A stretch of DNA of 32,062 bases, from the NCBI GenBank assembly GCA_016218715.1, contig JACRDG010000109.1, forward strand, positions 1 through 32,062, written 5' to 3'. The notes under the pieces were generated by a model, which was not told where the DNA came from, did no database searches, and saw only the letters and a program-made list of their open reading frames with translations. How positions within the stretch are numbered: the stretch's first letter is position 1; each line of letters starts with the position of its first letter. The position numbers were made by a program, and so were the translations under genes. Source of the stretch: Desulfomonile tiedjei (GTDB lineage Bacteria; Desulfobacterota; Desulfomonilia; Desulfomonilales; Desulfomonilaceae). Of this stretch, positions 1-32,062 are shown in pieces.

Positions 1-246
1 GAGACGTTGAAACGAGAACTAGCCGAGAAATCGCTCCTCGAAGACCTGTTGACATTGGAGTCGAGAATCGATAAGCTGGCGCTCTTGTCCTTCGATCTCT
101 ACATGCAGTGCAGAACACAACTCTTCGAGATACGGCTGCATGAAATCAGGCACAGCACAGCCCGTACATGGGAAAGAATCTGCCGGAAATATGGGATAAC
201 CGACGAGCCGTCGGAATCCCATGACGACGATAGCACCCTAAGGTAA
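1..246 (+). CDS. Small protein of unknown function upstream of dsrM, probably cut by the window edge
   Basis: The frame is open to the first base of the window. A TTG at position 7 could start a 79-residue protein, but the true start may lie outside. The product is helical-looking and charged, with a leucine-rich first half, a single Cys near residue 35 and a C-terminal tail rich in Asp, Glu and Ser. I see no signal peptide or membrane segment and do not recognise the family. It ends 16 bases before the dsrM start on the same strand, so it is probably co-transcribed with dsrMKJOP. It may be a regulatory or accessory gene of that operon, but nothing in the sequence proves it. Confidence 0.5.
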   Translation, partial: ETLKRELAEKSLLEDLLTLESRIDKLALLSFDLYMQCRTQLFEIRLHEIRHSTARTWERICRKYGITDEPSESHDDDSTLR

Positions 247-262
247 ATTGAGGTGAAAGCAG

Positions 263-1270
263 ATGAATGCTTGGAGTTCCCTATTCGCATCCCTATTCGC
301 AGTGATCGGCCTTGTGATCATAGCCCTGCTGGGAGTAGCGCCTGCGGTAGGCCTTGGCACTCTTTTCGGAGTGGTCATCCCTTACGTAGCGATCGCCGTG
401 TTCGTGATCGGGATTGTGGTGCGGATTCTTCAGTGGGCAAAGGCCCCTGTTCCGTTCCGAATTCCCACGACCTGCGGCCAGGCGAAGTCGCTGCCGTGGA
501 TCAAGGCCGACAACCTTGAAAGCCCTTACAACATCTGGGGAGTGATTGGAAGGATGTTCCTGGAGGTTGTCCTTTTCAGGTCACTTTTCAGAAACACCAG
601 AGCCGAGGTCGCAGACGGCGCTGTGGTGCGCTACGCATCCGCAAAATGGTTGTGGTTGGGGGGCATTCTTTTTCACTACTCCTTACTCACCATCGTGGTC
701 CGGCACATCAGGTTTTTTGTTGAGCCGATACCCTCGTTCGTCGCATTGCTGTCGTCCGCGGACGGCTTCTTCGAAATCCTGGTTCCGACCATCTTCCTTA
801 CCGATATCGCGTTCGTCCTCGCTGCCAGCTATCTCTTTTTCAGGCGAGTGTTCATTCCCCATATGCGCTACATTTCGCTGGCCAACGACTATTTTCCGCT
901 GTTCTTGATCCTGGGCATCGGGATAACGGGAATCTTGATGAGAAACGTATGGAAGGTGGATCTCCTCGCGGTCAAGGAGTTGGCGATGGGGTTGTTCAGC
1001 TTCCATCCCACGGTGCCGCCCGGAATCGGCTCCATCTTCTTCGTGCACCTGTTCCTGGTGAGCGTGTTGCTGGCCTATTTCCCGTTCAGCAAGCTGCTGC
1101 ACGCCCCGGGGGTGTTCCTGAGCCCCACTAGAAATATGGCGAACAACAACCGCATGGTCAGACACATCAATCCCTGGAATTATCCGGTCAAAGTCCATAC
1201 GTACGAAGAGTACGAGAACGACTTCAGAGAAAAGATGAAAGAGGCCGGAATCCCGGTTGAGAAGGAGTAG
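263..1270 (+). CDS. dsrM: DsrM, cytochrome b subunit of the DsrMKJOP membrane complex
   Basis: A 335-residue integral membrane protein of the NarI-like (nitrate reductase gamma) family. It carries b hemes and exchanges electrons with the quinone pool, passing them to the cytoplasmic subunit DsrK. There are about six hydrophobic segments, starting at residue 7. Two histidine pairs, His138/His148 and His262/His280, sit in membrane segments and match the bis-histidine heme b ligands of the family. The ATG at 263 has a GAGGTG ribosome binding site at 250-255. The stop is two bases before dsrK, so the pair is an operon. The gene order M-K-J-O-P is the classic order in sulfate reducers and supports the name strongly. 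Confidence 0.95.
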   Translation: MNAWSSLFASLFAVIGLVIIALLGVAPAVGLGTLFGVVIPYVAIAVFVIGIVVRILQWAKAPVPFRIPTTCGQAKSLPWIKADNLESPYNIWGVIGRMFLEVVLFRSLFRNTRAEVADGAVVRYASAKWLWLGGILFHYSLLTIVVRHIRFFVEPIPSFVALLSSADGFFEILVPTIFLTDIAFVLAASYLFFRRVFIPHMRYISLANDYFPLFLILGIGITGILMRNVWKVDLLAVKELAMGLFSFHPTVPPGIGSIFFVHLFLVSVLLAYFPFSKLLHAPGVFLSPTRNMANNNRMVRHINPWNYPVKVHTYEEYENDFREKMKEAGIPVEKE

Positions 1271-1272
1271 AA

Positions 1273-2895
1273 ATGTCTCTAGAGCATCTTCCCAAGCCGG
1301 AAGAATTGGTCAAGGAGGATGTCCTGACTCCTCCCGAATCTCCGTGGATGGACACGCCCACGGTATTCAAGCCGGGGACGTACAGTTTCCCCACTGCGGC
1401 GAAGAACCTCAAATACCTGGGGATGCCGAACCCGCGGGAATGGTCCCCCACCGACAAGGACTGGAAGCTGCCGGACAACTGGAAAGAGATCGTTCTCGAC
1501 GGAATTCGAGAGCGCCTGCTCAAGTACCGGTCTTTCCGGGTATTCATGGACATCTGTGTTCGTTGTGGCGCATGCGCTGACAAGTGCCACTTTTACATCG
1601 GCTCCGGAGACCCGAAGAACATGCCGGTCTTGAGAGCCGAACTTCTCCGATCGGTCTATCGAAAGGACTTTACCGCGCTCGGCAAGATCTTCGGACAACT
1701 GGCCGGAGCGCGTGAGCTGACGTACGACGTCATCAAAGAGTGGTTCTACTACTTCTACCAGTGCACTGAGTGCCGGCGCTGCTCGGTCTTCTGTCCGTAC
1801 GGCATCGACACGGCCGAGATCACGATGATGGGCAGGGAACTGCTCCATCTCCTGGGACTCGGCATCAACTGGGCGATGGAACCCGTAGCCAACTGCTACC
1901 GAACCGGAAACCACCTGGGAATTCCGCCCCACGGCCTGATCGACATGTGGGAATTCATGGTGGACGACATCGAAGACATAACCGGCGTGAAAGTTGGGCT
2001 CCCCGTCAATAAGAAGGGTGCGGAGATCCTTTTCGTCACACCTTCCGGGGACTACTTCGCCGACCCGGGGACGTACACGTGCATGGGTTACCTGATGCTG
2101 TTCCACGAGCTTGGACTGGACTACACGTGGAGCACGTATGCGTCGGAAGGCGGGAACTTCGGCCTCTTCACCTCCCACGAGATGATCAAGCGCCTCAACG
2201 CCAAGATCTACGCGGAAGCAAAGCGCTTGGGAGTCAAGTACATCATCGGAGGGGAATGCGGCCATATGTGGCGGGTTATGCATCAGTACATGGATACAAT
2301 GAACGGCCCCGCTGATTTCCTGGAGGAACCGGTATCCCCCATCACGGGAACGAAGTTCGAAAACTGCAAGACCACCAAGATGGTTCACATCACCGAGTTC
2401 ACGTCGGACTTGATCAAGCACGGGAAGCTCAAGCTCGACAAGAGCAGAAACGACAAGACCATCACAACGTTCCACGACTCCTGTAACCCGGCCCGGGCAG
2501 CAGGGATCCTAGAGGAGCCTCGGTACATCCTCCGGAACGTAGTGGACAATTTCCATGAAATGCCCGAAAACACCATCAGAGAGCAAACCTTCTGCTGTGC
2601 TGGTGGAGCTGGTCTGGGCAACGACGAAAACATAGAAATGCGAATGCGAGGCGGGTTCCCGAGAGGCAACGCGGTGCGCCACGTCGTTGACAAGCACCAA
2701 GTGAATCGGCTGACCTGCATGTGTGCCATTGACAGGGCAACGCTCAGCGCTCTGTGCGAATACTGGGCTCCTGACGTAACGGTCGGAGGCATCCACGAAC
2801 TCGTGGCCAATGCCATGATCATGACGGGCGAGCACGAGCGAACCGTCGATCTACGCGGGGAACCCCTGATACCGGAGGAGGACGAGGATGTATAA
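1273..2895 (+). CDS. dsrK: DsrK, HdrD-like iron-sulfur subunit of DsrMKJOP
   Basis: A 540-residue cytoplasmic iron-sulfur protein related to heterodisulfide reductase subunit HdrD. It is thought to pass electrons from DsrM to the DsrC trisulfide or persulfide cycle in sulfite reduction. Two ferredoxin-type cluster motifs are visible: Cys95, 98, 101, 105 and Cys164, 167, 170, 174, each C-x2-C-x2-C-x3-C. The C-terminal catalytic-cluster region has Cys404, then Cys441-Cys442 (36 residues between), then Cys482 and Cys484, spaced C-x-C rather than the C-x2-C of HdrB/HdrD CCG domains. GGAG just upstream serves the ATG at 1273. The gene overlaps dsrJ by 8 bases, pointing to translational coupling. 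Confidence 0.95.
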   Translation: MSLEHLPKPEELVKEDVLTPPESPWMDTPTVFKPGTYSFPTAAKNLKYLGMPNPREWSPTDKDWKLPDNWKEIVLDGIRERLLKYRSFRVFMDICVRCGACADKCHFYIGSGDPKNMPVLRAELLRSVYRKDFTALGKIFGQLAGARELTYDVIKEWFYYFYQCTECRRCSVFCPYGIDTAEITMMGRELLHLLGLGINWAMEPVANCYRTGNHLGIPPHGLIDMWEFMVDDIEDITGVKVGLPVNKKGAEILFVTPSGDYFADPGTYTCMGYLMLFHELGLDYTWSTYASEGGNFGLFTSHEMIKRLNAKIYAEAKRLGVKYIIGGECGHMWRVMHQYMDTMNGPADFLEEPVSPITGTKFENCKTTKMVHITEFTSDLIKHGKLKLDKSRNDKTITTFHDSCNPARAAGILEEPRYILRNVVDNFHEMPENTIREQTFCCAGGAGLGNDENIEMRMRGGFPRGNAVRHVVDKHQVNRLTCMCAIDRATLSALCEYWAPDVTVGGIHELVANAMIMTGEHERTVDLRGEPLIPEEDEDV

Positions 2896-3301
2896 TTCAG
2901 GTAAAATCATCATAGGGATTATCATCTTTCTCGTTCTGGCGACCTTTCCCTTCTGGTTCAACCGGGGGGTGGCTCAAGCCCCGCCGAAACTGGAGGTCGG
3001 CACGCAGGAAAAGCAATGCGTGGAATCCACCCCGTTCATGAAGGCCAACCACATGAAACTCCTGGTGGACTGGAGGGATTACGTGGTTCGGGACGGCAAA
3101 CGTGAGTACACGAGTACAACCGGTAAGAAGTTCGACATGAGCCTTCAGAACACCTGTATGAAGTGCCACACGCAAAAGACGAAATTCTGCGACCGCTGCC
3201 ACGACTACGTGGAAGTTGCGCCCACTTGTTGGGACTGCCATATCGCGCCCGTAGAGCCGGGACAGGCTCAACAGGCAAAAGCCCTAAGGAGTAGCAACTG
3301 A
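2888..3301 (+). CDS. dsrJ: DsrJ, periplasmic triheme cytochrome c subunit
   Basis: A 137-residue cytochrome c anchored by one N-terminal hydrophobic segment (residues 7-24). It has three CxxCH heme sites at Cys90-His94, Cys101-His105 and Cys114-His118. Cys44, shortly after the anchor, is in the right region to be the distal cysteine ligand known from DsrJ proteins, which carry one heme with unusual His/Cys ligation. DsrJ is the periplasmic electron-transfer part of the complex with DsrO and DsrP. The start overlaps the end of dsrK by 8 bases and the stop shares a base with the dsrO start (TGATG), so translation is tightly coupled on both sides. Confidence 0.95.
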   Translation: MYNSGKIIIGIIIFLVLATFPFWFNRGVAQAPPKLEVGTQEKQCVESTPFMKANHMKLLVDWRDYVVRDGKREYTSTTGKKFDMSLQNTCMKCHTQKTKFCDRCHDYVEVAPTCWDCHIAPVEPGQAQQAKALRSSN

Positions 3302-4092
3302 TGGATGACGCAAGAAGACGATTCCTGAAGATAGCCGGACTCTCCGTACTGGGGCTTGGAATCAAGCCGGTCACTGACGCAGTTGCGACGGCCGGCGAGG
3401 TGGAGATTACATCCAGCCCCAACGCCCTGAAGGCAAAACGGTGGGCGATGGTTGTGGACATCAAGAAGTGTCTGAAGGCTAAGAAAGGCTGTAAGGAATG
3501 TGTGATAGCCTGCAACACGACCCACAACGTGCCCGAATTCGATAATCCCAAGGACGAGGTGAAGTGGATCTGGCTGACCTCGGTCAAGCATGCGTTTCCT
3601 GACCAAGAAAGCCAATATGCAGAGGGCTACTACAAGGATACCCTGCAAGACCTGCCCTTCGTCGTCCTGTGCAATCACTGCGACAACCCGCCATGCGTCA
3701 GGGTGTGCCCGGTGCAGGCCACCTTCCGCCGCGCTGATGGCATCGTCATGATGGATTACCATCGGTGCATAGGCTGCCGGTTCTGTATGGCCGCCTGTCC
3801 CTTCGGAGCACGCAGCCTGAACTGGCGAGATCCCCGGCCGTTTATCAAGACACCGCTCAATCGGGAGTATCCGACCAGATCACGAGGTGTCGTGGAGAAG
3901 TGCACGTTCTGCGACGAGAGACTTGCCAAGGGCCTTCAGCCTGCGTGTGTCGCTGCATGCAAGGATAAGGCGCTGGTTTTCGGCGACGTCGAAGATCCCA
4001 ACTCCGAGGTCAGAGAGCTTCTCCGGAAGAATCCATCCATTCGCCGGAAGCCTCAACTGGGTACCCATCCTCAGGTTTACTACATCTTGTGA
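3301..4092 (+). CDS. dsrO: DsrO, periplasmic ferredoxin-like subunit exported by Tat
   Basis: A 263-residue iron-sulfur protein of the DmsB/NrfC type. The N-terminus has a twin-arginine export signal (Arg5-Arg6-Arg7-Phe-Leu-Lys, then a hydrophobic stretch), so the folded protein is sent to the periplasm. Four cysteine clusters follow, each able to bind a [4Fe-4S] centre: a C-x6-C-x2-C-x3-C group near residue 56, a C-x2-C-x4-C-x3-C group near residue 124, a C-x2-C-x2-C-x3-C group near residue 155, and a last group near residues 201-219. It wires electrons between DsrJ and the membrane subunit DsrP. The start overlaps the dsrJ stop by one base. Confidence 0.95.
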   Translation: MDDARRRFLKIAGLSVLGLGIKPVTDAVATAGEVEITSSPNALKAKRWAMVVDIKKCLKAKKGCKECVIACNTTHNVPEFDNPKDEVKWIWLTSVKHAFPDQESQYAEGYYKDTLQDLPFVVLCNHCDNPPCVRVCPVQATFRRADGIVMMDYHRCIGCRFCMAACPFGARSLNWRDPRPFIKTPLNREYPTRSRGVVEKCTFCDERLAKGLQPACVAACKDKALVFGDVEDPNSEVRELLRKNPSIRRKPQLGTHPQVYYIL

Positions 4093-4099
4093 GGTAGAC

Positions 4100-5269
4100 A
4101 TGCTTGAAAAGGCGTTAACCGGAAGTCGAAGCTACAAGGTCTGGATAGTCGTACTCCTGGCCATAGTCGGGATCGGGTTCGTGAATTACCTGAGACAGCT
4201 GGACTATGGTCTCGGTATTACCGGCATGAGCAGGGACGTATCGTGGGGCCTGTACATCGGTCAATTTACCTTCCTGGTCGGCGTGGCTGCCTCCGCGGTC
4301 ATGCTCGTCTTGCCGTACTACCTTCATAACTATAAGGTATTCGGGAAGATCACCATTCTCGGGGAATTCCTGGCGGTCGCGTCGGTCACCATGTGCTTGT
4401 CCTTCATCATCGTCGACCTTGGGAAGCCGCAAAGGGCGTTCAACGTGCTCTTGCACCCGACCCCCAATTCCATACTGTTCTGGGATATGGTTGTCCTGAA
4501 CGGCTATCTCTTTCTCAATATCATCATCGGCTGGACCCTGCTCGGGTGCGAGCGTAGAGGCGCCCCGCCGCCCAAGTGGGTCAAACCCTTGATCTACCTG
4601 TCCATACCGTGGGCAGTGAGCATTCACACGGTCACGGCATTCCTGTACGCGGGTCTTCCCGGCAGAGGCTTCTGGCTCACGGCAATCATGGCTCCCCGGT
4701 TTCTCGGATCCGCGTTTGCTTCCGGTCCGTCGCTTCTGATCCTCTTCTGTTTGTTCTTGAGGAAGTTCACCAAGTTCGACGCAGGCTGGGAGGCCATTTC
4801 TTCACTGGCCAAGATCGTGACCTATGCCATGCTCGTCAGCGTGTTCTTCTTTCTGTGCGAGCTTTTCACGGTGTACTACAGCCAGATACCCGAGCACATC
4901 TTGCACTTCAATTATCTGTTCCAAGGGCTTCACGGCCATTCGGAACTGACACCCTGGATGTGGATTTGCATCGTCCTGGCACTGGTCGCGGTCGGGCTCC
5001 TGATCAACCCGAAGTGGCGGAACAACGAGAAGATCTTGCCCATCGCGTGCCTGTGCGTCTTCTTCTCACTGTGGATCGAGAAGGGTATTGCTTTGGTGCT
5101 GACCGGTTTCATCCCCTCACCTTTGGAGACGATCACCAGGTACATGCCTACCCCGACAGAGTTGGCGATCACTCTGGGCATCTGGGGGTTGGGCTTCCTG
5201 GTTCTGTCGGTGCTCTACAAAGTGGCACTGACCGTGAAGGAACAGACGGGAGATTCGGCCTCCCACTAG
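4100..5269 (+). CDS. dsrP: DsrP, NrfD/PsrC-family membrane subunit
   Basis: A 389-residue polytopic membrane protein with about ten hydrophobic segments, of the NrfD/PsrC family, which interacts with quinones and docks the periplasmic ferredoxin subunit (DsrO). The open frame begins further upstream inside dsrO, but ATG 4100 is the real start: GAGGT lies 5 bases before it at 4091-4095, only 7 bases separate it from the dsrO stop, and the protein then begins directly before its first membrane segment. It is the last gene of the operon and is followed by an intrinsic terminator. Confidence 0.94.
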   Translation: MLEKALTGSRSYKVWIVVLLAIVGIGFVNYLRQLDYGLGITGMSRDVSWGLYIGQFTFLVGVAASAVMLVLPYYLHNYKVFGKITILGEFLAVASVTMCLSFIIVDLGKPQRAFNVLLHPTPNSILFWDMVVLNGYLFLNIIIGWTLLGCERRGAPPPKWVKPLIYLSIPWAVSIHTVTAFLYAGLPGRGFWLTAIMAPRFLGSAFASGPSLLILFCLFLRKFTKFDAGWEAISSLAKIVTYAMLVSVFFFLCELFTVYYSQIPEHILHFNYLFQGLHGHSELTPWMWICIVLALVAVGLLINPKWRNNEKILPIACLCVFFSLWIEKGIALVLTGFIPSPLETITRYMPTPTELAITLGIWGLGFLVLSVLYKVALTVKEQTGDSASH

Positions 5270-5306
5270 GGAGTGGCACCGAGAAGTCCAACAGGCGACT
5301 CAGAAG

Positions 5307-5340
5307 CGGGACGACGCCACCTCAACGGTGAGTCGTCCCG
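5307..5340 (+). terminator. Intrinsic terminator of the dsrMKJOP operon
   Basis: A perfect 9-bp inverted repeat (5307-5315 with 5332-5340, CGGGACGAC/GTCGTCCCG) encloses a second small stem (CACC/GGTG) and is followed by TCTTGTTTGT. It lies 38 bases after the dsrP stop. Confidence 0.88.
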
Positions 5341-5445
5341 TCTTGTTTGTGCCGTATGGCGGAGTAGGTCCTTTGAAATCGCTTAGTATGCTTTTTCGCA
5401 AATACGGTGTCTCCCTTGGGGTCCCTGCGCTTGGCTGTTCAGTGA

Positions 5446-5508
5446 GGCCGGCATCTTGCCGGTCCATGGGGAAGTCCATGAGGAAATGACAGGCGGGACG
5501 GATGTCCC
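5446..5508. repeat. Short inverted repeats in the dsrP-pgpA gap, possible dispersed hairpin element
   Basis: The 327-base gap between dsrP and pgpA holds the terminator and then short palindromes: CCGGC-5 nt-GCCGG at 5448-5462 and GGGAC-4 nt-GTCCC at 5495-5508. The first resembles the hairpin at 9496-9515 (both end in TGCCGGTC). I see no full-length gene in this gap apart from the short reading frame at 5533. Confidence 0.4.
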
Positions 5509-5532
5509 ACCAATACAGCCAGAGAGGCTCCG

Positions 5533-5625
5533 ATGCCCAGCGGAAAACCTTATCGGCACAAGAGTAAGATCTTGAAAGCCCTGGAAAGAGAGAGGCATGA
5601 CTCTGTTTGCCGGAACAGAACCTGA
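5533..5625 (+). CDS. Possible 30-residue basic peptide overlapping the pgpA start
   Basis: An ATG at 5533, preceded by GAGAGG at 5522-5527, opens a 30-codon frame ending at 5625. The peptide is strongly basic (many Lys, Arg and His) and starts Met-Pro-Ser-Gly-Lys, like the short basic AURKAIP1/COX24-type proteins of some bacteria; the rest of the similarity is weak. Its end overlaps the pgpA start by 29 bases in another frame, so it could be a leader peptide that couples translation of pgpA. It may also be chance. Confidence 0.25.
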   Translation: MPSGKPYRHKSKILKALERERHDSVCRNRT

Positions 5626-6193
5626 GTCCGACGGTGCTGCCACCGAACGCCCCAAGACTGCCCTTTCCTCCGGGAAGGCTTTGCAGGACCGGATTTATTG
5701 GCTGCTCGGTACGTCGTTCGGGCTTTCGTACCTGCCGGTCGCACCGGGCACGTGGGGAGCGTTGCCAGGAGTCTTGCTGTTCCTGCTCATCGTCGAGGGG
5801 ACGCCTCCCGACTGGCACCTATGGCTCATCGGCTTGGCCACTGTCCTGGTCTCCTGGTTTACCGTCGCTGCCGGTCCGTGGGCCGAACGGTACTGGCAGA
5901 CCAAAGATCCCCGGAAATACGTTCCCGATGAAGTGGCGGGATTCCTCGTTACGGTGCTCCTGTTCCGTGCTCCTGATCCCTGGCTCACCTGCATCTGGGC
6001 CTTCGTCGTGACCCGCTTCTTCGACATTCTCAAGCCGCCGCCCGCGCGCCGGCTCGAAACCATACCCGGCGGATGGGGGATACTGCTCGACGATGTGCTC
6101 ACTTCGCTGTACGCCGCGCTGACCTTGAACATCCTCGCGGTGAGTTTCCCCCAGTTCTTCGGCGGCCTCCCATTCCTCGTTACCGCGTGGTAA
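5597..6193 (+). CDS. pgpA: Phosphatidylglycerophosphatase A
   Basis: A 198-residue inner-membrane phosphatase that removes the phosphate from phosphatidylglycerophosphate to give phosphatidylglycerol. The PgpA signatures are present: Ala-Pro-Gly-Thr-Trp-Gly near residue 48, an Asp-Pro-Arg...Asp-Glu-Val-Ala-Gly block near residues 103-115, Phe-Asp-Ile-Leu-Lys-Pro-Pro-Pro near 142, and a Gly-Gly-Trp-Gly-Ile...Asp-Asp block near 159-167. Hydrophobic segments alternate with these polar active-site loops. The first 30 residues are polar and not conserved, so the true start could be a little downstream. ATG 5597 has a purine-rich GGAAAG site 6 bases upstream. It stands alone between the dsr terminator and a hairpin shared with tRNA-Phe. 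Confidence 0.9.
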   Translation: MTLFAGTEPESDGAATERPKTALSSGKALQDRIYWLLGTSFGLSYLPVAPGTWGALPGVLLFLLIVEGTPPDWHLWLIGLATVLVSWFTVAAGPWAERYWQTKDPRKYVPDEVAGFLVTVLLFRAPDPWLTCIWAFVVTRFFDILKPPPARRLETIPGGWGILLDDVLTSLYAALTLNILAVSFPQFFGGLPFLVTAW

Positions 6194-6264
6194 CTTAAGC
6201 CAAGGGCGTTGCCCAAAATGCTGTCTTGTCCAGTGTAACCTTCGATACCGCGGGACCACAGCTT

Positions 6265-6281
6265 GGGTGGCAGTGCCACCC
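6265..6281. repeat. 17-bp perfect palindrome after pgpA
   Basis: GGGTGGCA and TGCCACCC flank one central G. As RNA it would form a 6-bp stem with a 5-base loop. There is no T-run after it on the + strand. It may be a fragment of a dispersed repeat. Confidence 0.45.
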
Positions 6282-6318
6282 GTCCTAGCAAATTTCAGGC
6301 GATTTCCAAGAAAGAAAA

Positions 6319-6350
6319 CCCGCCAGGCTGTCGTGCGACTACCTGACGGG
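6319..6350 (-). terminator. Terminator of tRNA-Phe, possibly shared with pgpA
   Basis: A 9-bp stem (6319-6327 with 6342-6350, one G-U pair) is followed on the - strand by TTTTCTTTCTT (6308-6318), a clear intrinsic terminator 17 bases after the tRNA end. On the + strand the tail CTTCTTCCGTTTT is weaker but may also stop pgpA transcription. Confidence 0.8.
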
Positions 6351-6366
6351 CTTCTTCCGTTTTCGG

Positions 6367-6442
<76 letters not shown>

Positions 6443-6454
6443 ACCGATCGAGTG

Positions 6455-6483
6455 ATGATAATTGGTATGAGAGCCTCTGTCAA
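6455..6483 (-). promoter_or_regulatory. Sigma-70-type promoter for tRNA-Phe
   Basis: On the - strand TTGACA (6478-6483), a 17-base spacer and TATCAT (6455-6460) match the sigma-70 consensus closely. Transcription would start near 6448, a few bases before the tRNA. Confidence 0.8.
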
Positions 6484-6505
6484 CGAATTTTCGTCGCCGC
6501 GCGGA

Positions 6506-8356
6506 TCAGTCCTTCCTGAGATACTCGCCGGCAAAGTTCCGGACTCCTTTGTTCTGAAGCATGTGGAAGGTCCGCATCCGCTTAACGTGCAGGGGGTTGA
6601 GCGATCCGAGCGGAATATAGATGATCCGCTTCCCCATGGTCCGGGCAAGTTTCTTCCAGCGGGAAGGCGGCGGTTTTCGCGCGACGTAGACAACTCCAGG
6701 TTTTTCCGAGTACGCGATGCCGGCCACCAGGAGTCTCTCATGCCTGCTGGGGACAAAATCGAAATCCTGGTCGGTCCAGACGTCATACATGCGTAAAGGC
6801 GGATAGGACATCACGAAGCCGCCGTGCTCCATCCGACTTATCCCCGGACCCACGATCTGAGCGCCCGGCAACGTCGAGTAGAATGCCATGTCAGACTCTT
6901 GTGAGTGCTCACCGAGCCAGGTCATCTGGAAGGGGTAACGGAAGACATCCTCGTCCTCGTCAAAGATGACCACGACGGACCCGAATTCCATCCCGCCCTG
7001 TTCGTCGGTCTTCACATAGATTCGCTTCTCATAGTACCGGCGCAGCGTTTCCCGTATGTCCGGTCCTCCGCCGAAATCAGCCACGAAAGGTTCGGAGTCG
7101 CTCTGGGAGGTCTGGAGCAGATGGTTGGCGTGCTTTATCAAGGCAGTGCCCCACCGTTCGACTTCCACGTCTTCGGGCGGGTACGAGCAGATGTCGACTT
7201 CATTGGGATCCGCAGTTTCCCATTTTCGTTTGAGGTGTTCCTTCCATTTGGCGCTGTTCACGGCCTTCAGGCGGTACCGGTTGGACCTGAAGAACGTGCG
7301 CAGCTTCTTGTGAAGCACTATCTTGTGGCCGTGGAACATCAAGGCGTCTTCGTTCAACAGAATCGACGACGGATCGAAGGGATCGTTGGACCACTCGTAA
7401 TCGGAAAAATACTCGTGAACGTGGTACGCGAAATCCTCGTCCATGGCGGATCGCGCGGAAGCGACGAGGTGGTAGAGGTCCGGGAGGATTTCTCCCTTCA
7501 ACGAGAGCCACTTCCGGAGAAACTTCACCCAGGTCAGCCTGGCGTATTCGGGCACTTCCTGACGGGTTTCGCGGGTGAAGTGCGCGGAGGCCTGCTCGAT
7601 GAGGGACAGGATCAACTCGTGACGATTCACCGGTGGCGGATCGTCCGGAGCGTTCCGCCATTTCTCGAACGCTTCGGTTATTCTCGGGATTTCGGTGAAT
7701 CCCTTCTTGAGCGAGTCGGGATGCAGCGGAGCCAGCACGGCCGCGTTCACTCCGGTTTTGAGCAGAGGAAGTGCCTGTGGTCGCTGGAGGTGTTCCAGCA
7801 CGCCGGGGATATGCGCCAAACCGCCGACAAAGAGCACTTTTTCGTACTTGCGTGCAGCTTCCTGCAGACGTGCAGCCATGAACGTCTCGCGCCGCGTATT
7901 GTCCGGGTCATTGGAGAGTGAGTTGCCGGATTTCGCCAGCAGATCGAGGAACGTCCCTTGTCCTATCCGATCGATAAGGTAGGCGTCGGGAATCCGGTCC
8001 AGAAAGAGCGGGAAACGCACCGGCAAAGGATCGACGAACCAGAGGTCGATGTCTCGTTCCAGCGCTGAGCGCACCGCCTCCTGGGTGCCGTCGGAGCCTT
8101 CCAGGATGAGGACTGCGCTCTCATTGGACGCGGTCTCGTACAGGATCACGGAATGATACGGGAGCCTCCTGGCGCCGGAAACGATTTCGTTGCGCAGCGC
8201 GTGGGGCAGTTCGACGCAGATGCAGTCCGGGTTCTCTTCTGCAACGAGTGTCCTGACCAGCACCGAGAATTCTACGCGGTAGTGCAAGACGCCGGCGAGA
8301 GTTATATTCTCGAATCGTACGACATCAGACCAATTTTGGCCCATCAAGTGAGGCAC
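6506..8356 (-). CDS. Large protein with TraB/TIKI-like N-terminal half, partner of a MoxR-like ATPase; function unknown
   Basis: A 616-residue soluble protein. The first ~200 residues look like the TraB/ChaN/TIKI superfamily of putative hydrolases: a Gly-x-x-His at residues 22-25, Val-Glu-Leu-Pro at 48-51 and a Gly-Gly-Leu-Ala-His block with His182. Such His and Glu residues could form a metal or catalytic site, but this is inference. The last ~250 residues are dense in aromatic and Gly/Pro motifs (for example Met-Thr-Trp-Leu-Gly-Glu-His and Gly-Pro-Gly-Ile-Ser-Arg), as in a folded enzymatic or binding domain; I cannot name it. No signal peptide or membrane segment is seen. GTG 8356 is preferred because GGAGAG lies 4 bases upstream; ATG 8344 is an alternative. 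The start overlaps the upstream ATPase gene by 32 bases, so the two are translationally coupled. Confidence 0.8.
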   Translation of the reverse strand: MPHLMGQNWSDVVRFENITLAGVLHYRVEFSVLVRTLVAEENPDCICVELPHALRNEIVSGARRLPYHSVILYETASNESAVLILEGSDGTQEAVRSALERDIDLWFVDPLPVRFPLFLDRIPDAYLIDRIGQGTFLDLLAKSGNSLSNDPDNTRRETFMAARLQEAARKYEKVLFVGGLAHIPGVLEHLQRPQALPLLKTGVNAAVLAPLHPDSLKKGFTEIPRITEAFEKWRNAPDDPPPVNRHELILSLIEQASAHFTRETRQEVPEYARLTWVKFLRKWLSLKGEILPDLYHLVASARSAMDEDFAYHVHEYFSDYEWSNDPFDPSSILLNEDALMFHGHKIVLHKKLRTFFRSNRYRLKAVNSAKWKEHLKRKWETADPNEVDICSYPPEDVEVERWGTALIKHANHLLQTSQSDSEPFVADFGGGPDIRETLRRYYEKRIYVKTDEQGGMEFGSVVVIFDEDEDVFRYPFQMTWLGEHSQESDMAFYSTLPGAQIVGPGISRMEHGGFVMSYPPLRMYDVWTDQDFDFVPSRHERLLVAGIAYSEKPGVVYVARKPPPSRWKKLARTMGKRIIYIPLGSLNPLHVKRMRTFHMLQNKGVRNFAGEYLRKD

Positions 8357-9167
8357 GGCTCTCTCCGGTAATCTGGACTATTGACTGATCGAGCGCGTTG
8401 TGAACGCCCATGTCCGAGTAGAAATTCAGCAATCTGTGAGCATAGCGAGCGATGTTCAGCCCGTCTCGAACGCTGAGGTCTTCATCCCTGCTGTGGGACA
8501 TCTGAAGCACGTCCACCACGTGTTGGATCAGTTCGTCCGAGGGCCCGTCCAGCTTACCTCGCAGGATTCGAAATTCTTCCTCTCTCGTAGGATAATCCAT
8601 GTGTATGGCAGGTTGCAGTCTGGAGTGAATGTACTCGGGGACCTCGAACGTCGACGCGTCTTCGTTCATCGTGACACAGATGCGGAATTCGGGCCGTGCC
8701 TTGATCTCCACTCCCGCGACGATGGAGTAGACGCTCCGCCGCATATCCAGCAAGGGCGCGATGGAGGCCCAGCTCTTTTCGCTCATCCGGTTGCCCTCGT
8801 CCAGAAGGCAAACCCCGCCTCTGAGCATCGCGGAGACGAGCGGCGAAGCCACATAGCGGATCTTCCCATTGTCCGCGATTACCGGAGAGATGATAAGATC
8901 GTCCGGCTTAGTATCGACGGTGCACTGAAAGATGTAGAGGTCCTGCTTTATCTCCTTCGCTGCCGTGATTGCCAGAGATGTCTTGCCGACGCCGGGCTTT
9001 CCCAGGATTCGCGGCTGCATCGGCGGATCGATCCCGTCGTCCGACCATGCCGCGAGGAGCTGCGTCAGCGGTTCCTCCATCCCCACCCATTCGACTTCAA
9101 GGGAGGGTGGGTCCATAAGGAAGATTTCCACACCCTTGATGGTAATTCTGTCAGTTTCTTTGCTCAT
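8325..9167 (-). CDS. MoxR/CbbQ-like AAA+ ATPase
   Basis: A 280-residue AAA+ ATPase of the dynein-related (AAA_5) type. Walker A is Gly-Lys-Pro-Gly-Val-Gly-Lys-Thr at 56-63, Walker B ends in Asp123-Glu124, sensor 1 is Asn168 and the arginine finger is probably Arg183. Proteins of this type work as hexamers that remodel or load cofactors into a partner, often one with a von Willebrand factor A domain. No such partner is encoded nearby; instead the next gene is the TIKI-like 616-residue protein, which overlaps it by 32 bases and is the likely client. A near-consensus promoter lies about 80 bases upstream. The ribosome binding site before ATG 9167 is weak. Confidence 0.9.
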   Translation of the reverse strand: MSKETDRITIKGVEIFLMDPPSLEVEWVGMEEPLTQLLAAWSDDGIDPPMQPRILGKPGVGKTSLAITAAKEIKQDLYIFQCTVDTKPDDLIISPVIADNGKIRYVASPLVSAMLRGGVCLLDEGNRMSEKSWASIAPLLDMRRSVYSIVAGVEIKARPEFRICVTMNEDASTFEVPEYIHSRLQPAIHMDYPTREEEFRILRGKLDGPSDELIQHVVDVLQMSHSRDEDLSVRDGLNIARYAHRLLNFYSDMGVHNALDQSIVQITGESRASLDGPKLV

Positions 9168-9248
9168 GCTCGTACCGTGCCGGTCACGCGGTCCACAGAC
9201 AGCCCAGTGATCGGCAAAACCTTTCTCTGAGAAAATGCCTATCCAGCA

Positions 9249-9277
9249 ATTCTATGCCAGCGTGCCCGAGGTGTCAA
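9249..9277 (-). promoter_or_regulatory. Sigma-70-type promoter of the AAA+/TIKI-like operon
   Basis: On the - strand TTGACA (9272-9277), a 17-base spacer and TAGAAT (9249-9254) match the consensus at 11 of 12 positions. The predicted start near 9242 leaves a leader of about 75 bases. Confidence 0.78.
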
Positions 9278-9495
9278 CGTGCCGGGGAGCGGGAGTGAAG
9301 AACCGATTCAGAGAGAAGCCGAGCTGTGCGAGGTTTTTCGAGGGGTGGAAGTCTGTGCCTGAAGAGCAGGCTTAGGATGCCGGTGACCGACGGGAATCGC
9401 GTCGTTCGGGGTTTTTTCTCGACAGATGCGGTTCGCCTCGCTCACCACATCCTACGGAATCTCGTGACATGCCAAGGGCCGTCTTCGATCGTAGC

Positions 9496-9546
9496 GACCG
9501 GCCTCCGTGCCGGTCATTCAGAATGGCCCGGCAGAGACGCCGGGCC
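9496..9546. repeat. Two adjacent perfect hairpins in the gap before the barrel-protein gene
   Basis: The 444-base gap 9168-9611 holds the promoter above and this element: GACCGGC-6 nt-GCCGGTC (9496-9515), a short ATTCAGAAT palindrome, then GGCCCGGC-6 nt-GCCGGGCC (9525-9546). It lies just past the end of the - strand barrel-protein gene and could stop its transcript, although no T-run follows. It resembles a REP-type dispersed repeat. I see no gene in the rest of the gap. Confidence 0.55.
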
Positions 9547-9611
9547 CTAGCGAACGGCAGGATGGACTCAGCTACAGTGTGACACCGTTGTTATGAAATG
9601 ACGTACCAACT

Positions 9612-10631
9612 TCACCAGACAAAGCCGACTTGCCCGCCGATAATGCTGTTGTACGCCTGGAACCGGAGATCGTACTCGACCTTGGGAAAGATGCCACCAA
9701 CGAAGGGCACCCTCCCCAGGCGCTCGCCCGGATCGACCTTGGCCTTGCCGTTCATGATGTCCAGTTTGAAGAACGCTCCGACGGTGACTGGACCGCGGCT
9801 CAAGGAGCAGTCGACAAAGGTTTCGACGAAGTACCCTCCGGGTCCGAATTCGTTGGACAGGGCGAGGACCGGGAACGCTCGGCCGGCAATGCGAATACCG
9901 CCGGTATTGAATAAGGTTGATACGTCCAGCGCGGTTTCGATATAGTTGACGGACCCCCAGAGAAACGGAGAACCGACCACGCCTCCGTTCACGGTGAGTT
10001 GTCCGCCCATACCCACCCTTTTCGCCATAACCCCCAGGATGGGGATATAGGTGGAGATGGCCAGGTCTGCTCTGTCACCGTAAACCGCGCGCTGGGGGGG
10101 CAAGACGGTTTGGGTGGTTTCACCCTTGAACTGAAAGTTCTCCAGCCGCAATCCCGCCACCAATGCGACCGCGGGGTAGAGATTGTACGTCACAGCGACC
10201 CGCAGATTGTACCATTCAGCGCTGGTCTGCCAGTCTCTTGCAGCCGAGGAGGAAGCGAAATTAGTGAATGAATAGTTGGTCTCGGAGGAACCACGGGGTG
10301 CGAAGAGCCATCCTCCGCCCACCAGGAACCCTGCACCCGCGCCGTTTATCGGCAGGACAAATTCCGTCCAGAGGCCGCTCAGACGGTAGCTGACGGAAAA
10401 GGATGACAAGCCACCGGCAGGTGAAGGAGGCGGTGGATGAGGAGCAACAATGGATATGACCGGGACGGCGGGTTGGGACAGGTACCCGATGAATATCGTG
10501 GGTTCGACGGCTGGGCCAAAAGGATTTGTACCCGCCGACCCGAATAGCCCGTCCGCGGAGACCCGTGCCGGCATGGCTCCGATCAGGGATACCAGGAGAA
10601 CGACAGTGCCCCATACCCATTTCAGCTTCAT
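9612..10631 (-). CDS. Predicted outer-membrane beta-barrel protein
   Basis: A 339-residue secreted protein. A signal peptide (Lys-Leu-Lys, then a hydrophobic core, cleavage probably after Val-Ser-Ala at residue 26) is followed by alternating polar and hydrophobic strands rich in Gly, Tyr, Phe and Trp. It ends in Val-Gly-Phe-Val-Trp, an aromatic C-terminus as expected for recognition by the BAM machinery. A proline-rich loop (Pro-Pro-Pro-Pro-Ser-Pro) sits near residue 67. I recognise no specific porin family, so transport or structural roles are open. It has its own promoter and is followed by the hairpin pair at 9496-9546, so it is probably a single-gene unit. The ribosome binding site is weak. 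Confidence 0.75.
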   Translation of the reverse strand: MKLKWVWGTVVLLVSLIGAMPARVSADGLFGSAGTNPFGPAVEPTIFIGYLSQPAVPVISIVAPHPPPPSPAGGLSSFSVSYRLSGLWTEFVLPINGAGAGFLVGGGWLFAPRGSSETNYSFTNFASSSAARDWQTSAEWYNLRVAVTYNLYPAVALVAGLRLENFQFKGETTQTVLPPQRAVYGDRADLAISTYIPILGVMAKRVGMGGQLTVNGGVVGSPFLWGSVNYIETALDVSTLFNTGGIRIAGRAFPVLALSNEFGPGGYFVETFVDCSLSRGPVTVGAFFKLDIMNGKAKVDPGERLGRVPFVGGIFPKVEYDLRFQAYNSIIGGQVGFVW

Positions 10632-10675
10632 CGCATTGCAATCCGATCATCGTTCACGTGGAAAACGGCGCTTGT

Positions 10676-10704
10676 AGCCTATCGGTTTCACGGCGAAATG
10701 TCAA
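10676..10704 (-). promoter_or_regulatory. Promoter of the barrel-protein gene
   Basis: On the - strand TTGACA (10699-10704), 17 bases and TAGGCT (10676-10681). The -35 is perfect and the -10 is poor (3 of 6). It is placed about 45 bases before the start codon. Confidence 0.5.
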
Positions 10705-10761
10705 CATGAAATGGCCTTGCTCCTGACGTGGCGTCATCAGGCCGATTGCCGCCGCAGGGAA

Positions 10762-11946
10762 TCAAACCCATCGAGTGAAGACGATGTTGGAGAGAAGACG
10801 GCCGCGAGCGGTCAATGCCAGATGGTCGCGGGACAGGACAAACAGACCCGCGGATTCAAGGTCGCCGATCGTCTCCAGAACGAACGCCCTGGCATCCACG
10901 CGGTACCGCTCGCCGAGTTTCACGAGATCCAGCCCCTCGACCAGGCGCAGTCCCATGATCAGAGCCTCCCGGAAGCGGATATCCGGGGTGAAGTCCATGA
11001 ACGTGCCTGCCGGAAGCCTGTCTTCGTTCACGTTTCGCTCGTATGCAGCGACATCCGCCGCGTTCGCGTAACGCGCACGTCCGGTCATTCCGTGAGCTGC
11101 GGGCCCAAGCCCAAGGTAGGGACGATCGCGCCAGTACTTGAGGTTGTGCTTCGAGCGGTGACCTTCTGGCGCGAAGTTGGATATCTCGTACTGGGCATAC
11201 CCTGCTTCAGCCAAGCTCGAACACACATCGAGATAGATGTCCGCGGCGAGATCCTCGTCCGGAGCAAGGATCTGTCCCGAGCGAATCATGGCGTCCAGCC
11301 TCGATCCTTCCTTCACCTCGAGCAAGTACACGGAAACGTGTTCGGGGCCCAGGTCGATCGCTGCCCTGAGGCTTCGTCTCGCGGATTCTCTGGTTTGGCC
11401 GGGAAAACCTCCGATCAGATCCAGCGATATGTCGTCGAATCCGGCCCGCCGGAGGTCGTCGAACGTTCTGAGAGCATCCTCAACCGTATGGGGCCTCCCC
11501 ATGGCCGCCAGCTCCGTGTCGTCAAACGACTGTATGCCGAGACTTGCCCGATTGAGGCCCGCGTCTCGCATCCCGCGCACCTTCGAGGCATCTGCGGTGG
11601 CGGGATTGATCTCCAGGGTTATTTCGGGGTTCCGAGCGAAAGGGAATACCTGTTGGCAGGCCTCCAGCAGCTCTTGAATCTGCCGGGGCTCCAGCAGAGA
11701 CGGCGTGCCGCCCCCAAAGTAGAGCGTATCTGCTCCGAAGTCGCTCAGCAGCTCTTGCAAAGAGGGTTCGCGGCTCCAGAGTTCTATCTCCCGTTTTACT
11801 GCGGTGATGTAGCGTTCCACAGCCGAGACATCGTATGGGGATGTGGAGAAAGCGCAGTAATGGCAACGAGTTCTGCAAAAGGGGACGTGAACGTAGATCC
11901 CCAGCGAGGCTTCTTCTCTGGGAAATACCGGCGAGAAATCTCTCAT
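10762..11946 (-). CDS. hemW: HemW-like radical SAM heme chaperone (coproporphyrinogen oxidase-like)
   Basis: A 394-residue radical SAM protein. The cluster motif is Cys24-x3-Cys28-x2-Cys31 followed by Ala-Phe, which lacks the fourth Cys of true HemN oxygen-independent coproporphyrinogen oxidases. A Gly-Gly-Gly-Thr-Pro SAM-binding motif and a His-Asn-x-x-Tyr-Trp motif typical of HemW are also present. HemW binds heme and is thought to deliver it to respiratory enzymes, fitting an organism rich in b- and c-type hemes such as DsrM and DsrJ. It lies 88 bases downstream of the cyclase gene on the same strand and may be co-transcribed, although the two are not functionally linked in an obvious way. 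ATG 11946 has only a weak ribosome binding site. Confidence 0.9.
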   Translation of the reverse strand: MRDFSPVFPREEASLGIYVHVPFCRTRCHYCAFSTSPYDVSAVERYITAVKREIELWSREPSLQELLSDFGADTLYFGGGTPSLLEPRQIQELLEACQQVFPFARNPEITLEINPATADASKVRGMRDAGLNRASLGIQSFDDTELAAMGRPHTVEDALRTFDDLRRAGFDDISLDLIGGFPGQTRESARRSLRAAIDLGPEHVSVYLLEVKEGSRLDAMIRSGQILAPDEDLAADIYLDVCSSLAEAGYAQYEISNFAPEGHRSKHNLKYWRDRPYLGLGPAAHGMTGRARYANAADVAAYERNVNEDRLPAGTFMDFTPDIRFREALIMGLRLVEGLDLVKLGERYRVDARAFVLETIGDLESAGLFVLSRDHLALTARGRLLSNIVFTRWV

Positions 11947-12034
11947 CGAAATCTGAGTGTCCTCATCAGGTTATTCTCCGGGCTCTCTCGAAGTGCTTTG
12001 TGAAAGATCCCCACGATGTGGCGAACGCCGCTCT

Positions 12035-14056
12035 TCAGGTGTCCGAAGGCTGGAGGTCGTCGGATCTCAGACCGGTCAAGCTGTAGAGGAGCATCGGAGT
12101 CTCGATCCCTTTGAGCTTCACTTCTCGCGTGCTCCCTATTTCGAGATGCCTGGAGAGCCTTTGATATACGGCAGGCGATATCAGGATTTCTCCCGGCAGG
12201 GCATTGCTTTCAAGCCTGAAGGCAATGTTGATGGAGCTTCCGTAGCCCGTATATTTCCGGCGTTTCTCGGATCCGATGCTCCCGAGGACCACGATCCCTG
12301 TGTTGATACCGATTCCCATTTTCAACGCCGGCAATCCCAACCGCTCGCTCTCTACATTCAGTCCCTCCATGGCTTGTTGCATTTCCAGCGCGCAGGCAAC
12401 CGCTCGCTGAGGATGGTCCGCCATGGGACGCGGAGCCCCAAAGAACATGAGCATCCCGTCACCCATGATTTCGTTAATGGTACCCCTGTGGCGAGAGACG
12501 ATTTCTGTCATCCTTTCAAAGTACCGGTTGGCGGTCTCGACCACAACCAGCGGAGAATGGGACTCGGTCAGAGGGGTGAAACCCCTTAAATCTGAGACGA
12601 GGAATGTGACTTCCCTCAATTCCCCGTTGAGATTGACCCCACCCGGCCACTTCAGTATTTCTTCGACCACCTCGTCGCTCACGTAACGACCGAAGACGTC
12701 CCGCACATCCTTTCGTTCCTGTTCGGTGGCGAGCGACTTGAAAAGAATGAGCGCTGCCGCTGCCGGAACATAGACCAACATGGGCTGAATCAACGGTACA
12801 TCAACAGAGCGAAGAAAGAAAACCGCCACCGAGATACACGCCAAGAGAATCGGCACAATGAATGCGACAAAGATCTGTTTCCCTGGATCCAGGCGGGAGC
12901 CGATAGCGATGAAACCCAGCGTCACTACGAGCGCGCCGAGTAACACGGAGGGGAATACGTTCATCCGCGTCAGGAACCGGCCATTCATTATGGTGTCAAG
13001 CGCCGCTGACTGAACTCGGCTCAATACCAGTTCACTTTCCAACGGACTGGCGCCGATGTCGGAGGTGCCAGTGCAGGCTACTCCTATAATGACTATCTTA
13101 TCACGGTACCTGGATGGTCGGGTGGTATCCTGTGTCTCGCTAAGGAGATCCACCGCTGAGTAGCCCTTGAAGGATTCCCACGAGGGTTTCCAATGAATGA
13201 GGAGGTTTCCCGCGGCATCCACCGGGATACTCAGGGCTTCGCCGCCCCGAGGAATCTCGATCAGCCCCTCCTGAGTCCATCTCGCGTTCGCTGGATCGGC
13301 TCCCTCGGCGGCGACCAAGGCGGCCAAGCCCAAGCTCGGAACGAGTCGGTCCTTGAGTCTCAAGAACAGCGGTACTCTGCGATAGATATCGTCCGGGTCG
13401 GGGGTCGCCTTGATATGCCCCACCGCGTGCGATGATCTGATAACTGGCAATACGGGAAGTCCCGAATTCCGTAGTTCCGTGATCTGGTATGGCCTGGCGT
13501 TCGGGGGCATTCTGAGGTGCCATGCCTTTTCATAGAGGGCATCGGCTCTCGCGGGATCCGCGTCCTGGAGGAGAGGATCTCCTTTTTCCCCCAACCGAAT
13601 GGGAGCCAGCGGACTCACAACCCTCCGCGAGTCGGCTACCGCCTTAAACAGGGCTTCATCACCTTCGGCACTCTTTCCACGGGTCGAGTAGAGGATGTCA
13701 AACACCACGGCTCGGGCACCGAATTCGGTCAATCGCTCGACGATTCGGGCACTCTTCTCCCGATCCCACGGCCACTGTCCATACGCTTCAATCGCACTGT
13801 CGTCCACATCCACGTGAACGATGTTTTCGTTCACCGTCGGCTTTGAAAAAGCGCGTAATTTTAAGTCGTAGAGCTTCCAGTCCAGGATGTCGAACCAGCC
13901 TGGATTCAGGAACAGGAAGGCAAAGGACAGGAGGCACCAGCCAACGCTCACGCGAATGCCCGAACGAAAGAGACGCTTCCCCGGCGACTCGCCGGACAGA
14001 TGGGCGCTTGTGTCCATAGGCAGGAGAGCCCTTCGATTCAAGAGTGGCTGAATCAC
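12035..14056 (-). CDS. CHASE2-domain adenylate/guanylate cyclase
   Basis: A 673-residue class III nucleotide cyclase. One N-terminal membrane segment (about 32-52) is followed by an extracytoplasmic CHASE2 sensor domain to about residue 350, then three membrane segments and a cytoplasmic cyclase domain from about 480. The metal-binding Asp489 (Ser-Asp-Leu-Arg-Gly-Phe-Thr) and Asp533 (Met-Gly-Asp-Gly) are present, as are the transition-state Asn and Arg of the Asn-x-x-x-Arg motif. The substrate-choosing position is Glu529 rather than Lys, and its partner is Thr, so ATP or GTP use cannot be decided from sequence. GTG 14056 overlaps the stop of the upstream gene (GTGA), suggesting coupling; ATG 14017 is an alternative start. 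Confidence 0.92.
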   Translation of the reverse strand: MIQPLLNRRALLPMDTSAHLSGESPGKRLFRSGIRVSVGWCLLSFAFLFLNPGWFDILDWKLYDLKLRAFSKPTVNENIVHVDVDDSAIEAYGQWPWDREKSARIVERLTEFGARAVVFDILYSTRGKSAEGDEALFKAVADSRRVVSPLAPIRLGEKGDPLLQDADPARADALYEKAWHLRMPPNARPYQITELRNSGLPVLPVIRSSHAVGHIKATPDPDDIYRRVPLFLRLKDRLVPSLGLAALVAAEGADPANARWTQEGLIEIPRGGEALSIPVDAAGNLLIHWKPSWESFKGYSAVDLLSETQDTTRPSRYRDKIVIIGVACTGTSDIGASPLESELVLSRVQSAALDTIMNGRFLTRMNVFPSVLLGALVVTLGFIAIGSRLDPGKQIFVAFIVPILLACISVAVFFLRSVDVPLIQPMLVYVPAAAALILFKSLATEQERKDVRDVFGRYVSDEVVEEILKWPGGVNLNGELREVTFLVSDLRGFTPLTESHSPLVVVETANRYFERMTEIVSRHRGTINEIMGDGMLMFFGAPRPMADHPQRAVACALEMQQAMEGLNVESERLGLPALKMGIGINTGIVVLGSIGSEKRRKYTGYGSSINIAFRLESNALPGEILISPAVYQRLSRHLEIGSTREVKLKGIETPMLLYSLTGLRSDDLQPSDT

Positions 14057-14781
14057 TTGTCGCCGGGTCGTTCACGAACTCCTTGCGTGCCGGTCGTGGT
14101 TCCGGGTTTCTTTGTGTCCAGGGTGCCCGGTAATCGCTTCAAGGGCTTCTTACCGTCCGCAGGACCCGACTCCCTCGGCCTGAGTTCGAACCCCTTGCCT
14201 GGAGCAGTCTCTACGGGGAGGACGACCCTGTTGAAGCGATCGTCTTTGGCTATCTCGGCAAGGGCTTCCTTAAGCATTCCTCGGTTCTTTTCGGGCGTGG
14301 TCGCGATCCTCACCCATTGGCCCCCTTCCCCCAGTTTCGACCAATCGACGCGGCTTTTTGTGGAATTCACGTAGAAGACGATCCATGAACCCGGCACTTT
14401 CTTGCCAAGCTCGATCTGCACGGGGGAATCGTCTCCGAAGATCGTGGAAACAGTGCCCCCTTTGATGGAAGCATCAGGTTGTCTGGAATTGGGGAACAGG
14501 ATCGTCACGGTGCCGTCGGCCGTAAGCCCGAAGATGGTGAGAAAACCATCCTCTTCCGCTTGCAGCGTAAAGGTCAGGCGGTCGCCTTCACGAAGATCGG
14601 TGGCTGGTTCGGCGTCACCCCATACCTGGAGACCAATCTTCTTCGGACCGGGGTCTCCGATCGAAAGAAGCTCCCGGGCAGGCTGCGGAATGCTGCTCTC
14701 GAATCCAGTTCCGCTTGACTCAATGGCCACAAACCCACACATGAGTACGACAAGACCCATAACGACTCTCGTGCAAACCAT
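14053..14781 (-). CDS. Exported protein with a DUF4384-like domain
   Basis: A 242-residue secreted protein. After a signal peptide (residues 1-20, cleavage probably near Phe-Val-Ala) comes a ~100-residue beta-rich domain with a Gly-Asp-x-Leu-Thr-Phe strand, a Gly-Phe-Leu-Thr-Ile-Phe strand and Ile-Leu-Phe-Pro-Asn, the pattern of DUF4384. That domain is usually found fused to or near caspase-like and kinase domains in bacteria. The C-terminal ~60 residues are a low-complexity tail of Lys, Pro, Gly and Thr. The longest frame begins at a TTG at 14802, but ATG 14781 is better, with a GGGGGTG site just before it and a normal signal peptide. It is the first gene of the cyclase operon and divergent from the caspase-like gene. 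Confidence 0.75.
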   Translation of the reverse strand: MVCTRVVMGLVVLMCGFVAIESSGTGFESSIPQPARELLSIGDPGPKKIGLQVWGDAEPATDLREGDRLTFTLQAEEDGFLTIFGLTADGTVTILFPNSRQPDASIKGGTVSTIFGDDSPVQIELGKKVPGSWIVFYVNSTKSRVDWSKLGEGGQWVRIATTPEKNRGMLKEALAEIAKDDRFNRVVLPVETAPGKGFELRPRESGPADGKKPLKRLPGTLDTKKPGTTTGTQGVRERPGDK

Positions 14782-14844
14782 CGTCACCCCCGTTTTCCCC
14801 AAAGATTGACACGTTCAGCATCCCCCGTTCGAAAACAGATATGG

Positions 14845-14873
14845 ATTATACACGCCATCGAGTCTGGTCTCAA
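14845..14873 (-). promoter_or_regulatory. Promoter of the DUF4384-cyclase operon
   Basis: On the - strand TTGAGA (14868-14873), a 17-base spacer and a perfect TATAAT (14845-14850), 11 of 12 consensus bases. Start would be near 14838, about 57 bases before ATG 14781. Confidence 0.8.
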
Positions 14874-15124
14874 AGATATTCTCAAACGTTCACCGTGTCG
14901 GGATTGCACAGCGACTACCACTGAGGGAAGAGGAAATAGGCCGGTTATTCGGAGAAGTAGAATATTGTTCTCCTTCAGACAAGGGGAGAAAGGCAACATG
15001 CAGTTTCCCACTTAAGAGTGAGGGTTGTGAGGGGTTTTCAAAGTAGGAACGAGCTCCATTCACATGATGGGCCTTTCGGTAAACCACACCTAAGTGAATT
15101 GTTAAGCTCAAGATCAGGTTTCAC
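14874..15124. other. Intergenic region between divergent operons
   Basis: About 250 bases of the 472-base divergent gap, with no convincing gene. It holds an inverted repeat GGAGAA-11 nt-TTCTCC (14951-14973) whose right arm can also pair with GGGAGA just downstream, and AAGTGA/TCACTT arms near 15093 and 15120. These could be operator sites, but no regulator gene is adjacent to name one. Confidence 0.35.
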
Positions 15125-15153
15125 TTGACGGAAACAATAGCAACTGGGAAAAT
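15125..15153 (+). promoter_or_regulatory. Possible promoter of the caspase-like gene
   Basis: TTGACG (15125-15130), a 17-base spacer and GAAAAT (15148-15153). The -35 is good (5 of 6) and the -10 moderate (4 of 6). It lies about 100 bases before the chosen start. Confidence 0.4.
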
Positions 15154-15253
15154 AATCGAACCAATCAGACCGGCGATGGATCGGGGGACTGGAAGGACAT
15201 TCCTGTTTCGAGAATTTCCCAATTTGAGAATTTCAGGGTGGGGAGCAGAATCG

Positions 15254-16852
15254 ATGAAAAGAATGAGCGGAATCCGCACGGCGGCAAGGGCGGGAGAAGG
15301 CTTCCTCCGAGCGGGGATTTGCGTGCTCTGGTGTTTGCTGGCTGGATCAATGTTCTATTGGTCCACGATCGGCCAGGTATGGGCCGCGGAGGACCAAGCA
15401 GCAGGATCTGCAGCCGCGGCAAGGGCAGAGTCCCTAGATAAGGACGTGACCGCCATTCCCACGTTGGCCGGTGGGGAACTCTTCGCTCTGGTGGTGGGAG
15501 TATCGAAGTATGCGAATCCGGGGATTCCTGCGCTCAATGTAGCAGAAAAAGATGCACGGGATTTCGCCGCGTTTCTCGGCCGACAGCGAGAGCTGTTCAA
15601 GAATACTCGCGTGACGCTCCTCACCGACGAAAAGGCCACAAAAAAAGACGTCGAGAAGTTTCTGTTATACGAACTCCGGAAGGCGGGCAAAGACGACACG
15701 ATCTTCATTTTCCTCAGCGGCCATGGAGCTGTAGACCCGAAGCGTCCGGGTGAATTCTTCTTCCTGACGCATGACGCGGATCCTGAATTCATGGAACTGA
15801 GCGCGGTGAACATGTCCGGACTCAGCTTCCTGAGGAGCCTGGACTGTCCTCGGGTGGTTCTGATTGCCGACGCCTGCCATGCCGGCGGATTCTCCAAATG
15901 GCGTACTAAAGCAGTCATGCCCATGAAGCAGTTTATCCACGAGATGAGTTCGTCAGCTGGCCGGGTCGTGATAACGTCCAGCAGGCCGGAAGAGTTCTCT
16001 CTTGAAGAACCCAACCAGGGGAACAGCCTGTTTACGAGGTGGTTCCTCAAGGGGCTGGAGGGCGCTGCGGATTACGACGGTAACGGAGCTGTGACGATTA
16101 ACGAGGCGTACCGCTACGTGTACGAACGAACCAAGACCGAAAGCCAGGGAGCGCAACACCCCCAATTCGAGGGAACGGTTGAAGGGGAGTTCCCTCTGGC
16201 CGTGTCCACCGATCTTGCGTCCAAGATTCCAACTCAATTGGAACTCTTTACGGACCCCCCGGGCGCGGATGTCTTCGTGGCCGGGAAACTTGCCGGGAAA
16301 ACGAATCCCGACGGCTCTATGTACCTCAAGTACCTTCCTCTGGGCAGGCCGCTGCCCGTCACCGTGAAAAAAGAGGGATGGACGGACCAGAAGATAGGAC
16401 CATTCGTCTTCTCGGACAAGAACCTGGATATCAAGGCCAAACTGGTCAAGCTCGCTCCTGCCCTTGCATCTCTTGAAATCGTAACCGATCCCGGTGGCGC
16501 TTCTCTGACGATTAACGGTCGGGCAGCGGGCAAGACAGACTCGCGGGGCAAGCTCATGGTTCATGGCCTCCAGGTCACTGTGCCTCACACGATTCAAGTA
16601 GAGAAAGACGGTTTTGCGAGTGACACGCTCGTGGTCACCATTCCGGCGGATCACACCGGTTCCAAGTTCCGCGGAGATCCCCTCAAACTGTCAAAGAAAG
16701 TTCCGGACCCCAAAGGCCGTGAATCCACACAGCCGGCAGGGAGATCGGAAAGATACGAAGCACCTTCGACGCCCCGTGAGGAGCGGTCCGCCCCGCCTTC
16801 GTCCGAGGGCGGAAGCTCGGGTGGCCAGAGTTCGGAAAGAATGGGATTGTAA
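15254..16852 (+). CDS. Exported caspase-like (C14) protease with EF-hand-like loop and two PEGA domains
   Basis: A 532-residue protein. The signal peptide (residues 1 to about 40, cleavage after Val-Trp-Ala) sends it across the inner membrane. A caspase-like domain follows, with catalytic His157 (Ser-Gly-His-Gly) and Cys208 (Asp-Ala-Cys-His-Ala-Gly). Residues 273-284 form a canonical EF-hand-type loop (Asp-x-Asp-Gly-Asn-Gly-x-Val-Thr-x-x-Glu) inside the small-subunit region, so calcium control is possible. Two PEGA repeats, each starting with a Thr-Asp-Pro-x-Gly-Ala motif, span about 328-397 and 405-475 and may bind surface polymers. A Ser/Pro/Gly-rich tail ends the protein. ATG 15254 is chosen over an upstream TTG because it has GGGGAG 8 bases before it and gives a standard signal peptide. 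It is divergent from the DUF4384-cyclase operon. Confidence 0.88.
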   Translation: MKRMSGIRTAARAGEGFLRAGICVLWCLLAGSMFYWSTIGQVWAAEDQAAGSAAAARAESLDKDVTAIPTLAGGELFALVVGVSKYANPGIPALNVAEKDARDFAAFLGRQRELFKNTRVTLLTDEKATKKDVEKFLLYELRKAGKDDTIFIFLSGHGAVDPKRPGEFFFLTHDADPEFMELSAVNMSGLSFLRSLDCPRVVLIADACHAGGFSKWRTKAVMPMKQFIHEMSSSAGRVVITSSRPEEFSLEEPNQGNSLFTRWFLKGLEGAADYDGNGAVTINEAYRYVYERTKTESQGAQHPQFEGTVEGEFPLAVSTDLASKIPTQLELFTDPPGADVFVAGKLAGKTNPDGSMYLKYLPLGRPLPVTVKKEGWTDQKIGPFVFSDKNLDIKAKLVKLAPALASLEIVTDPGGASLTINGRAAGKTDSRGKLMVHGLQVTVPHTIQVEKDGFASDTLVVTIPADHTGSKFRGDPLKLSKKVPDPKGRESTQPAGRSERYEAPSTPREERSAPPSSEGGSSGGQSSERMGL

Positions 16853-17123
16853 GATTCTGCGCGTTGGCTTGACGCTCTACCCTACAGAGAACGCGTCAGC
16901 CTCATCAAGGCGGTCCACATCAATTCACGCTGGTGAACCTGTCCTCGTGTGAAGCGGCCGATTTTTGGGAAAACGGCTATTATTCCCTTGCATCCCTTGA
17001 CTCAGTCCGAGTAAGATTCTGCCCTAAATCTCGGCTCAATAATCTTCATTTACCAGTCGTCCGGCATGCCAGGATGTTCCTCCCGTGGGAGCTTGGTAGT
17101 GCCGCAACGGGAGGGGTTTCTCT

Positions 17124-19094
17124 GTGGCAAATTCCGCTGATTGCAGTTACCAGTCTGGTTTTTCGGCGAGGCTTCTCTCTTCGCCGAGGCCCTTCATGGT
17201 CGCTCTCCTGCTTTGTCTCGTGCAGGCCGTTACCGGTGTAATCCTCTGCGCTTCGCCGGGCATGGCATGGGAATTCTCGTTAACGAGCGAGGCCGAGTGG
17301 CGATTCCGATACATCTCGAGGACCGGGCCCGGCGACCTTTTCGGGAATGCTCAGGTGGCTCAGCACACCCCCGGCACCGCGAGCTCCATCGGCTTGGCCG
17401 GACCACAGAGCCAGGCGATGCGCGTGGAAGGGTTCTCTTCCAAGGGTTCCGACGCAGCGTACGCTGAACAGCGCTGGTTCCTCTTCCCGGAATTCAAGGC
17501 AAACGAAGCCATAAGACTGAGGGCGCATCTTACGTTTCAGGGCAATGTCAACGCCAACTATCGAGGAGGAGGTGCGAACTGGGTCACGAACCCGCACTAT
17601 TCCGGGTGGACCATGCTCGACAGCAGGGATTTGTATTCGGGAGTCGGGCTTTCGGTGCCGGTACTCAGAGCCTTCTGGGCCACAACCAAAATGCCTTGGG
17701 GCACTCTAGCCATAGGAGTGAGACCCGCGGCATTCGGCCTGGGATGGGTGGTTCATGAGGATGACTCGTACGCTCGCTCGGTAGCTCTCATTGTGCCCTA
17801 CGGCCCGTTGACGTTCGTGGTGAGTCAGTACCTCCATGACGCCGGTTACCAGCGGACAGATCCAAACGACGACAGAAATACCAGGCTGACAGGATACACC
17901 ATTGGAACCGGAGTCGACCAAAACGAAGTCTACACGCTGAACACTGCTGTGGCGGTTCGTTACGGTCAGGGCTCCCTCGACATGGGTGCCCTGGTGTACC
18001 TCACCGAACGCAGCGGTACCCATACGTGGCCTCAAGGGGGAGGAACCTATCAGGATGACATTTCCGCGTCCGGTATAGTAAAGGCAGTGAGCTACGGTCC
18101 TGCCTTGGGCACAACTAATCTGCCTATCTATATCACTGACGGAAAAGTGTGGATAGGGGTAACCTATGTCAAGTACGCAGCGGACAGGCTGTCCATAAAC
18201 GCTGAATATGATATCGGTATCCTTGACTACCGGAGGGATGGAGGGAGACCGATATCCGGTTTTTCCCAGGCCTGGGTTGCGGAGGTTGCAGGCTACTCCG
18301 GACCGCTCAAGATAACCCTGGCCAATTTCTACAAGAGCGGCCATGACCGCCGTGGCGGTCTGTTTATGCTCAATGAGGCCACTGGCGGTTACACGAACCT
18401 CGGTCCCCCTGGAGTGGTATACTCCAACGACAAATTCGACTATTTCCCCGGAATCTTTCTGGGTGGCGGTGACGGTCCCATACGACCGTACAATTTCCTC
18501 CTCGGTTTATACGGTACTGGCAACAACTCGTACAGCACCTCAGGAGTCTGTACGTTTGAGGATTTTCTGGCGTATGCGGCACGGGTAGACTACGCGGTCG
18601 CGGCCAACCTGAATCTGTTTGCCTCGTTCATCAAGGCGGAGAGAGCCAGCAATACTGGCACTCCTCAGGGATTTTACACGGGGAGTTGGGGGGCGTTTAT
18701 TGCGGATCCGGCCGACCAGGCAAACGCACCTGGGCAAGGTACGCAGTTCGGCTGGCCCCCGCTCGTGCCAGTAACGGGGTGGGGTTTGTCATCTACCGGT
18801 CCAAGACAATACTTTCGGATTGCCAACGTTCCAGACAACGACCTGGGCTGGGAAGTCAACGCGGGATTTGACTGGAAGCTTCTGGAAGGCATGACCTTCA
18901 AGGTCGTGCTGGGTTACTGGCAACCGGGCAAGTGGTTTAAGTGGGCGTATCAAGACATGACGGTATCGACAATACCTCCACCTCCACCTCCACCCGCCAC
19001 TACTACCGCCGGATACCTTGTCGGCAGGGTGAACGCGAACCGAAAAATAGACCCCTTGATGGGGATTCAGTGGAACCTCCTGTTTAACTTCTAG
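17124..19094 (+). CDS. Large predicted outer-membrane porin-like protein
   Basis: A 656-residue protein with a signal peptide (hydrophobic core from about residue 25, cleavage near Gly-Met-Ala at 48) and a body of amphipathic strands with many Gly, Tyr and Trp. It ends Leu-Leu-Phe-Asn-Phe, the aromatic C-terminus of outer-membrane barrels. The size and strand pattern suggest a large barrel with long loops; I do not recognise a specific substrate family. A run of seven prolines (about residue 620) sits in a loop near the C-terminus. GTG 17124 has a strong GGGAGGGG site 7 bases upstream; ATG 17196 (preceded by GAGG) would give a shorter, more typical signal peptide and may be the true start. 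It stands alone; the 271 bases before it hold no gene and only a weak imperfect hairpin near 16866-16903. Confidence 0.75.
   Translation: MANSADCSYQSGFSARLLSSPRPFMVALLLCLVQAVTGVILCASPGMAWEFSLTSEAEWRFRYISRTGPGDLFGNAQVAQHTPGTASSIGLAGPQSQAMRVEGFSSKGSDAAYAEQRWFLFPEFKANEAIRLRAHLTFQGNVNANYRGGGANWVTNPHYSGWTMLDSRDLYSGVGLSVPVLRAFWATTKMPWGTLAIGVRPAAFGLGWVVHEDDSYARSVALIVPYGPLTFVVSQYLHDAGYQRTDPNDDRNTRLTGYTIGTGVDQNEVYTLNTAVAVRYGQGSLDMGALVYLTERSGTHTWPQGGGTYQDDISASGIVKAVSYGPALGTTNLPIYITDGKVWIGVTYVKYAADRLSINAEYDIGILDYRRDGGRPISGFSQAWVAEVAGYSGPLKITLANFYKSGHDRRGGLFMLNEATGGYTNLGPPGVVYSNDKFDYFPGIFLGGGDGPIRPYNFLLGLYGTGNNSYSTSGVCTFEDFLAYAARVDYAVAANLNLFASFIKAERASNTGTPQGFYTGSWGAFIADPADQANAPGQGTQFGWPPLVPVTGWGLSSTGPRQYFRIANVPDNDLGWEVNAGFDWKLLEGMTFKVVLGYWQPGKWFKWAYQDMTVSTIPPPPPPPATTTAGYLVGRVNANRKIDPLMGIQWNLLFNF
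18975..18995 (+). repeat. Three tandem CCTCCA units encoding poly-proline
   Basis: Three CCTCCA repeats plus a partial copy encode the seven-proline run in the porin-like protein. Such short repeats can change copy number and so loop length. Confidence 0.7.
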
Positions 19095-19217
19095 CTTGGG
19101 TGCTCAGGCGTCGTACGAATGGCGTGGTGTCGGCTGAAGGCGCGCTGGATTACGGATTTGCAGACAATTTGCAGAAGGGTTCTTGAGGGGGCAGGCTTAA
19201 TGATGTCGGGAGGTTAT

Positions 19218-19291
19218 TGGCTGGGGGACGAGGATTCGAACCTCGGTTAACGGGGCCAGAACCCGTCGTCCTGCCTCTAGACGATCCCCCA
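19218..19291 (-). tRNA. tRNA-Gln (anticodon CTG)
   Basis: A 74-base cloverleaf: acceptor stem TGGGGGA/TCCCCCA, discriminator G, encoded CCA. The anticodon stem ACGGG/CCCGT encloses loop TTCTGGC, giving anticodon CTG. The T loop TTCGAATC is normal. Confidence 0.95.
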
Positions 19292-19303
19292 AGACCAGAA
19301 GTC

Positions 19304-19332
19304 ATCCTACTTGCTGAAGACGGGCATGTCAA
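19304..19332 (-). promoter_or_regulatory. Promoter of tRNA-Gln
   Basis: On the - strand TTGACA (19327-19332), 17 bases and TAGGAT (19304-19309), in the 47-base space between the tsaC stop and the tRNA. The tRNA can thus be transcribed independently of tsaC. Confidence 0.72.
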
Positions 19333-19338
19333 GACTAT

Positions 19339-19959
19339 TTATGATACTGCGGCCGAGCGTAAGACTTCCCTGATGGCCGCTTCCTCGATTGCTCCCGGCC
19401 TCACGATCCGAAATCCATGGGCAAGCGGCTCCACCACGGTCGACGGCCGGCCTCCCGGAGTGGGGCCCAGCTTGAGCACCAGGTCCACGGCTTCCAGGAC
19501 CCGAGGATCGATCTTCCAGACATCATCAGGCTCCGGCCCGCCGGAAAGATTCGCACTCGTCGCAGTGATCCAGCCGCCCAGCCGCGCGGCCAGCATTCGA
19601 GCTGTGCACCAGGGCGGGACTCGCACCGCGATCTTCCCTTCCGGTCCCGCGAGAAGCGGAGAAACGGGGACGACAGGTTTCAGCAGGATGGTCAGGCTTC
19701 CCGGCCAGAAACGTTCTATGAGGGTGAGCGTGGGACCTTCCGGGAGTTCGACGACCCCTTCCAGGATTCTTTTGTCCGCTGCTATGATCGGCAGCGGCTT
19801 CGTTTCCGGGCGACCCTTGATTCGGAAGATACGTCGCAGCGTGTTTTCGTTGAAAGGGTCACCGGCCAGTGCGTAGAAAGTCTCGGTAGGGACGATGACC
19901 AGGCCGCCGCTCCGCAGCGCAGACTCAGCTTTGTCCAGGATGTATTCGTTCCTCTTCAT
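19339..19959 (-). CDS. tsaC: L-threonylcarbamoyladenylate synthase (YrdC/Sua5 family)
   Basis: A 206-residue enzyme that makes threonylcarbamoyl-AMP from threonine, bicarbonate and ATP, the first step of t6A37 modification of tRNAs reading ANN codons. The YrdC signatures are clear: Val-Pro-Thr-Glu-Thr-Phe-Tyr near residue 24, Lys-Gly-Arg-Pro near 49, Trp-Pro-Gly near 86, and a Thr-Ala-Thr-Ser-Ala-Asn block near 135. It is the short single-domain form without the Sua5 C-terminal domain. The longest frame starts at 20010, but ATG 19959 (Met-Lys-Arg-Asn) has GGAAGG just upstream and matches the usual N-terminus. It lies 78 bases downstream of the histidine kinase gene on the same strand and may share its transcript. 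Confidence 0.92.
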   Translation of the reverse strand: MKRNEYILDKAESALRSGGLVIVPTETFYALAGDPFNENTLRRIFRIKGRPETKPLPIIAADKRILEGVVELPEGPTLTLIERFWPGSLTILLKPVVPVSPLLAGPEGKIAVRVPPWCTARMLAARLGGWITATSANLSGGPEPDDVWKIDPRVLEAVDLVLKLGPTPGGRPSTVVEPLAHGFRIVRPGAIEEAAIREVLRSAAVS

Positions 19960-20036
19960 CGACCTTCCGCGGTTACCAGTTAATCGAGACAGCACCCCAC
20001 AGTTGCGCACAATGCCGGCAGGCCGGGGAACCCGCC

Positions 20037-22244
20037 CTAATTATTCGTGCTGACCGGCAGTTCCACGACGAACAGAGCGCCTCCTCCCGGGTTATCCTTC
20101 ACGCGGAGAAAGCCGTTGTGGTCGGCGACGATGGAACTGACTATCGTCAGTCCGAGCCCTGAGCCGCCAGGTTTGCGGGAGAAGTACGGTTCGAACACCC
20201 GCTCCCTATCGCGAGGATCGATGCCTGTGCCATTGTCTGCCACTTCGATCGCCGCGATGCCCAGATCGGCTTTGTAGGAGGTCGTCACTCGGACCTCTCC
20301 TTCAGGGCCGCTCGCTGCAATTGCGTTGTCGATAAGGTTCACCATGACCCTCTTCATCTGTTCCTTGTCCAGGTCGAAGACCGGGACCGAATCGTCCGCG
20401 GTGAATGAGAGCGTCAACTTCTCATGCCCCTGGCGGTACAGATCCACCACCTCCTGGACGATCTCGTTGAGGCGATGGGGAACGGGATTTGCCGCAGGCA
20501 TACGGGCAAATCGGGAAAATTCGTTGACCATCTGCTTCAACTGCTCCACCTGATCGACGATCCCCCGGGTGCATTGATCGAGCACCTCAGTGTCGTCACC
20601 GAGCGCGTCCATGTACTTGCGCCTGAGGCGCTGTGCGTTCAACTGAATGGGAGTGAGCGGGTTCTTAATCTCATGAGCGATTCGCCGCGCCACCTCACGC
20701 CACGCGAACATCCGTTGTGCCTTGATAAGATAGGTCATGTCTTCGAAGACCAACACCACCCCCAATTCTCCCCCCTCCTCGTCCTTCAGGTTGCTGGCAA
20801 AACAGATAAGCGACAATGCCTTTTCCGGGAACGAAATCGTGATTTGGCGCTCGAGAGCATCAGCTCCTTCAGCAATCAGGTCCTCCAGCACTTCCTTCAC
20901 AGGCGCGGCCGAAGCCTCGGGAAGGACATCGAGAAGCGGGCGAGACAGCACATTCCCTTGATCCATCCCCAGCAAACGCCGTGCTGAATTGTTAATCGCC
21001 GTCACCCGCTGGTCAGGGTCCAGAGCGAGGACGCCGGCCGCGACGTTTTTCAAAACCGTCTCCATGTACTTGCGCCGGTTCTCCAGGTCCAGGTTGACCC
21101 GAACCAATTCGTCCCGACCGCGGGAGAGGTCAGCGGTCATCTTGTTGAACGAGCGAACCAGCACTCCCAATTCATCGTCGGCCACAGGCTCGATGTATAC
21201 GCTCAGGTCTCCCGCGGCGATTTTCTCGGTCCCTTCCGCGACGTTGAGGATCGGATCGGTAATGTCCCGGGCCATGGTCACTCCGAACCAAAAGCCGATG
21301 AATATCACCAGGAGGGCTACCATGAGCAGGATGAGGACATAGATCGTCTTGATGGGTCCTCTCATCCTCTTGGCTTCCTGATAGTCGCCGAACGCGTTCG
21401 AAATAGCGAACAGCCGGCCTGCCAGTGACGTCGGCGTATAATAGTCGTTGACCAGCACAGCTGTCACGTCGTCGCTCTTGGCGTTCGAGATGGGTGCGAT
21501 CCCGCGAATGACGTCTCCTCCGTCTTCCAGCGGAATAATGACGGAGGTCTTGTCCCCGCGGAAACCGATTCTCAGAAAACTCGATCGGGGGGGCGGGATG
21601 GCTACATCGGTCAAGGAGGGGTCCGTTAACAGGAGTGGCTTGGCGTGGTCATGGAAATAGATCTGAACCGAGCTGATCCCTTCCGCTGCGCGCCAGGATT
21701 CCAGTGTCTTGGCTGCCTCTTCGCTCTGGCCGGAATCGAGGAGGGAGGCTGCCATCACCCGCTCGGCCAGTCGAGCTGCGGTGGTCACAGCCTTCTCCGA
21801 GGCATTCTGGTAGTAGGCCTGTGCTACCACGAGCGAGGACTGGAGGGAGTCCTCCACCTGCGTGGTGAACCAGCTTTCAATGGTGGTGTGAAGCACCCCC
21901 GCGCTGGCAATGAACAGGACCACGGTCGGTACGAGCGTCAGTGCAACGAAGGCCAAAGTCAGCCGGGTCTTGAGATGCGAACCGAAGGCCTTCCGGCGCC
22001 GCTCGAAGATCAGCTTGAACAGGTTCCGGATAAGGAAGAAGAAGACGAGGATCAGCAGCAGGGTTACTACGGAGAGAAGACCAAACAGGAGCAGGTGGCC
22101 GGCAAACGGGATGTCCTCGGCAGAACGCGCGAGGTGCGATTCCGCGACAAACATCACGCCGATGAGCGCCACCGCAGCCAGTGCGACGGAGAGTTCCCGC
22201 CGCCTCTTTCTCTTTTCTTGTTCCGGAGTGGGACGATAATTCAC
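20037..22244 (-). CDS. NtrY-like membrane sensor histidine kinase
   Basis: A 735-residue sensor kinase. N-terminal membrane segments (roughly 20-80 and 100-125) and a periplasmic loop precede another membrane segment near 305-330, a HAMP linker with Asp-Ile-Thr-Asp-Pro, and a PAS domain. The phosphoacceptor His lies in Ile-Ala-His-Glu-Ile-Lys-Asn-Pro-Leu-Thr-Pro-Ile, and an ATPase domain follows with N box (Asn-Leu-Ile-Asp-Asn-Ala) and glycine boxes. This layout is that of NtrY. The frame is open further upstream, but GTG 22244 is the likely start: it overlaps the stop of the upstream metallopeptidase gene (GTGA) with GAAGGG before it, and the extension is not protein-like. No response regulator gene is adjacent, so its partner must be elsewhere. 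Confidence 0.9.
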   Translation of the reverse strand: MNYRPTPEQEKRKRRRELSVALAAVALIGVMFVAESHLARSAEDIPFAGHLLLFGLLSVVTLLLILVFFFLIRNLFKLIFERRRKAFGSHLKTRLTLAFVALTLVPTVVLFIASAGVLHTTIESWFTTQVEDSLQSSLVVAQAYYQNASEKAVTTAARLAERVMAASLLDSGQSEEAAKTLESWRAAEGISSVQIYFHDHAKPLLLTDPSLTDVAIPPPRSSFLRIGFRGDKTSVIIPLEDGGDVIRGIAPISNAKSDDVTAVLVNDYYTPTSLAGRLFAISNAFGDYQEAKRMRGPIKTIYVLILLMVALLVIFIGFWFGVTMARDITDPILNVAEGTEKIAAGDLSVYIEPVADDELGVLVRSFNKMTADLSRGRDELVRVNLDLENRRKYMETVLKNVAAGVLALDPDQRVTAINNSARRLLGMDQGNVLSRPLLDVLPEASAAPVKEVLEDLIAEGADALERQITISFPEKALSLICFASNLKDEEGGELGVVLVFEDMTYLIKAQRMFAWREVARRIAHEIKNPLTPIQLNAQRLRRKYMDALGDDTEVLDQCTRGIVDQVEQLKQMVNEFSRFARMPAANPVPHRLNEIVQEVVDLYRQGHEKLTLSFTADDSVPVFDLDKEQMKRVMVNLIDNAIAASGPEGEVRVTTSYKADLGIAAIEVADNGTGIDPRDRERVFEPYFSRKPGGSGLGLTIVSSIVADHNGFLRVKDNPGGGALFVVELPVSTNN

Positions 22245-22615
22245 TCGGATCGCCCTTCCATCTCTTCCAGTTGCGTATCGTCGAAGCCGAAATGATGCCC
22301 GATCTCGTGAATGACGACCTCCCGGATGATCTGATGGACTTCCCTCCCTCGTCGCGCGGCACGCAGGATGGGACGTCGGTAGAGGTAAATACGCTCCGGT
22401 AAAAGGCTGAACGAAAAGACGCTCTGCTGCGTAATGGGGACCCCCACATACAACCCCAGCAGATCCCACGCGGATTCGATCCCCAACGAATCCAGAGTCT
22501 CATCGTCAGCGAAGTCTTCCACGAGCACCTCTACATTCTCCATTTTGCTCTGGAATTCTTCGGGGATGGCCTCCAGTGCCCGGGCCACTTGTCTGTTGAA
22601 GAGGTCGCGTGTCAC
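22241..22615 (-). CDS. Small zincin-like metallopeptidase family protein
   Basis: A 124-residue protein with the zinc motif His-Glu-Ile-Gly-His-His-Phe-Gly-Phe-Asp near residue 103, that is HExxHxxGxxD, preceded by a Pro-x-Arg-Ile-x-Leu-Tyr block. This fits the short zincin-like family (PF06262-type) of bacteria, whose substrate is unknown. There is no signal peptide, so it acts in the cytoplasm. The start is GTG 22615; a GAGAAG site lies 11 bases upstream, a little far. Its stop overlaps the GTG start of the NtrY-like kinase (GTGA), so the two are translationally coupled. Confidence 0.82.
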   Translation of the reverse strand: MTRDLFNRQVARALEAIPEEFQSKMENVEVLVEDFADDETLDSLGIESAWDLLGLYVGVPITQQSVFSFSLLPERIYLYRRPILRAARRGREVHQIIREVVIHEIGHHFGFDDTQLEEMEGRSE

Positions 22616-22719
22616 GGCAATGACAACTTCTCGTCAATAATCGCGTCGATTGGTAGGCACTCAGCCGCCGCAGTTGCGGAATCAGCCCTGACTAACCGGC
22701 ATCCATCAGGGAAGGCAGC

Positions 22720-22748
22720 TTGACAGTAACCCGAGTTTATGTGCATAC
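22720..22748 (+). promoter_or_regulatory. Possible pth promoter
   Basis: TTGACA at 22720-22725 is a perfect -35. The best-spaced -10 candidates (GCATAC or CATACA, 22743-22749) are weak. If used, the transcript starts near 22755, downstream of the ATG at 22739, which supports the later pth start. Confidence 0.4.
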
Positions 22749-22783
22749 AAGAATATGTACCAGAAAACGGGAGACATGGGAAG

Positions 22784-23395
22784 GTGTGGCAGCGTCAAAC
22801 CGGAAAGCCAGTACTCATTATAGGGCTCGGAAACCCTGGACGCTCGTACGCCCAGCATCGTCACAACGTAGGATTCATGGTCGTGGACCGACTCGCCGCT
22901 GAGGCGCGCGGCTCCTGGATTAAAGACAAGGAAAAGGCGCAAGTCGCTCAGGCAGAGATTGAAGAGGTCGCTGTTGTCCTTGTAAAGCCGCAAACCTATA
23001 TGAACCTGAGCGGTAAAGCGGTCGCGCCGATTCTCGGTCGTGTCAAGGCAGATCCGGCCGGTATGATCGTCATCCACGACGACCTGGACCTCGCTCTGGG
23101 GAAGGTCCGGATCAAAATTGGGGGAGGAGACGGCGGCCACAAAGGAGTGCGATCGATCTCGGATTCACTGCGATTCCGGGATTTTACCAGGGTCCGCCTC
23201 GGGGTCGGCCGGCCACCGACAGGGGTGAATCCGGAAGAGTATGTGCTCAGCTCATTCCCTACGGAAGAGAAAGACGCTCGGGAGGATCTGATAGAGACAG
23301 CCTGCAGGGCTGTCCGAAATATTCTCGTCCACGGGGTGGAGAGAGCCCAGAATCTCATTCATCCTGTGAAAAGTGTAGCTAAAACAGGAACATGA
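22784..23395 (+). CDS. pth: Peptidyl-tRNA hydrolase
   Basis: A 203-residue cytoplasmic enzyme that releases peptides from peptidyl-tRNA after aborted translation. The family blocks are present: Gly-Leu-Gly-Asn-Pro-Gly near residue 14, Arg-His-Asn-Val-Gly with the catalytic His, Pro-x-Thr-Tyr-Met-Asn-Leu-Ser-Gly, and His-Asp-Asp-Leu-Asp with the catalytic Asp. The Gly-Gly-His-Asn-Gly motif reads Gly-Gly-His-Lys-Gly here, replacing the Asn that corresponds to Asn114 of the E. coli enzyme. The longest frame begins at ATG 22739, but that has no ribosome binding site and lies near the predicted transcript start. GTG 22784 has GGGAGA 9 bases upstream and gives a normal N-terminus. It is divergent from the metallopeptidase gene. 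Confidence 0.9.
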   Translation: MWQRQTGKPVLIIGLGNPGRSYAQHRHNVGFMVVDRLAAEARGSWIKDKEKAQVAQAEIEEVAVVLVKPQTYMNLSGKAVAPILGRVKADPAGMIVIHDDLDLALGKVRIKIGGGDGGHKGVRSISDSLRFRDFTRVRLGVGRPPTGVNPEEYVLSSFPTEEKDAREDLIETACRAVRNILVHGVERAQNLIHPVKSVAKTGT

Positions 23396-23497
23396 GGCAG
23401 GTCGCCCGTTTTTTTCTTGCGAATCGCCGAGGCTTGTAATAAGTTTACGTGTCTTGGCGCTGGCCGAATTGAAGGAACCTGTCAGGGGGTACTATCG

Positions 23498-24187
23498 ATG
23501 AACGAAACGCTGGTGAGTGAGGAGAACGCTCCATTCCGCCGCCTCCTTCGCCCTGTCATCAAGGCCTTGAGATTGGCATACATCCAGGGAACTACTGTGG
23601 TCAAGTTTCTCCCCTCGGAGAAAGCAATACAGCTCTATTACAAGTATCGACGCAAGAGCTATGACCTCCAGTGGTCCATGGATCCCGGCTATCGCAAGGG
23701 CTTGACACGCCTGGTGGAATTGACCATCCAGGAGGAGGACCGGGTGTTGGACGTCGGCTGCGGCACCGGTTCTGCTACGATTATGGCGGCTGAAAGGGCG
23801 AGGGAAGTTGTAGGCATCGACCTCTCCCCGCACATGATCGAGTTGGCCGCACAGAAGGTGGAAGAGAAGAACCTGCTCAACACGTCCGTCGCGGCAACCT
23901 CGGTAGAGGGCTATCATCCCGATTCACCATTCGACAAGGTCATAAGCTCGTTTATGATCCCCCATGTAAAGCCGGCACTGCGTCAGTCGATCTACTCCTG
24001 CATGTACGACTTTCTGAAACCTGGTGGCCTCGTCGGACTCTTCGGATCCCGCGGTGAAGTGTGCGACGTGTACGAGACTCGAGAGGTCATCATGGAAAAC
24101 CTCAGCAACGCTGGATTCCGAGACATCGTAATCCACGACGTGTACGACATCTACCGCATCGCGATCGCAAAGAAACCTTTAGCCTGA
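23498..24187 (+). CDS. Class I SAM-dependent methyltransferase
   Basis: A 229-residue protein with the SAM-binding motif I Leu-Asp-Val-Gly-Cys-Gly-Thr-Gly near residue 85, an acidic residue ending strand 2 in Val-Gly-Ile-Asp-Leu-Ser, and a Leu-Lys-Pro-Gly-Gly motif near residue 174. The first ~45 residues include a basic, moderately hydrophobic stretch that could sit on a membrane, as in some enzymes acting on quinones or lipids. The substrate cannot be told; UbiE/COQ5-like enzymes are the closest general type. The longest frame begins at 23417, but ATG 23498 with GGGGG 8 bases upstream is the convincing start. It lies 102 bases after pth and ends at a terminator shared with the dehydrogenase gene. 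Confidence 0.82.
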   Translation: MNETLVSEENAPFRRLLRPVIKALRLAYIQGTTVVKFLPSEKAIQLYYKYRRKSYDLQWSMDPGYRKGLTRLVELTIQEEDRVLDVGCGTGSATIMAAERAREVVGIDLSPHMIELAAQKVEEKNLLNTSVAATSVEGYHPDSPFDKVISSFMIPHVKPALRQSIYSCMYDFLKPGGLVGLFGSRGEVCDVYETREVIMENLSNAGFRDIVIHDVYDIYRIAIAKKPLA

Positions 24188-24223
24188 GCTGGTAGAGGGG
24201 TTTCCGAGCGGTGGCTCAAGAAT

Positions 24224-24260
24224 AAGACACCCCTGGTCCGAGATGGGCCAGGGGTGTCTT
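24224..24260. terminator. Strong bidirectional-type hairpin between convergent genes
   Basis: Perfect 13-bp arms (24224-24236 with 24248-24260), extendable by three inner pairs. It sits between the methyltransferase stop and the dehydrogenase stop. The T-rich tail is better on the - strand (ATTCTTG). Confidence 0.8.
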
Positions 24261-24284
24261 GCGTTACGGAACCGGGTAAATCGT

Positions 24285-25403
24285 TCAGAAATCGGGGGTC
24301 AGGACGAGGCGCTTCATCAGCGCACCGCTGTGAGCTTCTTCGAACGCCTGCTGGATCGTGGACAACGGCCTCGTCTCCAGAAGCGGATCGATCTGGATCT
24401 GCCCCGACTGGACCATTTCCAGCACCTTGGGGTAGTACTTGGGCAAGCAGCCCCAAGTGCCGATGATCTCAGCATCGAAGGCCATGAGCCTCGACAACAT
24501 GTAGCTGTTCTTGCTCATGCCGAATCCCACGACTACCATCTTCCCGATAAAGCCGAGCAATCCCAGGGCGGTGTCTTGAACCGCGCCGACGCCGGTGCAC
24601 TCGAAGATCTTCCATCCGACGTTCGCCTTGGCACCCGCCTGTTTGGCCACGTCCTTGAACTCGGCTTGAATGGCCTTGAAATCCTTGTCTTTCGTGTTGA
24701 TGACGTAGTCCACCCCCATTTCGAGGGCACGCTTGAGCTTGTCTTCGTGGCGGGCCATTCCCACCAGGGGCTTCGCTCCGAAGGCCTTCGCGACCTGGGC
24801 CATGTAGACCCCCACCCCGCCGGTGACCCCCATTATCAAGACAGGGTCTCCTGCTGTCAGTTCCGCTCTTATAGCAGCCTGGTAGGGCGTGGTAGCAGCA
24901 TCGGCGATCACCGCGTAGTTCTCCAGGGGACGCCCTTTCAGATCTTCGATGACGCAGAGATCGTGAGCAGGCACCGGAATGTAATCGGAGAAGCCTCCAT
25001 AAATCCCGAGGGAGTTGCCGGGCATCTTCTGAGCCAAGCAGCGGTTGCCCCGGTCCTTCGCGCAGATGTCGCAAGAATTGCACGGCATCACCGCAGGGAC
25101 GATGACGTTCTTGCCAACCAGTGATTCCCCTCCGGGTCCTGCCGCAACGACCGTTCCGGAGATCTCGTGTCCGAGGGTTAGAGGTGGTTTGGTTACGGTC
25201 GGAACTCCGTCGTAGAAGTACGAAAGGTCAGTATGACACACACCGCATCCGGCTATCTTGACCAGTACTTCTCCAGCCCCAAGCGCGGGTACGGGGATTT
25301 CCGTCTTCTGCAACACCCCGGGCGCCGTGACCTTCTGAGTCTCCTTGTCGTACGTAGGTCCCTTGACCATTTGCCAGGTTTGAATCTTGTCGGGAATGCT
25401 CAA
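24285..25403 (-). CDS. had: 6-hydroxycyclohex-1-ene-1-carbonyl-CoA dehydrogenase-like alcohol dehydrogenase
   Basis: A 372-residue zinc alcohol dehydrogenase (MDR family). The catalytic-zinc region has Gly-Cys-Gly-Val-Cys-His-Thr-Asp and Gly-His-Glu. The structural zinc site is Cys-x2-Cys-x2-Cys-x7-Cys. The NAD-binding fold has Gly-Val-Thr-Gly-Gly-Val-Gly. The Phe-Tyr-Asp-Gly-Val after the first zinc motif and the Met-Pro-Gly-Asn block after the structural zinc site match my memory of Had from anaerobic aromatic degraders, which oxidises the hydroxy ring intermediate after benzoyl-CoA reduction. Other benzoyl-CoA genes are not in the window. The start is TTG 25403, with a perfect AGGAGG 8 bases upstream; the frame continues past it but is not supported. 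Its own promoter lies about 110 bases upstream. Confidence 0.82.
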   Translation of the reverse strand: MSIPDKIQTWQMVKGPTYDKETQKVTAPGVLQKTEIPVPALGAGEVLVKIAGCGVCHTDLSYFYDGVPTVTKPPLTLGHEISGTVVAAGPGGESLVGKNVIVPAVMPCNSCDICAKDRGNRCLAQKMPGNSLGIYGGFSDYIPVPAHDLCVIEDLKGRPLENYAVIADAATTPYQAAIRAELTAGDPVLIMGVTGGVGVYMAQVAKAFGAKPLVGMARHEDKLKRALEMGVDYVINTKDKDFKAIQAEFKDVAKQAGAKANVGWKIFECTGVGAVQDTALGLLGFIGKMVVVGFGMSKNSYMLSRLMAFDAEIIGTWGCLPKYYPKVLEMVQSGQIQIDPLLETRPLSTIQQAFEEAHSGALMKRLVLTPDF

Positions 25404-25512
25404 CGCTTTACCTCCTGTTCGAAGCTGAGGGGGCAATACTTGCCCATAGAAATTGAGAGAGACATGGTTTTTCAGAAAAGGAAGGGGAGTAGATGAGCCT
25501 CTCGATAGTACG

Positions 25513-25542
25513 AGAATAGGGTGCCACCTGACTGACTGTCAA
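25513..25542 (-). promoter_or_regulatory. Promoter of the had-like gene
   Basis: On the - strand TTGACA (25537-25542), 18 bases and TATTCT (25513-25518). The leader would be about 100 bases, long enough for regulation. Confidence 0.65.
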
Positions 25543-25562
25543 GCTAAATCGCGAGGTCTGCC

Positions 25563-25599
25563 CGCCGCGAACGACCCTTGTAGGTGGTTCCTCGCGGCG
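25563..25599. repeat. Inverted repeat between aminotransferase and had-like gene
   Basis: Perfect 8-bp arms CGCCGCGA/TCGCGGCG (25563-25570 with 25592-25599) around a 21-base loop. No T-run follows, so it is a weak terminator candidate for the aminotransferase transcript or part of a dispersed repeat. Confidence 0.4.
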
Positions 25600-25623
25600 A
25601 GCGAGCCCAGGACCGGGTTTCGA

Positions 25624-26493
25624 TCAGAGAGAGTCCATGTACTCGCGGAACAGGTTCATCACGGACTTGGTGACCGGGCCCGGCTTGCCGGTCCCTATGA
25701 TCGAGCTGTTGATGCGAGTGACCGGCACCACATTGCGGGTCGTGGACGCCAGAAACGCTTCCGGAAAGGACGGGATCTGGTTCATCGACACGGGGATCTC
25801 TTGGACCGTGAATTCATCGCGAAGCTTGAGGATTTCCAGGACCACTCGTCGGGTGATGCTGTCCAGGATTCGGCCGTCGAGGGGTGGCGTTACAATCCTG
25901 CCCGTTGGATCTGCGAAGAACACGGTGAACGTGGAACCTTCCAGGATGGTATCTTGATCGCCCGGGTCGACGAAGAGCACCTCGTCCGCCTCGAACCGGG
26001 GCACCACCGTCTGATGTCCGAGGATCGCTCCCACGTAGTTTAGCAGCTTGACATCCGGGTACATGCGCTGATGGGGAAAGGTGGCGAGCACCATTCCTCG
26101 CTCGTAACAGGCGGCCGGAGGGGGCACCATTTCCTGGACCGCGATGTACAAATGCGCTGCCTGACCGGATTGCTTCATGGTGCTCCCCGCGAGCCCTCCG
26201 CTGAACACCACGTCAATGAGGAGATCCCCTCTGGTGACCAGCCTCAGGTTCCTGTCCACGACATCCAGCAACAGGCTTCTCATGGAATCCCGGCTGAGCG
26301 GAGGCTTCATGTAGATGGCGTCGGCGAACGTGAAGAGTCGGTCCAGATGATCTTCAAGTCTGAAAATCTTCCCCCGGTACGTTCGGCAAGCGGTGAAGAT
26401 TCGGTACCCGCGAATTGTTCCGCTGATGTCGTCGTCATACGGCAAGGTCAGCTCTGAAGTCGGCACAAAATGATCACGCTGATATGAGATAAT
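25624..26493 (-). CDS. Class IV PLP-dependent aminotransferase (branched-chain aminotransferase/aminodeoxychorismate lyase family)
   Basis: A 289-residue pyridoxal phosphate enzyme. The lysine that binds the cofactor is in Asp-Val-Lys-Leu-Leu-Asn-Tyr, followed by the class IV Glu-Gly-Ser-Thr-Phe block near the phosphate site. In many relatives this block reads Ser-Asn, so here the Asn is replaced. Substrate (branched-chain, D-amino acid or aminodeoxychorismate) cannot be decided. The start is unusual: the only strong ribosome binding site, AGGAGG at 26502-26507, points at ATT 26493, giving Met-Ile-Ser-Tyr as N-terminus. TTG 26550 is the first standard start in the frame but lacks a binding site and adds 19 residues of odd composition. 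It lies downstream of secA on the same strand. Confidence 0.8.
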   Translation of the reverse strand: MISYQRDHFVPTSELTLPYDDDISGTIRGYRIFTACRTYRGKIFRLEDHLDRLFTFADAIYMKPPLSRDSMRSLLLDVVDRNLRLVTRGDLLIDVVFSGGLAGSTMKQSGQAAHLYIAVQEMVPPPAACYERGMVLATFPHQRMYPDVKLLNYVGAILGHQTVVPRFEADEVLFVDPGDQDTILEGSTFTVFFADPTGRIVTPPLDGRILDSITRRVVLEILKLRDEFTVQEIPVSMNQIPSFPEAFLASTTRNVVPVTRINSSIIGTGKPGPVTKSVMNLFREYMDSL

Positions 26494-26640
26494 CGTACGT
26501 TCCTCCTGCCCGGAAACGATCGGGGCCCGCGTCGGAATTGGCCTGGACAAGGGAGCCCATTTTCTGCGGGCCTGGTTGGCACGACGAGCAGCCGTGTTCC
26601 GCGATCCGCATCAGATCACCGGCTGCGATACATGTCTCGG

Positions 26641-29280
26641 TTACGCGGCTTTTCCGCAGCACTTCTTGTACTTCTTGCCCGAACCGCAGGGGCACGGCTG
26701 GTTTCTTCCGATTTTGTCCTGCTGACGACGCACGGTCTTGGGCCGGGACTCTGTCGATGCCTCTCCGCGAGACAAGGTCATCTCCTGGTCGCGAGCCGGG
26801 TTCAGCTCTTCGACGTCGTCCTGCCGGGCGATCTTGACGAGGTACAGGTTTCGCACCGTCTCTTCCTTGATTCGGTGACTCATTTCAAGAAACATCTCGT
26901 ACCCCTCCCGCTGATATTCCTTGAGCGGGTCTCGCTGGCCGTAGCCTCGCAGTCCGATACCTTCCTTGAGGTGGTCCATATTGAGGAGGTGGTCTTTCCA
27001 TTGACCGTCCACCGCCTGGATCATGATGAATTTTTCCAGCTCACGCATCAATTGCGGGGTTACTTCAGCCTCTTTCTCCTCGTAGACCGTCTCGAGCCGC
27101 TCGGTGAGATAGCTCGTCAGCGCGTCGGGAGTCCGTTCTTGCTCCGGGATATGCTCGAAACTGAACCTGACCCCGAACTGCCCCTTGAGCGCTTCGATCA
27201 ATGCGGGTATCTCCCAGTCGTCATAGTGTTTTCGTTCGTCGGTAAAGCGGCCCACCAGGTCGTCCACGACGTCGGCAATCATGTCGTGGACGTTTTCTTT
27301 CAAATTATCTCCGCCAAGGATGAACCGCCGCTGCGAGTAGATGACCTCCCGCTGTTTGTTCATGACGTCGTCGAATTCGAGCAGGTGTTTTCGTATGTCG
27401 AAGTTGTGACCTTCGACCTTCTTCTGAGCGTTTTCGATCGCTTTGGTGGTGTACCGGTGCTCGATGGGGACTCCTTCTTCCATGCCGACCCGCTCCATGA
27501 GCATCTTCACGCGATCGCCGCCGAAGATCCGCATCAGATCGTCTTCCAGGCTGAGGTAGAACCGACTGGAACCAGGGTCTCCTTGACGTCCGGATCGGCC
27601 GCGAAGCTGATTGTCGATGCGCCGCGCTTCGTGGCGTTCGGTCCCCAGGATATGCAATCCGCCTGCGACAAGGACTTTCTCTCTTTCATCTTCGCACTGC
27701 TTCTTGAAGCGCTCCAACCCCGACCGGTACTCCTCAGAGTCCTCGCCTTTCTTGCACTGGGCCTTCGCGAGGAACACAGGGTTTCCGCCTAAGATAATGT
27801 CCGTGCCTCGTCCGGCCATGTTGGTGGAGATCGTCACGGCCTTGTGCCGCCCCGCTTGGGCGACGATTTCGGCCTCAAGTTCATGGTTCTTGGCGTTGAG
27901 CACGTTGTGGCGAATCCCGAGCTTCTTGAGCCGGTGCGCGAGGTACTCGGATTTCTCGATGGAGATGGTCCCGACCAGCACGGGTTGGCCGGTTTCGTGA
28001 AGTTCCTTGATCTCTTCGATCACGGCATCGAACTTCTCCGGCTCGGACTTGTATATGAGATCGGAGAAGTCGCTCCGGATCATGGGCAGGTTCGTCGGTA
28101 TCACCACTACCTCGAGGTTGTAGGTCTTCTTAAACTCCATCGCCTCGGTGTCCGCCGTTCCGGTCATGCCCGCGAGTTTGTCGTACATGCGGAAATAGTT
28201 CTGGAAGGTTATCGTCGCGAGCGTCTGGTTCTCGTTCTCTATCTTGACCCCTTCTTTCGCCTCCAGGGCCTGATGGAGTCCGTCGGAGTACCGGCGGCCG
28301 GGCATGAGGCGGCCGGTGAACTCATCCACGATCACGACCTGACCGTCCGTGACGATGTAGTCCACGTCCTTCTTGAAGAGGGTGTGGGCTTTGAGCGCCT
28401 GGGTGACGTGATGCAGCGTCTCCATCTGGGAAGGGTCGTAGAGGTTCTGCACCGTGAGCGCTTTCTCGACCTTGGCTACTCCTTCTTCGGTGAGGACCAC
28501 GCTGCGGGCCTTCTCGTCGATGGTGTAGTGGGCTTCCTTCTGCAGGCCGGGAATGACGCGGTTGATGCGGTAGTACTTGTCGGTGTTCTCGTGTGTCGGC
28601 CCGGAGATGATCAGCGGGGTTCTCGCCTCGTCGATCAGGATGCTGTCAACTTCGTCCACGATCGCGTAGTGGAGTTCTCCCTGGACGTACTCGTCCAGAG
28701 AGTACTTCATATTGTCCCTGAGGTAATCGAAGCCGAACTCATTATTCGTCCCGTACGCCACATCGGAATGGTACGCCTGCCGCCGCTCGTCGTCGTCGAG
28801 GTCGTGGACGATGACCCCTACGGTCAGACCGAGGAAGCGGTAGATCGTGCCCATCCATTCCGAGTCTCTTCGGGCCAGGTAGTCGTTGACCGTCACCACA
28901 TGGACGCCTTTTCCGGTAAGGGCGTTGAGGTAAACCGGCAAGGTTGCAGCGAGGGTTTTTCCTTCGCCGGTCTTCATTTCAGCTATCTTGCCTTGATGTA
29001 AAACAATTCCGCCGATGAGCTGCGCGTCGAACGGCCTCATCCCCAGCGTTCTGATAGCAGCTTCCCGCACCAGAGCGAAGGCCTCCGGCAGGAGGTCGTC
29101 CAAGGGCTCCTCGTTTGCAAGACGCTGCCTGAATTCATCGGTTTTCGCTCTCATCTCCTCGTCGGAGAGAGAATTCATCGTCGGCTCAAAATCGCCGATG
29201 GCCTGAACCAAAGGTTGCAGTCTCTTGAGATCTCGCTCGTTCTTGCTTCCAAACAACTTTCTCGCAATCGTGGCCAGCAT
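26641..29280 (-). CDS. secA: SecA preprotein translocase ATPase
   Basis: An 879-residue motor ATPase that drives proteins through the SecYEG channel. Walker A (Lys-Thr-Gly-Glu-Gly-Lys-Thr) lies near residue 101, the Asp-Glu-Val-Asp-Ser helicase motif near 208, and the preprotein crosslinking region and second nucleotide fold follow with Gly-Arg-Ser-Gly-Arg-Gln-Gly-Asp. The C-terminus carries the zinc-binding Cys-x-Cys...Cys-Cys tail (Cys-Pro-Cys-Gly-Ser-Gly) that contacts SecB and lipids. Length is normal. ATG 29280 has GAGAGG 7 bases upstream. The many exported proteins in this window would be its clients. The large open frames on the opposite strand here are shadows. Confidence 0.97.
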
Positions 29281-29926
29281 TGCATGTCCTCTCGTCCACC
29301 GGAACGGACGTCAGCTAATTCTCCAGAAGATAGTCCTCAGGGGGAAAGACGGATGGCTTGGTGGTGAGGTCAACCGTCGCCCACACATTTCGAATGACAA
29401 CGACGAGGCGGCAAAGTTCGCGACCTGTGAGAACGACCGATTCAACAAGCGGCAATCCTCTGAACAGAAGCTATCAACCTTGCGGCAGCGGCGACATCAT
29501 CGTCTGCCGACGACCGAAACGGGGACATCTGTACCACACCCCTCCGAGAGTGTCAACTGGCCTCAGCGGAGATCAAGCGGCTCGGCAAGCGGACGCGGCC
29601 GCCGACCCGAGACCCTGGACTCGGCTGATTGCCCCTGGAGAGCCGGCGCAAACAGCCTTAACACTCAGCTTCTTGGATTTGGTGGCACTCCCCGACACCG
29701 CTGCGCTGGCGGTAACTGAATTCGGGCTCCTTGAAGGGAGATGGCTTTCTCCCAGGCCTGCCGGTCCAGATGCGCGAGAACGTGTCTTTGGCAATATAAT
29801 AGTATGTGATATCATCATATTAGCTGGTATCCCTTCATATTTTAACCCGGTCTGATCGTTTACCCTTGCGTTTCATTGAAGATTTGCTATCATCCGCACG
29901 CCCAAGGTTCGTGTCGGAGGTTTCGG
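29281..29926. other. 646-base gap without a convincing gene
   Basis: Between the divergent secA and lipoprotein genes. Open frames here (for example + strand 29358-29855) have poor composition and no ribosome binding site. The last 150 bases turn AT-rich and hold the promoters of the lipoprotein gene. A small GGGAGA-6 nt-TCTCCC hairpin lies near 29740-29757. Confidence 0.5.
29788..29815 (+). promoter_or_regulatory. Promoter upstream of the lipoprotein gene
   Basis: TTGGCA (29788-29793), 16 bases and TATCAT (29810-29815), each 5 of 6. A second, weaker candidate (TTGCGT at 29866-29871 with TATCAT at 29888-29893) is nearer the start, so there may be two tandem promoters. Confidence 0.5.
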
Positions 29927-30778
29927 ATGAGGCGTCATCGCTCCTTCCTCGTATTGGCCGTAATAGTCGGCGCGGTCCTCATGGCAGGCTGCGCGGAGGA
30001 GACCTCGGATCTCAAACAGAAGATGGCCGACATCGAGAAGCGAGTGGGAAAGCAGGAGAAGGAGTTCCGCGAATTCTCCGCCAAGGTCGCTCTGCCTCGC
30101 GATTTCAGTGCGGACATCCAGAGGATCGAGGATCAGCAGGATAGAATTGCTCAAGCCATCAAGACAAAATTGGATCCGATGAACAGCAAGCTGGAGGAGT
30201 TCCGAGACTGGGCTCAGGAAGCCGAGAAAGAGCGGGACGAGGTACGAAAGCGGCTCAAGGGGCTGGAAGAATCACTTGCTGAAACGGAGAAGAAATTCGG
30301 CGCGGGTCACGTGGATCGCCTCGCCAAGGCGCTGGTCGTCCAAAAGAAACAACTGGCCGACCTCACCAAGAATGCCACGGACCTCTCCAAGGGACTGGAG
30401 CAGCTCCAGAAGGAACTTCGGGACAATAATGCCAAGATCGTCGAAGCGGTAAAAAAGACGCTCCCCAAGGTGAAGGATGCCGCGGTAGCCGAACTGAAGG
30501 ACCGTTTCACCCCCCTCGAACAGGGGCTCAGCAGTCTCAAAGCAGGGATGGAAAGCGATCGCAAAACCCTCGCAGAGCTCAAGGCACAGGGGGCGACCGA
30601 AGCCGGCAAAGCGGCAGCCCAGACCATGAATAAGCGTCTGAAGGATCTTGAAGAGGTTATGACCGCGCAGAAGGCCTTCATGCTCGAGTTAGGCACGAAG
30701 ATTCATGAATTGGAACTGCAGCTGAGGCGCAGCCTTGGTGCGGAGGATTACTCGCGCCCCGGCTACTCGCGGCGTTAG
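29927..30778 (+). CDS. Coiled-coil lipoprotein
   Basis: A 283-residue lipoprotein. The signal peptide ends in a lipobox-like Leu-Met-Ala-Gly-Cys, with lipid attachment at Cys22; Met at -3 is a less common choice. The +2 residue is Ala, which would normally send it to the outer membrane. The mature part is almost entirely charged heptad-like helix (Lys, Glu, Leu, Ala) over about 240 residues, a long coiled coil, with a short Tyr/Arg/Pro tail. I do not recognise the family; a structural or scaffold role in the envelope is inferred. ATG 29927, with GGAGG at 29916-29920, is preferred over an upstream ATG at 29876 that would bury the signal peptide. Confidence 0.8.
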   Translation: MRRHRSFLVLAVIVGAVLMAGCAEETSDLKQKMADIEKRVGKQEKEFREFSAKVALPRDFSADIQRIEDQQDRIAQAIKTKLDPMNSKLEEFRDWAQEAEKERDEVRKRLKGLEESLAETEKKFGAGHVDRLAKALVVQKKQLADLTKNATDLSKGLEQLQKELRDNNAKIVEAVKKTLPKVKDAAVAELKDRFTPLEQGLSSLKAGMESDRKTLAELKAQGATEAGKAAAQTMNKRLKDLEEVMTAQKAFMLELGTKIHELELQLRRSLGAEDYSRPGYSRR

Positions 30779-30793
30779 GCGGTAGCCAAGCGC

Positions 30794-31978
30794 TCAACGC
30801 TTCACTTCTTTGATGGCCTCCTCAAACCCCTTGAGGGACCCTTCGATGGTCTCGTCGGAGACGCAGTACGCGATGCGGAAGTAGCCCGGTCCGCCAAAGC
30901 CAGTCCCCGGAACGACCAGAATCAGTTTCTTCTGCAAAGCAGCCACAAAGCTGATGTCGTCCTCCAACGGTGACTTGGGAAACAGATAGAACGCCCCGGC
31001 TGGCTTGACACATTCGTAGCCGAAGCTGGTGAGCGCTGCGTACAGCCTGTCACGACGCCGTTTGTACACGGATACGTCCACGAGATCGCCGAGCACCGTT
31101 GGGACCGCCCGCTGTATCAGCGACGGCGCGTTGACGAAGCCGAGAATACGATTGGACAGAACCAACCCGTCCATGGTAAGCGCTGCCTGCTCCATCTGCG
31201 GATTCATGGCAATGTACCCAAGGCGTTCGCCCGGGAGCGAGAGATCCTTGGAGAAGGACGTTGCCACCATGCTGTTCTTGTAAACCTTGAGTATGCTGGG
31301 CACGGTCACGCCGTCATAGGTAATTCCCCGATAAGGCTCATCGGAAAGCAGAACGATGGGTCGCCCCACCTCTGCGCTCTTGCGTTCCAACAGCCGCGCT
31401 AGCTCCCGAATCTCGGTTTCGCCGTACACTTTACCCGTAGGGTTGTTGGGTGAGTTGATCAGTACCGCAGCGGTCTTGTTGGTGATCGCTCCCTCGATGG
31501 CTTGAAGATCCAGCCCGAAATCGGGCAACGTGGGAACGAGGACCGGCTTTCCACCGTGATTGTCGACGTAGAAGAGGTACTCGACAAAAAAAGGCTTCGG
31601 GATGACCACCTCGTCATCCGGGTTGAGGAGAGTCTTGAGTATCACGTTCAAAGCGCCACCCGCCCCCACGGTCATGACGATGGAATTCTCTGTGATGTCA
31701 AGGCCTTCCTGTCGTTTGATCTTGTCCGCGACCGCTGCTCTGACCGGAGGGAGGCCGGCATTCGGCATGTACCCATGTATGCCCGGGGTCTCGTCCGCGG
31801 CTGCCGTTACGATGGCCTTCTTGACGCTTTGCGGCGGGTCCAGATTGGGATTTCCCAAGCTGAAATCAAAGACGTTCGCTGCCCCGTGTTCCCTTTTGAG
31901 ACGAGCACCTTCCTCGAACATCTTGCGTATCCAGGAAGATCTCTGAATCGAACCCGCTATTCGTTCCGATACCGGCAT
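30794..31978 (-). CDS. Class I/II PLP-dependent aminotransferase, aspartate aminotransferase-like
   Basis: A 394-residue fold-type I aminotransferase. Visible motifs are Ser-Leu-Gly-Asn-Pro near residue 40, Asn-Ser-Pro-Asn-Asn-Pro-Thr-Gly near 175, Ser-Asp-Glu-Pro-Tyr-Arg near 210 with the cofactor Asp, and Ser-Phe-Ser-Lys-Asp-Leu near 240 with the PLP Lys. A Phe-Arg-Ile-Ala-Tyr motif near 370 holds the Arg that binds the substrate carboxylate. Aspartate, alanine or aromatic substrates are all possible. ATG 31978 has AGGAGG 6 bases upstream. It converges on the lipoprotein gene with only 15 bases between them, so the transcripts probably share a terminating region (small AAGCG/CGCTT stem at about 30788-30802). 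Confidence 0.9.
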   Translation of the reverse strand: MPVSERIAGSIQRSSWIRKMFEEGARLKREHGAANVFDFSLGNPNLDPPQSVKKAIVTAAADETPGIHGYMPNAGLPPVRAAVADKIKRQEGLDITENSIVMTVGAGGALNVILKTLLNPDDEVVIPKPFFVEYLFYVDNHGGKPVLVPTLPDFGLDLQAIEGAITNKTAAVLINSPNNPTGKVYGETEIRELARLLERKSAEVGRPIVLLSDEPYRGITYDGVTVPSILKVYKNSMVATSFSKDLSLPGERLGYIAMNPQMEQAALTMDGLVLSNRILGFVNAPSLIQRAVPTVLGDLVDVSVYKRRRDRLYAALTSFGYECVKPAGAFYLFPKSPLEDDISFVAALQKKLILVVPGTGFGGPGYFRIAYCVSDETIEGSLKGFEEAIKEVKR

Positions 31979-32015
31979 GGCGCTCCTCCTGACGAGTTCA
32001 ATGGGTACAAACGAA

Positions 32016-32056
32016 AGCCCGGCTTTCCATTGAGCAAATACGTGAAGTGCCGGGCT
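32016..32056 (-). terminator. Hairpin at the right window edge, probable terminator of an upstream gene
   Basis: Arms AGCCCGGC/GCCGGGCT (32016-32023 with 32049-32056) around a 25-base loop, followed on the - strand by TTCGTTTGT. It would end a transcript coming from beyond the window; the aminotransferase promoter would then lie just after it. Confidence 0.5.
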
Positions 32057-32062
32057 CTCGAC

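What the first reader, a model, noticed from the sequence alone, without database searches (positions are those of the whole stretch)
6506..9167. Two-gene operon: MoxR-like AAA+ ATPase coupled to a TIKI/TraB-like protein with an unknown C-terminal half
Seen: overlapping genes (32 bases), a near-consensus promoter, intact AAA+ motifs, and a 616-residue partner with TraB/TIKI-like His and Glu motifs in the N-terminal half. Known: MoxR-type ATPases usually act with von Willebrand factor A proteins, and a TIKI-like (DUF5682) protein occurs in some MoxR operons. Inference: this is a reduced MoxR system in which the ATPase acts directly on a TIKI-like enzyme, with a large C-terminal domain I cannot assign.
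Basis: partly seen in the sequence, partly recalled or inferred. Interest (0 to 1): 0.65.

Follow-up and report, generated by a model that had tools for sequence, protein, structure and literature searches.

The report
Two-gene AAA+ machine without VWA partner
Two neighbouring genes make an ATP-driven protein and a dedicated partner whose most conserved half belongs to no known family; the two are inherited together, and the helper gene that such ATPases normally use was not found beside them.

Summary
The two genes are real: an AAA_5 ATPase (8325-9167, minus) and a 616-residue partner (6506-8356, minus), overlapping by 32 bases. The partner's N-terminal third has the TIKI/TraB fold (profile match to DUF5682/YehM; structural matches to TraB, HopBA1, ChaN). 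Its C-terminal 311 residues have no convincing match in Pfam, NCBIfam, PDB or DUF5682.

In 395 genomes of the phylum, partner and ATPase occur in exactly the same 64. In 62 of 71 loci the ATPase gene lies just upstream; in the 8 others that could be tested one orthologue lies elsewhere in the genome. VWA genes were never found within 10 kb of the pair (54 and 35 genomes tested).

The ATPase is nearer to MoxR and NorQ/CbbQ proteins than to YehL, so a reduced yeh operon is unlikely.

I infer a remodelling machine whose partner replaces the VWA adaptor. Function, client and C-terminal fold are unknown; AlphaFold had four admissible sequences and failed.

The parts
8325..9167 (-). AAA_5 ATPase of the MoxR clade, 280 aa
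   Evidence: Pfam AAA_5 62.4 bits (cut-off 22) and AAA_3 29.7 (cut-off 27); PDB profile search: midasin, CbbQ, NorQ; family alignment A2
8979..9008 (-). Walker A of the ATPase (residues 54-63)
   Evidence: motif name recalled
8796..8813 (-). Walker B of the ATPase (residues 119-124)
   Evidence: motif name recalled
6506..8356 (-). partner protein, 616 aa: TIKI domain + helical middle + unassigned C-terminal domain
7757..8314 (-). TIKI/TraB-fold domain, about residues 15-200
   Evidence: hhalign to the DUF5682 alignment, prob 96.9, E 1.3e-10 (family columns 17-314, so it runs into the helical middle); structural matches to TraB, HopBA1 and ChaN within residues 2-195
8282..8284 (-). TIKI His25 (first motif), lost in 11 of 71 loci
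7811..7813 (-). TIKI His182 (second motif), lost in the same 11 loci
6509..7441 (-). C-terminal domain (residues 306-616) without a known family; motifs CSYPPED, DxRET, TWxGEHxQESDM, GPGI
8325..8356 (-). 32-base overlap of the two genes
9249..9277 (-). sigma-70-like promoter match upstream of the pair
   Evidence: consensus match only

Best explanation
The pair is a self-standing two-component AAA+ machine. The ATPase forms a ring like other MoxR-clade ATPases (inferred). The 70-kDa partner is its dedicated co-factor (shown only by adjacency and co-occurrence). The C-terminal domain of the partner is the common, most conserved module and probably takes the place that a VWA adaptor holds in NorQD or CbbQO: it docks on the ring and/or carries the client, and ATP hydrolysis remodels it so that a client protein is matured, loaded or released (inferred). 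The TIKI domain is a fused recognition or hydrolase module whose catalysis is possible in most lineages but dispensable in some (His loss shown, function inferred).
For: Partner (E <= 1e-100) and ATPase (E <= 1e-60) occur in the same 64 of 395 phylum genomes, none unpaired. The ATPase gene lies upstream on the same strand within 800 bases in 62 of 71 loci, 39 of them overlapping by longest-ORF starts; 8 of the 9 others have one strong orthologue elsewhere in the genome; the ninth (L080) starts 124 bases from its contig end. Of 72,556 plasmids one carries either gene, and it carries both. PF05762 and PF13519 hits were never within 10 kb of the pair (54 and 35 genomes). Both TIKI histidines are lost in 11 of 71 loci, at least three times on the tree, while identity in the C-terminal half exceeds that in the TIKI part in 2410 of 2415 locus pairs. 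The ATPase profile matches midasin, CbbQ and NorQ structures. The partner is found in 16 of 18 genomes of the window's family, two of them only as partial matches, which suits a physiological role.
Against: No physical interaction was tested. The C-terminal fold is unresolved (mean pLDDT 44.6 and 38.0), so a role as adaptor is inference. No client gene recurs next to the pair across lineages (neighbours were clustered, not annotated one by one). The ATPase itself lacks the CbbQ_C domain of real NorQ/CbbQ proteins, so the NorQD analogy is loose. Correlated inheritance shows linkage, not mechanism, and the 395 genomes are related to each other.
Confidence: 0.5

Rival explanations
1. One reading: the ATPase switches or loads a TIKI-type hydrolase, and the C-terminal half only docks it to the ring.
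For: TIKI fold supported; both histidines kept in 59 of 71 loci.
Against: Both histidines are absent in 11 of 71 loci in at least three lineages while ATPase and C-terminal domain stay; the TIKI part is less conserved.
Confidence: 0.2
2. The C-terminal domain is a very diverged VWA domain without MIDAS, so this is a NorQD/CoxDE-like pair with a TIKI domain fused to the VWA protein.
For: By eye the order DxRxTLR, then VVVIFDED about 33 residues on, then VVYVA and IIYIPLGS resembles DxRxxxR, LVxLxDVSGSM, VVIxSDG and IWLNPL of VWA_CoxE proteins. The best weak hhalign segment against 5 YehP proteins and against 14 CoxE-type proteins covers the DxRxTLR region in both; against YehP the score ranks second among 27 families compared.
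Against: hhalign probability 0.2-0.6%, E 0.09-0.32; against the CoxE set the score is mid-range among 26 control families (rough controls, some built from antisense ORFs); with the merged 19-sequence set the best segment moves elsewhere; no DxSxS/T in the window protein; no Pfam VWA hit in 50 members.
Confidence: 0.2
3. A defence or conflict system, as with other MoxR-based systems.
For: MoxR-vWA pairs drive several predicted conflict systems (PMC7159879, passages read); one copy is on a Neochlamydia plasmid and two lie on contigs classed as viral.
Against: Present in 16 of 18 genomes of the window's family and in genomes of 1.6-1.8 Mb; no PADLOC match for the partner and only weak generic AAA hits for the ATPase (best TRIP13, E 0.001); no match of the partner in 50,697 phage records. 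Neighbours were not annotated one by one, so a defence context is not excluded.
Confidence: 0.07

Closest known systems
YehL-YehM(DUF5682)-YehP(VWA)-YehQ(SWIM) type operon of E. coli and others
   Same: An AAA_5 ATPase gene before a gene whose N-terminal part is a TIKI/DUF5682 domain.
   Different: No VWA gene beside the pair; C-terminal half without detectable relation; the ATPase is not YehL-like (5 of 8 YehL-type proteins match the A2 profile, at 11.8-16.3 bits).
NorQ-NorD and CbbQ-CbbO
   Same: Small AAA_5 ATPase of about 270-280 aa with one large dedicated partner protein (PMC9976466 abstract; PMC13036017 abstract and introduction).
   Different: ATPase without the CbbQ_C domain that a real NorQ/CbbQ of the phylum shows; partner without recognisable VWA domain or MIDAS DxSxS.
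TraB/PrgY/gumN family (TIKI superfamily)
   Same: N-terminal fold and His/Glu motifs.
   Different: 616 aa with a large extra C-terminal domain and a linked ATPase; far below the TIGR00261 cut-off (12.8 against 178.35 bits).
MoxR-vWA ternary conflict systems (PMC7159879, passages read)
   Same: MoxR-clade ATPase with a further conserved component.
   Different: No vWA component found; [quoted passage not shown]

Membership tests
AAA_5 / MoxR-clade ATPase | Score over curated Pfam cut-off | tested here: met
   AAA_5 62.4 bits (cut-off 22), AAA_3 29.7 (cut-off 27)
AAA_5 / MoxR-clade ATPase | Walker A and Walker B residues intact across the family | tested here: met
AAA_5 / MoxR-clade ATPase | Helix-2 hairpin insert, hexameric ring | not tested
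   No structure of the ATPase was predicted; only sequence alignment to midasin through that region
CbbQ/NirQ/NorQ family | CbbQ_C domain (PF08406) | tested here: not met
   Not among the hits of the window ATPase at E <= 1; present in the comparison protein L149 with 96.7 bits
MoxR-VWA pair (NorQD, CbbQO, CoxDE, RavA-ViaA) | VWA gene next to the ATPase gene | tested here: not met
   PF05762 in 31 of 54 pair-bearing genomes, on another contig or over 700 kb away; PF13519 in 29 of 35, nearest 12.3 kb away (G003). Contig ends limit the test in fragmented genomes
MoxR-VWA pair (NorQD, CbbQO, CoxDE, RavA-ViaA) | Partner carries a VWA domain with MIDAS | tested here: inconclusive
   No Pfam VWA hit, no DxSxS/T in the window protein; profile comparison not above controls; fold unknown
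TIKI/TraB superfamily (N-terminal domain) | TIKI fold | tested here: met
   Within residues 2-195: TraB family subunit Z 13.5 (rmsd 5.1, 170 aligned), HopBA1 Z 8.6, ChaN Z 8.1; first unrelated fold Z 7.3. The model is of low mean confidence and Z near 8 is borderline by the tool's own note, but profile comparison agrees
TIKI/TraB superfamily (N-terminal domain) | 2His/2Glu catalytic residues (PMC6254334, passages) | tested here: inconclusive
   Two His and the Glu of the ELP motif are present in the window; the second catalytic Glu is assigned by eye; both His absent in 11 of 71 family members
DUF5682 (PF18934) | Score over curated cut-off | tested here: not met
   Window protein 11.3 bits against 26; 4 homologues exceed it (L043 27.7 bits; G148, G061, G133), in those over the first 80-90 profile positions
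DUF5682 (PF18934) | Homologous C-terminal half | tested here: not met
   hhalign A7 against A4: probability 0.2%, E 0.34

The most novel reading that the evidence does not exclude
A MoxR-clade AAA+ ATPase has an obligate partner that is not a VWA protein: a new adaptor or effector domain, fused to a TIKI domain that has become a pseudo-enzyme more than once, forms with the ATPase the minimal, self-sufficient machine of an undescribed, widespread cellular process in the window's phylum (Desulfomonile-related bacteria and others) and in at least one chlamydial relative.
Probability: 0.5. Interest if true: 0.68.

Novelty: new variant of a known kind. Interest (0 to 1): 0.55.

Why it matters
MoxR-clade ATPases are described as typically working with VWA proteins (PMC7159879 passages, PMC13036017 abstract). 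A pair that is inherited together without a neighbouring VWA gene offers a minimal two-protein system for asking what the VWA partner really does, defines a conserved domain that Pfam does not hold, and gives a natural series of TIKI domains with and without catalytic histidines in the same setting.

Tried and rejected
Reduced yehLMPQ operon: rejected as origin of the ATPase and of the C-terminal half; the TIKI domains are homologous.

C-terminal domain as VWA: tested with 5 YehP, 14 CoxE-type proteins and a merged set of 19; not above 26 rough control families except for rank 2 against YehP. Of 20 fetched CoxE places, 6 gave no ORF with DxSGS and were dropped.

Operon with a third gene: a HemW-like gene lies upstream in 11 of 14 loci of the window's family but not elsewhere; other recurrent neighbour clusters occur in single lineages or are short or antisense ORFs, judged from locus lists and sequences, not annotated. 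Cluster 0 (24 loci) is a chain of response-regulator and sigma-54-type proteins, judged by eye.

NorQ/CbbQ membership of the ATPase: not met for CbbQ_C. Before a re-check I had labelled the window genome's paralogue L049 as NorQ/CbbQ-like; it is MoxR-proper (AAA_3 217.9 bits), while L149 is a NorQ/CbbQ.

Structure prediction: the tool admits only window proteins and loci from the search for related loci or the DNA search, so only 4 sequences were used; both models are poor. Foldseek on the full model gave one hit at E < 0.001, a Tetrahymena complex IV chain, recorded in the PDB as 'TraB family protein'. Foldseek on the C-terminal model gave nothing at E < 0.1. No fold is claimed for residues 306-616.

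Spread outside the phylum could not be surveyed: the single genome-contig scan with the window protein found one locus, and the genome search needs a genome handle as centre, of which I had none outside the phylum.

Terminator downstream of the pair: 3 candidates in the region against 3.1 expected in shuffles, so none is claimed.

Literature: 10 searches. 'DUF5682' and MoxR + TIKI + vWA each found 0 papers; MoxR + TraB + AAA+ found 2, seen only in the listing; two or more of YehL/M/P/Q appear in 2 papers, seen only in the listing. Papers seen beyond listings: PMC7159879 (passages), PMC6254334 (passages), PMC9976466 (abstract and outline), PMC13036017 (abstract, outline and introduction).
Full report
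What is there. The window carries two overlapping minus-strand genes: a 280-residue ATPase at 8325-9167 and a 616-residue protein at 6506-8356. They overlap by 32 bases, and this overlap is the same in 14 of 14 loci of the window's own family, with a GTG (12) or TTG (2) start for the second gene. A sigma-70-like match, TTGACA-17-TAGAAT, lies 81 bases before the ATPase start. A tRNA-Phe gene with its own promoter-like site follows the second gene. Neither protein has a long hydrophobic stretch, so both are probably cytoplasmic (maximum 19-residue Kyte-Doolittle mean 1.15 and 1.18). The nearest named relative is a Desulfomonile tiedjei metagenome bin (75% identity).

The ATPase. It passes the Pfam cut-offs of AAA_5 (62.4 bits) and AAA_3 (29.7 bits). 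Its family profile matches solved midasin, CbbQ and NorQ structures. It is not a CbbQ/NorQ protein proper: the CbbQ_C domain is absent from its hits. Against the family profile a MoxR-proper paralogue of the window genome scores 46.2 bits, a true NorQ/CbbQ 52.8 bits, and 5 of 8 YehL-type ATPases 11.8-16.3 bits, the other 3 giving no match. In 64 of 64 genomes with a match at E <= 1e-60 there is exactly one such match.

The partner, N-terminal part. Profile comparison with eight DUF5682 proteins, including E. coli YehM, aligns family columns 17-314 with probability 96.9 and E 1.3e-10. Proteins of about 400 residues are found by the family profile over the same region; three of them were checked and pass TIGR00261, TraB. 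The structure model is poor overall (mean pLDDT 44.6), but its residues 2-195 match a TraB family subunit (Z 10.6-13.5), HopBA1 (8.6) and ChaN (8.1), with the Pasteurella toxin core, RRSP and EreC lower in the list; the first unrelated fold has Z 7.3. Z near 8 alone would be borderline by the tool's own note; together with the profile result the TIKI assignment is well supported.

The partner, C-terminal part. Residues 306-616 match no Pfam model convincingly in 50 members (best E 0.0033, to a Mor model in 6 members), no PDB sequence (best E 0.15) and not the C-terminal half of DUF5682. In 395 genomes the domain was not seen outside this architecture except as fragments: pieces cut by contig ends in G151, G212 and G235, decayed pieces in G387 and G417, and one 33-residue match in G304 that I did not follow. 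Median pairwise identity among 70 loci is 0.49 there against 0.37 in the TIKI part.

Pairing. I used 71 loci: the window, 26, plus L011, L080, L081 and L122; L001 was dropped as the same contig as L025. In 62 the ATPase gene lies upstream on the same strand within 800 bases (39 overlap by longest-ORF starts, 15 with 0-60 bases between, 8 with 89-720). In 8 of the other 9 the genome has one strong ATPase orthologue elsewhere, three times 6-10 kb upstream on the same strand. The ninth (L080) starts 124 bases from the contig end, and its 20.7-kb record holds no ATPase match. In 395 genomes drawn from the phylum the two families occur in the same 64 genomes, and none has only one; in a few of the 64 the partner is cut by a contig end (G151, G212 and G235; in G117, on a 3.2-kb contig, it lies in two pieces). 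The partner scores leave a clear gap: the weakest of the 64 is E 9.1e-118 and the next match is 1.7e-23. For the ATPase the weakest is 1.7e-92, but that search was cut at 1e-60; in the 11 genomes searched at a looser limit the next matches were 8.1e-14 or weaker. Among 72,556 plasmids only one, from Neochlamydia, has either gene, and it has both. The Fisher test ignores relatedness and should not be read as a probability.

No VWA. VWA_CoxE (PF05762) occurs in 31 of 54 pair-bearing genomes, always on another contig or more than 700 kb away. VWA_2 (PF13519) occurs in 29 of 35, nearest 12.3 kb away and on the other strand (G003). In fragmented genomes contig ends limit this test. By contrast, of nine DUF5682 places that I looked at, six have an annotated VWA gene nearby (E. 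coli, Iodobacter, Sinorhizobium, Hymenobacter, Deinococcus, Rhizobium), Streptomyces and Methylosinus show none annotated in the stretch, and the Nonomuraea record has no annotation there.

What is essential. Both TIKI histidines are kept in 59 of 71 loci and both absent in 11; L036 could not be scored. On a quick tree of the C-terminal half (70 rows, L047 left out, L036 not counted) the loss needs at least four changes, three of them forced by well-supported branches; L081 has a long branch, so its place is unsure. Of 25 C-terminal positions that I picked because they are conserved, 60 of 71 loci keep all and 10 differ at one; only the distant L047 differs at many. That choice favours the C-terminal half, so the unbiased figure is the regional identity above: C-terminal higher in 2410 of 2415 pairs. 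The TIKI active site is thus not the common denominator; the C-terminal domain with the ATPase is.

How it probably works. Shown: adjacency, co-occurrence, conservation pattern, TIKI fold, no VWA gene nearby. Inferred: the ATPase forms a ring, the partner binds it through the C-terminal domain, and ATP hydrolysis remodels the partner or a client held by it, as NorQ remodels a linker of NorD (PMC13036017, abstract). Presence in 16 of 18 genomes of the window's family (two as partial matches; the two misses are 81-82% complete) and in genomes of 1.6-1.8 Mb suggests a housekeeping rather than a defence role. I could not identify a client: a HemW-like gene (HemW in the window) is upstream in 11 of 14 loci of the window's family only.

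Hidden VWA? By eye the C-terminal half has a strand order and a DxRxTLR motif reminiscent of VWA_CoxE proteins. Profile comparison does not support it: E 0.09 to 0.32, mid-range among 26 rough control families against CoxE and second of 27 against YehP. I keep it as a rival because a good structure model would settle it.

Novelty. The parts are known kinds (MoxR-clade ATPase, TIKI domain), the combination is a new variant, and the C-terminal domain is unassigned. I found no paper on it in ten searches (listed under Tried and rejected), which cover only open-licence PMC papers.

Noticed in passing
window 10762-11946 (-) and 9168-10761: HemW (TIGR00539, 262.6 bits, cut-off 205.4) lies upstream of the pair; a homologous gene is upstream in 11 of 14 loci of the window's family. 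In the window a stretch of about 1.6 kb with an orphan 339-aa ORF (9612-10631, -) without Pfam or NCBIfam match separates them, whereas in L024 only 107 bases do.
   Followed up: partly
window 12035-16852: CHASE2-adenylate/guanylate cyclase (12035-14056, -), DUF4384 protein (14053-14802, -) and a caspase-like Peptidase_C14 protein with PEGA matches (15125-16852, +) lie side by side.
   Followed up: no
L047:7052-10307 (G020): A divergent pair in a genome of the same class: 317-aa AAA_5 ATPase and 782-aa protein with TIKI motifs; only about 62 columns near its C-terminal end match the family's C-terminal profile (prob 82.7). Possibly a second type of the same system.
   Followed up: partly
L155:3541-4319 and L156:4364-5320: Decayed remnants of the partner gene in genomes G387 and G417, which have no ATPase orthologue at E <= 1e-60, consistent with joint loss.
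   Followed up: partly
L086, L096, L037 (genomes G389, G190, G087): The pair is split by 6-10 kb of other sequence on the same strand while both members are kept.
   Followed up: no
L122:7087-9800: The pair sits on a 231-kb plasmid of Neochlamydia sp. S13, the only hit outside the phylum with a named host.
   Followed up: no
L080 and L081: Two IMG/VR contigs classed as viral carry the partner; L081 also has the ATPase and has lost the TIKI histidines. They may be bacterial fragments.
   Followed up: no
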